Shown here: one piece after another, positions 1-64,000 of the stretch
Position numbering within the stretch: position 1 is the stretch's first letter
Layout of the letters: each line of letters starts with the position of its first letter
From: Hyphomicrobium sp.
GTDB lineage: Bacteria > Pseudomonadota > Alphaproteobacteria > Rhizobiales > Hyphomicrobiaceae
Assembly: GCA_013141015.1 (NCBI GenBank)
Contig: JABFRT010000036.1
Coordinates: forward strand, 62,001 to 126,000
Direction: 5' to 3'
DNA length: 64,000 bases
Made by a program: the position numbers and the translations under genes
The notes under the pieces: model-generated
Database searches by the model: none
Seen by the model: only the letters and a program-made list of their open reading frames with translations
What the model was told of the DNA's origin: nothing

Positions 1-880
1 GATCTTGATCGAAGCGCAAAAGCGCGGACATGATATTTTCTATTACACGCCACAAAACTTGGCGCTTCATGGCGACAAGCTGCTGGCGCGCGGCCACACG
101 CTGACAGTAAATGACAAGTACGGCGATCACTACGCACTCTCCAATCCGCGCGTTGAGGACCTCGGGACCCGCGATTGCGTGCTGCTGCGCCAAGACCCGC
201 CGTTTGATATGGCCTACATCACCACCACGCATTTGCTGGAACGCATTCATCCGGAAACGCTGGTCGTCAATGATCCGATGCATGTGCGCAATGCGCCGGA
301 AAAACTGTTCGTGCTTGATTTTCTAGATCTGATGCCGCCGACGCTGGTCACGCGACAGCTTGACGACGTGATCGCGTTCCGTGCGCAATATAAGGATATC
401 ATCGTCAAGCCGCTGTACGGCAACGGCGGCGCAGCTGTGTTCCGCATCCGCCCGGAAGACAGCAATTTGTCGGCGCTTGTTGAGATGTTCCAGACGGTCT
501 TCCGTGAGCCATTCATGATCCAGGAATATCGCCCCGAAGTGACGGCAGGCGACAAGCGCATCATCCTTGTCGATGGCGAGATTGCGGGTGCCATCAATCG
601 CGTGCCGCAAGAGGGTGAAACGCGCTCGAACCTGCATGTTGGCGGCACAGCGGCTAAGATCGAATTGACCGCGCGCGATCGCGAAATCTGCGAACGCTTA
701 AAGCCGGAATTGAAGCAGCGCGGCCTGCTGTTCACCGGGATTGACGTGATCGGGCCCTACCTCACCGAAATCAATGTCACGTCGCCAACCGGCATCCGCC
801 AGGTCAAAGCGTTCGGCGGCAACGATATCGCCGCGATGATCTGGGACGCGATTGAAGGGAAAGTCAGCCGGGCCGCTTGA
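1..880 (+). CDS. gshB: Glutathione synthetase (5'-truncated by window edge)
   Basis: Catalyses ATP-dependent ligation of gamma-glutamylcysteine and glycine, the last step of glutathione synthesis, in the cytosol. The reading frame is open to the left edge. The TTG at 5 is an internal Leu (context [15 protein letters not shown]), so roughly 25 N-terminal residues lie outside the window. Visible family features are the N-terminal domain with the [10 protein letters not shown] stretch, the ATP-grasp region ([23 protein letters not shown]) and the C-terminal metal and substrate region ([20 protein letters not shown]). The frame is intact to a TGA at 880. In related genomes comM follows directly; here an accessory element intervenes. 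Confidence 0.93.
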
Positions 881-1325
881 TTTCAAACGCTGCTGGCACG
901 CGGCCGCCTAAAGATGAGCCACGCGGTATGGCGCGTGTTGAACAAAGGTCAATTCGAAGAGGCGGCGGACAGCCATTTCTTGATGACGCGGCCGGAATCT
1001 CTGACAATCGCAAACACGATTTCAAATAGGACATCGAGTGCTGCTGGGCCAACACTCACATCGCGCCGCGACCGGTAAGGTGTCTGAACATTTCTCAGCA
1101 TCGGCAGCTCACCCCGCACGCGACTACTGAACCAGCGTCATTGAACAATGCTCACCGGCCGGGCCGTCTTTCCAGACGATCTGATTAAATGTTGAGCACG
1201 GTGCACGCAAAGTTGTCCACAAAATTGTTGAATGCAGAACACTGCTTTCTCACGGAGAGGCGGGCGGCAGGCGAGCCGTCCAATACAAATAGTAGCACGC
1301 CTCGCGTTCCATATTTGTTCTTGAC
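881..1325. other. Intergenic region between gshB and the IS1595-type element; no gene seen
   Basis: About 445 bp with no ORF that looks protein-coding; the short ORFs on both strands have no recognisable composition or start signals. With 4648-4684 it makes up the original gshB-comM spacer before the element inserted. Confidence 0.5.
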
Positions 1326-1343
1326 TAAGCCACGGGATATTAT
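1315..1343 (+). promoter_or_regulatory. Possible hybrid promoter spanning the element boundary
   Basis: TTGTTC (1315-1320, in flanking chromosomal DNA) and TATTAT (1338-1343, in the inverted repeat) are 17 bp apart and lie about 40 bp upstream of the first inward gene. If used, the -35 would be captured from the target. This is weak, pattern-only evidence. Confidence 0.3.
1326..1333. repeat. Target site duplication, left copy (TAAGCCAC)
   Basis: Identical 8-mer at 4640-4647. The match extends to 11 bp (CTAAGCCACGG) because the adjacent element and target bases happen to agree. Confidence 0.75.
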
Positions 1344-1357
1344 ACTTCCCAAACCCA
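1334..1357 (+). repeat. Left terminal inverted repeat of the IS1595-type element
   Basis: Pairs with 4614-4639. The shared core is GATATTATACTT, one variable base, then CCAAACCCA. It contains TATTAT at 1338-1343, which could act as a -10 box for the inward-facing HEPN-like gene. Confidence 0.8.
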
Positions 1358-1384
1358 AGAATCGTGTATGGGGAGGTCTAGCAA

Positions 1385-2281
1385 ATGAATGAGCTAGCGC
1401 CATGCCCGTCGCAGCCATGTCAGCCGATACCAAGCGGGCTAGTGAGCCTGTGGGATATGCTGGAATTTTGTGCCAACGATTTCATTGATGTTTTGAAAAC
1501 GCTTCAAAGCGTTGAAACGTTGGTTGATCACAAGGTTGGTGGCGACCCAAATAGATTAATTCCAAATGAATCTATGGCGTTTGTTAACGAAAATCTTGGG
1601 CTGCTTAGGGCCCAGTGCAATGAGCTTGGAGCTGTAATATCTGCCGATTTTGTTGGCGACGCACTAATGGCAGTGGAGCGCGGGTCTTGCACTTGGGAGG
1701 AGTTCGCACGGCGTACAAAACTGATCTATGAAGTCTTGCGCAAGGAGCTTGGCAGATCACTCCTGTTTTCAGTGTCGTCTGACAAACTTAGTTATTTCAA
1801 TGATGCCATGTTTAAATTTGATCCAGACGCATATTTCGCGTTTGAATCATGTGGTGATGACATTGATGAGGCAGGGAAGTGCTTTGCCTTAGGCCGATAC
1901 ACTGCTTGCGTGTTTCACCTAATGCGAGTGTTGGAGCGGCCCATAATCAGCTTGGCAAAAATATTGCTCCCAGACGATCCAGTTCCCAACTGGGGTACAG
2001 TTTTGAACAAGATCGACACAGAACTAAAAAAGAAGCCTTCAGAACGATCATTCAAAGGTGATGTTCAGTTTTTCTCAGAGGTAGCCGCTGAAATGAGGTC
2101 CGTGCAGCACGCGTGGCGCAACCGCGTAATGCACATTGACCAGCTCATAACTGAGGAACGAGCAAAGTCGATATTCGATGCAACGATCGGCTTTATGAAT
2201 GCTGTTTCGAAGAAGATCGACGAGAACGGCCTGATTGATCCGAACCTTTCGCTAGATCTCGAAACGCCCCCTCAACCTTAG
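1385..2281 (+). CDS. HEPN-like protein, passenger of the IS1595-type element
   Basis: 298 residues, not assigned to a named family from sequence alone. The C-terminal third is helical and carries R245-N-R-V-M-H250, which fits the R-x4-6-H signature of HEPN ribonuclease domains. A helical stretch at about 160-190 (GKCFALGRYTACVFHLMRVLE) resembles the first helices of such domains. HEPN proteins are common as toxins and in anti-phage systems, so RNA cleavage or an RNA/nucleotide-binding role is inferred, not shown. The start is supported by GGGGAGG 8 nt upstream of ATG 1385. Base composition is clearly lower in GC than the flanking chromosome, consistent with transfer. The 3' end overlaps the convergent 60-residue gene by 89 bp. 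Confidence 0.7.
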   Translation: MNELAPCPSQPCQPIPSGLVSLWDMLEFCANDFIDVLKTLQSVETLVDHKVGGDPNRLIPNESMAFVNENLGLLRAQCNELGAVISADFVGDALMAVERGSCTWEEFARRTKLIYEVLRKELGRSLLFSVSSDKLSYFNDAMFKFDPDAYFAFESCGDDIDEAGKCFALGRYTACVFHLMRVLERPIISLAKILLPDDPVPNWGTVLNKIDTELKKKPSERSFKGDVQFFSEVAAEMRSVQHAWRNRVMHIDQLITEERAKSIFDATIGFMNAVSKKIDENGLIDPNLSLDLETPPQP

Positions 2282-2375
2282 AGGTATTTTCACTGACCCC
2301 AAGCTCTTTCGCGGCTTCCTGAAACCGTTTGAACTGCTCTTTAGGGTCTAGCTCTGGGGTTTTCTTCTTGGGCAT
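2193..2375 (-). CDS. Small conserved-type protein, 60 residues
   Basis: The encoded peptide begins MPKKKTPELDPKEQFKRF and continues with an amphipathic helix (EAAKELGVSEN...VEGAFRDLAK) before a Ser/Arg-rich tail. It resembles short orphan proteins often seen scattered in rhizobial accessory DNA, but I cannot name a function. The open frame extends upstream to 2579, but that part would be translated from DNA occupied by the neighbouring 41-residue gene and looks noncoding, so the Met at 2375 is preferred. It overlaps the 3' end of the HEPN-like gene in antisense, which might couple their expression. Confidence 0.5.
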   Translation of the reverse strand: MPKKKTPELDPKEQFKRFQEAAKELGVSENTSKVEGAFRDLAKGSDQSGRSRRSSSKQHS

Positions 2376-2554
2376 TCCGACCGATCCTATGTTCAAATCA
2401 GATCGCCTATATACCACGCAAACACGCCAGCCACCCAAGCTGATTTGCTGGATGACTGGCGCTGGTAGGCTGGCAACTGGATCAAAATTGGGAAGATCGC
2501 TGCACCCGTAAAATCTCACGCTTTGGATGCGTGAAGCTTGCGGCCGGCAACCCA

Positions 2555-2680
2555 TCACAGCCCAAATATCAGGTAGCAAACGGCCATAACGGCTAGGAAC
2601 ACGAAGAATGCCCCAAGCGAGTTACGCCAGTTTGGGGGATCGCCGCCGTAGTCAGGGGATTTTTCGTAGCCTGATGGCAT
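2555..2680 (-). CDS. 41-residue single-pass membrane peptide
   Basis: The frame reads MPSGYEKSPDYGGDPPNW, then RNSLGAFFVFLAVMAVCYL and IFGL. The N-terminus is short and hydrophilic and is followed by one strongly hydrophobic segment (about residues 20-41), so it is probably an inner-membrane peptide. Its ATG (2680-2678) overlaps the TGA of the ribbon-helix-helix gene as TGATG, the usual arrangement for translational coupling. Function unknown. A small membrane peptide coupled to a DNA-binding regulator recalls toxin-antitoxin layouts, but the order and family are not diagnostic. Confidence 0.6.
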   Translation of the reverse strand: MPSGYEKSPDYGGDPPNWRNSLGAFFVFLAVMAVCYLIFGL

Positions 2681-2865
2681 CAGTCGTCGTCTTCCTTGGC
2701 GTGGCGCAATTCAATGACTTTATCTGCGGCTAACCGCTTCAAGTGATCAAGTAATAAGGCACGGGCAACATCAGCGCGGTTCGTCCCGTAAACGCTGCCA
2801 ATCAGATCGTCGATCATTGATAGTGCAGCGGCTGGTAGTCTGAGTGTGAGAACTTCTTTTGCCAT
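2680..2865 (-). CDS. Ribbon-helix-helix (CopG/Arc-like) DNA-binding protein
   Basis: 61 residues. Residues 4-10 (EVLTLRL) fit the N-terminal beta ribbon, about 12-27 helix A, and about 28-48 (TNRADVARALLLDHLKRLAA) helix B. The tail is acidic (KEDDD). Such proteins act as dimeric repressors, often autoregulating small operons. Directly upstream (2870-2898) are three copies of a 7-bp box, a plausible operator. It is followed by the 41-residue membrane peptide with a TGATG overlap, so the two form a micro-operon. Confidence 0.75.
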   Translation of the reverse strand: MAKEVLTLRLPAAALSMIDDLIGSVYGTNRADVARALLLDHLKRLAADKVIELRHAKEDDD

Positions 2866-2869
2866 GGAC

Positions 2870-2898
2870 AGACTCTAATTAGACTCTTGTCAGAGTCT
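2870..2898. promoter_or_regulatory. Triple 7-bp box, candidate operator of the RHH regulator
   Basis: AGACTCT at 2870-2876, AGACTCT again at 2881-2887 (direct, 11-bp period) and AGAGTCT at 2892-2898 (inverted, 4-bp spacer, again an 11-bp step). The boxes begin 5 bp upstream of the regulator's start codon. Spacing of about one helical turn is what cooperative ribbon-helix-helix dimers typically bind. Confidence 0.6.
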
Positions 2899-2920
2899 GC
2901 AAATCAGAGCATCTATTGCA

Positions 2921-2952
2921 ATAGAAAAGCCGCCACCCTTTCGGATGGCGGC
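2921..2952 (-). terminator. Rho-independent terminator of the 39-residue gene
   Basis: The stem is GCCGCCACCC (2929-2938) with GGATGGCGGC (2943-2952), one mismatch, loop TTTC. On the minus strand it is followed by TTTTCTATTG. It lies between the 39-residue gene and the RHH promoter, insulating them. Confidence 0.65.
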
Positions 2953-2978
2953 CCAAGTCAGACAAGCTCCTCGCGGGA

Positions 2979-3098
2979 TTACTTGTCCTTCTTAATGGTC
3001 TCGATCACCGTCGTTGTAGGACGGGAAATCGCGACCTTGACCGGAACGAACTGGCCAGTAATGGCGCTGCGTCCGATCTTCATCGTCGACTTAGCCAT
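2979..3098 (-). CDS. 39-residue basic peptide, conserved-type
   Basis: The frame reads MAKSTMKIGRSAITGQFVPV, then KVAISRPTTTVIETIKKDK and TAA. AAAGGAG lies 7 nt upstream of the ATG and a terminator lies 27 bp beyond the stop, so this is a complete transcription unit despite its size. It resembles short proteins with a GRSAxTGxFV...RPxTTVxETIKK pattern found in many alphaproteobacterial genomes and phages. I know no function for them. Confidence 0.65.
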   Translation of the reverse strand: MAKSTMKIGRSAITGQFVPVKVAISRPTTTVIETIKKDK

Positions 3099-3317
3099 GG
3101 GAATACTCCTTTTGGCTTTCGAGCAGATGAGCCGCCCTCTCCGAAACAACATCACGCTGCCTCGCCCGTACCAAGGGCGTGCGTGGTTCAGAGTGCGACC
3201 GGCGCAAGATGGGGCGATTCGGTTAACAACACCAAGACCGAATTTAAGCCCGGCGCTGCCAGTACCCCTTCCGCTGCTTCGAAACCCTGATAGTCTGAAT
3301 ACAGACGGGGGTGGGTC

Positions 3318-3578
3318 ATGCGTATCGCGTTTGCAGTGGTGGCATTGTTTTTATTCGCTGCGCCGGTATCGGCTCAGTTTTGTAGCGGGTGTGGATGCCG
3401 TGGCGGTCCCGGATGGCGTCACAATGACAGCGGCAAGTGCATGGCCCATGCGGAATGGATGGGGCGTTGCGGAAACCCGCCGACAACCAAATGCACTTGC
3501 GAACATAGTTCCTGCCGGTACGTGCCGGTTGTCGTGCATGATAAGCCCGCGCAAATGAAAATAACGCCGCTCAAGTAG
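3318..3578 (+). CDS. Small secreted cysteine-rich protein
   Basis: 86 residues. Residues 1-19 form a signal peptide (basic start, FAVVALFLFAAPVS, AQ cleavage site). The mature part has eight cysteines, including CSGCGC and KCTC, and a GGPGWR motif, suggesting a disulfide-bonded periplasmic or secreted protein. Function unknown. The stop codon lies in the loop of a perfect hairpin that probably terminates transcription. It is carried inside the IS1595-type element. Confidence 0.6.
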   Translation: MRIAFAVVALFLFAAPVSAQFCSGCGCRGGPGWRHNDSGKCMAHAEWMGRCGNPPTTKCTCEHSSCRYVPVVVHDKPAQMKITPLK

Positions 3579-3592
3579 AGCGGCGCTTTCGT
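3565..3592 (+). terminator. Terminator overlapping the stop codon of the Cys-rich gene
   Basis: CGCCGCTC (3565-3572) and GAGCGGCG (3578-3585) form a perfect 8-bp stem with loop AAGTA, followed by a T-rich tail (CTTTCGTTTC). The TAG at 3576-3578 lies partly in the loop. Confidence 0.6.
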
Positions 3593-3619
3593 TTCTTCTG
3601 ACGTTCCTCAACCGCTGGA

Positions 3620-4576
3620 TCAGGCCCTATCAGTCGTTCGATAGGTCAACCGCTTGCCTTGTGCACCCTTGATCATCTTAGCGGCGCGTTCTTCGTCTGA
3701 GACGCCAAGGCGGACCCGGTTGTTATACCGGAAGTCAAATTCCGCCAGATAGCGGTGCAGGTGCTTTTCCTTGCAGTGCTGGTAGGTGCCGCGCATCCCG
3801 CGCTTGAACAGTGAGAAATAGCCTTCGACGGTGTTGGTGTGGACGGTCTTGGTCGGCTCATAGCGGACGTATTCAGCAATCGAGTGGTCAACCCGGTCAT
3901 GTCCTGCGAAGTGGCCAAGCTGCTTTTTGTAGAGCATGGCGCTGTCGGTCATGATGAAGGTTTCCTTGCGAATGTTCTGGTTCACAAGGGGGATGACTTC
4001 ACCAACGGTGCTGCCTGCTACATGGAAGCTGCGAACACCGCCGTCGCGCTGAACCAGCGAGACAATGACGTTCTTGTGCTGTGAGTTTCTGAAACCCTTG
4101 CCGTCTGCGCGGCCCTTAGGGTGGGTTGAAGCGCGGCCAAAGATGGTTTCGTCAACTTCGACGGTCTGGCCTTCGCCGCCCATCGGGGGAACCAGCGAGC
4201 CGGTGCGCATGGCTTCACGAATGCGGTGCCCCATGAACCAAGCGGTCTTGAGGGTCACGCCCAAGGTGCGGTGGAGCTGGTTGGCGCTGATGCCCTTCTT
4301 GCTGCCCGCGATCAAATAGAAGGCCTGGAGCCACAGATAGAGCGGTACGTGGCTTGAAGCAAAAATGGTCCCGACAGTGACGCGGAACTGCTTCCGGCAG
4401 GCGTAGCACTTGTAGAGGCCGAAACGGGTGGCGTTGCCCTTCATCTTGGACACGCGCTCTTTTTCGAAGCAGTGGGGGCACTGTGCACCATGTGGCCAAA
4501 TATGTTGCTCAACCCACTTGTAAGCGGCAGCTTCGTTCTGTAAATGTTCTTGGGAAATGAGGCTAAGATGGGCCAT
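3620..4576 (-). CDS. IS1595-family transposase
   Basis: 318 residues, intact. An N-terminal C2C2 zinc ribbon (CPHC...CYAC, about residues 35-62) is followed by the helix-turn-helix-like region (GISANQLHRTLGVTLKTAW) and the ISXO2-type catalytic domain with DETIFGR, an internal MTDSA, and HTNTVEGYFSLFKRGMRGTY near the end. It mobilises the surrounding 1334-4639 element. The start ATG lies within the stem of a hairpin whose loop holds the ribosome binding site (4574-4600), suggesting translational throttling. Confidence 0.95.
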   Translation of the reverse strand: MAHLSLISQEHLQNEAAAYKWVEQHIWPHGAQCPHCFEKERVSKMKGNATRFGLYKCYACRKQFRVTVGTIFASSHVPLYLWLQAFYLIAGSKKGISANQLHRTLGVTLKTAWFMGHRIREAMRTGSLVPPMGGEGQTVEVDETIFGRASTHPKGRADGKGFRNSQHKNVIVSLVQRDGGVRSFHVAGSTVGEVIPLVNQNIRKETFIMTDSAMLYKKQLGHFAGHDRVDHSIAEYVRYEPTKTVHTNTVEGYFSLFKRGMRGTYQHCKEKHLHRYLAEFDFRYNNRVRLGVSDEERAAKMIKGAQGKRLTYRTTDRA

Positions 4577-4600
4577 TGGAATCTCCTAATGATTCCAATG
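4574..4600 (-). promoter_or_regulatory. Hairpin sequestering the transposase start codon and ribosome binding site
   Basis: CATTGGAATC (4574-4583) and GATTCCAATG (4591-4600) are perfect 10-bp inverted repeats. On the transposase mRNA the 7-nt loop (ATTAGGA) plus the first stem base supplies AGGAG, and the start AUG is at the base of the 3' arm. Folding would hide the start, as seen for other IS elements that limit transposase translation. Confidence 0.6.
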
Positions 4601-4613
4601 TAGTGCAATCGGG

Positions 4614-4639
4614 TGGGTTTGGCAAGTATAATATCACCC
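4614..4639 (-). repeat. Right terminal inverted repeat of the IS1595-type element
   Basis: Reverse complement matches 1334-1357 (22-bp core, one mismatch). It also contains a TATTATACT block that could serve as a -10 for the transposase. Confidence 0.8.
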
Positions 4640-4647
4640 TAAGCCAC
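4640..4647. repeat. Target site duplication, right copy (TAAGCCAC)
   Basis: Direct repeat of 1326-1333. It ends 37 bp upstream of the comM start codon. Confidence 0.75.
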
Positions 4648-4684
4648 GGCTCCGAAATAGCCTCCACGCAGTTGGAGGGGCGTC

Positions 4685-6214
4685 ATGTACGGGCAGATTT
4701 CCACGTTAGCGTTCGTTGGGGTCGAGGCCCGGCTGGTCGAAGTCCAGGTCCGCATTACGCCCGGTCAGGCGGTGTTCGCCATCGTCGGCCTGCCCGATAA
4801 GGCGGTTGCTGAAAGCCGCGAACGGGTCCGCAACGCTCTGCATGCCGTGGGTCTCGGCCTGCCCTACAAGCACATCACCGTCAATCTGGCCCCGGCCGAT
4901 CTGCCCAAAGAGGGCAGTCATTTTGACTTGGCGATAGCACTTGCGATGATGTCGGCGATGGAGGCGATTGCACCTGATGCCATTGCCGGGTTTGCAGCCA
5001 TCGGAGAGCTGGCGTTGGATGGTGCCATCCGCGCGGTGCCCGGCGCATTGCCAGCCGCCATTGGCGCAAACGCGGCAGGCAAAGGGCTGATCTGCCCGGA
5101 AGCAGGCGGGCCCGAAGCCGCGTGGGCCGGTGAGCACATCGATATCCTGGCCGCGCCCCATCTGCTGTCGCTGGTCAATCACTTCAAGGGTCTTCAAACT
5201 CTGTCGCGGCCAAAGCCGAACATCGCGGCACCAACCGGCTTGCTGCCGGATCTGCGCGACATCAAAGGCCAGGAGACGGCCAAGCGGGTTTTGGAGATCG
5301 CAGCCGCCGGTGGCCATAACCTGCTGATGGTCGGCCCGCCGGGGTCCGGCAAATCGATGCTTGCCGCGCGGCTGCCGTCGATCCTGCCGCCGCTGGCGCC
5401 GGAAGAAATTCTCGAAGTCTCGATGGTGCATTCGCTGGCCGGCGAATTGATGGGCGGCAAGCTGACTGTCGAGCGCCCGTTCCGCGCGCCGCATCATTCG
5501 GCCAGCATGGCGGCGCTGGTCGGCGGTGGATCGCGGCCACGGCCGGGTGAAGTGTCGCTCGCTCATCTTGGTGTGCTGTTTCTTGACGAGCTGCCGGAGT
5601 TCCAGCCGAACGTGCTCGACGCGTTGCGTCAGCCGCTGGAAAGTGGCGAAATGATTATCGCGCGCGCGCAGCATCGCATTTCGTATCCGTCGCGCATTCA
5701 GCTGGTCGCCGCCATGAATCCGTGCAAGTGCGGAGGGTCCTCGCCCGGCCAATCGTGCCGCCGCGGCCCGCGCTGTGCCGACGATTATCAAGCGCGCGTC
5801 TCAGGTCCGCTGCTCGACCGGATCGACCTGCAGATCGAAGTGCCGGCTGTGTCCGCCGCTGATCTGGTGTTGGCGCCGCCGCGCGAAGGCAGCGCCGAGG
5901 TTCGCGCCCGGGTAATCGCTGCACGGGACCGCCAGCGCGCCCGCTTCTTGAACCTCGGTGTCAAAGGTGTCCGCACCAATGCCGAGGTGTCCGGTCAATT
6001 GCTTGAGCAGACCGCCATGCCGGATGATGCGGGCATCGCGCTGCTGCGGCAGGCGGCGGAAGCTCTATCGCTGTCGGCGCGCGGGTTCCATCGCACGCTG
6101 AAAGTCGCGCGCACGCTTGCCGATCTCGACGGGCTCGATCAGGTCGGGCGCATCCACATCGCTGAGGCTCTCAGTTACCGCGCCGAAACGCTGCGCCAGA
6201 GCCGTGCGGCGTAG
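4685..6214 (+). CDS. comM: YifB/ComM-family Mg-chelatase-like AAA+ ATPase
   Basis: 509 residues, the usual family length. An N-terminal Lon-protease-like domain (GLPDKAVAESRERVRNAL, about 35-55) precedes a Mg-chelatase-type AAA+ module with Walker A GPPGSGKS (about 216-223), Walker B (VLFLDELPEF) and a C-terminal Mg_chelatase_C domain. ComM is a hexameric helicase that promotes branch migration during natural transformation. GGAGG precedes the ATG. The IS1595-type element ends only about 45 bp upstream, so comM's native promoter may have been displaced. Confidence 0.95.
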   Translation: MYGQISTLAFVGVEARLVEVQVRITPGQAVFAIVGLPDKAVAESRERVRNALHAVGLGLPYKHITVNLAPADLPKEGSHFDLAIALAMMSAMEAIAPDAIAGFAAIGELALDGAIRAVPGALPAAIGANAAGKGLICPEAGGPEAAWAGEHIDILAAPHLLSLVNHFKGLQTLSRPKPNIAAPTGLLPDLRDIKGQETAKRVLEIAAAGGHNLLMVGPPGSGKSMLAARLPSILPPLAPEEILEVSMVHSLAGELMGGKLTVERPFRAPHHSASMAALVGGGSRPRPGEVSLAHLGVLFLDELPEFQPNVLDALRQPLESGEMIIARAQHRISYPSRIQLVAAMNPCKCGGSSPGQSCRRGPRCADDYQARVSGPLLDRIDLQIEVPAVSAADLVLAPPREGSAEVRARVIAARDRQRARFLNLGVKGVRTNAEVSGQLLEQTAMPDDAGIALLRQAAEALSLSARGFHRTLKVARTLADLDGLDQVGRIHIAEALSYRAETLRQSRAA

Positions 6215-6242
6215 CCGCGTCACTTCTCGCTGACAAAAAGAA

Positions 6243-6268
6243 AAGGCCGGAGTTTCCTCCGGCCTTCT
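6243..6268. terminator. Bidirectional terminator between comM and folD
   Basis: AAGGCCGGAG (6243-6252) and CTCCGGCCTT (6257-6266) form a 10-bp stem with loop TTTC, flanked by A and T tracts. It serves comM on plus and could serve folD on minus. Confidence 0.7.
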
Positions 6269-6362
6269 TAACCCGCACAGACTGCCTACCAGAGCCCGCG
6301 CGCATCACATAAGCGCTCCTCGCTCGATTTGGCCGCATCATTCAAAACAGCCAAGTAAGCGC

Positions 6363-7250
6363 TTACGCAAATACCGATTTCGCACCAATCTGCATCGCCG
6401 CCGCCTGGGCTGCATTCCGCAACAGGCAAGCGATGGTCATGGGGCCGACGCCACCCGGCACCGGCGTAATCGCACCGGCCACCTTGGCGCACTCGTCATA
6501 AGCCACGTCGCCGACGAGCTTGGTCTTGCCGTTCTCGGACGGTACGCGGTTGATACCGACGTCGATGACAATGGCGCCCGGACGGATCCAGCTGCCTTTG
6601 ACCATCTCCGGGATACCGACTGCGGCGATCACGAGATCAGCGCATTTCACAATATCCTCGATGTTCTTGGTGCGCGAGTGCGCGATTGTCACTGTGCAGT
6701 TCTCACGCAGCAGCAAGGCCGCCACCGGCTTGCCGACAATGTTGGACCGGCCAATTACAACGGCGTCCATTCCACTCAGGTTCGGCTTTACCGACTTGGC
6801 CAGGATAATCGAACCCGTTGGCGTGCACGGCACCAGCGCGCGTTCGCCAACCCACAGACGGCCGACGTTGACCGGGTGGAAGCCATCGACGTCCTTATCC
6901 GGGTGGATCGAGTTCAGCACTTTTTCCGAATTGATGTGCTTGGGCAGCGGCAACTGCACCAGGATGCCGTGGCAGGCCGCATCGTTGTTCAACTTGTTGA
7001 CGAGCGCCAGTACGTCGGCTTCGCTGGTCTCTGCTGGAAGCTTATATTCCCACGATTTCATGCCGACTTCGACGGTCTGCTGCGCCTTGTTCTTGACGTA
7101 GACTTTGCTGGCCGGGTCTTCGCCGACGAGCACAACGGCGAGGCCGGGCTTGACGCCATGTTCGGCGATCAGGCGGGCCACTTCTTTGGCCACCTCAGCG
7201 CGCACGTCGCCCGCGATTTTCTTGCCGTCGATGATCTGCGCTTCAGCCAT
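6363..7250 (-). CDS. folD: Bifunctional methylene-THF dehydrogenase / methenyl-THF cyclohydrolase
   Basis: Interconverts 5,10-methylene-, methenyl- and 10-formyl-tetrahydrofolate using NADP. Motifs seen are [22 protein letters not shown], the Rossmann [11 protein letters not shown] and the C-terminal [10 protein letters not shown]. The start is set at ATG 7250 ([13 protein letters not shown]) because GGAGGAG lies 8 nt upstream; the upstream in-frame TTG at 7268 overlaps that Shine-Dalgarno. Length 295 residues, normal. Confidence 0.96.
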
Positions 7251-7282
7251 ACCCGTCACTCCTCCCAAGACTTGTTTGTTTT

Positions 7283-7618
7283 TTAGGTCCGGAGCTCTGC
7301 CAGTTTGGCCTGCAGCAGTCCGTCCAAGTGTTCAACATCACCGCTGATCGCAACCGACTTCAGGCGGGACTTGCCCCCTGTTGCCAGCTGCACAGACCGC
7401 TTCGGCACCCGGAGCCACTCGGACACGAGTTTCTCAAGTGCCGCATTGGCCGCGCCATCTTCCGGAATAGCGCGCACGCGCGCCTGGAATGCCAGGCCCT
7501 CAGCGGTAACTTGGAGCCCGTAGACCGCATCTTTGGAGGATTTCGGAGTTAAACGAAAGTACACAATCACGCCCGCGTCACCGCGCCGCCAAGGGTAGGC
7601 GTTTGACTGCCCGTTCAA
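7283..7618 (-). CDS. DUF167 (YggU-like) family protein
   Basis: About 111 residues, with the DUF167 pattern [14 protein letters not shown]...[22 protein letters not shown]...GGKSRLKSV. The structure of family members is known but the function is not. The start is most likely TTG 7618, overlapping the YggT stop as TTGA and so translationally coupled. The frame stays open to 8140, but that stretch underlies YggT and the tRNA and is not real. YggT and DUF167 commonly sit together. Confidence 0.88.
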
Positions 7619-7917
7619 GCCAAAACCTTTGCCAAGTTGGGCAGGATAACACTTTGAATGAAGAAGCAGCCGAGCAAGAGGATGATCGGCGAAATATCGA
7701 TGCCGCCCATGTTGGGCAGCATGCGGCGGATTGGCCCGAGCAGTGGCTCGGTGACGGCGTGCAAGCCCTGCCAGATCGAACGGACCATCGGGTTGTAGGA
7801 ATTGATGACACCGAAAGCCATCAACCAGCTCAAGATCACGCTGGCGATGACGACGTAAGTGTAGAGCGTGATGAGATAGCTGATGAATCCGAGGAGTTCG
7901 ATCATGGCGCCCTGCAT
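7615..7917 (-). CDS. YggT family integral membrane protein
   Basis: Up to 100 residues. Two hydrophobic segments (about 8-30 and 75-95) flank the conserved PMVRSI...[23 protein letters not shown] block typical of YggT. Members are linked to cell-division and septum organisation and osmotic tolerance, but the mechanism is unsettled. A second ATG at 7905 (MIELLGF) has AGGG just upstream and is an equally good start. It is the first gene of the YggT-DUF167 pair. Confidence 0.9.
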
Positions 7918-8101
7918 TGGCTATTGGTCCGCGCCATGTAGCCTTGTCGTGCCCATACCCGCAAGGGCCCTGCTTTACGTTGGCCGGCGGCAAGACGGAG
8001 TAAGCCCTAAGGCAGCAGCAAGGCAACCTGTCGCGAGCGCCGCTCATGCGGAGCGTCATCTGCCACGGGGGCCAACGTGCCGGAGCCCTAAGGGCGACGG
8101 C

Positions 8102-8177
<76 letters not shown>

Positions 8178-8393
8178 AATTTCACAATTGAGATTTAGGG
8201 GTGTGTGGGCGGCGCTGTCAAGAAACCGGGCGCGATTGAGCGGTGTCAAAACGCATCGCGGCCGGGCCTCGGTTACGAACTCTAAAGAGTCCGGGGGGCA
8301 CAGCCGCGAAGGGGCACCAGGATACGCGAAACATCATTCCCGGCGCCTGATGGACTAAACAGCAAAAAGATTGCCACAAAGGAAACGCCGCGC

Positions 8394-9296
8394 CTAAGCC
8401 GGAGCATTTCTCGCGGCGCGTGCAGAATTTTTTAAAAGCCACGCTGTGAGCGGTACAGACAACGGATGTGGCAGTGCGCGCAAACTCAGAAAAACCAAAC
8501 GATAGAGGAGTCCCGGAACCACAACGCGCTGGCCAAGTGTGAACGCGCGGTAACCGCTGCGTGCGACATGTTCGGACGTCAGTTCCGGCAGCAGCACGCG
8601 ATAGCGCGCACCATCCGCTCCCATGTCTGCATGAAAGCCGGTCGCAACTGGCCCAGGTGCGACCGTTGTGATGCGCACGCCGAGGCCACTTAACTCAGAT
8701 GCGATTGCTTCGCTTAAAGACAGCACATATGCCTTACTCGCGTAGTACGCTGCTTGATTGGGTCCCGGTACATAGCCGCCGAGCGATGCGACGTTGATGA
8801 TGCCGCCTTGGCCGCGCGCGATCATGTTTGGCAACGCGTGGCGTGTCAGTCGCGTCAGACTTGCGATGTTGACGGCAACGAGCTCATCGATCTGACCGGT
8901 GGTCGCGCGCGTGAATGGGCCGGATAATCCCATTGCCGCGTTGTTGACCAGACACTCGAGGTAACAGCCGCGCTGCTGCAATTCGCGGTCGATGCGTCCG
9001 GATGCATCCGGCGCGGTGATATCGCAGGCGAGTGTAAAGCATCGCTCGCCCTCCTGAATATTAACCGATTGCGCGGCTGTTTGCAGGTCTGAAAGATTCC
9101 GCGCGACCAGCAGGACGGTCGCGCCGTGCTCAAGGAAGACGTGAGCGAACGCAAGGCCGATGCCGCGTGATCCACCTGTAATGACGACAGCGGGTTTGAG
9201 ATGCCTGACCGCCGCGCGGGCGTTGCGGCGTGCGGGCGTATCGCGGCTTTTGCGGCCATGCCAAAGCATCGCGAGGTTTGATGCGAAGCGGAGCAT
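8394..9296 (-). CDS. Short-chain dehydrogenase/reductase
   Basis: 300 residues. The Rossmann NADP-binding TGGSRGIG (about 40-47) follows an unusual basic N-terminal extension of about 35 residues. NNAAMG, the catalytic Ser (NVASLGG) and YYASK are present. The C-terminus has a hydrophobic stretch (YRLVFLSLRALPHPLSVPLTAW) that could associate with membrane, as in SDRs acting on acyl chains or steroids. The substrate cannot be read from sequence. It stands alone between tRNA-Ala and the HigA-like gene. Confidence 0.88.
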   Translation of the reverse strand: MLRFASNLAMLWHGRKSRDTPARRNARAAVRHLKPAVVITGGSRGIGLAFAHVFLEHGATVLLVARNLSDLQTAAQSVNIQEGERCFTLACDITAPDASGRIDRELQQRGCYLECLVNNAAMGLSGPFTRATTGQIDELVAVNIASLTRLTRHALPNMIARGQGGIINVASLGGYVPGPNQAAYYASKAYVLSLSEAIASELSGLGVRITTVAPGPVATGFHADMGADGARYRVLLPELTSEHVARSGYRAFTLGQRVVVPGLLYRLVFLSLRALPHPLSVPLTAWLLKNSARAARNAPA

Positions 9297-9339
9297 TGCT
9301 TTGGTCTCCGCGCGCTCAGATCCGGCTAGGTGTCAAACC

Positions 9340-9639
9340 TCAGCGCGCTTGCTGGGATGAATTCAGCGAACCATGCCACAGGTCATACTGCAACTGTAGC
9401 GCAAGCCAATAGCTGGAACCTTGCCCTAACGATGCGCCAAGCCGGTTGGCGAGCGACGGTGTGACGGGGGCTTTTTCGGTCAGCACTGTATTGAGCGTGC
9501 CGAATGGAATGCCGATGTGGCGGGCCAATTCTTCGCCCGTGACTTTGAAATGCGGCAGCAAATCCTCGCGCAGGATTTCGCCAGGGTGGGGCGGCGCGCC
9601 GTCGTTGCTGGCATCGATTGATTTGAAGGGGGGTGTCAT
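9340..9639 (-). CDS. HigA-type XRE antitoxin-like protein (orphan)
   Basis: About 99 residues from the Met at 9639 (the Met at 9645 is also possible). Motifs are PHPGEILREDLLPHFKVTGEELARHIGIPFGTLNTVLTEKAPVT and LANRLGASLGQGSSYWLALQLQYDL, the HigA/VapI signature with an HTH. Antitoxins of this family repress their operon and neutralise a HigB RNase. No HigB/RelE-like frame lies on either side, so it is either an orphan or a lone regulator. The frame is open up to 9798, but the upstream part lacks family similarity. Confidence 0.8.
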   Translation of the reverse strand: MTPPFKSIDASNDGAPPHPGEILREDLLPHFKVTGEELARHIGIPFGTLNTVLTEKAPVTPSLANRLGASLGQGSSYWLALQLQYDLWHGSLNSSQQAR

Positions 9640-9804
9640 GGGCATTTGGGGTAAGTGAATTTGGTGTCTCAAAGTGTTGGGCCGTCGAAGCCAGTTGCTG
9701 GCCACGATGAGATCAGATCGTTGAAGCTGATCGATTTCAGGGCGGGATTGTGAAGTCGTACTAATTTGCATGTGAATGGCCGCTGAACGGGCCGCCACGA
9801 GTCG

Positions 9805-10602
9805 CTATAGCGTTTGCGCCAAGCGGAAGCCGATGTCGCTGCGCCGGTAGGTCATCGACGCGCCGTGGCGCCGGGCTGACCGCATACCGCGCGGGCCGTT
9901 GAGCCATGATCCGCCGCGCAGGGTTTTGATTTCGCTGTCGCCGTTATCTGAGTCTGCGGTGCGTGGTCTTCCGTCAGCTGGCGTGTCTGTGAGCGCCCGG
10001 CACCACGGGTCTTCGACCCATTCCCAAACATTGCCGTTCATCTGGTGAAGCCCGAAGGGGTTGGGCGGGTAAGCGCCGACCGGAACGGTATGCTGACGCC
10101 ATGCGCCAGTTTCATCTGCGGGTCCATAGGCTGACGTTGCGTTGTAATTGGCGTCATCCGGTGAGATCGACATGCCCCACCAGAACGGCGAGGACGTGCC
10201 GCCGCGCGCCGCGTATTCCCATTCGGCTTCACTCAACAAACGATAGCGGTTGCCCGTTACCGACGACAGCCACGACGCATAGCTTTGCCCATCGTTCCAA
10301 CTGACACACACGGCGGGATGTGCATCTGTCTGATCGAAGCCTGGATCGCAGTAAGAGCCTGCGGCTTCGTGCCAATTGCTTCCGGTCCATAGTGTGCAGC
10401 GCCCGTGCGCCCGATAGCCAGACGCTGCAACGAACGCGGCGAACGCGCCACGCATGACAGGATACCGGCTGACGGCGAACGGCTTGGCAATAGTGATGCG
10501 CCGTTGTGGGCCTTCGACGATCAGCCGGCCTGGCTCATGGGCCGGAGACCCCATCATGAAGTGGCCCGCCGGCAGCGTCACCATCTCTGGAGGTGCAATC
10601 AT
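9805..10602 (-). CDS. Formylglycine-generating-enzyme/sulfatase-modifying-factor-like protein
   Basis: About 265 residues. The FGE-sulfatase domain fills the protein: MVTLPAGHFMMGS, RYPVMRGAFAAFV, HPAVCVSWNDGQSYASWLS, RLLSEAEWEYAARGG, HQMNGNVWEWVEDPW, LRGGSW and the terminal RSDIGFRLA. Family members oxidise a sulfatase Cys to formylglycine or act in other roles such as sulfoxide synthesis; no sulfatase gene is nearby. The start is placed at ATG 10602 (MIAPPEMVTLPAG); an in-frame start exists at 10647. Confidence 0.85.
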   Translation of the reverse strand: MIAPPEMVTLPAGHFMMGSPAHEPGRLIVEGPQRRITIAKPFAVSRYPVMRGAFAAFVAASGYRAHGRCTLWTGSNWHEAAGSYCDPGFDQTDAHPAVCVSWNDGQSYASWLSSVTGNRYRLLSEAEWEYAARGGTSSPFWWGMSISPDDANYNATSAYGPADETGAWRQHTVPVGAYPPNPFGLHQMNGNVWEWVEDPWCRALTDTPADGRPRTADSDNGDSEIKTLRGGSWLNGPRGMRSARRHGASMTYRRSDIGFRLAQTL

Positions 10603-10665
10603 AGCGTGCCTCGATCCTTCGCGGATGGCACAACGGTTACGGCACAATATTGCCGATCTGATGGT

Positions 10666-13356
10666 TCAGGCGGCTTTGTGTTGATTTTCTGTGGCCATCC
10701 GCAGCGCTTCGGGCAGGCTGGACACGGCAACAGGGCGGCTGAAATAGTAGCCCTGCGCTTCGTCGCATCCTGCAGCAATAACTTTGGCGAGCACATCCGG
10801 CGTCTCGATGCCTTCCGCGACGCTCGCCATGCCCAAGCTGTGCGCCAGGCTGACAATCGCCTGCACAATCGAAAAGCAATCGGGCCGCGTCGCGATATCC
10901 TTGACGAAGCACTGGTCGATTTTGATTTTATTGAAGGGAAATGCACGCAGATAACTGAGCGACGCATAGCCGGTGCCGAAGTCGTCGAGTGCAATCGACA
11001 CGCCAGCATCGCGAAGGGCGCGCAGTGCGTCGATTGTTGCGGCGTTGTCTTTCAACATAATGGTCTCGGTAACTTCGAGTTCCAACCGTGAGGCGGCGAG
11101 CCCTGCTACTTGGAGCGCCGACTTGACAGCCAACACCATGTCGGTCGATGTGAACTGCGTTGCGGCGACATTGACTGAGACCATGATGCCGTCTGGCCAT
11201 TCGGCTGCATCGCGGCAGGCTTGACGCAGCGCCCACTCTCCCATGGCGCCAATCAGGCCCATTTCCTCGGCCAGCGGAATGAATTCACCAGGAGACACCA
11301 TCCCGCGCACCGGGTGGTGCCAACGCATCAAGGCCTCGCACGACTTGATCCGCCCGGTGGTGACATCAATGATTGGCTGGTAGTGCAGCAGCAGCTGGTT
11401 TGATGCGAGCGCGCGGCGCAAGTCTGCTTCCGCCTGTTCGCGCCCGGAGATCTCGGCTTCGAGGTTGTCGTTGAACAGCACGGCATTGCCCCGGCCGCGC
11501 GATTTGGCGCGATAGAGCGCTCTATCGGCATTGCGGGTCAATTCATGAGCGGTGACACCGTGCTCCGGCGCGATCACGATGCCGATACTGACGCCGACGC
11601 TGACGATCCGGCCGTCGAGGTCGTAAGGTGCGCTGACGATGCGCAAGAGCCGCCGGGCGAGTGTTGCGGCGTCCTGGTCTTCGAAATTTGCGCCGGTGGC
11701 GATGATTGCGAATTCGTCGCCGCCCAGCCGGGCGATAAAGTCTGACTTGCGCACCGTGTCGCGCAGGCGGGCAGCTACGATCTTCAACAATGCGTCTCCG
11801 GATGGGTGTCCGAGCGTGTCGTTGACGGCTTTGAATTTGTCGAGATCGAACCACAAAACCGCAAAGCGCATACCATTGCCGAGACCCAAGAGGGCTTCTT
11901 CAAGGGTCTCCTGGAAGTAGTGGCGGTTGGCGAGACCGGTGAGCGTATCGAAATGCGCTAGTCTTGAAATTTCAGTTTCGGCCGCGAGTTTTTCGGTGAT
12001 GTCTTCATGCAGATCGACCCACCCGCCGCCTTCCAAAGGTTGCGTGTTGACCAGTGCGGTCCGGCCAGCTTCGATTTCGTGGACTTCACTGAAGGGGGCG
12101 CCGGTTGCGATCTGGGCGTGCAGTTTGATCATCCAGCTTTCAAGTTGCTGGGGCGTGACGTGGTTGGTGGCGCCGAACTTGGAGCACCAGTGTTCGGCGA
12201 TTGCTTCAAAAGACGTGCCGGGCACGCCGAGCTTCTGCGGCAGGCCGTACAATTCGAGATAGCGGTCGTTGCAGACGAGCAGCTTTCCTTGGGCGTCAAA
12301 CATCGATAGTCCGCGCGCCATGTTGTTCAAGGCGATGTGGAACCAGGTGTTGAGTTTCTCAATTTCATGCGTGTTCGAGAGCAGAGTGGCAGCGTTGCGT
12401 TTGAAAATCTCGAGTGCGCGGGCCATCTCACCGATTTCATCGCGGGCCGACGTCTCGGCGCGCACATTCGCAATTGCTGCCGCGTCGCGAAGGTCGTTCA
12501 GGGCCACGCGGCGCATGCCGCCAGCAATGCTTTTTAGCCGGAACGCTACGCCGCTGATAATCACGACGCAAATCGGCAAAACAATCAGCAGCGCGATGAT
12601 GGCAGCGGCCGTGACCCACGTCCGCAAGCGCTTGCCGCGTTTGACCAGATCTGAAATCCGCCGCTCGGTGGTGGCGATGCTCAGTTCCCGGCTTGAGCGG
12701 ACCGCGGCTTGGATGGGGTTGGCGACGCGGAAATAGGCGTTAACGGCTTCGCGGGCTTCACGCGGCGAAGCGGCTGCGGCAAAGAACAGCGCGCGGTGGC
12801 CTTCGCTGACGAACTCGCTGTGCAGTGCCCTTGCCTGATCAAGCGACGGATCGCGGGCTCGGCGCATAAGGGTGGAAATCGTCGTGGCGATATCATCGGC
12901 GACGCGCATATCGTTGTTGGCGGCAACCAAGTCTGTTTGCGCAATCGCGGATTCGACCAATTTGCGGTGGCGTTCGAGCAGCAGTTCGATGTCTGTCGCA
13001 GTCGATGACAGCGCCACGTCGCGGTCGCGGATATCGGCCACGACGCGGTTGGTGCGCTCAATGTAGAAGAGTGCGCCGAACGCCAGCACAATAACCGACC
13101 CAAGCGTCAGCGCACCGGCCCACACGAAACGGGTGGCGATGCTGCGTGGAAGCAGCCGGCTGGCCCGGTTGGCAAGCCTACGCGACATAGGCGGATGGGC
13201 CGCCGTCGCCCGGAGTCTTGGCATCGGGGGCGGCGTGTGAGGTGTCGTCATACGCATACTGCCTGTCGTCACGGTGCCCAGCGGCGGACTGGGCGGGCGG
13301 GCCGGTCTCCCGGGCGGCGAACCACTTGGGGGAGTAAATCCACAAGACGCAACCAT
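10666..13356 (-). CDS. Membrane-bound GGDEF-EAL cyclic-di-GMP signalling protein
   Basis: 896 residues if started at 13356, but the first 55-60 residues are Pro-rich and the Met at 13188 (MSRRLANRAS) may be the true start. The order is TM helix (about 78-98), periplasmic helical sensor, TM (about 250-272), HAMP, PAS-like region (about 350-460), GGDEF (active-site RLGGDEF intact, about 543) and EAL (SCEALMRW, about 673, with DDFGTGYASLSYL). Both signature motifs are intact, so synthesis, breakdown or both of c-di-GMP are possible. The second messenger governs motility and biofilm, relevant beside the adhesin-like genes that follow. Confidence 0.93.
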   Translation of the reverse strand: MVASCGFTPPSGSPPGRPARPPSPPLGTVTTGSMRMTTPHTPPPMPRLRATAAHPPMSRRLANRASRLLPRSIATRFVWAGALTLGSVIVLAFGALFYIERTNRVVADIRDRDVALSSTATDIELLLERHRKLVESAIAQTDLVAANNDMRVADDIATTISTLMRRARDPSLDQARALHSEFVSEGHRALFFAAAASPREAREAVNAYFRVANPIQAAVRSSRELSIATTERRISDLVKRGKRLRTWVTAAAIIALLIVLPICVVIISGVAFRLKSIAGGMRRVALNDLRDAAAIANVRAETSARDEIGEMARALEIFKRNAATLLSNTHEIEKLNTWFHIALNNMARGLSMFDAQGKLLVCNDRYLELYGLPQKLGVPGTSFEAIAEHWCSKFGATNHVTPQQLESWMIKLHAQIATGAPFSEVHEIEAGRTALVNTQPLEGGGWVDLHEDITEKLAAETEISRLAHFDTLTGLANRHYFQETLEEALLGLGNGMRFAVLWFDLDKFKAVNDTLGHPSGDALLKIVAARLRDTVRKSDFIARLGGDEFAIIATGANFEDQDAATLARRLLRIVSAPYDLDGRIVSVGVSIGIVIAPEHGVTAHELTRNADRALYRAKSRGRGNAVLFNDNLEAEISGREQAEADLRRALASNQLLLHYQPIIDVTTGRIKSCEALMRWHHPVRGMVSPGEFIPLAEEMGLIGAMGEWALRQACRDAAEWPDGIMVSVNVAATQFTSTDMVLAVKSALQVAGLAASRLELEVTETIMLKDNAATIDALRALRDAGVSIALDDFGTGYASLSYLRAFPFNKIKIDQCFVKDIATRPDCFSIVQAIVSLAHSLGMASVAEGIETPDVLAKVIAAGCDEAQGYYFSRPVAVSSLPEALRMATENQHKAA

Positions 13357-13492
13357 TGCGTGTGTTTGGTGTAATTCGGGTTAACTCGAAGTCACCCGGG
13401 TGGTGGCAGGGTCAATATTTGGTCAATGGTTGTCCATGACCGGGCCGATCAACCGGACAATCGCCGTGTGCGGCGCGACGCCATCGCGAGCA

Positions 13493-15484
13493 TCAGAATT
13501 TCATTTTGTAGGTGGCGGTGGCGGTGAAGCCGAGCGATCCCTCCAGTCCGACGACGCTCGACGCCGATAGCCCGAGCGACGAGTTGTCGGCCAGCGGTTT
13601 GACGAACTGAGCCGACAGATAGCCGAATGTCGAATCCGGCCGGGGTGCCGTGACGAAGCCGAGGTTGGCCGCTGTTGGCCCCATTTTCACAATCAGCTCG
13701 TCCTCTTCGATATCGTGTTCGATCGACGCGCGCAGGATCGTGCGCCAGCCATCGGGCTCGGGCGGCACGTAGGTCGCGGTGATGCTGCCGGTTAGACGAG
13801 TCGCATAGAATTCAGTGTCGCCGAATGACAGGCTGGCTGCACCGTTCGACTCTGTGAAGCCATCAAGACGCACCCGCTCATAGGTAATGGCCGCCGCTGG
13901 ATTGAGGACCCAAGGGCCCACGCGCGCCAGCATGCCGCCGCCGAAGCGGGCCATCACATAGTTGCCGTTAGTGTCGGCTGAATAGCTTTCGCGCGCTGGG
14001 CCAAGCTTGAACGCGCGTTCGATGTCGTAAACATCGACATAACCCGCGGCACCGGCGGCGTTGAGATAGAAACTTTGCGACAGGGCAACCGTGCCGTAAA
14101 CCGCACCGACGAACAGCCGGCTATCGAAGCCGCCGCGGTCGCCTGCGAAATCAACTTGTCCGTGATCGAGGCTGATGCCCGCACCGACGAGCGCGTTAGA
14201 CGCGACCATGACGTCGCCGCCGGCTTTGATGACTTCAGTGGTTGCTGAAATGCCGGGGCGCACCTGAGCGGCGTCGGCTTCATAGTAGCCCCCTTCGATG
14301 GAGCCAAATTTTTCAATTGAGCCGACCGCGCGGCGGCCGGGTTTTCCGTCGGGGCCTGCTTCGCTGAACGCGATCGGCGTCAGGCGGTTTTCAAGACCGA
14401 TCGATTGCTGGCGCAGCGCAGTTATAGTGGCAACGGGCATTGAGCCGACCTGTGTGCCGGCCTGCAATCCGGCGAAGCCCGCTTGGCCGAACAGCGCGTG
14501 CGCGGCCGCCGTCGGATGCACGCCGTCGGCAAAAATACGCTGCTCAGAATCCGGCAGCGCGTTGACGCCTTGGATACACGTGAGACTGCTCGCGCCAGCC
14601 GGCAGGCAAGCTGGAAGCAGTGCCGCTCCAGGCGCAGTGAAGCCGTATTTCACAGGGTCGGCTTGGACCGCGCCGAGCAGTTTTCCGGAATCGACGATAA
14701 CTGCTGGCTTTCCGGCAAGTCCCGCATACAAAGTTTGATTGAAGGTGTTGACCATGCCGGTCAGGATAACGTCGCCGCCAACAGCTGCTTGGCTGGCACC
14801 GAACGGCGTGGTGCCAATATCGGGCACCGATACGACGATGATATTCTTGGCGCCGGCCGCGACCAGACGGTCAACCTGTGCAACGAGTTCAGTGGCGGCT
14901 ATTTGCAAGTTGGCGTTGGCCGCAGCAAGCGGCAGACCAAACGGCAGCGAGCCATATTGCGTGAACACATCGTTAGCACCAAGCCAAACCGCAATAAGAT
15001 CGCTTCCGCCAAGCTTTGGATGATCGGCCAGCAGGCGATCGATTTGCTGCGTGCCTGGAATGGTTGTGAAGCCTTGCGCTGGCGTCAGGCCGCCGATCAC
15101 GCCCGGCTGTTGCGACACGCGCGATCCGCCTTGTGCGTAGTTGCCGCCGTTGGTGTTGACGGTTGGCGCCAGACCGCCAGCGAGCGGCACGCCTTCCAAC
15201 ACGTCGGGGCCCTGCGTGATGCCGAGCGAGTTTGCCAGCACCTGCGACCACACCAGCGACGAACCGTCGAGCGCGTTGGTCGTAAACTTATACATCGGTC
15301 CAGCAGGTGCGCCGCCAAGTGTCACGCCTTGCGTGTAAGCACCAGCGTCGCTCAAGCTGTCGCCGATCACGAAGAACTGGTTGACGGCGAATTCTCCGGC
15401 ATGGGCGGACGGAGCGGCCATCGCCGTGATGGCTAGAATGGCACCAAGCGCGCACTGAGTGATCTGCAGCGTTTTTCTGCGCAT
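13493..15484 (-). CDS. GDSL esterase/lipase autotransporter (type Va)
   Basis: 663 residues from ATG 15484 (MRRKTLQIT); an upstream in-frame start at 15505 is less likely. A signal peptide ends at AHAG (about 30). The passenger is a GDSL/SGNH hydrolase: block I FFVIGDSLSDAG with nucleophile Ser about 43, GANDVF (block III) and DGVHPTAAAH (block V). The C-terminal roughly 270 residues form an autotransporter beta-barrel ending in aromatic KMKF. It resembles EstA-like surface esterases linked to rhamnolipid and motility traits in other bacteria. It is probably monocistronic. Confidence 0.93.
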   Translation of the reverse strand: MRRKTLQITQCALGAILAITAMAAPSAHAGEFAVNQFFVIGDSLSDAGAYTQGVTLGGAPAGPMYKFTTNALDGSSLVWSQVLANSLGITQGPDVLEGVPLAGGLAPTVNTNGGNYAQGGSRVSQQPGVIGGLTPAQGFTTIPGTQQIDRLLADHPKLGGSDLIAVWLGANDVFTQYGSLPFGLPLAAANANLQIAATELVAQVDRLVAAGAKNIIVVSVPDIGTTPFGASQAAVGGDVILTGMVNTFNQTLYAGLAGKPAVIVDSGKLLGAVQADPVKYGFTAPGAALLPACLPAGASSLTCIQGVNALPDSEQRIFADGVHPTAAAHALFGQAGFAGLQAGTQVGSMPVATITALRQQSIGLENRLTPIAFSEAGPDGKPGRRAVGSIEKFGSIEGGYYEADAAQVRPGISATTEVIKAGGDVMVASNALVGAGISLDHGQVDFAGDRGGFDSRLFVGAVYGTVALSQSFYLNAAGAAGYVDVYDIERAFKLGPARESYSADTNGNYVMARFGGGMLARVGPWVLNPAAAITYERVRLDGFTESNGAASLSFGDTEFYATRLTGSITATYVPPEPDGWRTILRASIEHDIEEDELIVKMGPTAANLGFVTAPRPDSTFGYLSAQFVKPLADNSSLGLSASSVVGLEGSLGFTATATYKMKF

Positions 15485-15661
15485 TGTGTGTTGAGCTCCC
15501 CGCACCGGTCCGCTTGACTGCAGACCTATGCGTCAATGAGAGGGGTTGAGCGCACCACGGTCAAGCAAGCCAAATTTTTGTGCAGTGCGTTTGCGGCGTA
15601 CTGTGACGGTCCCGCCACGCCCCCGGCAGGAGGCTGCGGACAAAAAGCAAATTCGACGTCT

Positions 15662-16294
15662 TCAATCCATGAAATGGGGCATCAGCGGCACAAGCCTGTC
15701 GCTTGGCGTTGTTTGACGCGAAACGGCGATGCAGACATTGCCGTGGTCAATAATGCGCAATAAGGTCAAATCAATATACATCTCTTCCGGGATATCGCCG
15801 TCCGCCGAACCGCCCGGATCGCGATAGAAGCCGCGAATGCACATCAATCCTTTACGGATCATGTAGGGCATGCCGCCGCCCTGCTCGAACACGGCGAGCG
15901 CCAAGCCGGAGGTAAAGCGATGCCATTCGACGCCGCCGATATCGACGCCATGAACCTGCTGCACCCACCGCTTGTGGACGGGTGTCGCCGTGAGCACGAC
16001 CAGTTTTCGTCTAGGGATAATTCCGGGCGTATAGCGCGTCTCGACAAGGTCGCGGATGACCGACATTGACGGCCACTCCCGCGGGTTCTCAATGGCGGCA
16101 ATTTCGCGCCGCATCCATTCGGCGGGGCGGCCCTCGCCACGTCCCCATCGCGCGATGCTTCGAACACCAACAAGCCAACGCAGAGCCAGCGCTTCCTGGG
16201 TCAGGCCGCTGGCGTGGGTATCCACTGCCGCCCAGGCACAGGCGGCTGTGACCTGCGCATTCCCGTCGGCGGTCTGCGTGAATTCCAATTCCAT
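15662..16294 (-). CDS. Unrecognised protein, 210 residues
   Basis: The frame is open from TTG 16390; ATG 16294 (MELEFTQTADGN) is preferred. Third-position GC in a sampled stretch is about 70 percent and the residue composition looks protein-like (RWLVGVRSIARWGRGEG, LVVLTATPVHKRWVQQ, EEMYIDLTLLRIIDHG). There is no signal peptide or membrane segment. I do not recognise a family. The plus strand here has only short, implausible frames. It lies between the GDSL autotransporter and a decayed adhesin and could be a remnant itself. Confidence 0.45.
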   Translation of the reverse strand: MELEFTQTADGNAQVTAACAWAAVDTHASGLTQEALALRWLVGVRSIARWGRGEGRPAEWMRREIAAIENPREWPSMSVIRDLVETRYTPGIIPRRKLVVLTATPVHKRWVQQVHGVDIGGVEWHRFTSGLALAVFEQGGGMPYMIRKGLMCIRGFYRDPGGSADGDIPEEMYIDLTLLRIIDHGNVCIAVSRQTTPSDRLVPLMPHFMD

Positions 16295-16329
16295 CAAGGG
16301 TAGGCAGGGGCTCGGCAACTTCTCGCTGA

Positions 16330-17093
16330 CGCCTATTTGGTATTGCGTGCCAACGGGGTGGTCGTCGTTCGAAATCCGCAACAGCGGCAATATCAGCGTG
16401 GCGCCGCCGGTCTATTCTGGAAACCCAAGGGTGAATACGGCATTCTCGACGCCGGCTACGTGACGGGGGACTACAATGAGCACGGCTGGTATCTGAAGCC
16501 GGTAGATTCCAAAGTGACCAACAGCGGCACAGTTACGGTCACCACAAATAACGGCGCTGGCATCGCCGCGCTATCCGGAATGATGCCGCTCTGGAACTAT
16601 AACTCCAGCAAAGACGTGAAGCCGGCACAGGACGGCAGCACACCCAGCGACGGCGCAAAAAGCCGGTCGCTTCAGGTCGCTATCGGCGGTGATGGCGGGT
16701 CCGGCAACAATGCGGGCAGGTTCAGGTCAATAATCACGGTCAGATCACAACCTTCGGCAACTATGATCACGGCATCATCGCAACTTCGGTCGGCGGCGGC
16801 GGCAACGGCGGTAATGGCCTGACCGGTCTCGATGCACTGACCGATGCCGGTTGGCAGGTCGCGGGTACGGCTGGCGTGACCCCAGAACGCTTCCGGCCCT
16901 TGAAGATCAAGTCAATGCGGCGATAGCAGGCCTTCCGGGCGGAACGGCAATCGGAAGCGAACTGCAAACCTATCTCGACCGCTTGCCTGTCGATCCGGTA
17001 AAAACCATCAAGGACAAGCTCAATCCTGGCGCGCAGAACAATACCACGACGTATTCGGTCGCCATCGGCGGCTTGGGTGGCACCGGCATTTAG
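16330..17093 (+). pseudogene. Decayed autotransporter-adhesin passenger
   Basis: Fragments in all three plus frames join into autotransporter-passenger-like text: FEIRNSGNISVAPP (about 16360), then SKVTNSGTVTVTTNNGAGIA and LQVAIGGDGGSGNNAG (16510-16720), then QVNNHGQITTFGNYDHGIIA and SVGGGGNGGNGL (about 16725-16825), then DQVNAAIAGLPGG and YSVAIGGLGGTGI before a stop at 17093. At least three frameshifts separate them and neither a signal peptide nor a beta-barrel remains. The repeated NSGxI/GGxGG style is typical of large glycine-rich passengers. Confidence 0.6.
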
Positions 17094-17773
17094 GCAACAG
17101 CGATGAGGCGCGCCGCTTTGTCATCTATGAGACCAGAGCCGGCACGGCCCTAATCAGCACTCATGCCGGCCGCTGCTTGGGCGATGGTTCGTATTATTGC
17201 GAGAGCTTTCTCACATTCGGAGTGCGAATGCTCGCGGCGGCATCCGGCAAGTATCCGCAAGACTGTTCTTCAGTCCGCCGTACTCGCCGGACCTCAGACC
17301 GGTCGCGCAGGCCTTTGGGGCATGAAGATCGCCATCTCTGCAATTTTCTCGGTTGCATCGAGCCAGATCGGCAATGGCGCCTGCACCGGGCTGGCCCCCA
17401 TTATCGTTACTACGATTTCCCGGCCGCGCCAGGAAATACTCCCAGGCCAATCGGGAGAAACTCCCATGTTCGTCGGGTCGTTTGAGTGCAATTGCTTAAA
17501 TTCAATATCGAATGCGAGAAGCGCTACCGGATTTTGGCGCCAATTGGAAAGTTCTTGTGCAGCTGGTTGTAAGTTGTGTGCGTGTTGAAGCGTTGCCACG
17601 CCCACGTCTTGTGGGCCCAACGAGCCACACCCGCCGGGACCCAAGCTCCGCGTTCAAATTTATAATTTCGGGATCGAGCTCACCTGCACAAGCCCCGTGC
17701 AGGCGTCTGCGTATGTGCGCAAAAGCGGTAATTTAACAATACAAAACAACAATAACTTGAGAGGAAGCGAGCC
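17094..17773 (+). other. Region upstream of the giant RTX gene; no intact gene
   Basis: About 680 bp. The first part may continue the adhesin decay (a frame reading RRFVIYETRAGTALISTHAG at about 17110-17170). The last 90 bp are A/T-richer and contain the leader of the RTX gene (AATAACTTGAGAGGA before GTG 17774). No promoter could be assigned with confidence. Confidence 0.4.
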
Positions 17774-20700
17774 GTGGCAACAGCAAAGAAGATCGTGGTT
17801 CCGGGTTTGGATGCCGTTGGATTTAGTATCGGCTCTGGCTTTCATACCATGCCGCAGCCGGGCGATGCCGCGCCTCTCCCGCGGGATCTTTTTGTGCGAA
17901 GCCTCAGCGAGGGTTCAGGTGCAAATTCCTCTCCGCTCGCCGGACTTGGCGTAAACGGACAGCACTACACAACGCTGCCGATGCTTGGCAGTGGCGGCAC
18001 GCCGGGCACGGGTGCTACGTCGCAACTCGTGCCGTCGGGCAACGATCTTTACGGCCTGCAATGGCACTTCGGCTACATGGGTGACATCCAGACCATATGG
18101 GACGAGTACTCAGGTGCCGGCGTGCATGTCGGCGTGTATGATGATGGATTGCAGACGAATCATCCGGACCTGCAACCGAACTACGATCCTTCACTGCAGG
18201 TGACAGTTGAAGGCCAGATTGTCGATCCGCTGCAGTCAACAATCACCTATTGGTCGCCACATGGAACCGCGGTTGCTGGCCTCATAGCGGCGGCCAACAA
18301 CGAGATCGGAACGGTCGGCGTTGCATGGGGCGCCGCGCTGACAGGCGTGAATATTTTCTCATTCGGTGCCGACATCAATAACAACTATGCTGGTTTCCTC
18401 GAAGCCGCATCCCAAACCGGCAACTTCGACGTCACCAATCATAGCTGGGGCAAGTTCCCGGGCTTCTGGCAGGATGGCGTTGCCACCGCGCAAGATCAGT
18501 CGTTGCTTGATCATTGGTTCAATGCGCTTGAAACCGGCCGCGGCGGGCTCGGCACAATCAACGTCAAGGCAGCAGGCAACGCCGATCAGAACAGTAATGG
18601 CGATTCGAGTGGCTCGACCCGAGCGACAATTGCTGTTGGTGCGTACGACGACGACGGCGATGCATCGTACTATTCAAGCTATGGCGCCAATCTTCTCGTC
18701 TCCGCACCCTCGAGTGGCGTTGTCGACTTCTTCCTGGGAGCAATCAACAAGGGGCAGGTGACGACGGACTTGACTGAGGTCATCGACGCCGGAGGTCCAT
18801 TGCCGTTGGGTTACAATGGCCTGCCCGATGACGATTATACCAACGGCTTTGGCGGTACGTCTGGCGCAACACCGATCGTCAGCGGTGTGGTGTCTCTTAT
18901 GCTCGACGCCAACGAGAACCTTGGCTGGCGGGACGTGCAAAACATTCTCGCCTATTCCGCACATGAAATTGGCAGCGGTGTCGGTGGCACCCGGCTGAAC
19001 GACGAGAACAACACCTGGCAATACAACGGCGCCGGCAACTGGAACGGCGGTGGCCTGCACTATTCGGAAGACTATGGCTTTGGCGGCGTTGACGCCTACA
19101 ACGCCGTCCGCATGGCCGAGGTCTGGACGCTTTTCAGCGGGCCAAAAACGTCAGCAAACGAAAGCTCGTTTGCCCAGGCGACAACAGATGCTGTCACGCT
19201 TGCTGATGGCCAAGTGACCGACATCCAATTCAATTTCGGCGGGGCTGACTTTACTGTCGATTTTGTAGATATCTCGATCGACATCAGCCACACCAAACTC
19301 GACGACCTCGAGATCAGCTTGATCTCGCCAGACGGTACAGTGTCGTCTTTGGTCGATTTCCGCTTTGAGCTGTATTACACGCCTGATCTCCAGGATGCGA
19401 CGCTGACCTTCGGTGCGAACGGATTTCGCGGTGAAAACGGCACGGGCGAATGGACCATCCGGATTGTCGACCGGTGGCTGCAAGACGAGGGAACCGTCAA
19501 TTCCGCTTCCATTACCCTGCACGGCACGGATACGGCTGACGTAACGCTTGCAGCGTCCAATGACGTGTACCACTTCACAGATGAAGTCTTTGCAACGATT
19601 GCGCGCGATGCCGCGCGCGTTTATCTCGCCGATACCAACGGTGGAACCGATTGGCTCAACCTGTCCGCTATGACAGGAGACATTTTGCTGCGGATGCAGC
19701 AGGGCAATAGCTCCAACGTCGGCGGCGTAACCTTTTTGCGCACGGCCCTTGGTACGGAAATCGAAAATGCTGTCACCGGAGACGGCGATGACGATATTAC
19801 GGGATCACAAGGAAACAATACGATCTTCGGAATGCGCGGCGACGACACCATCTACGCTGCCGACGGAAACGACACGTTGTATGGCGGATCCGGCAATGAC
19901 ACGCTTCAAGGCGGGGCCGGCAATGATATCTTCGTGTTTGATCGGCCGCTGAACGCGTTGACAAACGTCGATAGCGTCGTCGATTTCGATTATCTCTATT
20001 ACACAGAAACACCAGCCGACAGGATATGGTTGGAGAGCCGCGTGTTCACTGGTCTCGCGCTCGGCGCGCTGGACGCAGACGCCTTCGCAATTGGCACTGC
20101 GGCAACAGACGCCAATGATCGCATTATCTATGACGCATTGAGCGGCGCGCTATACTTCGACGCTGATGGGCTCGGCGGCAGCGCCCAGGTCAAGTTTGCG
20201 CAATTTGATCAGTTCGCGACGGTCAACAATGGCCCGCACGCCGTCCTTTCGTTCACCGACTTCGAGGTGGTCGATACGACACAGGCACTCGTGGTGGGCA
20301 GCGGCGCAGATCGGGTTCAGCCGGACGCGCCAACAACATCGACATCCGTTGGTACGCCAAACCTGTTCGGCGATGGCACGCCCATCACCGGGACGCAGTA
20401 TAATGACGAAATTCTCGCCAAAGACTCAGACGAAAGCATAAACGGCCTTGGCGGCGATGACGTTCTGGCCGGCGGCGGAGGCAACGATACCATCAACGGC
20501 GGCGCAGGGTATGACCGCCTCTTCGGTGAGGACGGTGACGATGTGCTGCGCGGTGACGATACGTCAACGACGACAACGAGTCCGGCGGGAGATGAACTCT
20601 ACGGTGACGCCGGCAACGATACGCTTCACGGAAGTTCTCAGCAGAACTTCTTATACAATCTCTTTACCAGCGTTTTCGCTCCAGGGGACCGGCTGGAAGG

Positions 20701-23700
20701 CGGCGACGGCATTGATGTCATATACGGCTATGACGGAAATGACCGGATGGGCGGCGATGACGGAGACGATCAGCTCTATGGCGGTGGCGGCGGAGATGAT
20801 CTGAGAGGCGGTAATGGAAACGATATTCTGGCCGGCGGGGACGGTAGCGACATCATCGATGGCGGCTATGGCGATGATGTCATCTATGCCGGCAAAGGTG
20901 TCGAAAACTTTGTGTACGGCGGAGATTTCATAGACTATTCGGCGCCAGAGTTGAGCATCATCGGATTCGACACCGTTGTCTTCGAGGGCAACTTCGCCGA
21001 TTACGACATCACCGGCGGCGTAAAATTCTTTTTCGGCGACTATTCCGGGCTTATGTTCCGCAATACCACTGTCGGCTCCGCGCTCGCAGACCAGGACACA
21101 ACTCTCCTCGATTGGACGTCCATCGAGAAGCTTGTCTTCGCGGATCAGGAAATCGACCTTGTTGCGCGCCCCATGGCACTCGTCGGCGGGGACCTCACCA
21201 CTTCCAACGACTATGTCAATTCCTCAACGCCGGTATCGATGACAGCCAACGGTTGGGAAAGCATTGCCGTAGTGCAGGGTGCTGGCGATGTGACGATCTC
21301 CGATATCGCAGCGATTGACGAACTGGACTCCGTGCGTCTCCTTCATGTCAACGGCACAACCACGATCAATTCAGACGTACTAAAGTCGCTCAACATAGGC
21401 TTTATTTCGGGTTCACTGACTGTCAATGCTGCGGCCGGTCCACGCGCCCTTGATCTGAGAGCTTTCGCGCTGCGGCTCGATGCCGATGAGCAACTCTCCG
21501 ACAATACTGCGACCGGCGTATCTTTGACCTTTGTCGCCGACGGCATCCTCAGCGCCGCCAATTATGGCCCATCTATTGCGACCGCCGGTGTGAACGGCGC
21601 AAACCTGTCCTTCCAGGCGGCGGAGACGATTAAAATCGTCGACAATGAATCTGTGGATGTTGCTGTACGCTGGGACATTCGCAATGCAACGGCAATTGAT
21701 CTTCGCGGACAGTATCGGACTGTCGAGGAGGTGAACGAAACGTTCCGGGAATACTTTGGCCTCGGTAATCTCGGAATTTTCAACATACTCACACCGCTGG
21801 ACGACTCTGTTTTGAGCGCAGGCGGTGGTAGCGGACAGTTCCAGTACTTAGGCAACGAAATTCAAGGCAACGATCTGATCCGCCTTGGCAACCTCGGCAC
21901 CGTGAATGCCTCAAATGACGGAACGGCTGGCGACGAAGCCAATATCAATGCCGGTCTCGGTTTGCGTGGCACAATTCAGCTCGGCGGCGGCCAGGACGAA
22001 GTGCGTATCCTTGGCTCTGGTGCATTCCAAGGCGGCACGATTGATGGCGGATTCGTCGATCCTGAGTACGGCTTCCTGGAAGCCGACGTGATCCGCACGA
22101 CGTTTGGTGTAGCTGAGGCAATCTCCGATATCAGCGGTAACATTTCGAATTTCGAAATCCTGCATCTGACCGCGACGGGCCTAGGCCACACGGCCGACGC
22201 CACAAAATTCGACTCACTATCGCAGATCGTTGTCTCCAGCACGGCAGACGCAGATCGCACGAATGCAGTCACCAACATCGCCAGCGGGTCGACGGTTACA
22301 TTGATAACTTCCGGCGACTTTGATCAACTCAGCAATAATCTCGGCACTATTGCCCTGCAAATGGCCGGTACGGGGAATGCCGACACGCTGTCCCTGCACT
22401 TCGAGGGAATTGAATCTGACGGTGCCGACGTCGGCCATATCGCGGTTCTTGGCGCAGAATCCGTGCGCATCAGCGGCGATAATCTCGAATATCGATTGGG
22501 TGAAACGGACAGCCTAGGACTTCCTTTGCCGCCAGGGCCCGATACAGATCCGTTCACCGGAGTCGTTCTCGATCTTCAAGATGCAACACGCGTCTACGTT
22601 TCCGGTGAAACGGGTTGGGACTTCACGACGCCCGGCACGAACATTTCAAACGTCACGCTCATCGACGGATCGGCCGTCACGAACGCCGGGCGGCTAAGTG
22701 GCATCGCGGCAAACGCACAAACAGCCAGCGCAGTCACCTTCATCGGCGGTGCGGGCGACGACGTCTTTGAAGGCGGAGCCGGGTTCGACACTCTCCAAGG
22801 TGGAGGCGGCAACGATACCTATATCTTGAATCCGGGCAGCACCGGCGACAGCCTGGTCGAACTTGCAGATGGCGGGTCCGACACCATCCGCTCCGGCCTT
22901 GCTGATATTAATCTCAACGATTTTACAAACATCGAGAACGGCGCACTGACAGGCAATGCAGCACTCTCGATTGTCGGCACAGTGCTTGCCAACCACTTCA
23001 CCGGAAACTCTGCCGACAACACTTTCACAGGTGGGGCAGGTGCCGACACGGCGATATTCTCCGGCAGCTGGGCCGACTATCAGATTGAACGCAACGCTGA
23101 CGGCTCAGTAACCGTGACCGACGAGCGTACCACACCCGCCGACGGCAGCGACACGCTGATCAGCGTCGAGTACCTGCAATTTTCAGACGGGCGGCACTCC
23201 GTCAATCCGCTCGCTCCAACCGACATTGTACTATCCAATACGACGACGTCCGAAGCCTCATATGAGAATATTCTCGTCGGCACGCTATCCGCCGCCGATG
23301 CCGAAGGAGACACGGCGACGTTCCAACTGCTCGACGATGCCGGAGGCCGCTTCAAACTTACCGGCAACGAGATCCGCACCGTCCATCACAGCCTGATCGA
23401 CTTCGAGTACCAGCCTAGCCACAACATCAAAGTGAAAGTGACCGACGGTGATGGCCTGACGTTCGAAAAGACCATTTCGATCAGCATTACCGATTTTAAC
23501 CCCGAGTTTGTGATGGGCCGTGATGCCGATGATATCATCTATGGCGGGTCGCATACCGACATCCTGAACGGCCGCGGCGGCAACGATATCCTGAGAGGAG
23601 GCGGTGGAAGCGACCAAATTACCGGATGGACCGGTGATGATACAGCCGAGTTCTCAGGAAACTTGGCGGACTATGAAATCACCTTCAGTGAAAATGCATT

Positions 23701-24889
23701 CACAGTCCATGACCTGCGCAGCAACGCCGATGGGACCGGCTTTGATGGCATCGATACCGTTTTCTACGGCTATAGCGGGTTTACCGGCAACTACTTCGAT
23801 GTTTCAGTCGAGCATTTAAAGTTCGCCGACGCCATCCTGCATACAGCGGACCTGATTGCACCGAGCGACTTGGCGCTTTCCGCAACCGAAATTGCCGAAA
23901 ACGCAGCGGCAGGTACGGCGGTTGCAACACTGACAACACTGGATTTGAGTGATGCCGTTCCTGGAATTATCACCGAAACCTTCACCTACACCCTCCTCGA
24001 CGACGCAGGTGGGCGGTTCGCGATTTCTGGCGACAAGCTGGTGGTCGTATCGCCCGCCAGCCTCGATTTTGAGCAGGCAGCATCGCACGACGTGATCATC
24101 AAGGTCACCGACAGCGACAACCACGTGTTCGAGAAGACGTTCACAATCGCCGTTACCGACGTCAACCCAGAAGTAGCTAACGGAGACGCCGGAGCCAACA
24201 CGCTTGTCGGCGGCAACGGTGGCGACATTCTCAATGGCAGAGGTGGTGCTGACATCCTGCGCGGTGGCGATGGCAACGACATCTACATCGTCGATAACGC
24301 CGCCGATCAGGTTGAAGAAATCGCCGGTCAGGGCTTCGACCGCGTTTATGCAACAGCATCGTATGCGTTGGAAGCGGGCGTATCGGTCGAGAACCTAAAG
24401 GCGGCGCCGCTCGCGTCGACCACCGCCATTAATCTGGACGGCAATGAATTGAAGCAGATCATCCAGGGCAACAACGGCGTCAACGTGATCCGTGGCGGTG
24501 CTGGCAACGACAGCATCTATGGCTTTGGCGGCAACGACCGGATCGAAGGCGAGAAGGGTAACGACAACCTGTTCGGCGGCACCGGCGTCGATCGCTTCAT
24601 CTTCCGCGAGAGTGCCGGTGTCACCAACGGTATCGACCGGATTTATGACTTCACCAGTGCCGACCAGATCGTCATCGATGCGCTTGGTATAATCCGCACC
24701 ACACTCGCGACCGCCGAACAATTGGCGTTTGGAACGAGCGCCTTCGATGCAAACGATCGCGTAATTTACGATCAATCAAGCGGCGTGGTGCGCTACGACG
24801 CCGATGGAACGGGTAGCAAGGCGGCTATCGTTCTGGCCGTGCTCGACACCAAGCCCGGCGTGACGTTCGCCGACTTCGAGTTCATATGA
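17774..24889 (+). CDS. Giant subtilase (S8) with P-domain, cadherin-like and RTX repeats; type I secreted
   Basis: 2371 residues from a GTG with AGAGGA 10 nt upstream. The S8 catalytic domain (about 95-400) has its triad intact: Asp123 (VYDDG), His163 (HGTAVAGL) and Ser363 (GGTSGATP), with Asn269 as oxyanion residue. A proprotein-convertase P-domain follows (about 480-585). RTX nonapeptide blocks lie at about 670-720, 872-955, 970-1042, 1657-1760, 1915-1963, 2136-2175 and 2233-2280. Two cadherin-like units (about 1814-1911, 2028-2133) alternate with the late RTX blocks. There is no Sec signal; the C-terminal roughly 90 residues look like a type I secretion signal. Expected to be a calcium-dependent extracellular protease. 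A HlyC-like acyltransferase follows. Confidence 0.93.
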   Translation: MATAKKIVVPGLDAVGFSIGSGFHTMPQPGDAAPLPRDLFVRSLSEGSGANSSPLAGLGVNGQHYTTLPMLGSGGTPGTGATSQLVPSGNDLYGLQWHFGYMGDIQTIWDEYSGAGVHVGVYDDGLQTNHPDLQPNYDPSLQVTVEGQIVDPLQSTITYWSPHGTAVAGLIAAANNEIGTVGVAWGAALTGVNIFSFGADINNNYAGFLEAASQTGNFDVTNHSWGKFPGFWQDGVATAQDQSLLDHWFNALETGRGGLGTINVKAAGNADQNSNGDSSGSTRATIAVGAYDDDGDASYYSSYGANLLVSAPSSGVVDFFLGAINKGQVTTDLTEVIDAGGPLPLGYNGLPDDDYTNGFGGTSGATPIVSGVVSLMLDANENLGWRDVQNILAYSAHEIGSGVGGTRLNDENNTWQYNGAGNWNGGGLHYSEDYGFGGVDAYNAVRMAEVWTLFSGPKTSANESSFAQATTDAVTLADGQVTDIQFNFGGADFTVDFVDISIDISHTKLDDLEISLISPDGTVSSLVDFRFELYYTPDLQDATLTFGANGFRGENGTGEWTIRIVDRWLQDEGTVNSASITLHGTDTADVTLAASNDVYHFTDEVFATIARDAARVYLADTNGGTDWLNLSAMTGDILLRMQQGNSSNVGGVTFLRTALGTEIENAVTGDGDDDITGSQGNNTIFGMRGDDTIYAADGNDTLYGGSGNDTLQGGAGNDIFVFDRPLNALTNVDSVVDFDYLYYTETPADRIWLESRVFTGLALGALDADAFAIGTAATDANDRIIYDALSGALYFDADGLGGSAQVKFAQFDQFATVNNGPHAVLSFTDFEVVDTTQALVVGSGADRVQPDAPTTSTSVGTPNLFGDGTPITGTQYNDEILAKDSDESINGLGGDDVLAGGGGNDTINGGAGYDRLFGEDGDDVLRGDDTSTTTTSPAGDELYGDAGNDTLHGSSQQNFLYNLFTSVFAPGDRLEGGDGIDVIYGYDGNDRMGGDDGDDQLYGGGGGDDLRGGNGNDILAGGDGSDIIDGGYGDDVIYAGKGVENFVYGGDFIDYSAPELSIIGFDTVVFEGNFADYDITGGVKFFFGDYSGLMFRNTTVGSALADQDTTLLDWTSIEKLVFADQEIDLVARPMALVGGDLTTSNDYVNSSTPVSMTANGWESIAVVQGAGDVTISDIAAIDELDSVRLLHVNGTTTINSDVLKSLNIGFISGSLTVNAAAGPRALDLRAFALRLDADEQLSDNTATGVSLTFVADGILSAANYGPSIATAGVNGANLSFQAAETIKIVDNESVDVAVRWDIRNATAIDLRGQYRTVEEVNETFREYFGLGNLGIFNILTPLDDSVLSAGGGSGQFQYLGNEIQGNDLIRLGNLGTVNASNDGTAGDEANINAGLGLRGTIQLGGGQDEVRILGSGAFQGGTIDGGFVDPEYGFLEADVIRTTFGVAEAISDISGNISNFEILHLTATGLGHTADATKFDSLSQIVVSSTADADRTNAVTNIASGSTVTLITSGDFDQLSNNLGTIALQMAGTGNADTLSLHFEGIESDGADVGHIAVLGAESVRISGDNLEYRLGETDSLGLPLPPGPDTDPFTGVVLDLQDATRVYVSGETGWDFTTPGTNISNVTLIDGSAVTNAGRLSGIAANAQTASAVTFIGGAGDDVFEGGAGFDTLQGGGGNDTYILNPGSTGDSLVELADGGSDTIRSGLADINLNDFTNIENGALTGNAALSIVGTVLANHFTGNSADNTFTGGAGADTAIFSGSWADYQIERNADGSVTVTDERTTPADGSDTLISVEYLQFSDGRHSVNPLAPTDIVLSNTTTSEASYENILVGTLSAADAEGDTATFQLLDDAGGRFKLTGNEIRTVHHSLIDFEYQPSHNIKVKVTDGDGLTFEKTISISITDFNPEFVMGRDADDIIYGGSHTDILNGRGGNDILRGGGGSDQITGWTGDDTAEFSGNLADYEITFSENAFTVHDLRSNADGTGFDGIDTVFYGYSGFTGNYFDVSVEHLKFADAILHTADLIAPSDLALSATEIAENAAAGTAVATLTTLDLSDAVPGIITETFTYTLLDDAGGRFAISGDKLVVVSPASLDFEQAASHDVIIKVTDSDNHVFEKTFTIAVTDVNPEVANGDAGANTLVGGNGGDILNGRGGADILRGGDGNDIYIVDNAADQVEEIAGQGFDRVYATASYALEAGVSVENLKAAPLASTTAINLDGNELKQIIQGNNGVNVIRGGAGNDSIYGFGGNDRIEGEKGNDNLFGGTGVDRFIFRESAGVTNGIDRIYDFTSADQIVIDALGIIRTTLATAEQLAFGTSAFDANDRVIYDQSSGVVRYDADGTGSKAAIVLAVLDTKPGVTFADFEFI

Positions 24890-24897
24890 TGGGCAAC

Positions 24898-24931
24898 GTG
24901 CAGCCACGCAGCTTCGGCTTGGTGGCTGCAC
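24898..24931 (+). promoter_or_regulatory. Strong hairpin between the subtilase gene and the acyltransferase gene
   Basis: GTGCAGCCAC (24898-24907) pairs perfectly with GTGGCTGCAC (24922-24931). The interior holds AGC-TTCG-GCT, a UUCG tetraloop. It starts 9 bp after the stop codon and lacks a T tract, so it may be an attenuator or a 3'-end stabiliser rather than a full terminator. Confidence 0.5.
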
Positions 24932-25066
24932 ACCGCGCTCAGCCAGCACTCAGCCGGAGAAGGTGCAGGATCGGTGCCCTCGAACAACGCCATCCGGCAC
25001 ATGGTACATAGCACGTGGCGCACGGTGTCTGAGCAATCGAACACGGCAATAGGAGAGGCCACCCAC

Positions 25067-25585
25067 ATGACGGATACAGCGCCGAATACTGCAACGGCAC
25101 AGCAACTCGACGCCGAACAAGCACGCAAGCACGCCGCAATTTCGAAGCGCCTTGAAGTTTCTCTCGGCCAGTTCGTTGTTTTGATGATGCGCTCACCGCA
25201 TTACCGCCATCACACGCTTGGCGATCTCGAATGGCTTGTCACGCCGCCGGTGCTGGCAGGCCAATTCGCTATTGCCGAAGCGCAATCGAAAGACAACGGC
25301 TTCACAGCGCCGGTTGCGGCGGTGACCTGGGCACGCGTATCACCTGAGGTAACAGCAAAGCTGACGGCGTCGATTGAAAAGCCGTTCCGGCTGCGTCCGG
25401 ACGAGTGGAAGAGCGGCGATTATATCTGGGTCATCGACGCGCATGGCGACGCCAAGGTCATCACCAGTATGCTGCAGCGCATGGCTGAGAACGAATGGAA
25501 AGGCCAACAGGTGCGCGTGCGCATCGCCGGAAAAGACGGCAAACCGGAAATCAAACTCTTCACCGGTGGCGCGGCGGCTGCCTGA
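25067..25585 (+). CDS. HlyC/RtxC-like toxin-activating lysine acyltransferase
   Basis: 172 residues from ATG 25067 (AGGAG 12 nt upstream). Alignment by eye to HlyC-type proteins: GQFVVLMMRSPHYRHH, LGDLEWLVTPPVLAGQFAIA, VAAVTWARVSPEV, RLRPDEWKSGDYIWVIDAHGD. Family enzymes transfer a fatty acyl chain from acyl-ACP to lysines of an RTX protoxin in the cytosol before export. The catalytic Asp of HlyC corresponds to Asp124. The catalytic His context S-P-x-H-R is here S43-P-H45-Y46-R47, so the His is displaced by one residue. Placement 177 bp after the subtilase/RTX gene makes that protein the obvious partner. Confidence 0.82.
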   Translation: MTDTAPNTATAQQLDAEQARKHAAISKRLEVSLGQFVVLMMRSPHYRHHTLGDLEWLVTPPVLAGQFAIAEAQSKDNGFTAPVAAVTWARVSPEVTAKLTASIEKPFRLRPDEWKSGDYIWVIDAHGDAKVITSMLQRMAENEWKGQQVRVRIAGKDGKPEIKLFTGGAAAA

Positions 25586-25886
25586 GGCGCCAGTTGTTGC
25601 GCAATGTCCGCGCCCCGCGAAGTCTCACGGACTCAGTCACTCCGGCCGTGACCGAATGGACAACCTCCTGCAAGATCACAGCAGGGCAAGGCCGGATGAT
25701 AACTTCAGGTCTCGAGGCCGCGCTCTGGCTGGGTCATGAGGTCGAAATTTTTTGATCAACGGTGTTGCCGCGGCACAGCAAGAACACCTGCGGTTTTGGT
25801 GCGTCCCATGTGCTTCCCAGAGAGCCAACGCGAAAAACGCCGCAAATTTCGGAGCGCGTAAGCGGTAGATTGCTTTTATGGGAAAA

Positions 25887-25962
25887 TGGTGCCGCTTGCG
25901 TGACTCGAACACGCGACCCCGTCATTACGAATGACGTGCTCTACCGGCTGAGCTAAAGCGGC
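25887..25962 (-). tRNA. tRNA-Thr (anticodon CGT)
   Basis: 76 nt with encoded CCA. The acceptor stem GCCGCTT/AAGCGGC, anticodon loop TTCGTAA and T arm CGCGT-GTTCGAG-T-ACGCG-type pairing are consistent. It reads ACG codons. The 301 bp to its right-hand neighbour on the left (25586-25886) hold no recognisable gene. Confidence 0.95.
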
Positions 25963-26083
25963 TTCTCTCGGTCGGCAATTGCCGCGAGGAGGCGAGGGAT
26001 ACCCTCTCGAACCAGGAAAAGCAAGCGTCGAACCGCTGCCGCCACCATGGCATTCCAGCAAAAGCCCCAGAATTCCGTGCGGC

Positions 26084-27847
26084 CTATTTGACCGCCCGGA
26101 ACGGCCGCTTTACGAACGGTGGCAAAGCTTCGATGTCGCTGTCTTCAAGGCCTGGATCGTCGGGCGCTCGCGGGGCCACGAAAATTTTGGCGTCCGCTGA
26201 GCCTGTTGCTTCGCCACGCGGCGGTTCTGCTTGTGCCGCGGCACGGGCTGCTGCTGCGGCTGCAGGTGTATTAACAGTTGCCGGCAACACGGTTGTGGGC
26301 TGGTTCGTGCGGTCCTGGCCGCGTTGGAAACTCGCGGTTGCGCTCAGCTTTTCGGGCTTGAGCGGTTCAGCCGCCCGTGGTGCCTGCGCGCCGCGGGCTG
26401 GTGCAACCGTTACAGCTTCCGCATCGATGATATCGGCCTCGCGGCGTAGGCTTGCTGCGGGCGTCGCGGCGGCCGGTGCATGGTCATCGGCATTGTCCAG
26501 TGGACCGCTGATGGCCAGCAGTTCTTCAATGCGGCTCGCCACAAGATCAGCATGAGTCGGGTCGAGTGCTTCGGCCGGCACGCGCCACTGGAACGCGTCG
26601 AGACGGCCGGTCACCGGCGACACCGGCTCCCAACGGTTGGAAATCACACCGTCGGCAAACCACACCGGATCGCGCGCGGCGTTGGCGGCTCGTGCCAGCC
26701 ATTCGCGCACCTTGCCCTTATCGCCACCGTCGCCTGCTTCGATGCGCGCCATCAAGGTTGCGACGCGCTGCGTCAGGCGGTTGGTCAGCAGCGGCTCAAG
26801 CGCCTTGCGGGCCTCGCTGAAAAGTTTGGCGTCAATCGCGGTCGTCGCAACCGCAATCGCGCTCTCGATCGATTGCGGATTGAGTGCCGCCAGTTGGCGC
26901 ACGCGGTCCAAGCGGTCGCGCGTGCTGTCGCCTATTCGCGCATGAGCATAGACATTTGCGAGTTCGGGATGCGGCGCGCGCGCCCAGGCTTTTTGCAGAA
27001 CCTTGGCCGCTTTGCCGGTGTTGCCGCGGGCCGCAAGAATGCGACCAGCAACAGCAGCGGCGGGCACCAGATCAGGCGCCAGGTTATGCGCCTCCAGCGC
27101 CAGGCCAAGCGCTTTGTCGGTTTCATTTTCTTCGGCATCTTGCGCCTGTGCGGCCAGCAGAACCGCGCGCTTGCGGTCAAGCCCAGCCTTGTCGAGATGG
27201 CCGCTGCGCTTGGCGTTGCTGAGGGTGCTTAACGCTTCGGCCCAGTTTTTTTGCTTGCACTGCAAGTCGAACAACGCTTCCGCCGACCAGCCGAGCTTGG
27301 GGTTGGTTTTCAGCGCGCGGTCAGCGTACTGCACCGCAGCCTCGGTTTCGCCTTCGCGTTCGGCTTCAAGAAACAGGCCGCGCAACCCAAGTTGTTCGGT
27401 TTCAGGCGACGCCAGCATCGCCTCATAGATCCGGCGCGTCGTCGCGCGGTCGCCGGAGAGTTGCGCGGCTTGCGCGCGCAACAAATGGGTCAGCGGTTCA
27501 TGCGGCAAGGCCTTGCGGGCCTGCATCGCATAGCGCGTGGCGAGCGCACGGTCGCCGGCACCAACGGCAATCATACCGCTGGACAGCGCTTCAAGCCCGC
27601 GCTTCTGGCGCCGCCGGATAATGCGGTTGCCCAAGGCTGCCGGGCTATTCCAAACGGCGCGGACTAGCGACCACAAGAAGATCGCCGCCGCTATGGCCGC
27701 TGCCAGCATGACGGCGGCGCGGAACACCGATGTTTCGATGTCGTAGCCCTGCCAGGCGATTTGCAGGGTTCCGGGCCGGTCGGCCAGCCACGCGAGGCCG
27801 GAGGCAATCAGCAGAATGCTGAGCAGGTATATGACGAGACGCACCAT
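26084..27847 (-). CDS. hemY: HemY-like inner-membrane TPR protein of the heme operon
   Basis: 587 residues. Two N-terminal TM helices (about 5-20, 42-65) form the HemY_N region, followed by a long TPR-like helical domain (about 90-420) and a disordered Ala/Pro-rich tail ending PPFVKRPFRAVK. HemY-type proteins of the proteobacterial hemCDXY cluster are annotated with heme synthesis but have no shown catalytic role. This is not the protoporphyrinogen oxidase also called HemY. It is the last gene of hemC-hemD-mitofilin-hemY. Confidence 0.88.
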   Translation of the reverse strand: MVRLVIYLLSILLIASGLAWLADRPGTLQIAWQGYDIETSVFRAAVMLAAAIAAAIFLWSLVRAVWNSPAALGNRIIRRRQKRGLEALSSGMIAVGAGDRALATRYAMQARKALPHEPLTHLLRAQAAQLSGDRATTRRIYEAMLASPETEQLGLRGLFLEAEREGETEAAVQYADRALKTNPKLGWSAEALFDLQCKQKNWAEALSTLSNAKRSGHLDKAGLDRKRAVLLAAQAQDAEENETDKALGLALEAHNLAPDLVPAAAVAGRILAARGNTGKAAKVLQKAWARAPHPELANVYAHARIGDSTRDRLDRVRQLAALNPQSIESAIAVATTAIDAKLFSEARKALEPLLTNRLTQRVATLMARIEAGDGGDKGKVREWLARAANAARDPVWFADGVISNRWEPVSPVTGRLDAFQWRVPAEALDPTHADLVASRIEELLAISGPLDNADDHAPAAATPAASLRREADIIDAEAVTVAPARGAQAPRAAEPLKPEKLSATASFQRGQDRTNQPTTVLPATVNTPAAAAAARAAAQAEPPRGEATGSADAKIFVAPRAPDDPGLEDSDIEALPPFVKRPFRAVK

Positions 27848-27920
27848 GACAGGACCTTTGGGATCGGCAGTTTGAGATCGGCGGTAAAATTTGGCAGTTG
27901 AAGTGGCGTTGGGTCAGTCG

Positions 27921-29729
27921 TTAGGGCGTCGCCTTCGGCGGAACGGCGGGTGCTGCGCCAAGCGACGTCTTCAATTGCGTTTCGATCAACGAGACAGCGG
28001 TATCAACACTGACGCGGGCCGCGACGCGATCAAGGAACGGTTGCGCCACGGCGAGCGCTTTTGGTGACAGCTGCTTCGATTCCGACATCGCCTCGGCCAG
28101 GCGGCCTTCCTTGACCGCAGTTTCCATGCGGCCGACGACGGCTTCGGTGCTCTTGTCGTCCGGCGTATGTGACGCCTTGCGGACGCGCACAACGGATTTT
28201 GCACCAGCAATCAAGCGATCGACCACGCCGCCTTCAGCCGGTTCTACGTCGGCATCGATGGCGGCGTTTGCGGTCTTGCGGAAGTCGCGGGCGAGGTCGG
28301 CTTGCGCTGGCACGCCCTGATCTTTGAACTTATCAAGCGCGGCCAGATCATATTTGCCGCCCGACGCCTTTTGCACGGCGGAGAGTTCGGCTGCGTACTT
28401 CTGGCCGCCATCGAGGGCGCGCTTCAGGTTCTGCAGTTCAAGCGACAACAAGATGCGCTCGGAATTGGCGCGGCGGTCGTCTTCGGCTTTGACCAGTGTT
28501 TGCACATTGGCTTCAAGTGAAGAGAGTTTATCGCCAACGGGCTTGACGGCGGCGGAAACGTCAGCCGGCTTTGCGGTGCTGGTTTTCAGAGCTTCGATGG
28601 CGGCTTTGAGCGTCGACGTTTCATCTTGCGCCATTTTCAGGGTCGCGCTCAGGCGGTCGTTGTCAGTCTTCATGGCTTGCAGGCGTTCGGTGATCAGAAC
28701 GGCTTCGCTTTTGACCGTCGCGACATCCTTGTCGATCCGCTGCGTGCCGGATTTTGCGGCTTCTGTTGATGCTGAGACGGACGCGATGCGGGCGTCGACA
28801 TCTTCCGATACGCCCTTGCGGAAGGCGGTGAGTTGCGTGGCGAGGCTCGTTTCAAGATCGGCGACCTTGCCGGTCAAGGCAGCAAGCTGTGCGAGGCGGC
28901 CGGCGTTCGGATCATTGGCGCCGGCGTCGGTCAACGCTTTCAGCTTGTCTTCAAGCGTTGCAAGCCGTGTCAGTTGTTCGGTCGCGGCGCTCTCTTGAGG
29001 AGCGGCGGCGAGTGCTGCCTTGGTGTCGGCGACGAGGCGGCTCTGGCTTTCGGCAATTGCTGGAATGCGCTCGGTTGATTTTTCAAGGGCGGTTAGACGG
29101 TCTTCAAGGCCGTTGATGGCCGCGCCCGGCTTCTTTTCAAGTGCGGCTAAGCGCTGGCCAATGGCGGCTGTATTATCGGCAAGGCGCGATGTGGTGCCGT
29201 GGATGCCAAGCTGCGGCAGGGCCCATTCCGATCCGGCCAGCGCCAGCGCGCCGCCGATGATGCCGGCAGTCAGGTGGCTGAAAAAGCCGCCGCGCTTTTT
29301 GACGATGACGGTTTCGCTTTTTGCAGCCGGTGCCGCAGGCGCTGGGGCAGCATTCGGCGCGCTCGACGATGCTGTTGGCTTTGTACCCGTTGTTGCAGAA
29401 CGAGACGCTGCTGCTGACGCGGTGCTGGCCGCGGAACTCGTGGACGCAGCGGTCGCCGGAGCTGTCGGCTTTGCCGTGGCATACGACGATGCTGGCGCCG
29501 GCAGCGGGGTCGTGTCGGGGCGAATGGTTGCGTCGGAAGAGGATGTTGCTTTCGGCACGGTGTAACCTCGCGCTGCGGAATACGCATACGATTGCGAATT
29601 GTCGGGAACGGGCGTGATTTTGATTTCGGTCGCCTTCAGATCCAGCGTCGCATAGGGGCGCTTGCCGGCTGTCGCGAGTGGGTCTGCGGGTTGACCGGAG
29701 GAGCGCCGGTCTTTCGTGTCGTCTGTCAT
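27921..29729 (-). CDS. Mitofilin/Mic60-like inner-membrane protein
   Basis: 602 residues. The N-terminal roughly 145 residues are cytoplasmic and Ala/Ser/Pro-rich, followed by one TM helix (about 150-172, FFSHLTAGIIGGALALAG) and a long coiled-coil periplasmic region (about 180-430) with a C-terminal domain (about 440-600). Alphaproteobacterial homologues of mitochondrial Mic60 shape intracytoplasmic membranes and sit, as here, between hemD and hemY. This conserved context is the main support for the identification. Confidence 0.85.
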   Translation of the reverse strand: MTDDTKDRRSSGQPADPLATAGKRPYATLDLKATEIKITPVPDNSQSYAYSAARGYTVPKATSSSDATIRPDTTPLPAPASSYATAKPTAPATAASTSSAASTASAAASRSATTGTKPTASSSAPNAAPAPAAPAAKSETVIVKKRGGFFSHLTAGIIGGALALAGSEWALPQLGIHGTTSRLADNTAAIGQRLAALEKKPGAAINGLEDRLTALEKSTERIPAIAESQSRLVADTKAALAAAPQESAATEQLTRLATLEDKLKALTDAGANDPNAGRLAQLAALTGKVADLETSLATQLTAFRKGVSEDVDARIASVSASTEAAKSGTQRIDKDVATVKSEAVLITERLQAMKTDNDRLSATLKMAQDETSTLKAAIEALKTSTAKPADVSAAVKPVGDKLSSLEANVQTLVKAEDDRRANSERILLSLELQNLKRALDGGQKYAAELSAVQKASGGKYDLAALDKFKDQGVPAQADLARDFRKTANAAIDADVEPAEGGVVDRLIAGAKSVVRVRKASHTPDDKSTEAVVGRMETAVKEGRLAEAMSESKQLSPKALAVAQPFLDRVAARVSVDTAVSLIETQLKTSLGAAPAVPPKATP

Positions 29730-29888
29730 ACGTACTTACGCCTCGAACGCGAACTGAGATGCAGCGGAGTGTGTCCGCCGGTTGAACGACATAATCGACT
29801 ATGGCGGGCCCCGGTCACGGGGGGTGGGGAGGGGCCCTTGGAACGGCCGAGCCGCGTGGCTTGGCGGTCGCACGTTACGAGTGGCAAC

Positions 29889-30638
29889 TTAGCCGGTCTT
29901 GACCTCACCCGCTAGACGATAAACCAGCGCAACAATTTGATCCGTGTTGGGCTGGTTAGCGATTTCCGTCTTGATCCGGCCGGGTTTGCCGGGCATGGCT
30001 GCCAACCCATGCGCCACCGCTGACGATAAACAGATATGCGTGATTTTCGATATATCAGCTTCAACGGGCAGCGTTGCCGCGAACCCGCTCCAGGTGCGCG
30101 CTGAACGGGGCGACATCAAAATGACCGCATCGATCATGTCGGCCGCCAGGAGTTCGAGCGTTTGCGGGTTAAGTGTTTTGGCTGCAACCGACCGGTACGC
30201 CTGAACAGTGGCAAGTTGCACGCCGCACGGTCTTGTTGCGCCAGCCAAATCAAAAGCCAGATGGTCGCCTGCGAGGTGGACCAGCGGACCCGTGAAATTG
30301 GCGCGATGCTGGATCAGGGCGGACACAAGGCCCTGCGCGGTGCCGCTGCCCTCAATGATCGTTGTGAAGCCTAAGCCGGCGGCAGCGGCGGCGGTTGCAG
30401 GCCCAACCACGAACAGCGGTTTTGTCAGGGCGGTTGGCAGCGCTGGGGATTGCGCAAGGGCCCGCAAGCCATTGCGGCTGGTGGCGATGATGCCGGACGC
30501 AGCGGAGATGGCCGCCGCATCAATCGGCAACAGTTCGATTTCCAGCAGCGGCGCAACCGTCACCTGACAGCCGAGTGCTTCGATGCGGGCTTTGAGATCC
30601 GCCGCGTCGCGTTCAGGCCGGGTGATCAGAACATGCAT
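29889..30638 (-). CDS. hemD: Uroporphyrinogen-III synthase
   Basis: 249 residues. Starts MHVLITRPERDAADLKARI and shows the two-lobed HemD pattern (VGPATAAAAAGLGF; VILMSPRSARTW). It cyclises hydroxymethylbilane to uroporphyrinogen III. Its ATG overlaps the hemC stop by one base (TGATG), so the two are translationally coupled. Confidence 0.93.
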   Translation of the reverse strand: MHVLITRPERDAADLKARIEALGCQVTVAPLLEIELLPIDAAAISAASGIIATSRNGLRALAQSPALPTALTKPLFVVGPATAAAAAGLGFTTIIEGSGTAQGLVSALIQHRANFTGPLVHLAGDHLAFDLAGATRPCGVQLATVQAYRSVAAKTLNPQTLELLAADMIDAVILMSPRSARTWSGFAATLPVEADISKITHICLSSAVAHGLAAMPGKPGRIKTEIANQPNTDQIVALVYRLAGEVKTG

Positions 30639-31591
30639 CAGGCGCCCGATGTGGCGGTGGCCGGTTTGACGAGCGCTGCTGGTGGGGCGTTGGCCAGCAC
30701 GTCATTTGCGGCATCGATGCCGATATCGAGCGCGTGCTCGGGTTTGCCGCTGCGGCGAACCTGGTAGCTTGCCTTGCCGTCGGGCGCCAGCACTTGGCCG
30801 CTGAAATGCAGGTTGCCATTTTCAAGATAGGCGTGGCCCGCAATCGGCGTGCGGCACGAGCCTTCGAGCCGGGTCAAAAACGCCCGTTCTGCGGTCACCG
30901 CAAGCGCGGTTGCCGCGTCGTTTAATGGCGCAATCATATCGGCTGATTTTTCGTCACCACTGCGGATTTCAAGTCCGATGGCGCCTTGCGCCACGGCCGG
31001 CAGCATCTCGTCCATCGGGATCGGTGATGTGATGCGGTCGGCAAGCCCGAGCCGCTTCAAACCGGCAACGGCTAGAAAAGTTGCGTCGGCGACGCCGTCT
31101 TGCAGTTTCTTCAAACGCGTCTGCACATTGCCGCGAAATCCGATCACGTTCAGGTCTGGCCGCACATGGAGCAACTGGGCCTGACGGCGCAACGACGATG
31201 TGCCGACGGTGGTGCCTTGCGGCAGGTCAGCAAGGGTCGCGTATTTAAGAGATATGAACGCGTCGCGCACATCCTCGCGCGGCAGCACCGCGCCGATGCT
31301 CAACCCATCTGGCAGCGCTGTCTGCATGTCCTTCATCGAGTGCACGGCAACATCGATCTCGTTGGCCAGCAGCGCATCTTCAATCTCTTTGGTAAAGAGC
31401 CCCTTGCCGCCAATCTCAGACAGCGGCCGGTCAAGCACTTGATCGCCCATCGTTTTGATGACGGTTATGGAAATCGCATCGGGCTCAAGACCGTGGGCCT
31501 TGGCGATCCGGTCGCGGACTTCATGGGCCTGGGCCATCGCTAACGGCGAACCGCGTGTTCCGATGCGGATCGAGGGAACTTGCAAGGGCAT
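30638..31591 (-). CDS. hemC: Porphobilinogen deaminase (hydroxymethylbilane synthase)
   Basis: 317 residues from ATG 31591 (MPLQVPSIRIGTRGSPLA; GGAG just upstream). The frame continues to 31627 but the extra 12 residues are unlikely. Motifs are DVAVHSMKDMQ with the catalytic Asp, SSLRRQAQL, and the dipyrromethane-binding Cys in LEGSCRTPI. First gene of the heme operon, divergent from tsaD with about 80 bp between the starts. Confidence 0.96.
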   Translation of the reverse strand: MPLQVPSIRIGTRGSPLAMAQAHEVRDRIAKAHGLEPDAISITVIKTMGDQVLDRPLSEIGGKGLFTKEIEDALLANEIDVAVHSMKDMQTALPDGLSIGAVLPREDVRDAFISLKYATLADLPQGTTVGTSSLRRQAQLLHVRPDLNVIGFRGNVQTRLKKLQDGVADATFLAVAGLKRLGLADRITSPIPMDEMLPAVAQGAIGLEIRSGDEKSADMIAPLNDAATALAVTAERAFLTRLEGSCRTPIAGHAYLENGNLHFSGQVLAPDGKASYQVRRSGKPEHALDIGIDAANDVLANAPPAALVKPATATSGA

Positions 31592-31671
31592 TTCTCCAGG
31601 TGCTAGGCGGTGGGGAGCAGGCAGCATTCAAGCGCCAATGACAGAGGAACGCAAACCTGACAAGCGAGAAG

Positions 31672-32823
31672 GTGAATGCAGACCCCCAACCGGTAGATTT
31701 GGGGCCGGCGGAATCCAATCCGGCCGGTCACAGTGCCACGCTACTGGTGCTTGGCATTGAAACGAGCTGCGATGAAACCGCGGCCGCCGTGGTGGCGCGC
31801 GATGGCGCTGGCCGGGGCCGCATCCTGTCCAACGTGGTCCGCTCACAATTCGACGCCCACAAGATCTATGGCGGCGTGGTGCCGGAAATCGCAGCCCGCG
31901 CCCACACCGAATGCCTGGATGATATCGTCGCCGCAGCCCTCAGCGAAGCCGGCGTCGGGCTCGCGGATCTCGATGGTATCGCGGCGGCGTCGGGTCCCGG
32001 TCTGATCGGCGGGTTGATCGTCGGCGCGATGACGGGCAAAGCGTTAGCGCTGGCGGCCGGCAAACCGTTCCTTGCCGTCAATCACCTGGAAGCGCATGCG
32101 CTGACCGTCGGCCTCACCAATCATGTCAATCCGCCTTATCTTATGCTGCTGGTCTCGGGCGGGCATACGCAACTTCTCTGGGTTGAGGGTGCTGGCCGGT
32201 ACAGCCGGTTGGCAACGACCATTGATGATGCGCTGGGGGAGGCGTTCGACAAAACCGCCAAGCTGCTTGGGCTGCCGATGCCGGGCGGGCCAGCGGTTGA
32301 GCGGGCGGCGCTTTCGGGCGACCCCAAACGGTTCAAGCTGCCGCGTCCGATGCTTGGGCGTGAAGACCCGCATTTTTCATTCGCGGGATTGAAGACGGCC
32401 GTCCGTCACGCCGCGCAGGCGGCAAGCAAAGAAGCTGCGGGTCTAACGGATCAGGATATCTCTGATTTGTGCGCATCGTTTCAGGCGGCGGTTTGCGATA
32501 GCGTGGCCGACCGCGTGGTGCGTTCGCTGCGCCGGGTTAGTGACAGGTTTGCGGCCGGTGCGCCGCGTCCGTTCGTCGTGGCTGGCGGCGTTGCGGCCAA
32601 TGCGGCGTTGCGGTCGGCACTCACTCAATTGGCCCATCAAAACGGTTTCCAGCTTTATGCGCCGCCGATAGGGTTGTGTACCGACAACGGCGCAATGATT
32701 GCCTGGGCAGGCGCTGAACGCTTGCATCTCGGCTTGATCGATGGCCTCGGCGCACCTGTCAAACCGCGCTGGCCGCTGGATCCAGATGCAGCGCCCGCGC
32801 AAGGTGCCGGCGTCAAGGCCTGA
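31672..32823 (+). CDS. tsaD: tRNA N6-adenosine threonylcarbamoyltransferase
   Basis: 383 residues. Starts at GTG with a roughly 25-residue leader before [17 protein letters not shown]. Metal-binding [17 protein letters not shown] and [14 protein letters not shown] are intact. It transfers the threonylcarbamoyl group onto A37 of ANN-decoding tRNAs with TsaB/TsaE. An in-frame start inside the leader would give the more usual length, so the exact start is uncertain. Confidence 0.96.
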
Positions 32824-32902
32824 AAGTGTGCGGCGTGCTGGTGATGCCTCTGTTGTCCAGGCGTGCTAGAAGCTCCCGGGGATTTTTAAGGGGCGATGAA
32901 CC

Positions 32903-33898
32903 GTGAAACTCAATTCGGTCAGTGTCATCGGCGGCGGCGCGTGGGGTACGGCACTTGCCCAGACGCTTGCGCTTGGCGGTCAACGCGTGACGTTGTGGGC
33001 GCGCGAAACTGATGTGGTCGAGGATATCGCGACGCGGCGCGTCAACCGCGCATATCTGCCGGGCGTCGATCTCGATCCGAACATCCGTGCGACCAGCGAT
33101 CTATCAGACGCCGCCAACAGCGAAGCCATTTTGATGGTCGCGCCGGCGCAGTTCGTGCGGGCAACGGCCTCCGCAATGGCTCGCCACTTGCGCACCGATA
33201 CACCCATCGTGATGTGTTCGAAGGGCATCGAACAGGCGACCGGTAAACTGATGGGCGACGTGATTGGCGAAGCGCTGCCGGCGTCGCCCTTTGCCGTTCT
33301 GTCAGGCCCCAGTTTCGCCGCCGACGTGGCACGCGGATTACCGGCCGCGTTGACGCTCGCTTGCCGCAACGAAGCCATCGGCCGGGGGCTGGCGGCAGCG
33401 CTCTCTTCGCGGCAGATGCGGCTTTACTGGTCGAGTGATGTGGTCGGCGCGGAACTCGGCGGCGCGGTCAAGAACGTGCTCGCTATTGCGGCGGGCATTG
33501 TCGAGGGCCGCGGTCTCGGTGCCAGCGCGCATGCAGCTATCGTCACACGCGGGTTCGCGGAATTGCGCCGCTTCGGCGACGCGATGGGCGCGCGGCCTGA
33601 AACCTTACTCGGACTGTCAGGTCTTGGCGATCTTGTGTTGACGTGCGGCAGTCCGCAGTCGCGCAACATGTCGCTTGGGCGCGGGCTTGGCGAAGGTAAA
33701 ACGCTGGCCGCAATCCTCGGCAGCCGTACGGCAGTGACGGAAGGCGTTTATACAGCCGCCGCCGTTGTCCGCTTGGCGCGCGAAAAGCACGTTGAAATGC
33801 CGATTGCCGAAGCGGTTCACGCCATAATCGAGGGCCGCTTGTCAGTCGATGACGCGATTACGGCGCTGATGTTGCGCCCACTCAAGGCTGAAGATTGA
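32903..33898 (+). CDS. gpsA: NAD(P)-dependent glycerol-3-phosphate dehydrogenase
   Basis: 331 residues, GTG start with AAGGGG upstream. Rossmann motif IGGGAWGTALA, GPSFAADVARGLPAA, catalytic Lys in GGAVKNVLAIAAG, and GLSGLGDLVLTC. It makes sn-glycerol 3-phosphate from dihydroxyacetone phosphate for phospholipid synthesis. It follows tsaD by 79 bp, and its last 17 bp overlap the convergent membrane-protein gene. Confidence 0.96.
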   Translation: MKLNSVSVIGGGAWGTALAQTLALGGQRVTLWARETDVVEDIATRRVNRAYLPGVDLDPNIRATSDLSDAANSEAILMVAPAQFVRATASAMARHLRTDTPIVMCSKGIEQATGKLMGDVIGEALPASPFAVLSGPSFAADVARGLPAALTLACRNEAIGRGLAAALSSRQMRLYWSSDVVGAELGGAVKNVLAIAAGIVEGRGLGASAHAAIVTRGFAELRRFGDAMGARPETLLGLSGLGDLVLTCGSPQSRNMSLGRGLGEGKTLAAILGSRTAVTEGVYTAAAVVRLAREKHVEMPIAEAVHAIIEGRLSVDDAITALMLRPLKAED

Positions 33899-35708
33899 GC
33901 GCCTCGCGCCGGACCCGCCAGACGCGGAACAGCGTGGCCGGGTTATCGAGCGTGACGGGTTCTAGAAACGCAGGTGCGCGGCTTGCTACCAAGTTGGCGC
34001 GCAGCGTGCCCTGCCATTGCAGCTCGGTGACGAACGGGTCGTCGAGGCCCTTACAGGTCACGACATAGTCAATCTTTTCGCGCGCCAGCAGTCTTGCGGC
34101 TTCTGCGTCCGTACGGCTCGCGAAGATGTGGTGATTGGCGATGATCGCATCCGCGATGCGGTGATACGGAGCTGACAAAACGCGGTGCGGCGTCACCGCT
34201 GTCACATACGCTCCAAGATCAATGCGGGCGGCTATCAAGCCCGGCGGCAAGGCTGCAAGATCGCGGACGGCGGAATTGGTCTCACAGGCTTCAGCCCCGA
34301 TCCGCACACTCTCATTCACAATCACGGGCGCCGCGAAAGCCTTTTGCATCCGCGCAGAAACGCCGAGCAGGGCTGCTTGGCTCATCAGCACGGCAACAAA
34401 GGCTTGCACTGCGACTGGGCTGACGTCAGGCGTGCCGCGCAGCGTTGCGATCCAGCAGGCGATTGGGGCAATCGCGAGGAAGCTCGCATAAGAGATGTAC
34501 TTATACTGCCAGCACGCAAAGGCCGTGAACGCCAGCGTGGCGGCCAATAAAAACAGATCGGCTGGTTTGCGCGTGGTGGCCAAGCGCTGGGCTTGTGCTG
34601 CAATACCAATCGCAAAGAATGCGATCAGCCCGAGCGACTGTTCGATTTTACCAGTAAGCAGGTCGCGGAGAATGCTGCGCGTCTCGGCCACATAGTCGAG
34701 CCAGACAGGCTTTAATTCGGCGGGTAACTGGCCCATGGGACCGGCAAGGCATTTCGGCTCCAGCGCGCCATAGACGATGAGGCCGACAACGGCGCCAGCA
34801 CCCGCAATCGCGAAGCGCACGGGCACGCTCCAATCGCGCGCTGGCGAGAGAGCTGTGATAAGTCCAGATCCGGCAATAGTGCTCAGCGCGACAAGGTTCA
34901 GCGAGATCGCGTCGCAGCGGATATCCATCCAGCGCGATGGCGGTATGGTCAGCAGAAATCCGCACGCCAATGTCAGCATCATCGCGATTGTGAAGCCGCG
35001 CGCGGGGTTGGCTTGACCGCGCGCCACCAATCCCCACAGTGCCGCAAACACGGCAAGCGCCGCCGCAGGTGCCAACGCTTCGAACCCGATGACTAACGAC
35101 AAGCCGCTGAGAGCGCCCGCCAAACGCCAAGAGTATAAAGAAGCCGGGTTCGCCCACATCAAAAGCGCAGCCGAAACGGTCGCGGCGATCATCACGTTGT
35201 GGTGGTCGATGCGGCCGACGTCGAATTGATAGAGCCCAAGCGGGCAAAGAACAGTGAGCGCCAATGCTATTGCGCCCGCGGACTGGCCCGCAACGCGCGT
35301 CACGGTTTGCTGCAAGGTCCACAGCAGCGGCGCAAGCACGATCAGCGGCCAGACCGCGCGTGCCACGAGTTCGGCGGTTGCAACAGGCATCACAAGTTTC
35401 AGCGCCGCGATGATTGCGGCAATCGGCAGATCGATCAGCCGCGACCAGTGCGAGAGCATGCCCCCCGTGCCGCCCATGGTCATCGTCGTTGTGTCGAACC
35501 ACGGCGCACCGTTCATGAATTCGCGCACCGCAACCAGCCGCGTCGCGTCATCCATGTCGCCAAGAAAATTGCTCATGCCCTGGCCGGTGGTCAGCACGGC
35601 GCGCACGGCGATAACGGCAAACGCCAGCGCCCACCAGCCCCAAGCGGGCAGGGCGGCGAGGCGCCAGCTGAGCCTATCGGCTTTGGCGGTGTGCGCGGCG
35701 GCGGTCAT
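33882..35708 (-). CDS. Polytopic membrane protein, GT-C glycosyltransferase-like
   Basis: About 608 residues from ATG 35708 (MTAAAHTAKADRLS); the frame runs to 35789. Roughly 12 TM helices (about residues 20-470) precede a soluble C-terminal domain. The first large loop carries DMDDATRLVAVREFM and LSHWSRLIDLPIAA, an acidic DxDD motif typical of GT-C lipid-linked-sugar transferases, and the second has DVGRIDHHN. It probably transfers sugar from a polyprenyl donor to a periplasmic acceptor. The acceptor is unknown; proximity to the polysaccharide-type operon at 35965 fits. Confidence 0.75.
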   Translation of the reverse strand: MTAAAHTAKADRLSWRLAALPAWGWWALAFAVIAVRAVLTTGQGMSNFLGDMDDATRLVAVREFMNGAPWFDTTTMTMGGTGGMLSHWSRLIDLPIAAIIAALKLVMPVATAELVARAVWPLIVLAPLLWTLQQTVTRVAGQSAGAIALALTVLCPLGLYQFDVGRIDHHNVMIAATVSAALLMWANPASLYSWRLAGALSGLSLVIGFEALAPAAALAVFAALWGLVARGQANPARGFTIAMMLTLACGFLLTIPPSRWMDIRCDAISLNLVALSTIAGSGLITALSPARDWSVPVRFAIAGAGAVVGLIVYGALEPKCLAGPMGQLPAELKPVWLDYVAETRSILRDLLTGKIEQSLGLIAFFAIGIAAQAQRLATTRKPADLFLLAATLAFTAFACWQYKYISYASFLAIAPIACWIATLRGTPDVSPVAVQAFVAVLMSQAALLGVSARMQKAFAAPVIVNESVRIGAEACETNSAVRDLAALPPGLIAARIDLGAYVTAVTPHRVLSAPYHRIADAIIANHHIFASRTDAEAARLLAREKIDYVVTCKGLDDPFVTELQWQGTLRANLVASRAPAFLEPVTLDNPATLFRVWRVRREALNLQP

Positions 35709-35964
35709 AGAGGTCCCTTCACAAACCTCAGGCGACCTTACTGGTGCGGCCTTAGAGGACGGTAAATGGCGGGGAAACGAAATGCTCATCGCTGCTAACC
35801 GCCGCGCTGATCGGCAGGGTGCATCAAAATTGCGCCAACCCCTCAGCCTTTATTTACCCTTCCTGCCTAGTCTGGCGAGGACGGCCGTCGGAGCGCGTTG
35901 TGCGCACTCTGCCGTCGCGTTTTGGTGTGGCTGCGTTGGTGGCCAGTGAAGGCAGGCGTCGCGA

Positions 35965-37485
35965 ATGACACATAGTGAAGTCTTTGTTATCGGTGCAGGC
36001 CCCGCAGGCCTCACCGCGTCGTACCTGCTCACCAAACAAGGCATCTCGGCAACCGTGATCGAAGCCGATCCGGTGTTTGTCGGCGGCATCAGCCGTACAG
36101 CCAACTATAAAGATTTCCTTTTCGACATCGGCGGCCACCGGTTCTTTTCGAAATCCAAGGAAGTCGTCGATTTGTGGAAAGAAATCCTGCCGCAGGATTT
36201 CATTTCGCGTCCGCGCTTGAGCCGCATCTACTACGACGGCAAATACTATTCGTACCCGCTGAAAGCCTTCGAAGCGCTCGGCAACCTCGGCGTCATCGAA
36301 AGCTCGATGTGCGTGTTGTCGTTCATGTACAAGCAGGCTTTCCCGAACGAAAAGCCGGAGACGTTCCACGATTGGGTGGCGAACCAGTTCGGCGAGCGCC
36401 TGTTCTCGATCTTCTTCAAAACCTACACCGAAAAAGTGTGGGGCATGAGCTGCGATGAAATCTCAGCCGACTGGGCGGCACAGCGCATCAAGGGTCTCGA
36501 TTTGTGGACCGCAATGTCGAGCGCGCTTCGCAATTCGATCGCGCCGAAAGGCTTCAAGGACGGCACCAAGGCCCATGATGGCCAGGTGATCAAGACGCTG
36601 ATCGACAGCTTCGAATACCCGCGCAAGGGCCCGGGCATGATGTGGGATGCGGCTGCCCGCAAAACGCGCGAGCAGGGCGGCACTATCCATATGGGCACGC
36701 GCCTGATGGGCCTCACGTTCGACAAGGAATCGGGCCTGTGGACAATCACCGCGCATAAGCAAGACGGCGAAGTGCTGACGTTCACAGCCAAGCACGTGAT
36801 TTCTTCCGCGCCGATGACCGAGCTTGTCAACAGCTTCACGGTCAAGCCGAAATGCGCGGAAACAGCGGCAAAGCTACGCTATCGCGATTTTATCACAGTC
36901 GCGGTGGTCGTTGATAAGCCGGACCTGTTCCCGGACAATTGGATTTACATTCACGAGCCGAGCGTCAAAGTCGGCCGCATCCAGAACTTCCGCTCCTGGT
37001 CGCCGGAAATGGTGCCGGACGAAAAACTCGCCTGCCTCGGGTTGGAATACTTCTGCTTCGAAGGCGATGGCCTTTGGAATGCGCCGGATGAAGAACTGAT
37101 CGCGCTCGCCAAGAAAGAGCTGGCGATCATTGGTCTTGCAACTGAAGACGAATGCATCGACGGCTGCGTGGTCCGCCAGAAGAAGGCCTATCCGGTCTAC
37201 GACGAAGGCTACAAGCAGAACGTCGAAGCGATCCGCGCGGACCTTGCGGAAAACTATCCGACGCTGCACATGGTCGGCCGCAACGGCATGCACAAGTACA
37301 ACAACCAAGACCACGCGATGATGACGTCAATGTTGACGGTCAAGAACATCGTTGCCGGAGAAATGCAATTCGATATCTGGAACGTCAACGAAGACGCCGA
37401 GTATCACGAAGCAGGTGATTCCGGCACGCAAGAAGCCTTGAAGAGCGTGCGCATGGTTCCGCGCCGCGTAGGGACGGCGGCGTGA
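35965..37485 (+). CDS. FAD-dependent oxidoreductase, UDP-galactopyranose-mutase-like
   Basis: 506 residues. Dinucleotide fold VFVIGAGPAGLTASYLL (about 6-22), then EADPVFVGGISRT, GGHRFFSK, and TYTEKVWGMSCDEISADWAAQRI as in the amine-oxidase/mutase-like proteins found in polysaccharide clusters. The C-terminal FAD-binding part is HMVGRNGMHKYNNQDHAM. It probably acts on a nucleotide sugar or lipid-linked intermediate; a true UDP-galactopyranose mutase is usually shorter (about 370-390 residues), so the reaction is left open. It forms an operon with GtrA (4-bp overlap) and the methyltransferase. Confidence 0.8.
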   Translation: MTHSEVFVIGAGPAGLTASYLLTKQGISATVIEADPVFVGGISRTANYKDFLFDIGGHRFFSKSKEVVDLWKEILPQDFISRPRLSRIYYDGKYYSYPLKAFEALGNLGVIESSMCVLSFMYKQAFPNEKPETFHDWVANQFGERLFSIFFKTYTEKVWGMSCDEISADWAAQRIKGLDLWTAMSSALRNSIAPKGFKDGTKAHDGQVIKTLIDSFEYPRKGPGMMWDAAARKTREQGGTIHMGTRLMGLTFDKESGLWTITAHKQDGEVLTFTAKHVISSAPMTELVNSFTVKPKCAETAAKLRYRDFITVAVVVDKPDLFPDNWIYIHEPSVKVGRIQNFRSWSPEMVPDEKLACLGLEYFCFEGDGLWNAPDEELIALAKKELAIIGLATEDECIDGCVVRQKKAYPVYDEGYKQNVEAIRADLAENYPTLHMVGRNGMHKYNNQDHAMMTSMLTVKNIVAGEMQFDIWNVNEDAEYHEAGDSGTQEALKSVRMVPRRVGTAA

Positions 37486-37964
37486 CACGTGCGATGAAAG
37501 ACAAGCTCAAAGAGCTGCTCGCCAGCCATAGCGCCGAGGTCCGCCAATTCGCCGGATACGTCGCGGTCAGCGGGGCGGCGCTGTGCGTCGACTTCTCGAT
37601 CTATTGGGCGCTGCTCAGCGTGGCGCACTACGCTTTCATCGCAGCGGCTGGCGGCTATGTTTGCGGTGTTCTTTCCCACTACATGATGTCGTCGCGCGTG
37701 GTGTTCCGCGACCGCTTCGACAAGCGCGGCGTCGTTGAAGAAGCGCCAACCGTCGTCAAGTTCTTTGCGGCGGGCGCATCGGGCCTCGTCGTGACTGCGA
37801 TTGTCGTCGGCGTGCTCGCCGACATGATGGGCGTGCATCCGCTGATCGCCAAAATCTGCGCCGCCGGTTGCTCGTTTACAGTCGTGTTCCTAAGCCTGCG
37901 CTTCTTCGTGTTCAATCACGCACCTAAGAATTCAACGCCGGATACAGCCGCGGCTGCCGCCTGA
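37482..37964 (+). CDS. GtrA family membrane protein
   Basis: 160 residues. GTG start overlaps the previous stop as GTGA. Four TM helices match GtrA (VRQFAGYVAVSGAALCVDF, YVCGVLSHYMMSSRVVF, FFAAGASGLVVTAIVV, FLSLRFFVF). GtrA-like proteins are thought to move polyprenyl-phosphate-linked sugars across the inner membrane. This fits an operon with a sugar-modifying flavoenzyme. Confidence 0.9.
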   Translation: MTRAMKDKLKELLASHSAEVRQFAGYVAVSGAALCVDFSIYWALLSVAHYAFIAAAGGYVCGVLSHYMMSSRVVFRDRFDKRGVVEEAPTVVKFFAAGASGLVVTAIVVGVLADMMGVHPLIAKICAAGCSFTVVFLSLRFFVFNHAPKNSTPDTAAAAA

Positions 37965-37975
37965 GAGAGGCCAAA

Positions 37976-38674
37976 ATGTTCGTTGCAAACTATGGTCTGA
38001 AAAGCCTGGTGCAGAAAGCGGCAATGGTTGCCCGGCTGCCACTCGCCTATTCGCAAGATCACCCTTACACAGGCCTCAAAGAGCGGGCCCACAAAGATAC
38101 GCTCGATTTCATCACGGCCGTGATGCCGGATAGCTTAGCGTTCGATACACCGCGCGAATTGATGCAGTATGCGCTGTCCCGCGCTACCATCGACGGCATC
38201 TATGCTGAGTTCGGCGTCAATGAAGGCGGCACGATTAGTTACATCGCCAAACAGAAGCCAACCAAAACCATTCACGGCTTCGACAGCTTCGAAGGCCTGC
38301 CGGAAGACTGGACTGGCAATGCCATGTACGCCGGCTATTTCAACCGCAAAGGCCGCATGCCGAAAGTGCCGGCAAACGTCCAGCTGCATCGCGGCTGGTT
38401 CAACGCTTCGACGCCAAAGTTTGCAGCTGAACACAAGGGTCCGCTGGCGTTCTTGCACGTCGATTGCGATCTCTACTCATCGACCGCCGATATTTTTGCG
38501 AATCTCGGTGATCGCATCGTGCCCGGCACCGTCATCATGTTCGACGAATACTTCAACTATCCGAATTGGCAGGCTCATGAGCACAAGGCGTTCATGGAAT
38601 TTCAAGCTTCCTCCGGTAACAAGTTCAAGTCACTCGGCTACTCGATCCAGCAGATCGCCGTCATCGCGCTTTGA
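37976..38674 (+). CDS. TylF/MycF-type O-methyltransferase
   Basis: 232 residues. SAM fold with YAEFGVNEGGTISYIA, GFDSFEGLPEDW, FLHVDCDLYSSTADIF and MFDEYFNYPNWQAHEHKAF, the macrocin-O-methyltransferase family pattern with metal-binding acidic residues. It probably methylates a sugar hydroxyl on a surface polysaccharide. 11 bp after gtrA and ahead of a strong terminator, so it ends the operon. Confidence 0.88.
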   Translation: MFVANYGLKSLVQKAAMVARLPLAYSQDHPYTGLKERAHKDTLDFITAVMPDSLAFDTPRELMQYALSRATIDGIYAEFGVNEGGTISYIAKQKPTKTIHGFDSFEGLPEDWTGNAMYAGYFNRKGRMPKVPANVQLHRGWFNASTPKFAAEHKGPLAFLHVDCDLYSSTADIFANLGDRIVPGTVIMFDEYFNYPNWQAHEHKAFMEFQASSGNKFKSLGYSIQQIAVIAL

Positions 38675-38711
38675 TCGGCTGGTCAGCCGCAAAAGTTTAG
38701 TGTTGCGTCTT

Positions 38712-38747
38712 AAACCCCGTGCCCCTGTGGCGCGGGGTTTTTTGTTT
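38712..38747 (+). terminator. Rho-independent terminator of the polysaccharide-type operon
   Basis: AACCCCGTGC ... GCGCGGGGTT stem (38712-38740) followed by TTTTTTG. Confidence 0.8.
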
Positions 38748-38812
38748 GTGCGCTTGAGGATGCAGGCCAATCACGGTACGCAACTGGTTCGCTTGCCAAT
38801 GCAGGATCCAAG

Positions 38813-39286
38813 ATGCCCGCTCACCGACCGAACTACTGGCTCTTCAAATCTGAACCCGATGCATTCTCGTGGGATAACCTCGTCGCTAACGGCGATGCGG
38901 GCGAACCGTGGGAAGGCGTGCGCAATTACTTGGCGCGGAATACCATGCGCCAGATGAAAATCGGTGATCTCGGGTTCTTCTATCACTCGAACATTGGGCT
39001 GGAAGTGGTCGGCATCTGCAAGGTCGTGGCGCTCGCTCACCCGGATGCCAGCGACGGCACTGGCAAATGGGAGTGCGTGGACGTGACGGCCGTGTGCCCG
39101 ATGCCCAAACCTGTCACGCTCGCCGCCGTCAAGGCCAACCCGAAGCTCGCCAAAATGGCGCTTGTCACGTCAATGCGGCTGTCGGTGCAGCCGGTCACAC
39201 CTGACGAATGGGCCGAGGTCTGCCGGATGGGTGGCGTGACGGGCGGGCTTAATAACGGCAAAGCACAAAAAAAGCAGCGAGCCTAA
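38813..39286 (+). CDS. EVE domain-containing protein
   Basis: 157 residues. EVE/PUA-like fold: YWLFKSEPDAFSWDNLV, GEPWEGVRNYLARNTMRQMKIGDLGFFYHSN, VGICKVVALAHPD. EVE domains bind modified bases in DNA or RNA (for example 5-methylcytosine derivatives). Stand-alone EVE proteins of this type are widespread in proteobacteria next to housekeeping genes. 71 bp ahead of the methyltransferase gene, possibly cotranscribed. Confidence 0.92.
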   Translation: MPAHRPNYWLFKSEPDAFSWDNLVANGDAGEPWEGVRNYLARNTMRQMKIGDLGFFYHSNIGLEVVGICKVVALAHPDASDGTGKWECVDVTAVCPMPKPVTLAAVKANPKLAKMALVTSMRLSVQPVTPDEWAEVCRMGGVTGGLNNGKAQKKQRA

Positions 39287-39357
39287 GCTGCGCGAAACCA
39301 CGGCATCATTCGCAACCGGACCAGTCCCGGCAGCGCTCAAAGAAAGTTGGATCGTGC

Positions 39358-40032
39358 ATGGCCAAGTCTGACGCGCATCAGACGAATAGCCCGCTGTCGC
39401 ATGACGCCTTCATCCGGGCCAACACCCGCCTGCTGTCGCCCCCGCTGGTCCCGGAAATCCGCCTGCACTTGGCCGAAGAATCCGTGCCGATCTGGCAGAA
39501 GACCGAGGACGAGCTCGGTGAAATGAACGTGCCGCCGCCGTTCTGGGCGTTCGCTTGGGCCGGTGGGCAGGCGCTTGCGCGCTATCTGCTAGACCACCCC
39601 GCCACCTGCGCCGGACACAACGTGATCGACCTTGGTGCCGGCTCGGGGTTGACCGCGATTGCCGCCGCGATGACTGGCGCGCGTTCTGTATTAGCGGCCG
39701 ATATCGATGAATTTGCGCGGGCGTCTTGCAATCTAAACGCTGCAGCCAATGGCGTTGCGTTCGACGTGACGGGGGAGGATCTTTTGGCCGGGCCCGCACG
39801 GGCGACGGGCGTCGTACTGGTTGGTGACCTATTCTATGAGCGCACCCTGGCCGACCGAGTGCTCGCTTACATCGATGCCGCAAAAACAAGCGGTGCCACA
39901 GTTTTCATCGGCGATCCGCAGCGCAGCTACTTCCCGCGGGACCGGTTTACCTCGCTGACTACCTACCAGGTGCCCGTGACGCGGGAATTGGAAGATGCCG
40001 AGGTCAAGAAAACCGCAGTTTGGCGGGCCTAG
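39358..40032 (+). CDS. Protein lysine methyltransferase, ETF-beta KMT-like
   Basis: 224 residues. Class I SAM fold: PPFWAFAWAGGQALARYLL, VIDLGAGSGLTAIAAAMTGA, and the GDLFYERTLADRVL motif (D-x-F-Y) of the METTL20/ETFB-KMT group. Bacterial members methylate lysines of the electron transfer flavoprotein beta subunit and some ribosomal proteins. The substrate here is inferred from motif only. Confidence 0.82.
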   Translation: MAKSDAHQTNSPLSHDAFIRANTRLLSPPLVPEIRLHLAEESVPIWQKTEDELGEMNVPPPFWAFAWAGGQALARYLLDHPATCAGHNVIDLGAGSGLTAIAAAMTGARSVLAADIDEFARASCNLNAAANGVAFDVTGEDLLAGPARATGVVLVGDLFYERTLADRVLAYIDAAKTSGATVFIGDPQRSYFPRDRFTSLTTYQVPVTRELEDAEVKKTAVWRA

Positions 40033-40150
40033 GGTTTTGGTCTGAATTCCCTAAACTTTAGACCTACGAACATGTTGTCGCGAGGCCACAGACCCCGCAT
40101 AATGGCCGGACACGGCCGCAGATCAGACGGCCGACCCGAGGAGAACGCGC

Positions 40151-42091
<1,941 letters not shown>

Positions 42092-42120
42092 GGGCGCCGG
42101 GAAACCGGGCCAAAATTCGA

Positions 42121-42150
42121 AAAGGGCACGGCTTAATGGCCGTGCCCTTT
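42121..42150. terminator. Bidirectional terminator between acs and a TadG-like gene
   Basis: AAAGGGCACGGC (42121-42132) and GCCGTGCCCTTT (42139-42150) form a perfect 12-bp stem with A and T tracts on both sides. Confidence 0.8.
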
Positions 42151-42175
42151 GTCATTTTAGCCCGTTCAATTTGGC

Positions 42176-43498
42176 TCAGCTGGCAACACGAAGCGTATTC
42201 AGCTTTTCGACGATGGCCTTGAATGAAGCTTTGAGGTCCGGGCCTGTCTTTGCGTCGAAGAAGTTGCTCGGGCCAGATGCGCATTGTTCCAGTTCTGCGA
42301 GCGCGCGCGCGTCATAGAGTGCAAATCCAATTGTGAATACCTGAATATTCTTGCCCTTGATTGCATTGCACAAGGCGTCGAATTGAGCATACGATTCATC
42401 AGCTTGAACCGAGTCCGATGAGCTGCCGGTCAAGTAGGACGTGTTGAATTCACCGTCCGTCATAATAATCATCGACTTCTTGACGTTGGGGTCGGTGTAG
42501 GGCTTCGGCGCGCTTGCAGCCGGCAATACGCTTGCCCATTCGGGCGACAACAAATACCAGCCCCAGGCCGTGCCGATATGCCCGGCCGTCGCACCTGACG
42601 CAAGATAGCTGTCAATCGTGTCCTTGACCTCTTGCTGCTGGCTCTTGCCTTGCAGCGGAAGCACGGTAGGAGACGGGCAATTGTAACGGCTGGGCTTGGG
42701 GTCCGTGGTCACATTCGGCAGTTTGTCGATGCCGATTGGAGCCGCATCTGTTGCTGCATGCACGCCCTGACGTTCAACCACACAGGTGTCTTGATCAACA
42801 CCTGCAACGTCCTTGCATTTCCATTCGTGGTGATCCCAAGAGCACACAGTTGTTGCCGGAACGTTGGTAACGGCAGAGGCCAAAGCGCCCGCGTTAACGG
42901 ACGCAGAGTAGGGTGCAAGCGCAATGCGCACGCCATCTTCTGAGATTGAACCATTGTACAATTCGTCAATGACGTCCTTGGCTGCCGACTTCAGGTCCGT
43001 CAGTTTGTTAGCCGAGTTCATCGAGCCGGTGATATCGAGAACCATTGAGATTTCGACTTTTTTCATGTCGAACACGACTTTCGATTTCAGCGCAACATTC
43101 ACCGCCGATGAATCGCGGATCAGATTGGAAAACATGGTTGGAAGCGACGCGCCGCCGATCATTTCGACACTGTTTTTCGTCCTGTCAATGGTCACGGTTG
43201 GCGTTTGAAGGCTGTTGGCCGTAACGCCGGTCTTTGCCATTGACGCAGTGAAATGGGCGATCGCCATTGTTTGCAGGTCGGCGTCGTTGACAGTGTCGTC
43301 GGGCAGTAGCTTGGCGCCAGCCAGCGCCGCGGCGTCGAGTGCCTGCTGCATGCGGGACGTGTAGTTGTAGTAACGGGACGTGTCGATCGCCAAGCCTGTC
43401 AGACCAAGCAGAACGATGCAGCTCAAGCCAAAGAGAATAGCAACTGTACCTTCGCGGTCATTGGCAAAATCACGGGACAGCTTGCGGAGCGCGTGCAT
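42176..43498 (-). CDS. TadG-like pilus-assembly protein with vWA domain (copy 1)
   Basis: 440 residues from ATG 43498 with GAGGT upstream (TTG 43510 is also in frame). The N-terminal TadE/G segment is DREGTVAILFGLSCIVLLGLTGLAIDTSRYY (basic, then one TM), then a vWA domain with MIDAS VLDITGSM and MTDGEFNTSYL. TadG-type proteins are minor pseudopilins or anchors of Flp pili. Other tad/cpa genes are absent from the window. It is paralogous to the gene at 43862. Confidence 0.85.
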   Translation of the reverse strand: MHALRKLSRDFANDREGTVAILFGLSCIVLLGLTGLAIDTSRYYNYTSRMQQALDAAALAGAKLLPDDTVNDADLQTMAIAHFTASMAKTGVTANSLQTPTVTIDRTKNSVEMIGGASLPTMFSNLIRDSSAVNVALKSKVVFDMKKVEISMVLDITGSMNSANKLTDLKSAAKDVIDELYNGSISEDGVRIALAPYSASVNAGALASAVTNVPATTVCSWDHHEWKCKDVAGVDQDTCVVERQGVHAATDAAPIGIDKLPNVTTDPKPSRYNCPSPTVLPLQGKSQQQEVKDTIDSYLASGATAGHIGTAWGWYLLSPEWASVLPAASAPKPYTDPNVKKSMIIMTDGEFNTSYLTGSSSDSVQADESYAQFDALCNAIKGKNIQVFTIGFALYDARALAELEQCASGPSNFFDAKTGPDLKASFKAIVEKLNTLRVAS

Positions 43499-43794
43499 GT
43501 GTAACCTCAATTGGCAGTTTGCGGATAGGTGCCGTCGAGGTTTGCATAAAACACCGTTTAAATTGTTACTGCGAAAAATGCTGGAGAATTAAATGTAGAC
43601 CAATGGTTTTTATTGTGTTCCGGATTGGATTGAATTTGAGCAAAGTTGCCAGAATTAAACAGCGGTTCATAAAAATTTACGCAATATATCCCGATGCCAG
43701 CGTTGCGTTTTGAGCCGTATCGTTCCGCTTCTGCGCAGCCGGGTGCCGGGCCTTTGGTGAAGAATTGCCGAATTGAGACAGGATGTGCCGGAAT
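43499..43794. other. A/T-rich spacer between the two TadG-like genes
   Basis: About 300 bp, clearly A/T-richer than its surroundings, with no coding frame. It presumably holds the promoter of TadG-like copy 1, but no clear -35/-10 pair was assigned. Confidence 0.4.
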
Positions 43795-43838
43795 GAAAAA
43801 CGCCGGGCGCCGAATATTGGCGTCCCGGCGTCGTTTTT
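43795..43838 (-). terminator. Terminator of TadG-like copy 2
   Basis: ACGCCGGGCGCC (43800-43811) pairs with GGCGTCCCGGCGT (43819-43831, one bulge). Minus-strand tail GTTTTTC; a T run on the plus side also makes it potentially bidirectional. Confidence 0.7.
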
Positions 43839-43861
43839 TGTGGCCTTGTTCGGTCCACCAA

Positions 43862-45175
43862 TTACTTGGTAATGCGCAGTTGGGTCAATTTGGCTGCAAA
43901 ATTCGTGAAGGCTGCTTCCAATTGTTCCGGGCTCGATGCGTTGGCGTAGTAGCCATCACCCGGTGTTGCGCAGGCTTTGAGGGTCTTTTGCGCATCCGCT
44001 GGCGCATCAAAGGCGACCGAGAATACCACAACATCCTTGTCAGCGGCCTTCATTGCGTCGCAGAGCTTGACGGCCTGGGTTTTTGACCAGTTGGTCTTGT
44101 CGGCCTTGTTGCCGTGGTAGGCGGTGTTGAAGCTGCCGTCGGTCATCAAAATGACGGCCTTGATCAGTTTCTTTTCCTTCACGCGGCTGTAGGACTCTGG
44201 TGCGCTGTCGCCGTTGAACGTGCCGCCCCATTGATCCGAGACCATGTTCCAAGCCCACTGGATGCCGAGGTGGCCTGCGGTCCAGCCTTGCGGTTTGAAT
44301 GCCTTGACGGCCTTAACCAGCGCGTCATGGTCGTCCGAAAGCGGCATGAGCGAGGCGGATGGGCATTCGTAGGCGTTCTTCGGCGTGCTGCCGTCTGAGT
44401 CATCGATGTCGTCCTTGCCGTCTTCCTTAACCAGGAATGGTTCGGCGCCTGGGGTGCCGACGATCACGGGGGCATCGGTCAGAAGGCCGCTCTTGCGTTC
44501 GGTGACACAACCGTCCTTGCTGCGGAGGTTTGAAATTGCGGAGGCGTATGAGCCCATGTTGATGCCCGAGGAATAGGGCGCCACGCCGATGCGGACACGG
44601 TGAGCGGGGTTGGGCTGTTCCGGAATGAGACGGTCGGCGAACTGCTCGAACGCGGTCTTCAATGCATCGATCTTGCGCTTGCCGCCGACGACTTCGCTCA
44701 TCGATCCGGTGATGTCGAGCGCCATGCCAATCTCAATGTCTTTCTGCTGATAGGTGGCCGCAGATGACACGGGAATGTCCATCTTGGTGAAGCCGCTGAC
44801 GCGGGCCAGCGTCATCTTAACTTCTGATTTCACGTCGATATCAACTGTGCCATTCGGGCGGTCGATTTTGATGTTCGGTGTGCCAATGGTGCCCATGTTG
44901 CGCACGCTTTTGACGTTCTCGTTAAAGAAGTTGGTCGCGAGATCGACAATCGCGCTGTCGCCAAGATCGCCATCAAGCAGGGCGCGGCCGGCAACCAGCG
45001 ACGAAGCATCAACTGCTTGTGAGATGCGCGAGCGCATGTCGTAAATGCGGCTGTAGTCGACCGCGATGGCGCCCATGAAGAACAACATGAAGGTCAACAA
45101 GCCGAACAGCACGGCGACGGCACCTTCATCATCCGAGCCGAATGTCTTAACTTGTAGCTTCCAACGCGTGGACAT
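43862..45175 (-). CDS. TadG-like pilus-assembly protein with vWA domain (copy 2)
   Basis: 437 residues. The layout matches copy 1: DDEGAVAVLFGLLTFMLFFMGAIAVDYSRIYD, vWA MIDAS MALDITGSM, and MTDGSFNTAYHGNK. The terminal LRITK parallels copy 1's LRVAS. Likely an ancient tandem duplication, each copy with its own terminator. The role is surface-pilus related by family only. Confidence 0.85.
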   Translation of the reverse strand: MSTRWKLQVKTFGSDDEGAVAVLFGLLTFMLFFMGAIAVDYSRIYDMRSRISQAVDASSLVAGRALLDGDLGDSAIVDLATNFFNENVKSVRNMGTIGTPNIKIDRPNGTVDIDVKSEVKMTLARVSGFTKMDIPVSSAATYQQKDIEIGMALDITGSMSEVVGGKRKIDALKTAFEQFADRLIPEQPNPAHRVRIGVAPYSSGINMGSYASAISNLRSKDGCVTERKSGLLTDAPVIVGTPGAEPFLVKEDGKDDIDDSDGSTPKNAYECPSASLMPLSDDHDALVKAVKAFKPQGWTAGHLGIQWAWNMVSDQWGGTFNGDSAPESYSRVKEKKLIKAVILMTDGSFNTAYHGNKADKTNWSKTQAVKLCDAMKAADKDVVVFSVAFDAPADAQKTLKACATPGDGYYANASSPEQLEAAFTNFAAKLTQLRITK

Positions 45176-45339
45176 GTGTCTCTCCGTGAAACATCTTCGT
45201 CTTGATGCTCACGGGTGATGCAACCGGGGTGCCGCCAGTGCCAACGCTAGGGCAGGTGCTGTGACTGCCGTTTGGCGTGGTGTATGAACTGTTAAAGGCT
45301 GTTCAAGTCTGGTGTGCCATTAACGGTTGGGCGAAAGAC

Positions 45340-45561
45340 TTAAAAATCGCTGGCGATGCCGCCTTTTTCCCAGTCGCCGAAGCGTACAGGGTCTGGGCCG
45401 TCCCGTCCGCCGACTTCCTTGGCGGCGTTTGCGGCTGCGGCGTGCTGGCGGCGTTCAGCTGCTTCAGCCAGCGCGCGCTGTGCTTCAGGTGTCAGATGAC
45501 GCTCGGGCGCTGGAGCCTCGGCAGCCGCCGCTTCTGCCGGATTTTGATCACATTTCGTCAT
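45340..45561 (-). CDS. DUF1674 protein, SDHAF4-like succinate dehydrogenase assembly factor
   Basis: 73 residues from ATG 45561 (MTKCDQNPAEAAAAEAP). The C-terminus has the DUF1674 signature EVGGRDGPDPVRFGDWEKGGIASDF. Mitochondrial SDHAF4 binds flavinylated SdhA and promotes complex II assembly. The frame is open to 45699 but would run into the htpX leader. Divergent from htpX, an arrangement common in this order. Confidence 0.88.
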   Translation of the reverse strand: MTKCDQNPAEAAAAEAPAPERHLTPEAQRALAEAAERRQHAAAANAAKEVGGRDGPDPVRFGDWEKGGIASDF

Positions 45562-45692
45562 GGCATCTCCCGAAGTTTGCCGGAGTTCGCGTCCCGCCCG
45601 ATTGCGCCTCTTAACCCAGACGCCTATTGACCATATATAGGACTGAAACCGGCTGGCGGATGACCAGGTGCCGCGCCCGGAGGAGAACGCCA

Positions 45693-46694
45693 ATGCCAAT
45701 GAACTACGCCAAGACAGCCTTGCTGCTGGCCGCCCTGACCGCGATTTTCGTCGCCATGGGCGCGCTTGTCGGCGGCCGCTCCGGTTTGCTCATCGCTTTT
45801 GCAATCGCGCTCGTCATGAACGTGATGAGCCTGTGGAAGTCGGACACGATGGTACTCAAGATGTTCAAGGCGCAAGAGGTCGACGACAGCTCGGCGCCAG
45901 AACTGGTGTCGCTCGTGCGAACGCTGGCCGCGCGCGCCGAATTGCCGATGCCGCGCGTCTACATCATGAACAATCCGCAGCCGAACGCCTTCGCAACCGG
46001 CCGTAGCCCGTCGCGCGCCGCCGTTTGCGCATCGACCGGCTTGCTTGAAACCTTAACGCGCGAAGAGTTGGCGGGTGTTATTGCCCACGAACTCGCCCAC
46101 ATCAAAAACCGCGATACGTTGACCATGGCCGTTGCCGCGACGATCGGAGGCGCGGTGTCGATGTTCGCCCAGTATTTGCAGTTCGGCGCCATCTTCGGAT
46201 CAGGCCGAAGCGATGATCGCGGCGCGCTCGGTGGTTTCGGCACGCTCGTTGCGATGTTGCTTGCGCCGATGGCGGCGATGGTCGTGCAGATGTCGATCAG
46301 CCGATCGCGTGAGTACGCTGCCGACCGCATGGGGGCGATGATATCCGGCAACCCACTGTGGCTGGCGTCGGCCCTGAAAAAGATCAATGCCAAGGCGCGT
46401 CAGGTGATCAACCGCCGCGCCGAAGAAATTCCAGCGGCGGCGCACATGTTCATTGTCAACCCACTCAATGGGCGCGGCATCGACAGCCTCTTTTCAACCC
46501 ACCCCAATGTCGACAATCGGATAGCCGAGCTGGAAGCGCTGGCCCGTGAAATGGGCATTACCGGCAGCACCGCAGCCCTCGACGATTTGCCGTCGAATGG
46601 TGGTGATCTGTCAGGTGGCGATCCACGCGAAGTTTGGGTTGCCGGCCAGAATCATAGTCAGAACAGCGGCCGTTCGCGCCGTCCGTGGGGTTGA
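45693..46694 (+). CDS. htpX: Membrane zinc metalloprotease HtpX
   Basis: 333 residues from ATG 45693 ([13 protein letters not shown]), preceded by GGAGGAG at 7 nt; the in-frame ATG at 45627 is rejected. Two N-terminal TM helices, zinc site [10 protein letters not shown] with the downstream [10 protein letters not shown] glutamate, and two further TM segments (about 145-205). It degrades misfolded inner-membrane proteins. The Gly/Ser-rich tail ends [10 protein letters not shown]. Confidence 0.95.
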
Positions 46695-46697
46695 TAC

Positions 46698-48116
46698 GTG
46701 GAATTTGAGCCGCCGCCGAAGCCTGCCAATGCGAATAAGCCGTCGTTGCCTGCTCGCGAGCGGCCGCGCCGGGGCCGCGATTCCAAATGGCAAACGCCAC
46801 CATTGGCAGCCCCCGGTGGCCTTGCCGCCCGCGATGTTGCCGTCTCTGCGCTGTTCTCGGTCTTCGTCGAGAAGCGCGCTTTCGATGACGTGTTCACAAA
46901 AGCGGCTGCCACGCGCAATCTTGAACCGCGTGACCGGGCCTTCGCGCGGTTGATCGCGGCGACCGTGCTGCGCCATCACGGCGAATTGCGCGCGGTCATC
47001 GCCCGCTTTCTCGAAAAACCCCTGCCGGAGCACCAGGGGCGCCTTGAGCAAATTTTGCTTTCGGCAGCGGCACAACTGTTGTTTCTGCAAACACCGCCGC
47101 ACGCCGCGATATCACTGGCGGTCGATCAATGCCGTGGTGACAGTTCGGCGCGCCGGTTCGACAAGCTGACCAACGCTGTGCTGCGCCGTGTCAGCGAGCA
47201 GCGCGAAACACTTCTCACCGGCCTCGACGCCGTTGAACTCAACATACCGGCGTGGCTCCTGGCGCGCTGGACGGCCGCTTATGGGCGCGACACAGCTTAT
47301 GCCATCGGCAGAGCATCGTTGACGGAGGCGCCTCTCGATCTGACCGTGAAGACCGGGCCGGCCGCCTGGGCCGGAACGCTTGGTGGCATTGTTATGCCCA
47401 GCGGTTCTGTGCGGCTTGCCGGCGCAGGCCGGATTGAAGACCTGCCGGGATACGATGACGGCGCATGGTGGGTGCAGGATACGGCTGCCGCCTTGCCCGT
47501 CAAAATGCTCGGCGATGTGGCTGGCAAAGACGTCGCTGATTTGTGCGCGGCGCCCGGCGGCAAGACCGCGCAATTGGCGGCGGCGGGCGCGCGCGTCACC
47601 GCGGTTGATAAGTCGCCGGGGCGGCTCAATCGCTTGAAGGCCAATCTGGCGCGGCTGCACCTTGATGCTGAAACAGCCGTCGCGGACGCCGCAGAATTCG
47701 CACCAGGACGGATGTTCGACGCCATTCTGGTGGACGCGCCATGCACCGCCACCGGCACCATCCGCCGCCATCCTGATATTCTGCTGTTGAAGCGCGACGA
47801 AGATGTAGCGGCGCTGGCAGCGCTCCAGGCGCGCGTGCTGGCGAGCGCTGCGTTAGCCGTCAAGCCTGGAGGAGCGCTGGTCTATTGCACCTGTTCCTTG
47901 GAGCCTGAGGAAGGCTCTCTCCAGATCGGCCGCTTCCTGTCAGCCAACCCTCAGTTCCGCCGGGATCGCATCGATCCCGCCAGTATCGGCGCAGTCCCGG
48001 CGTGGTTCACCGCCGAGGGCGACTTGCGCACACTGCCAAGCCACGCCAGTGATATGCCCGATGGGCTGACCGGTCTGGACGGGTTTTTCGCCTCTCGACT
48101 GGTGCGCCAAGCCTAA
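46698..48116 (+). CDS. rsmB: 16S rRNA (cytosine) C5-methyltransferase, RsmB/Sun family
   Basis: 472 residues, GTG start 3 bp after htpX, so cotranscribed. After a basic leader, a NusB-like domain (about 50-175, ARDVAVSALFSVFVEKRAFDDVF) is followed by the SAM domain with DLCAAPGGKTAQLAAAGARV, VDAPCTATGTIRRHPDI and the catalytic Cys of YCTCSLEPEEG. It methylates C967 of 16S rRNA in E. coli numbering. Confidence 0.93.
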   Translation: MEFEPPPKPANANKPSLPARERPRRGRDSKWQTPPLAAPGGLAARDVAVSALFSVFVEKRAFDDVFTKAAATRNLEPRDRAFARLIAATVLRHHGELRAVIARFLEKPLPEHQGRLEQILLSAAAQLLFLQTPPHAAISLAVDQCRGDSSARRFDKLTNAVLRRVSEQRETLLTGLDAVELNIPAWLLARWTAAYGRDTAYAIGRASLTEAPLDLTVKTGPAAWAGTLGGIVMPSGSVRLAGAGRIEDLPGYDDGAWWVQDTAAALPVKMLGDVAGKDVADLCAAPGGKTAQLAAAGARVTAVDKSPGRLNRLKANLARLHLDAETAVADAAEFAPGRMFDAILVDAPCTATGTIRRHPDILLLKRDEDVAALAALQARVLASAALAVKPGGALVYCTCSLEPEEGSLQIGRFLSANPQFRRDRIDPASIGAVPAWFTAEGDLRTLPSHASDMPDGLTGLDGFFASRLVRQA

Positions 48117-48239
48117 AGCCGGAGCCGCCTCACACAGTGATCCACGGTGAAACCTTGGGCCCGCCTTGTTTTGGCGGCACGGAGCAGGTAACCGGGACGA
48201 CGGGACTGCGCGGCATGCGCGCACCGCGACGGGGATCGC

Positions 48240-49964
48240 ATGACAGGCTTGAGCCTGACAGAACGGCTGAAAATCCGCACGCTCTCGGCTGAGCAGGTGC
48301 GCCGCCGCGCGTTGACGCGGGCGCTGTCGTCGCCGTTGCTGCGCTGGCGCTATGGCAGCGCCACCGCCGACCAAATTCTAATTGTGCCGCAGGAGCTGCG
48401 CGCCGCCGATCCAAGTTTCTGGTTCGAGATTGAGAACGATCATTTCGGGCTTGCCTCCGAGATCGCCGATTTAAAGGGCGCGTCGCCATTCCGCATCGTC
48501 CCGCCGAGTGTGGCGTGGCAGCGCGAGTTGCACGGCTTCGGCTGGCTGCGCCATCTGGCTGCGGCCGAAGTTGACGAAGCCGCCGCGGCCGCCCGCCAGT
48601 ACGTGCTCGACTGGATCAAGATCAACCGCACACCGCGCGGTGTCGCGTTCGAACCGGCCGTGACTGGCCGCCGTCTGATGTCGTGGATCGCGCACGCCAA
48701 CATGCTGCTCGAAGGCACAGACGCCAAGACCTACACCACGATCATGTCGAGTGTCGGCGAACAGGTCGTGGCCTTAAACGCGACATGGCGCAACGCGCCG
48801 GACGGCGTGCCGCGCATGGTCAGCCTGATTGCACTGGTGCTCTCCGATCTCGCGGTCGCAGGCCATGACAAGCAATTGAAGGACGCGGAATCAGCGCTCA
48901 TCGCCGAATTGAAACGGCAGATTCTCGATGACGGCGGCCACGTCAGCCGCAACCCGAATGTGCTGGCTGATCTGGTGCTTGATCTGCTTCCGCTTGGCCA
49001 ATGCTTCCAGGCCCGCGGACGCCAAGCGCCCGAAGAAATCGCTGACGTGGTCAAGAAAGCCCTGGCGTTCCTGCGCTTTATGCGTCTTGGCGACGGCATG
49101 CTGGCGCGCTTTAACGGCGTCAGCACCGGCTCGCCTGCGGGCCTTGCAACGGTGCTTGGCTATTCCGGTGGCGAGTTGGAAGCGGTAGGCGCGGCAGACG
49201 CATCCGGCTATGCACGGCTTGAGCGCGGCGAGACAGTTGTTATCGCTGACATCGGGTCCCCGCCCGCGCTCGAAATCGCAACCGAAGCACAGGCCGGCGC
49301 ATTGTCGTTTGAAATGACGTCGCGGGCACGCCTGGTCTTTGTCAACGGCGGGTTCCCGGGCCCAGCGGATCGCGATTGGAATTCGGTCGCCCGCGCAACC
49401 GCCAGTCACAACACGCTATGCCTTGCCGAAACATCATCGTCGCGGCTGGTGCGCCACGCCAAGCTTGAAGACATCGTCGGCGGTCTGCCAATCCGTGGGC
49501 CGGATATGGTCGCGGCCCGGCTCAGCGATGAAGGCGGCATGGCCGTGTTGGCTGGCAGTCACGACGGTTACGTCGAGCGCTTCGGGCTGCTGCATTTCCG
49601 CAGGGTTGCGTTGACGCTCAACGGCGACCGGGTTGAAGGCATCGACCGGCTGGAGCCGCCACAAGGCAGCCTGCGCCTCAAAGCTGATCTGCCGTATGCG
49701 ATTCACTTCCATTTACATCCAGATTGCCAATGCGAACGGTTGGCGGCGCGCGATACGTGTCTGATCCGTTTGCAGGACGGGCAGGAATGGATTTTTACCG
49801 CTGACGGCGCCGATCTCTCGATTGAGGACGGTCTGTATTTCGTCGATAGCGCCGGGCCACGCCCCAATTTGCAGATCGTACTGCGCGGCGCGACTTTTGG
49901 CGAAACCGAAGTCCGCTGGCATGTAAAGGCCGTACCGGCCAATGGCCCGCCGCCGCTTGCCTAA
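48240..49964 (+). CDS. Heparinase II/III family protein
   Basis: 574 residues. An alpha-toroid N-terminal region (HGFGWLRHLAAAE, WIKINRTPRGVAFEPAVTGRRLMSWI) is followed by the C-terminal beta-sandwich with SHNTLCLAETSSSRLV. It has no signal peptide. The family cleaves acidic glycosaminoglycan-like polymers by beta-elimination. In this order the gene sits reproducibly between rsmB and purH, hinting at a conserved cell-surface polymer role. Confidence 0.88.
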   Translation: MTGLSLTERLKIRTLSAEQVRRRALTRALSSPLLRWRYGSATADQILIVPQELRAADPSFWFEIENDHFGLASEIADLKGASPFRIVPPSVAWQRELHGFGWLRHLAAAEVDEAAAAARQYVLDWIKINRTPRGVAFEPAVTGRRLMSWIAHANMLLEGTDAKTYTTIMSSVGEQVVALNATWRNAPDGVPRMVSLIALVLSDLAVAGHDKQLKDAESALIAELKRQILDDGGHVSRNPNVLADLVLDLLPLGQCFQARGRQAPEEIADVVKKALAFLRFMRLGDGMLARFNGVSTGSPAGLATVLGYSGGELEAVGAADASGYARLERGETVVIADIGSPPALEIATEAQAGALSFEMTSRARLVFVNGGFPGPADRDWNSVARATASHNTLCLAETSSSRLVRHAKLEDIVGGLPIRGPDMVAARLSDEGGMAVLAGSHDGYVERFGLLHFRRVALTLNGDRVEGIDRLEPPQGSLRLKADLPYAIHFHLHPDCQCERLAARDTCLIRLQDGQEWIFTADGADLSIEDGLYFVDSAGPRPNLQIVLRGATFGETEVRWHVKAVPANGPPPLA

Positions 49965-50104
49965 GGATATCGCTAAGGAATGGGCCTCACCCCTCCGCAA
50001 AGAGAGCGGCAATCCAGCGCGCGGTGCCGCCTGCCATTTGCTTCCTTAAGCGATCATGATAACCGGCGGATCAGAGTCTCCGGGTGGGCCCTTAAAGGTT
50101 TGAC

Positions 50105-51682
50105 ATGACACAGCACAAAATCCGCCGCGCGCTTCTATCGGTGTCCGACAAGACAGGGCTCATCGATTTCGCCCGCGCGTTACAGACACAGGGCATTGCA
50201 CTGGTCTCGACGGGCGGCACATCGGCGGCGTTGAAGGCGGCGGGCTTGCCGGTGACGGATGTCTCTGAGCTGACCGGATTTCCTGAGATGATGGATGGCC
50301 GCGTCAAGACGCTGCATCCGAAAGTCCACGGCGGGTTGCTGGCCATTCGCGGCAACGCCGAGCACGACAAGGCCGCGTCCGATCACGCGATCCTGCCCAT
50401 CGATCTGCTGGTCGTAAACCTCTACCCGTTCGAACAGACTGTCGCCCAGGGTGGGGACTTCGATACTTGCGTTGAAAATATCGACGTCGGTGGTCCGGCC
50501 ATGATCCGGGGCGCTGCCAAAAATCACGAGTCCGTTACGGTCATTGTCGAGCCGGAGGATTACGCGGTTGTGCTTGGCGATATGGCCAAGCACGACGGCG
50601 CAACGTGCCCGAAGCTGCGCCGCAGATTAGCGCAGAAAGCCTATGCGCGCACCGCCGCCTATGATGGTGCGATTTCCAATTGGCTCGGTGCGGTCATCGA
50701 TCACCCGGAAGCTAAGCCGGAAGGGTTCCCGCGTACGTTCTCGGTGCAGTTCACAAAGAAGCAGGCCATGCGTTATGGCGAGAACCCGCATCAGCACGCA
50801 GCCTTTTACGTTGGCCGTGACCCAGAGGCGGGCTCCGTGTCGAGCGCGCGCCAGCTGCAAGGCAAGGAACTGTCCTACAACAACATCGCCGATACAGACG
50901 CCGCGCTCGAATGCGTCAAAGCGTTTTCGGAAAAGCCCGCCTGCGTGATCGTCAAGCACGCCAACCCGTGTGGCGTGGCGGAAGCGGATAGCCTGCTCGC
51001 CGCCTACGACCGCGCCTACAAGACCGACCCCGAATCCGCGTTCGGCGGCATCATCGCGTTCAACCGCCCACTCCACGCCGCAACGGTCGCTGCCATTCTT
51101 GAGCGGCAGTTTGTTGAAGTCATCGTCGCGCCGGAAATTTCAAGCGACGCTATCGCGCTTGCCGAAGCAAAGAAAAACGTTCGCCTGCTCGCTTGCGGTC
51201 AGTGGCCGGAAACGCTGGCGCAGCGTCTCGACTTCAAGAAGGTCAACGGCGGTCTGCTGGTCCAAGATGCCGATCTCGCGCTTTATGATGCTCTGAAGGT
51301 TGTGACCAAACGCCAGCCGACGGATGCTGAAATGGCAGACCTGCTGTTTGCCTGGAAGGTCACCAAGTTCGTCAAATCCAATGCCATCGTCTATGCGCGC
51401 GACGGCGCCACAATCGGCGTTGGAGCTGGCCAAATGAGCCGTGTGAATTCAACGCGCATCGCGGCCATCAAGGCCGAGCAGGCGGGTCTCGACATCAAGG
51501 GTTCAGTCGTCGCGTCCGACGCGTTCTTCCCGTTTGCCGACGGCTTGATCACGGCGGCGGATGCGGGCGTGACCGCGGTCATTCAGCCGGGTGGATCGAT
51601 GCGCGACGATGAAGTCATCAAAGCCGCCGACGCGCGCGGCCTCGCGATGGTCTTCACCGGCATGCGCCATTTCCGGCACTGA
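50105..51682 (+). CDS. purH: Bifunctional AICAR formyltransferase / IMP cyclohydrolase
   Basis: 525 residues. N-terminal MGS-like cyclohydrolase domain ([34 protein letters not shown]) and C-terminal formyltransferase domain ([21 protein letters not shown], and [11 protein letters not shown] near the end). It performs the last two steps of IMP synthesis. Confidence 0.98.
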
Positions 51683-51814
51683 GACCACGCGCCAATGCTA
51701 TGATGTTGACTGCCGAGATGTTGGCGGGGGCCTGCTGCCACGTTATCAATATACACCCTGCAGAGCGTCACGCTACTTCAAGCACAAAACACTCTTAAGT
51801 GCGGGGATAAGTCG

Positions 51815-53218
51815 TTAAGCATCTTTGCTCGTTCGCACAAACAGCATCATTGCAGCCCCGATGACCAGGAACGCGAGCACGGCCGACATGCCGATCCGCT
51901 GGCTGCCCGAATATTGCGTCACGAACGCCACCAGGAATGGCGCAAGAAACGCCGTGACTTTTCCTGAGAACGCAAACAGTCCAAAAAATTGGGTCATCTT
52001 TTCAGCCGGCGCCAAACGCGCCAGCAACGAACGGCTGGCCGCCTGCACGGGTGCCGCGACGAGACCGACAATCACCGCGAACAGAAGAAACGCTTGTTCG
52101 CCGGTTGACGAGAACGGTTTCGAGCCAGCGGCCTTCGCCGCGACTTCGGTTGAGAAAAGAATGTGGTTCTTATCGACCGATAGAATGCCGATGGCACCCG
52201 CCAGCAATATCAACAACGCGCCGATGATCACGGTCTTCGGCCCAAGTTTGTCATCAAGGCGTCCGCCGATCAGCGCACCGAACGCGCCGACCAGCGTCAG
52301 CACGATTCCGAAAATACCGAGTTCCAGCGGACCCCAGCTGAACACGGAAGCCCCATAAATACCGCCGAACGTGAAGATGGCCGTCAGGCCGTCGGTGTAG
52401 AGCATGCGCGCGATCAGGAAAATCAAAAGGCTCGGCATGCTGGGCAATGATTTGAGCGTATCCAACAATTCCGCGCCCGCCGATTTGCGTTCGACCGTCG
52501 AATTTGTGACCGGGCGTTTGTCCGGCACGAACAGAAAAAACGGGATGATGAAAATTGCGAACCACAGCGCCGCAATCGGCCCGGTGATGCGGTCGCCTTG
52601 ACGTTCAGCGGCGTTGAGCTGCAACAGCGGATCAAGCCCGAGTAATGTTTTCGCCTCTCCCGGCAGCGGCACCAAAAAACCCGCGACCAGCGCAAGGCTG
52701 GCCAAACCGCCGAAATATCCGACCGCCCAGCCGGTGCCCGACAAGCGGCCAAGCTCGTCCTTGGGCACAAGGCCGGTCATGATCGAATTTGAGAACACAC
52801 CCATCAATTCGGCGGCAAGCGTTGCGATGATGAACCCTGCGAGCACCAGCATAATCGTCGCGGTGCTGGCGCCGGGTGTTGCCATCCACAGCGTCGAAAG
52901 GCCGGCCAGGAAAATCATGGCGAGGCCGGCCATCCAAGGCTTGCGGCGTCCGCGGCCATCAGCCATTGCACCGAGGAAGGGGCTGAGAATTGCAATCAAC
53001 AGCCCGGCGACGGCCGCCGCATAGCCCCAGAGCGATTGGCCTGTGACGGCGTTTTCAGCAACAGCGTTGGCGAAGTAGGGCGCGAACAAAAACGTCTGCA
53101 CCAGCGTATAGTAAGGTTGCGCCGCCCAATCGAACAGCATCCACGACGCGCGCGCCCGCAGCGGCGCTCTTTCGATTGTTTCAGCCGCGTGGCTGGCGCC
53201 ATCGAATGGAGTGGTCAT
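51815..53218 (-). CDS. MFS transporter, UMF1/Atg22-like
   Basis: 467 residues with 12 predicted TM helices. ASWMLFDWAAQPYYTLVQTFLFAPYF at the start is characteristic of the UMF1/Atg22-like subfamily. Atg22 exports amino acids from yeast vacuoles; the bacterial substrate is unknown. Single gene, convergent with purH. Confidence 0.88.
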   Translation of the reverse strand: MTTPFDGASHAAETIERAPLRARASWMLFDWAAQPYYTLVQTFLFAPYFANAVAENAVTGQSLWGYAAAVAGLLIAILSPFLGAMADGRGRRKPWMAGLAMIFLAGLSTLWMATPGASTATIMLVLAGFIIATLAAELMGVFSNSIMTGLVPKDELGRLSGTGWAVGYFGGLASLALVAGFLVPLPGEAKTLLGLDPLLQLNAAERQGDRITGPIAALWFAIFIIPFFLFVPDKRPVTNSTVERKSAGAELLDTLKSLPSMPSLLIFLIARMLYTDGLTAIFTFGGIYGASVFSWGPLELGIFGIVLTLVGAFGALIGGRLDDKLGPKTVIIGALLILLAGAIGILSVDKNHILFSTEVAAKAAGSKPFSSTGEQAFLLFAVIVGLVAAPVQAASRSLLARLAPAEKMTQFFGLFAFSGKVTAFLAPFLVAFVTQYSGSQRIGMSAVLAFLVIGAAMMLFVRTSKDA

Positions 53219-53290
53219 GCCTCTTGTCCCCTTGAGCGTGTGACTTTGGGCAACGCTTTAGCATGATTTGATAGCCGGGCGATCGTTGCC

Positions 53291-53911
53291 TCAGCCGTCG
53301 AGAACGATCAAATGGTTCGGCAGTTCATTGGGGTCGCGAGAGCCGGGCGGGAAATGCTGGCTCAAATGCTGGCCGGTCCGCTCAATCGCCTGCACGAAGC
53401 CCTCCGCTGGATGGCCGAGCGAAATTTCGCGTGTCAGGCTATCGACGATCTCCTGCCACGTACCAGGCGGAACCTTGGCATCAATGCCGCGATCCGCCAG
53501 AATTTCTGCATGACGCTCGGCGACGGAGACGAAAATCAACACGCCGGTGCGTCCCGCTGTCGTGTGCAGGTTCTGCACCAGAAATTGCTCGGCGGCGCGG
53601 CGATGGGCGTGGGCATTGCGAATTGAGCGCGGCACCAGCGCGGTGCGAATACGGCGCGGCCAAAGAGCGGCGATGAGCGCTAGGAAAACGAGGAGCTGGA
53701 TCAGAAAGATCCACTGCACCTTCATCCAGGTGAAATGAATAAGCGGCCACGGCACAATCAGCGCTGCAAGAGCTGCCCACAGAAACGGCACGTAGTGATA
53801 CGCATCGCTGGCGTCGGTGACGACCGCAACGATTTCGCCAGACGTCTTGTTCTCTGCCGCTGAAATGGCGTTGGAGATCCGCGTCCGTTCCTGATCTGAA
53901 AATATGCTCAT
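53291..53911 (-). CDS. TPM-domain membrane protein
   Basis: 206 residues. TPM fold split by two TM helices: ISNAISAAENKTSGEIVAVVTDAS (about 10-35), TM (about 43-80), then RRAAEQFLVQNLHTTAGRTGVLIFVSVAERHAEILADRGI. Last gene of lemA-TPM-TPM. In plants TPM proteins act in PSII repair; bacterial roles are unclear. Confidence 0.85.
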   Translation of the reverse strand: MSIFSDQERTRISNAISAAENKTSGEIVAVVTDASDAYHYVPFLWAALAALIVPWPLIHFTWMKVQWIFLIQLLVFLALIAALWPRRIRTALVPRSIRNAHAHRRAAEQFLVQNLHTTAGRTGVLIFVSVAERHAEILADRGIDAKVPPGTWQEIVDSLTREISLGHPAEGFVQAIERTGQHLSQHFPPGSRDPNELPNHLIVLDG

Positions 53912-53964
53912 CGTGTCTGCTCTTTCATGAGGGCTGCACGCCTCTGCCGTTTGGCTGTTGGGCG

Positions 53965-54855
53965 CTACCAGTCACCCGACGCGCCGCCGCCTCCAAAACT
54001 GCCGCCGCCACCGGACCATCCGCCGCCGCTGCCACCGCCGCCAGACCACCCGCCGCCCCAATCGCTGGAACCGCCCGGAATAATGATCACCTGACGGTTG
54101 CGGGCAATGCGCCGCTGGCGCTCAAGCTGTTGGCGCTGATCCGGCGTCAGGTTGCGTTCCCACTCTTGTTGGGCCAGCGCCGCCTTGCGCATCTGATAGA
54201 AGATCAGGCCAATGATCAGCGCAAACACCAGCAAATGAATGTAGGGCGTGACGTCGTCCTGCGGCGAGCGCTTGACGCGGGCCCGCAGCTTGACCTCTTC
54301 GGCGTCGCCCAGCAGCACGGCTTTGATGTCGCGCACACCATCGCGGATGCCGCCCGAGAAATCGCCGCGCCTGAACTTGGTCAGGATGGCGTTTTCAATA
54401 ATCAGCTTCGACATCGTGTCGGTCATCAGCGGCTCAAGCCTGCGGCCAACTTCGATGCGGACCTTGCGGTCCTTCGGCGCCACGATCAGCACGACGCCGT
54501 TGTCTTTGTCCTTCTGGCCAATCGCCCATTTCCGGGCGAGGCCGATGCCGTAGTCTTCGATTGTGTAGCCGTCGAGCGAGTTGACAGTGACGACGGCCAC
54601 CTGATCTGTGGATGTGCCTTCGAGCGCCTGCAATTCGGCATCGATGGCCGCGCGGTCTTCGGCGGTCAGCAAGTTGGCATTATCGACAATGCGGCCGGTC
54701 AGTTCGGGATAGACCGGTGCCGCGAATGCGACAGCTGAAGAAAGTGCGGCCAATACCGCCGCGAGCAGCATGATGATCATGCTCCCGCGGCGGCTCATGC
54801 CGGACACGCTTTCAGTTAAACCACGTCTGGTCATGGCAGCGGCAGCCCTACCCAT
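53965..54855 (-). CDS. TPM-domain (YgcG-type) secreted/anchored protein
   Basis: Up to 296 residues. Met at 54798 (MSRRGSMIIMLLAAVLA) gives the cleanest signal peptide, so the upstream start is doubtful. TPM domain about 50-180 (LTGRIVDNANLLTAEDRAAI, GYTIEDYGIGLARKWAIGQKDKDNGVVLIVAPKDRKVRIEVG), TM about 205-222, and a Gly/Ser/Trp-rich tail with repeated GGGWSGGGG. Middle gene of the lemA operon. Confidence 0.88.
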   Translation of the reverse strand: MGRAAAAMTRRGLTESVSGMSRRGSMIIMLLAAVLAALSSAVAFAAPVYPELTGRIVDNANLLTAEDRAAIDAELQALEGTSTDQVAVVTVNSLDGYTIEDYGIGLARKWAIGQKDKDNGVVLIVAPKDRKVRIEVGRRLEPLMTDTMSKLIIENAILTKFRRGDFSGGIRDGVRDIKAVLLGDAEEVKLRARVKRSPQDDVTPYIHLLVFALIIGLIFYQMRKAALAQQEWERNLTPDQRQQLERQRRIARNRQVIIIPGGSSDWGGGWSGGGGSGGGWSGGGGSFGGGGASGDW

Positions 54856-54887
54856 GCAACGTCATCCTGAGTTGCGGCGTGCCAATA

Positions 54888-55511
54888 TTACTTCTTGTCG
54901 AAGTTGACCTTCGGAGCTGCTTGTTCGGCGGCCGGAATGTCGAACGACGCCATTTCCTTGGATGTTGGGTACATGAACGACTTCCACCAGCGGCCGGGGA
55001 TCGTCACCAGCTCGGTGTTATAAACGCGCACCGCTTCGATGTAGTCGCGGCGCGAAATGGCGATACGGTTTTCAGTGCCTGAAAGTTCGCTCTGCAGCGC
55101 CAGGAAGTTCTGGCCGGATTTGATATCGGGGTACTTTTCAGCGACCACCATCAAGCGGCCAAGCGCACCGCCGAGTGTGTTCTGGGCTTCCTGGAACTTC
55201 TTCATCGCGTCCGGATTGTTGAGCACGTCGGCCGGCAGATTGATCTGGGCTTGTGTCGCCTTGGCGCGCGCTTCGACAACGTCGGTCAGAACAGTCTTTT
55301 CCTGATCGGCGAAACCTTTGACGGTCGCGACTAGGTTGTCGATCAAATCGGTGCGGCGCTTGTACTGGTTGAGCACTTCGCTCCAGTTGGCTTTCGCCTG
55401 CTGCTCATAGGTCGGGATATTGTTGACGCCGCATCCGGCGAGCGTGACGGCCGCAAACAGCGTGGCGGCAAGGGCAATGAGGCGGGTGGCGTGAGGGGCA
55501 GCTTGGGCCAT
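54888..55511 (-). CDS. LemA family lipoprotein
   Basis: 207 residues. Lipobox LAGC with Cys27, then the LemA helical bundle (YEQQAKANWSEVLNQYKRRTDLIDNLVATVKG, YPDIKSGQNFLALQSELSGTENRIAISRRDYIEAVRVYN). First gene of the lemA-TPM-TPM operon on the minus strand; the family's function is unsettled. Confidence 0.93.
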   Translation of the reverse strand: MAQAAPHATRLIALAATLFAAVTLAGCGVNNIPTYEQQAKANWSEVLNQYKRRTDLIDNLVATVKGFADQEKTVLTDVVEARAKATQAQINLPADVLNNPDAMKKFQEAQNTLGGALGRLMVVAEKYPDIKSGQNFLALQSELSGTENRIAISRRDYIEAVRVYNTELVTIPGRWWKSFMYPTSKEMASFDIPAAEQAAPKVNFDKK

Positions 55512-55851
55512 GACGCAGATGATCCTTTTGTCCGGTCCGGTGGTCCGGTCCGATTGAACTCGGTCGCGGCGCTCAGGGCAGTCCCCTGGGCGCGCCGCCC
55601 TTGTCGTATGGCGTTAACGCTGGCGGCGCAAGGGCTTGCATCGTGCGAAACACCTCTACAACGATTGACAGGTTTACCACGTCTCCGGCTCTCCCTTCGA
55701 GGCGGGCCAAAGCTCGGTTATTCTGGGCACTGAGGGCACGCGCGGGGTGCGCCTCAGGCCCGGATTGCCGGTGTCTGTTAGTCGCCCCGGTGTGCGCTTT
55801 GCGGCAATTGAAACGCGGCCGCCCCGGCTGCGTCATGGGAGGCTTCGCAGT

Positions 55852-56649
55852 ATGCGTATTCTGAATGTGGCTGCGGGTGCAGTCATAACACTTGCGGCCG
55901 CTGGCGCCGCTCCGGCCTTCGCTGGACATTGGGGCTGCGGCGGCCACGCGGTCGAATGCTATGAAAAGGTCCGCCTGCCGGACGTTTATGCAACGCAGGC
56001 GCGCTCCGTCGTCGTTCGTCCCGGTTACAGCCAAGTCGTCCACACGCCGCCGGTTGTCATCAATCGCGCCGAGAAGGTGCTGGTCAGTCCAGGCCGCTGG
56101 CACGAGCAGCATGTTCCAGCCGTTGTCGGCACCCGCACCGAACGTGTACTGGTCTCGCCAGCGTCGCGGAGTTACGAAACGCTGCCAGCTGTGACGCGCC
56201 AGGTTCATGAAACTGTCGTCGTCGCGCCGGGCCACACGTCGTGGCAGCACCGCCGCGGCTTTCTCGATCACGGAGAGAAGCTCTGCAAGGTTCATCACCC
56301 TGCGGTTACACGCACAGTAACGCGCGATGTCGTCGTGCAGCCTGCCCGCCGCGTCGCTCATGAAACGCCTGCGGTCTATCGTACCGTTGAGCGTCCGGTT
56401 GTGATCCAGCCGGCTTCAACGCGCCGCGTCTATGAAGCGCCGATGTACGGCCACGTTGTCCGTCCAGTGGTCATCAGCCCAGGCTCGCAGCATGTCGTCT
56501 CACATGCGCCGGTCGTGGCGACGGTGCGCGAAACGGTCAAGGTGCGTGACGGCGGCTACGGCTGGTCGCGCAGCAGCGGCGGCCACAGCGGTCTGTTCGG
56601 ACATCATCACGGCGGTCACGGCCGCGGACGTGGATTGTTCGATCACTGA
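55852..56649 (+). CDS. Secreted protein with tandem V-x-P-type repeats
   Basis: 265 residues from ATG 55852 (MRILNVAAGAVITLAAAG). The signal peptide is cleaved near AFA-GHW. The mature part repeats a roughly 25-30 residue unit of the form VVVxPG...(H/Y)ETPAVxRTVxE at least five times, and ends in a Gly/His-rich tail (GHHHGGHGRGRG) that could bind metal. Three cysteines lie near the mature N-terminus. I do not recognise a family. An upstream frame to 55747 lacks signal-peptide logic. A clean terminator follows. Confidence 0.8.
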   Translation: MRILNVAAGAVITLAAAGAAPAFAGHWGCGGHAVECYEKVRLPDVYATQARSVVVRPGYSQVVHTPPVVINRAEKVLVSPGRWHEQHVPAVVGTRTERVLVSPASRSYETLPAVTRQVHETVVVAPGHTSWQHRRGFLDHGEKLCKVHHPAVTRTVTRDVVVQPARRVAHETPAVYRTVERPVVIQPASTRRVYEAPMYGHVVRPVVISPGSQHVVSHAPVVATVRETVKVRDGGYGWSRSSGGHSGLFGHHHGGHGRGRGLFDH

Positions 56650-56680
56650 GCTGGGCAAACAGCGACTGCGAATTTTCTAA

Positions 56681-56707
56681 GGGCGCATCATCCGATGCGC
56701 CCTTTTT
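56681..56707 (+). terminator. Terminator of the repeat-protein gene
   Basis: GGGCGCATC (56681-56689) and GATGCGCCC (56694-56702), loop ATCC, then TTTTT. Confidence 0.85.
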
Positions 56708-57182
56708 GCATTTTTGAAGCCGGCATTTGATGGCGGGCAAACAATCGCGCACGCGTTGTAAGCGATGACAGTTTTATGAAGGCTGCGGTTCTGAACGCAG
56801 GCCAGAATAGGACTGCGCCGCAAATCAACCAACTTCAAAAAACACCTCACCATATCCACCGTTCGGTGGACGATAGCGCGCAGTCCGTCGTGTTACGAAG
56901 GACTTATGCCGGGGTTGCGCAAAAATCGAACGGTCACGCATCTCTAAGGCAAACCAGTGTTTTGAGTGCGATTTTTCAATGCAGATTGAGCGGCACATCG
57001 CTGCGCTTTTGGCCGCGTTCCAGGCAACGCTTCCGGTCTTGCGACCGAGCACAATATTAGTTTTTGCAAACATCAGTACACCCGCAATGGGCCGCCGCGC
57101 ATGCCGCGCAGCAGGCATTGTTGCGTCGTCAGAAGCCAAACAATCCGACTGACACACCAACGTCTACCAATGGAGAACAACA
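56708..57182. other. Intergenic region upstream of the second RTX gene
   Basis: About 475 bp without a convincing frame. The last bases carry the ribosome binding site GGAGAAC before ATG 57183. It presumably holds a long leader or promoter for the RTX gene. Confidence 0.4.
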
Positions 57183-59495
57183 ATGGCCCTCTATAATGCA
57201 ATCACCACGGGTTCGGTCGGCAACGTCGCCTGGTTTGATCAGACGTGGACGTTCTCAACCGGCAGCACGCCGTTTAATGATCTTCTGATTTTTACCCACC
57301 CGGACGGCAGCAAGACGCGGATCTGGGGCACCAACCTGACGTACGATGTTGGTACAGGAACGATGGGTGCATCGGGCAACATCCATTATATCCGCCATCA
57401 CGACGCAGCCGACGTTCAGACAGAAAACATCGGCGATGGTCTGCATCTTCTCAATATCAACGCCGCTACGTTCTGGCAGAGCCAGCCGGATATGGCTTCG
57501 CGCTTCAATTTGGTGTTTGCAGGTGCCGATCTGATTGACGCGGGCGGCCCGTTGATCAGCCAGACGCTGGGCGGCGGCGAAGGCGCTGATCAATTCTTCG
57601 GTGGCCCCGGCCATCTCGACACCGTCGACTATCGCTTCGCGCAAGCCGGGATCTCGGTCAATTGGCTCAATAGTAGCCAGAACCAAGGTGAAGCCATTGG
57701 CGACACCTTCAACTCGATCGAGAATCTCAACGGCAGCAGCTTCGGCGACTACTTGGTCACTGATAATGCGGCCAACACCATACTCGGTGGCGGCGGCGCC
57801 GATATTGTCGATGGTTCCGGCGGCAACGACACCCTTATGGGTGGTGACGACAGCGACCAGGTTTATGCCGGTGCCGGAGACGACTTGCTCTTTGCCGGTA
57901 CGGACTTTGGCGACTCCGGAAGTCTAGACATCATAGATTTTCTCACAGCGGTCGATCCCGTCTTTAGCACCGTTGGCATCACGCTGACGCTTGACGCGAA
58001 CGGCAACGGCGACGTGACCTACGGTGGGACCGGTCATGACATCTTCTATAACTTCGAGGGTGTTTACGGCACCGAGCTGATCGACAATATCACCGGCAAT
58101 GCCGCCTCTAACGTGCTCGCCAGCCGCGGCGGTGACGACGTGCTGATGGGCATGGCCGGTCAGGATATTTTGTGGGGCGGCGACGGTAGCGACTGGCTGT
58201 CGGGCGGCGCAGACAACGATGATATCCACGGCGAGAATTGGGGGACGACGGTCGATACCATCGACTGGAAAGATGGCACGGCGGCCATCGTCTTTACGCT
58301 TGCTGAATCCGGCGCTGGCAGTTTCGCGGTCGCGGGACTTGGAACCGATACATTCGACGGCATTGAAGGCGTATCAGGCACAAATGCTGGTAGCGACAGC
58401 ATCACCGGCAATAGCCAGGCGAACTGGTTGTACGGCAATGCTGGCGGAGATTCGCTCTACGGCCGCGGTGGCGGAGATGCTCTTTATGGCGGTGTCGGCA
58501 GTGACTTTCTAATGGGCGGCGCTGGTGACGACAGCGTGAACGGAGCGGCACCGCTCACAATCGATAGCGAAATCGATGTTATTTCGTTCCGCGACGCGAC
58601 CGGCGGTGTCTCTTTCACGCTAGGGGCTGGTGGCAACGGCGTTGCAAACCTCGTCGCGGCAGGTCTTGGAACCGATAGCTATACCGGCATCGATTGGGTC
58701 GATGGCAGCGAGTTGGGCGACACCATCAATGGCAACGAGGCCGACAACACCATTTTTGGTCATGGCGGTATTGACCAGATGTTTGGTGCAGGTGGCAGCG
58801 ACCGGTTGTTCGGCGATTCCGAAGGCGATACATTGAACGGAGGTGCAGGCATTGACTTCATGTATGGTGGAACTGGCGACGACAAATACGTGATTGACAA
58901 CGCCGGCGATCAAATTTTTGAAGACGCTTTCAATGGCACCAATGACTACGTCTATACGTCGATCAGCTACACTCTGGCCGCTGGAAAAGATATCGAAGGT
59001 TTTTCCGCCAATCCTCAAGCGGCAACCAGCCCGATCAACCTGACGGGCAATGAACTGAAGCAGATCATTCGCGGTAACAACGGCATCAATACCATATTGG
59101 GCGGCGGCGGCGGCGACAGCTTGTATGGCTTTGGCGATAACGACAGGCTTGAAGGCCAAGCGGGCGGCGACCATCTGACCGGCGGCATCGGTGTTGACCG
59201 GTTTGTGTTCCGCGAGAGCCTCGGCTTGGCTTCAGGAATCGACCGCATCTACGATTTCACCAGCACCGATCAGATCGTCATTGATGCGGTCTCCATCAGT
59301 GCGCAGACGCTTTTGACTGCCAACCAGTTCGTTCTCGGCACAACAGCTCTCGATGCTAACGACCGCGTGATTTACGATGAAACAACCGGTATTGTCCGGT
59401 TCGACGCTGACGGAACAGGCGTCAAAGCCGCTCTTCTTTTCGCCGTACTTAATACCAAGCCGGTCATCTCGTTCGCCGACTTTGAATTGATCTGA
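57183..59495 (+). CDS. RTX calcium-binding protein, type I secreted
   Basis: 770 residues, no Sec signal. A unique N-terminal region (about 1-130) precedes five RTX blocks: about 198-241, 313-352, 415-454, 521-573 and 636-676. Between them recur beta-rich modules of the form GxxFTL...GLGTDxxxGI(D/E)xVxG. No catalytic motif was found. The last roughly 155 residues, starting at the ITL-type ENL/EGF segment, closely resemble the end of the 2371-residue subtilase (LTGNELKQII, GVDRF-FRES, GIDRIYDFTS, FADFELI). It probably shares that protein's exporter. A structural or adhesive surface role is inferred. Confidence 0.9.
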   Translation: MALYNAITTGSVGNVAWFDQTWTFSTGSTPFNDLLIFTHPDGSKTRIWGTNLTYDVGTGTMGASGNIHYIRHHDAADVQTENIGDGLHLLNINAATFWQSQPDMASRFNLVFAGADLIDAGGPLISQTLGGGEGADQFFGGPGHLDTVDYRFAQAGISVNWLNSSQNQGEAIGDTFNSIENLNGSSFGDYLVTDNAANTILGGGGADIVDGSGGNDTLMGGDDSDQVYAGAGDDLLFAGTDFGDSGSLDIIDFLTAVDPVFSTVGITLTLDANGNGDVTYGGTGHDIFYNFEGVYGTELIDNITGNAASNVLASRGGDDVLMGMAGQDILWGGDGSDWLSGGADNDDIHGENWGTTVDTIDWKDGTAAIVFTLAESGAGSFAVAGLGTDTFDGIEGVSGTNAGSDSITGNSQANWLYGNAGGDSLYGRGGGDALYGGVGSDFLMGGAGDDSVNGAAPLTIDSEIDVISFRDATGGVSFTLGAGGNGVANLVAAGLGTDSYTGIDWVDGSELGDTINGNEADNTIFGHGGIDQMFGAGGSDRLFGDSEGDTLNGGAGIDFMYGGTGDDKYVIDNAGDQIFEDAFNGTNDYVYTSISYTLAAGKDIEGFSANPQAATSPINLTGNELKQIIRGNNGINTILGGGGGDSLYGFGDNDRLEGQAGGDHLTGGIGVDRFVFRESLGLASGIDRIYDFTSTDQIVIDAVSISAQTLLTANQFVLGTTALDANDRVIYDETTGIVRFDADGTGVKAALLFAVLNTKPVISFADFELI

Positions 59496-59566
59496 TGCAC
59501 CATGTGCGGCCACGGGGCTTAAGCAATGAGCGCCGCATTCTAAGACGCATCATGAACCACTAACGT

Positions 59567-59593
59567 CATGCGCGGCAAAATGGGCCGCGCATG
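59567..59593 (+). terminator. Hairpin downstream of the second RTX gene
   Basis: CATGCGCGGC (59567-59576) and GCCGCGCATG (59584-59593) pair perfectly. No T run follows, so termination is uncertain. The remaining sequence to the IS66 end at 59833 shows no gene. Confidence 0.4.
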
Positions 59594-59916
59594 AAACGCG
59601 TTTGCCGTAGGCAACGGCGCGGATAGGACGGGTGCGATCACACTGGCGGCGATCGTTGGCCGCAAGATAATCCCGGCTCGGGTTGCCGCGAACCGCGCGC
59701 CATTAAAATCGCAAAAGGGAAAAGAATGGCCTAGCAAGTTGCGCACGTGCAACGTGCACTTTGCCGTTTTGATGCTTCCCTTAGGCGTTCCAGCCCAAGC
59801 CGGGGAGCAACGCTTCCCGTGAAGGGAGCAACGTAAGCATCCGGTGAGAGCCGCCTTGCGGGGCCGTGACGATACAGTTCACCTCGGCAGAGATAAAGCC
59901 GGGAGGATATTGTTCC

Positions 59917-60312
59917 GTGGATGTATCTGGACATAGAGCAAGGCAGTTCGCGACGATCGTCGCAGAGACGCGGCGTGTACGCACGGAGGAGGAGCGCCGT
60001 GCGATCGTAGCTGAGGCGATGCAGGGCCGCCGCAACGCCTCTGCGGTGGCTCGCAAGCACGGGGTTGCCCCGAGCTTGTTGTTCCGCTGGAAGCGGTTGT
60101 ACGCGGCGCAGGGGAAACCAGCCTGCCCGCCTTCGCCTCCAGCATTCATGCCTATCACGGTGGCATTGCCGTCGCCGGCATTTTCAGGTGCTGCAACGAA
60201 GCCGGTCGGAAGGATCGAGATCGAGACGGCAGGCGGTCGCATATTGCGGGTTGGTGCGGATATCGATATCGGCGCGCTCAAAAGGATCGTGGCGGCGCTG
60301 GAGACGGTTTGA
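59917..60312 (+). CDS. tnpA: IS66 accessory protein TnpA
   Basis: 131 residues from GTG 59917 ([11 protein letters not shown]), GGGAGG about 10 nt upstream. HTH region [38 protein letters not shown]. The C-terminus [20 protein letters not shown] is typical of IS66 OrfA. Intact; overlaps tnpB by 4 bp. Confidence 0.9.
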
Positions 60313-60659
60313 TGATCCCGGTTCCAGCGGGCGTGCGTGTGTGGCTCGCAACCGGTCACACGGACATGCGGCGCGGCTTTCCGGGGCTGGCGCTCATGGT
60401 GCAGGAAACGCTGAAGGCTGATCCGCATGCCGGGCACCTCTTCGTCTTCAGAGGCAAGCGTGGCGATCTCGTGAAAATCATTTGGCACGATGGTCAAGGC
60501 GCCTGCCTGTTCTCGAAGCGGCTTGAACGTGGCCGGTTCATCTGGCCGACGCCGAGCGAAGGCGCGGTGACGATCTCGCCAGCGCAATTGGGATACATGT
60601 TGGAGGGGATCGATTGGCGTGCCCCACAAAAAACGTACCGTCCGGAGATCGCGGGATAA
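60309..60659 (+). CDS. tnpB: IS66 accessory protein TnpB
   Basis: 116 residues. Begins [27 protein letters not shown], then [37 protein letters not shown], the IS66 Orf2 signature. Intact. Confidence 0.95.
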
Positions 60660-60683
60660 CGCGAAGCAGTGTAGAAATGCGCC

Positions 60684-62243
60684 ATGGCGCTCGATCCGCG
60701 ACATTGCCTGACGATATCTCAGTTTTGAAGGCAATGTTGATTGCGAGCGAAGCTCGATCGGACGGCTTTGATGCCGAGATCGCGCATCTGAAACTGACGA
60801 TCGCCAAGATTAAGCGAGACGAATTCGGCGCGAGTTCTGAAAAGGGCGCGCGGCTCATCGATCAACCTCGAGATGCAGCTTGGTGAGCTGGTTGCGACCG
60901 CAAGCGAGGGCAAGGCTGCGACGGCCATCGAACGTCCGGCGCCGGTTGGCGAAGAAGAACTTCATAAACCGGCACGCCGGGCATTGGACCCGAAACTCCC
61001 GCGCGAGCGGATCGTGCACGAAGCGCCCTGCATCTGCGGCCATTGTGGTTCCGGATCGCCTGCGCAAGCTCGGCGAAACGATCACGGAAACGCTCGAACA
61101 CGTGCCTGAACAGTGGAAAGTTCTGAGCCACGTGCGCGAGCAGTTCACCTGCCGGGTGCGAAAAAGATCACGGAAACACCCGCCCCATCGCATCCGATTG
61201 CGCGCGGACGGGCTGGGCCCCAGTTGCTGGCCGAGGTCCTGCACACAAGTACCGGGCGCATCTCCCCTTGAACCGCCACAGCGCTCTTTTTATTCGGCCC
61301 AGGGCATCGATCTCGACGTATCGACGATGGCAGATTGGGTTGGTGCCTGCGCTGCAACGCTTGCTCCGCTCGTCAGGGAAATCGAAAAGCACGTATTTGC
61401 AGCCGAACGCATTCATGCCGACGACACGACGGTTCCAGTCCTGGCCAAAGGAAGATGCACGACGGGCCGCTTGTGGGCCTACGTGCGTGACGATGCGCCC
61501 TTCGGTGGCCAAGCGGCACCTGCTGCGCTCTTCCATTACGCACCGACGCGCGGCGGGAACACCCTGAAAAGCATCTCGCCACCTACTGCGGCCTCATGCA
61601 GGCCGACGCCTACTCAGGATATAATGGCCTCTACACCAAGGGCCGCATGCCCGGCGAGATCGTCGAAGCGGCCTGCTGGGCCCATGGCCGCCGCAAGTTC
61701 TTCGAACTGGCCGAGCTACAAAAAGCACCGGTTGCGATCGAGGCCGTCAAGCGCATCGACGAACTATTCGCCATCGAGCGCGAGATCAACGGCAAGCCAC
61801 CGGACGCGCGTCTTGCCATCCGCCAGGAACGATCAAAACCACTCGTTGAAGCTCTCGAAATCTGGCTCAGAGGCGAACGCAAAAAGCTTTCGTCCAAGGC
61901 GCCGGTCGCGAAAGCGATCGACTACGGCCTGAAACGATGGCCGGCCTTCACACACTTCCTCGATGATGGCCGCATCTGCATGAGTAACAACGCCGCCGAT
62001 CGCGCGGTGCGTGGCGTCGCCGTCGGCCGCAAAAACTGGACCTTCTGCGGATCAGATTCCGGCGGACGGCGTGCGGCCTCGATCTACACCCTGATCGAGA
62101 CCTGCAAACTGAATGACGTTGACGCCCGTGCCTGGCTCGCCGACGTTCTCGGCCGCATCGCCGATCATCCGGCCAAACGTATCGCCGAGCTGCTGCCCTG
62201 GAACTGGAAGGCCGCGCGCTCCGCTCCTGCACAGGCGGCTTGA
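60684..62243 (+). pseudogene. tnpC: IS66 transposase TnpC, multiply frameshifted
   Basis: TnpC-like text continues across frames: LPDDISVLKAMLIASEARSDGFDAEIAHLK (60710 on), then EMQLGELVATASEGKAAT (about 60873), TITETLEHVPEQWKVLSHVREQFTC (about 61080), the DDE domain HADDTTVPVLAKGR...LWAYVRDDAPFGG (61410-61510), then MQADAYSGYNGLYTKGRMPG to the end (61596-62243). At least four single-base indels, including one near the start codon, inactivate it. Confidence 0.88.
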
Positions 62244-62277
62244 ACCCATCACACCCGCGGTCTTGGCCGGATGCTTA

Positions 62278-64000
62278 GTAAGCGCTGCACCGTTCCCACC
62301 TTGACGGATCAGGCGGGGATTTTGGCGTAGGCCCAGGGCATGAGTTCATCGATGCGCGATGCTGGCCACCGGTTGACGAGCTTGGTCAGTGTGTCGGCGA
62401 GCCACGCATGGGGGTTCACGCCGTTCAGCTTACAGGTCTCGATGAGCGAGGCGATGATCGCCCAGTTGGAGCCTCCGTCGTCGCTGCCGGCGAAGAGCGC
62501 GTTCTTGCGATTGAGTGCGATGGGCCGGATCGACCGCTCGACCGTGTTGCTATCGATTTCGACGCGGCCGTCGTCGAGGAAGCGGCAGAGTCCATCCCAG
62601 TGGTTCACGCCGTAACGGATCGCCGCGGCGATTGGTGCTCCGCGCGGAACTTTTGCGAGTTGCTTGCCAAGCCACGCCTTCAGATCGTCTACGAGGGGCA
62701 GGGTTTGTGCCTGCCGCACAACGTGGCGGTCGGCAGCGGTGCGGCCACGGATCTCGGCTTCAATGCCGTAAAGTGCACCGAGTCTGTCGAGCGCTTCGCT
62801 GGCGATTGGCGCATTGCCGCCTTTTGCGATGTCGTAGAACTGGCGGCGGAAGTGGCTCCAGCATAAGGCGAGCGTGACCGCGCCGCCAGGACGGTTTGCG
62901 TCGGCGAGCCCATTGTAACCGGCATAGCCGTCGACCTGCAGCGTGCCGCTGAAGCCAGCGAGCAATGCGCGTGCGTGTTCGCCGCCTCGTCCAGGCGCGT
63001 ACGTGTAAGCAACGGCGGGAGGACCTGTTCCCGGGTGCTTCGGATGCCCACTCGCATCCGCACCGCCGCCCCACGGCCGGTCGTCACGGGCGATGGCCCA
63101 GAGGTAGCCGGTCTTGGTCCGGCCAGCGCCCGGATCGAGCACCGGGCAACGCGTCTCGTCGCAGAAGAGCTTCGGAGAGCTTTTCAGGATCTCGATGAAC
63201 CGCGCGTGTAGTGGCTCGAGTTCGACGGCGGCATAGCCGACCCAGTGACACAGAGTCGAACGGTCGATGTTGACGCCCTCACGTGCCAAGATCTGCGCTT
63301 GGCGATAAAGCGGCAGGTGATCGGCATATTTTGACAACAGCACGTCGGCAACGAGTGCTTCGGTCGGCAGGCCTCCCGCGATCAAACGGCTCTGCGCGGG
63401 CGCCTGCACGACGCCATCGGTGCAAGTCCGGCAGGCATATTTCGGACGCCGCGTCACAATCACCCGCAGCGTCGCTGGGATTTTGTCGAGGCGCTCGGAT
63501 GTGTCTTCGCCGATCACATGGAGTTCGCCGCCGCAGCACGGGCAGGCCTTCGCCTCAGGCTCGACGATAATTTCTTCGCGCGGTAGATGTGCAGAAGCAG
63601 ATGTCCCCGGTTGGAACGGCGCGTCTTAATGGCGTGGCCTTTGATGATCTCGTTGGCGTTCTCAGCTTTAGCGTTCTCGACGGCAAAGCCGGTCTGCACG
63701 TCGTCGAGGGCGAGGTTCATCTGATCGTCGGTGATCCTCTCCGATGAGCGGCCAAAGTGCGCGCGGCGCAGCACTCGCAGAATATGCGCAAAGCGCTCAT
63801 TCTGGCTTTTTTGAAGCGTAGGTTCTCGCTGGCAAGAGCCGCATTCGCAGCACGCGGCGGCGAGCACCATCGCCTTCAAGGCCGCGACGTCATCCGGGAG
63901 CTCATCGGGCGACAGCATCATGGCTAGCAGAATCGCCGATTTGGGCGTTGCAGCGCTGGTGGTACGCGCGCGTTCGATGTGGATCACTGCGCTGCTGTGG
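62278..64000 (-). mobile_element. Second IS66-family element, truncated by the window edge
   Basis: Begins at GTAAGCG (62278), immediately after the right end of the first IS66, and contains a minus-strand tnpC. tnpB and tnpA would lie beyond 64000. The two elements are tail to tail; the junction reads GCTTA-GTAAGC. Confidence 0.75.
62309..63918 (-). pseudogene. tnpC: IS66 transposase TnpC (second element), frameshifted
   Basis: The N-terminal part starts at Met 63918 (MLSPDELPDDVAALKAMVLAA) and reads to about 63590. It then shifts frame within the linker (RSNRGHLLLH versus PREEIIVEPEAKACPCCGGELHVIGED) and continues as the DDE domain to 62309 (CDETRCPVLDPGAGRTKTGYLWAIARDDRPWGG, HFRRQFYDIAKGG, SIRPIALNRKNALFAGSDDGG). 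The core is well preserved, so decay is recent. It differs substantially from the first element's TnpC. Confidence 0.85.

Follow-up and report, generated by a model that had tools for sequence, protein, structure and literature searches.

Passenger-carrying insertion sequences of the IS1595 family were reportedly described by Siguier, Gagnevin and Chandler in 2009 under the name "transporter IS" (tIS). Among other mobile elements, Tn7 has a preferred chromosomal site, and the Acinetobacter AbaR comM islands lie inside the comM gene and have other transposition genes. IS1595 members with passenger genes also appear in the parts of PMC3129680 and PMC7986276 available to us, and the accessible portion of PMC8101967 defines the family by its transposase domains, a zinc ribbon, an 8-bp target duplication and ends starting with GG. 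According to the extract available from PMC8649781, Tn7-like transposons are diverse in their cargo, in which HEPN, PIN, RelA/SpoT and further genes of defence or toxin-antitoxin (TA) type are plentiful.

The lineage analysed here shares with the IS1595 tIS the transposase domains, the zinc ribbon, the 8-bp duplication, the GG-starting ends and the presence of passengers (same portions of PMC8101967, PMC3129680 and PMC7986276). As far as the tIS are described in such citing papers, it is set apart by the occurrence of cargo in every member with ends, by a constant small protein, by two slots with swapped genes, by an asymmetry of the ends at the -35 and by insertion beside LexA boxes. As in the AbaR islands, comM is a recurrent insertion site, but the present insertion strikes the promoter, next to the SOS box, and not the interior of the gene. 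Varied defence- or TA-type cargo (PMC8649781, in the part available) and, for Tn7, a preferred chromosomal site are also features of Tn7-like transposons, whereas the present elements measure 2-3 kb, have a single transposase, as a rule one or two cargo genes and no targeting genes that could be seen, and their site is a regulatory motif common to many genes.

The element and the comM promoter

The window, a stretch of 64,000 nucleotides from a Hyphomicrobium sp. genome, contains between gshB and comM an IS1595-type element of 3,306 bp (1334-4639), organized as follows.

1306-1320, plus strand: SOS (LexA) box GTTCCATATTTGTTC belonging to the comM promoter split by the insertion; 5 nt separate it from the target duplication
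1321-1326, plus strand: -35 of the split comM promoter, TTGACT, its last base being the first base of the duplication (from sequence)
1326-1333, plus strand: target duplication TAAGCCAC, 8 bp, left copy (from sequence)
1334-1357, plus strand: left (cargo-side) inverted repeat; its -35-like hexamer, TTCCCA, is disarmed
1385-2281, plus strand: slot B cargo, 298-aa HEPN-superfamily (DUF4145-like) protein with E184 and R245-N-x3-H250, predicted RNase
2193-2375, minus strand: backbone gene, 60-aa predicted helical hairpin, K-rich (by eye)
2555-2680, minus strand: slot A, peptide of 41 aa that includes a hydrophobic stretch (by eye)
2680-2865, minus strand: slot A, 61-aa RHH-like protein (RHH label from the sequence-only reading)
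2979-3098, minus strand: slot A, 39-aa basic peptide
3318-3578, plus strand: slot A, Cys-rich protein of 86 aa whose start resembles a signal peptide (by eye)
3620-4576, minus strand: IS1595-family transposase, 318 aa (domain matches)
4574-4600, minus strand: stem-loop with a 10-bp stem; the loop holds the ribosome-binding site, and the structure ends in the transposase start codon
4597-4625, minus strand: transposase promoter-like site TTGCCA-17-TACATT, with the -35 within the inverted repeat
4614-4639, minus strand: right (transposase-side) inverted repeat
4640-4647, plus strand: target duplication TAAGCCAC, 8 bp, right copy (from sequence)
4658-4663, plus strand: -10 of the split comM promoter, TAGCCT, 17 nt from the -35 once the flanks are joined (from sequence, compared with relatives)

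The inverted arms (1336-1357 and 4614-4635) comprise 22 nt and are 95% complementary, with one mismatch, the extended ends being GGGATATTATACTTCCCAAACCCA on the left and, reading inwards, GGGTGATATTATACTTGCCAAACCCA on the right, and TAAGCCAC is repeated exactly at 1326-1333 and 4640-4647. The sequence-only reading, which had described inverted repeats of about 22 bp and an 8-bp direct repeat around 3.3 kb, is confirmed in this respect, and its assignment to a passenger-carrying IS1595-type element is supported by the ends, the duplication and the domain matches of the transposase. The latter matches DDE_Tnp_IS1595 (PF12762) at 2.7e-30, its N-terminal region matches Zn_ribbon_IS1595 (PF12760) at 6.6e-11, and NF033547 is matched at 2.2e-53 (181 bits, cut-off 75); the 8-bp target duplication and the inverted ends starting with GG are likewise those of the family. 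That chance repeats happen to flank an ordinary gene cluster is scarcely conceivable: no supporting point was found, the duplication is exact, the structure is repeated at dozens of loci, and a search of the 3.94-Mb genome for the 22-nt end pattern, allowing up to 3 mismatches, gives these two places alone (0 places for the reversed-pattern control), so that the pair is not due to chance and this origin was rejected. The transposase gene is found at one place in the genome, and phage records yielded two distant transposase matches. GC content is 52.8% in the element, 47.6% in the HEPN gene and 59.8% in the whole window.

The insertion has separated comM from its SOS box and -35, and in 12 of 15 relatives the motif of this box precedes comM. 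Empty gshB-comM sites retaining a single TAAGCCAC had been suggested as a check; gap sites without the element do exist, and TAAGCCAC is present in none of the 15 scored gaps. A count of empty comM sites from 1.5-kb flanks is biased, since only short gaps fit there; among nine genomes of the same genus with longer comM flanks, four have a transposase at this site. A stem-loop at the transposase start is present in 11 of 50 elements. A single promoter-like site occurs between 1280 and 4720, and shuffled sequences give 2.4, so the count alone is no proof of a promoter. An SOS-like match at 4535, inside the transposase gene, was rejected, such matches being scattered inside 8 of 58 relatives, and an Rfam search of positions 1-6500 of the window returned nothing credible.

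Constant and exchanged genes

Related transposases were found at 80 loci, 57 of them with usable ends, and all 57 elements carry cargo, which does not support the initial impression that so many passengers are rare in IS1595 elements; in agreement with the sequence-only reading, ends of this kind are seen again at many loci, as are related genes. Six automatic end calls were doubtful (L015, L017, L019, L023, L036 and L065); ends were set by hand for L023, L036 and L019, the last being left out of the end and length counts, L055 has ends and no exact duplication, and set A4 omits L015, L016 and L067.

The gene at 2193-2375 belongs to the backbone and tracks the transposase, not the cargo. Relatives of the hairpin protein are present at 63 of the 80 loci, and the transposase-hairpin correlation is significant in Mantel tests over all elements compared (r 0.26, p 0.002, n 50) and within 15 HEPN elements, L009 and L067 being left out (0.30, p 0.008), while in those same 15 no significant correlation links hairpin and HEPN (0.14, p 0.14) or transposase and HEPN (0.07, p 0.32). 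Of the transposase and six non-transposition genes proposed at the outset, six other reading frames are indeed present, but this one is no passenger. It was also considered as a special DNA site, a notion that was rejected: synonymous differences (118/344, against 1210/2928 in the transposase; Fisher p 0.013, with non-independent pairs) make it look like ordinary coding sequence. The model of the protein has a pLDDT of 72 and a pTM of 0.34, and its most likely role would be to help or restrain transposition or target choice.

The remaining genes are exchanged among backbones. Elsewhere the cargo, often coding for a probable RNA- or DNA-cleaving enzyme, includes DUF3800, GmrSD, PIN or restriction genes, and some of it is unlike nucleases or lacks any known domain. 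On the transposase tree the cargo class changes 24 times (shuffled mean 28.4, least possible 3), starred branches force at least 8 class changes for HEPN, and DNA mosaics among the elements are a further sign of swapping. A DUF3800-linked structured RNA, of the kind mentioned in PMC10910872, was rejected, Rfam finding nothing but tRNAs in 11 of the 14 DUF3800-labelled loci.

The slot B product is a DUF4145-like HEPN protein and a predicted RNase, which supports the earlier proposal of a HEPN-like passenger. The Rx4H motif, with a polar residue after R, is found in 16 of 16 full-length relatives and the acidic residue E/D184 in 17 of 17; in the model, E184 lies in helix 172-194 and Rx4H at the end of helix 221-248, followed by a loop and the last helix (257-280), with an additional short helix at 203-216. 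Profile comparison by hhalign gave P 2e-4 (probability 47%) against eight DUF4145 domains and P 0.0024 (12%) against six Pfam-HEPN domains, compared with P 0.097-0.74 for the controls (five unrelated families and two reversed). Foldseek retrieved nothing from the PDB at E <= 0.001 (best E 0.11; rank 4, a Csx1-Crn2 chain, E 0.23), a PDB sequence search with the HEPN and hairpin profiles found nothing, and no Pfam (E <= 1), NCBIfam or PADLOC family covers the protein. In the part of PMC3710099 available to us, the superfamily is characterized by Rx4-6H with a polar residue after R, at the end of the last helix but one, and an acidic residue in helix 2; the window protein shares with its DUF4145-like branch Rx4H, the N after R, the motif at a helix end and the acidic residue in the preceding helix, and differs from it in having no Pfam match at E <= 1 and, as an addition, a helical N-terminal half that spans about 150 residues.

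Passenger genes lacking matching ends would have spoken against the element as a unit, and for some this is the case, namely the Cys-rich gene and distant HEPN relatives on plasmids, which have no annotated IS1595 within 3 kb; at E <= 1e-40, by contrast, HEPN adjoins IS1595 transposases at 7 of 9 places. Seven weaker class-wide HEPN places have no convincing transposase, and a search for ends around the HEPN-transposase pair of genome G329 found none. Since some passengers occur without matching ends, the passenger set is a patchwork. The Cys-rich gene is present in 11 of 59 other genomes of the family, no transposase lies within 1.5 kb at any of the nine places examined (of 13), and it is probably a captured host-family gene. 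The 41-aa peptide has one relative, outside an element, in L005; the 39-aa basic peptide has one inside an element of another IS1595 subgroup. The RHH-like protein, whose best library match is the PHROG 4738 repressor (E 0.15), has relatives in L004 and L006 and also inside elements of another IS1595 subgroup.

This host-type Cys-rich gene within a patchwork slot A, together with several cargo genes without a known domain, could mean that the backbone accepts any captured gene and that the cargo hitch-hikes without a selected role. Such neutrality we regard as rather improbable, given that a few families of nuclease type are met repeatedly in different transposase lineages, that Rx4H is retained in every full-length relative, and that three genomes in which the transposase was lost from comM or never there still have HEPN or DUF3800 relatives at this site.

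An addiction module, with the HEPN protein as toxin and the hairpin or RHH protein as antitoxin, had been suggested by the sequence-only reading and fares poorly here. TA operons are not known for a convergent layout such as these genes have. The hairpin protein tracks the transposase and accompanies unrelated cargo, and RHH homologues are found at 2 of the 80 loci, against 21 for HEPN, so no conserved cognate small partner of the type II kind is seen; none of the seven element proteins matches a PADLOC model at E <= 1. Even though HEPN and PIN toxins are known as transposon cargo (PMC8649781, part available), five other elements combine a PIN or PIN-like gene with a partner gene in slot A, and in L004 and L006 the RHH gene lies ahead of the hairpin gene, we find this reading quite improbable.

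We give an equally low probability to the idea that the transposon is itself under the control of its cargo nuclease and its hairpin protein, through copy number or exclusion of related elements. The single copy here, the transposase-start stem-loop and the 89-nt tail-to-tail overlap of the hairpin and HEPN-like genes, by which their transcripts would be mutually antisense, are consistent with it, but the cargo is too diverse for one regulatory role and the plasmid HEPN relatives have no transposase.

Landing sites and LexA boxes

In 10 of 56 elements, the window included, an exact GTTCN7GTTC, the alphaproteobacterial LexA site, lies no more than 40 nt from the duplication (56 of the 58 elements, 57 plus the window, those with short flanks dropped), compared with 0.07 expected from shuffles; all ten are within 12 nt and eight at 2-6 nt. 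Boxes with one mismatch number 5 (1.75 expected). In a real-DNA control without the window, the near flank (6.2 kb) holds 10 boxes in 9 elements and the far flank (477 kb) 19, a density that predicts 0.25 boxes in the near flank (p 1.8e-13). A motif-free search of 4+4 gapped dyads, from which L002, L003 and L005 were removed as comM repeats, placed GTTC-7-GTTC joint first, with 7 against a shuffle maximum of 3-4. By this excess of boxes, the elements insert at a defined sequence more often than chance allows, in 10 of 56 elements only; the other 46 have no exact box within 40 nt, and they may use other targets, their boxes may have decayed, or targeting may be partial. In a second set (14 rows with repeats), just 1 of 11 distinct transposase-side flanks has an exact box (L132/L146). 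The association with SOS boxes, on which the sequence-only reading had made no claim, was observed, as were the element, the division into backbone and cargo, the swapping of cargo, the HEPN signature and the end asymmetry described below.

The targets are comM (the window, L002, L005, also L038, and L003 in the opposite orientation), recA (L069, exact box; L040, one mismatch, with recA 130 nt away), a PA0069 radical-SAM gene (L044), further sites and, next to a one-mismatch box, a ComEC-like gene (L022). The comM copies may descend in part from one insertion.

The ends themselves differ at the -35. Over 54 elements (4 of 58 failed the core filter), its two positions show 51% mismatch per site, against 3.9% at ten others, and the difference is present in 31 of 38 elements with a convergent gene and in 4 of 16 without (Fisher p 1.3e-4), although a test respecting relatedness was not significant (7 pairs, median p 0.125). 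Far-end cargo promoters usually have a disarmed -35, although the rest of the end is kept, and without help from a promoter next to the element only weak expression of the cargo is to be expected.

An appearance of targeting could also arise by selection: insertions would be widespread, and those at such promoters kept because they are harmless or bring the cargo under SOS control. The often disarmed -35 and the boxes on the cargo side in the window, L002, L005, L044 and L054 fit this explanation, which we judge unlikely, though with appreciable probability. By best match, five boxes are on the far side and five on the transposase side, hence no constant coupling to the cargo; comM is hit in both orientations; and 2-6 nt is tighter than promoter selection would need.

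A proposed mode of target choice

We favor, as fairly probable, a cargo-obligate IS1595-type transposon whose insertions fall beside LexA boxes and which mobilizes conflict genes of nuclease type. Its backbone consists of two 26-bp ends, the transposase gene at one end, with its -35 in the inverted repeat, and the hairpin protein; slot A, from the transposase to the hairpin gene, and slot B, from the hairpin gene to the far end and read inwards from there, hold the exchanged genes. The element would land 2-6 nt from a LexA box, whichever the side and the orientation, and in the simplest view the transposase might be guided by LexA, by the DNA of the box or by the promoter complex at the site, the lineage moving nuclease-type genes that could serve in defence or in conflicts between mobile elements.

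More tentatively, and at somewhat less than even probability, these elements may form a minimal transposon class homing on LexA-bound SOS operators, in which the host repressor or its site acts as landing beacon and the transposase and hairpin carry exchangeable nuclease, toxin and restriction genes to comM, recA and other SOS promoters. The cargo provides a list of many small nuclease-type genes, simple to clone, outside classical defence islands, and the hairpin protein is a new candidate factor for transposition or targeting. If the proposal is true, a transposon that settles where a global stress repressor binds would choose its targets in a new way and link mobile elements to the SOS response, and mobile conflict genes would be seeded through the damage regulon, where they may become tied to SOS induction.

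The transposon lineage, its hairpin gene and its cargo

The element in the window (1334-4639, 3,306 bp, between gshB and comM) had been delimited by the sequence-only reading through inverted arms (22 nt, one mismatch) and a duplicated TAAGCCAC, and these ends were borne out from the sequence. A genome-wide pattern search placed this end pattern at exactly two positions in the 3.94-Mb genome, and the transposase (3620-4576, minus strand), of full IS1595 type by domain and family matches, is found at one place. A contig scan for related transposases provided the best 80 of 125 confirmed loci, with hosts that are mostly Alphaproteobacteria, plus a few records titled Gamma- or Betaproteobacteria, Syntrophaceae or Marinimicrobia. 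Curation yielded 57 elements with usable ends, 54 of them with an exact target duplication, a requirement of the end search. All 57 exceed the length of a bare insertion sequence (1,862-6,232 bp, median 2,508), and the lineage is cargo-obligate.

The second backbone component is a 60-aa predicted helical hairpin protein (window ORF 2193-2375, minus strand), with relatives at 63 of these best 80 of 125 loci. Its gene lies inside 50 of the 57 elements (48, plus loci L016 and L067, flagged separately), and the seven elements without it form one clade (support 100/98). No Pfam model fits the protein (61 members searched, best E 0.012). When genomes were sampled regardless of transposase, it appeared in 13 of 121 from the order and 22 of 385 from the class, own genome included; an IS1595 transposase lay within 1.5 kb of the gene at 10 of 12 and 18 of 25 other places, respectively, counts that include several places already among the 80 loci and that derive from a profile built from IS1595 neighbours. 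Hairpin-protein distances track those of the transposase (r 0.26, p 0.002, n 50), while those of the HEPN protein (298 aa, 1385-2281, plus strand) track neither. Locus L016 has two hairpin genes (7852-8013 and 11215-11394), one within the element and the other about 2.3 kb past its end.

The hairpin gene separates two cargo slots, A on its transposase side and B on its far-end side. Judged by length, B alone is filled in 24 of 48 elements, A alone in nine and both in 15, the window's among the latter. Among 17 close element pairs, 11 have DNA homology that runs on into the hairpin gene and nine regain it in a block at the far end, the cargo between the homologous blocks being unlike. Classes assigned by hand from protein clusters and Pfam (L056 by cluster only) comprised HEPN 17, DUF3800 14, GmrSD 3 and other 25 in 59 rows, with L001 and L009 having a DUF3800-cluster gene as well as their assigned class; they need 24 changes on the transposase tree versus a mean of 28.4 after shuffling, with 6 of 200 shuffles as low. 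Elements L025 and L050 combine a GmrSD-type gene in slot A with a HEPN gene in slot B, and L074, L080, L048 and L005 have DUF3800 cargo in slot A, the gene overlapping the hairpin gene head to head in L074 and L080.

A Pfam survey of cargo proteins (41 clustered, 31 single) found DUF3800 (11 clustered, 3 single; an RNase-H fold is reported in the available text of PMC10910872), HNH (4), GmrSD_N (3), PIN (3), PIN_10 (2), DUF433 (2) and DNA methylase (2), and RelA/SpoT, AccI, Eco57I, MT-A70, Mrr_cat and KilA-N once each. Other cargo includes a proteasome-like protein, a ClpP-like protease and nested IS21 genes; in some proteins (for example, from L022, L024, L042 and L014) no Pfam domain was found. 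Elements at L212 (3485-8249) and L213 (3719-6738) contain relatives of the window's RHH gene, and another at L212 (8361-11618) contains one of its 39-aa gene; these L212 and L213 elements belong to other subgroups of IS1595, with ends that differ and duplications that are exact.

Insertion at comM and beside SOS boxes

Three features flank the window element:
1306-1320, left of the element: SOS box GTTCCATATTTGTTC
1321-1326, left of the element: TTGACT
4658-4663, right of the element: TAGCCT

Once the flanks are joined, TTGACT and TAGCCT are spaced by 17 bases. The right end itself contains an outward-pointing TATAAT (4627-4632), so comM might be transcribed from the element, replacing the lost SOS promoter.

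Fifteen relatives with gshB and the comM start in one stretch, a selection confined to short gaps, have 82-1,182 bp between the two genes, and GTTC-N7-GTTC stands upstream of comM in 12. The proposal that empty sites would exist and retain a single TAAGCCAC held in its first part, since sites without the insert are present, but not in its second (0 of 15 gaps). No related transposase was detectable in any of the 29 stretches from relatives. Nine further same-genus genomes were refetched for this site. In G010, G002, G007 and G008, an IS1595 transposase lies just upstream of comM and the box lies towards gshB at a distance of 2.6-4.3 kb from comM, as in the window; the elements of G010 and G002 are those of L002 and L005 over again. 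In G014, G001 and G016, the gap has a HEPN or DUF3800-type relative without a transposase, and the box is just upstream of comM; the G016 HEPN shares 54% identity with the window's, and the G014 gap retains one end-like sequence. At these three loci (L219, L223 and L226, respectively), which have no transposase at comM, it is as if the cargo had outlived the element. Neither transposase nor cargo relative was found at the comM site of G005 and G019. The 18 scored same-genus genomes besides the window's thus comprise four with a transposase, three with a cargo relative only, two with neither and nine with a short gap, the last scored as without transposase, cargo relatives not being sought there. 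Because transposases occur there in several genomes, because the L003 element lies at this site in the opposite orientation and because L038 (another assembly, no ends found) has a transposase directly upstream of a 67%-identical comM, the site has received an insertion more than once.

These comM-site findings prompted a box test on 56 elements with sufficient flanks, window included. Ten have an exact GTTCN7GTTC, on one strand or the other, no more than 40 nt from the duplication (at 2, 3, 4, 4, 4, 5, 6, 6, 11 and 12 nt), versus 0.07 expected from shuffled flanks, and the other 46 have none there; one-mismatch boxes numbered 5 versus 1.75. In a real-DNA control excluding the window, near flanks held 10 boxes in 6.2 kb (from nine elements, L044 having a box on both sides), while far flanks held 19 in 477 kb, giving 0.25 expected in near flanks (p 1.8e-13); element interiors held 8 in 155 kb. 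Among all 4+4 gapped dyads, counted without L002, L003 and L005, GTTC-7-GTTC was joint top (7, tied with TTTGTTCT; shuffle maximum 3-4). A second set, partly overlapping the first and limited to transposase-side flanks, gave one distinct exact box (L132/L146) among 11 distinct sites (14 rows), 4 nt from the expected duplication position. Box-adjacent target genes are comM, recA (adjoining L069) and a PA0069 radical SAM gene (L044); L001, L041, L054 and L061 are box-adjacent without a named target gene. One-mismatch boxes accompany L040 (recA 130 nt away), L022 (a ComEC-like gene, and a lexA-like gene about 4 kb further), L052 (near lysS) and L048 (near a type I restriction gene). Nothing on point was found on LexA boxes and transposons in the available text of the literature searched.

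Asymmetry of the element ends

The two ends of 54 elements mismatch at 3.9% per site over ten core positions versus 51% at bases three and four of an embedded -35, TTGAC being at the transposase-side end in 37 and at the far-side end in nine. Ends differ in 31 of 38 elements with a large convergent gene versus 4 of 16 without (Fisher p 1.3e-4); with relatedness respected, seven pairs are left (mean 3.9 for and 0.0 against, p 0.125). The two ends are identical in L014 and L039, which have a small gene at the far end; that gene is conserved and encodes 101-113 aa, without an assigned family. In 11 of 50 elements, the window's (4574-4600) included, a stem-loop directly precedes the start of the transposase (p <= 0.05 each versus mononucleotide shuffles); the stems differ in sequence, and nine of the 11 have ribosome-binding-like letters within or at the loop.

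The HEPN protein and the place of the lineage among known elements

Alignment of 17 HEPN members showed A174, H178 and R181 invariant, E/D184 in 17 of 17, and R245 and H250 in 16 of 16. Pfam touched HEPN in two members (best 0.0012) and DUF4145 in two (0.037). By hhalign, the family matched DUF4145 with P 2e-4 (probability 47%), RNxxxH aligning with the family motif, and Pfam HEPN with P 0.0024 (probability 12%), versus 0.097-0.74 for controls. The structural model (pLDDT 78, pTM 0.58) predicts helices at 154-168, 172-194, 203-216 (short), 221-248, which the motif closes, and 257-280, a layout close to that in the available text of PMC3710099; Foldseek returned no confident match for the model.

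HEPN relatives occur in 16 of 385 class-sample genomes, at 18 places. At seven of the nine other places with E <= 1e-40, an IS1595 transposase stands no more than 1.5 kb away (that of G329 being of a distant type); of the remaining two, one is a copy at a contig edge next to a hairpin gene, and the other is one part of a split gene, the second part of which adjoins a transposase. Seven weaker places have no convincing IS1595 transposase within 1.5 kb. In G171 (contig C1, about 4274886-4276947; L133, L142), about 1.3 kb separates the two parts of a split HEPN cargo gene. Distant relatives occur in five plasmid records; the three examined, whose gene tables are incomplete, show no annotated IS1595 up to 3 kb away, and an IS3 and an unspecified transposase are annotated in one of them.

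Insertion sequences carrying passengers are known as transporter IS (PMC3129680 and PMC7986276, in their available text). Searches on IS1595 cargo and defense systems gave no match in the text available. Across the available literature on IS1595 passengers, restriction, toxin-antitoxin, HEPN, defence cargo and LexA boxes, no description of the hairpin protein, the slots or the SOS-box preference of this lineage was found.
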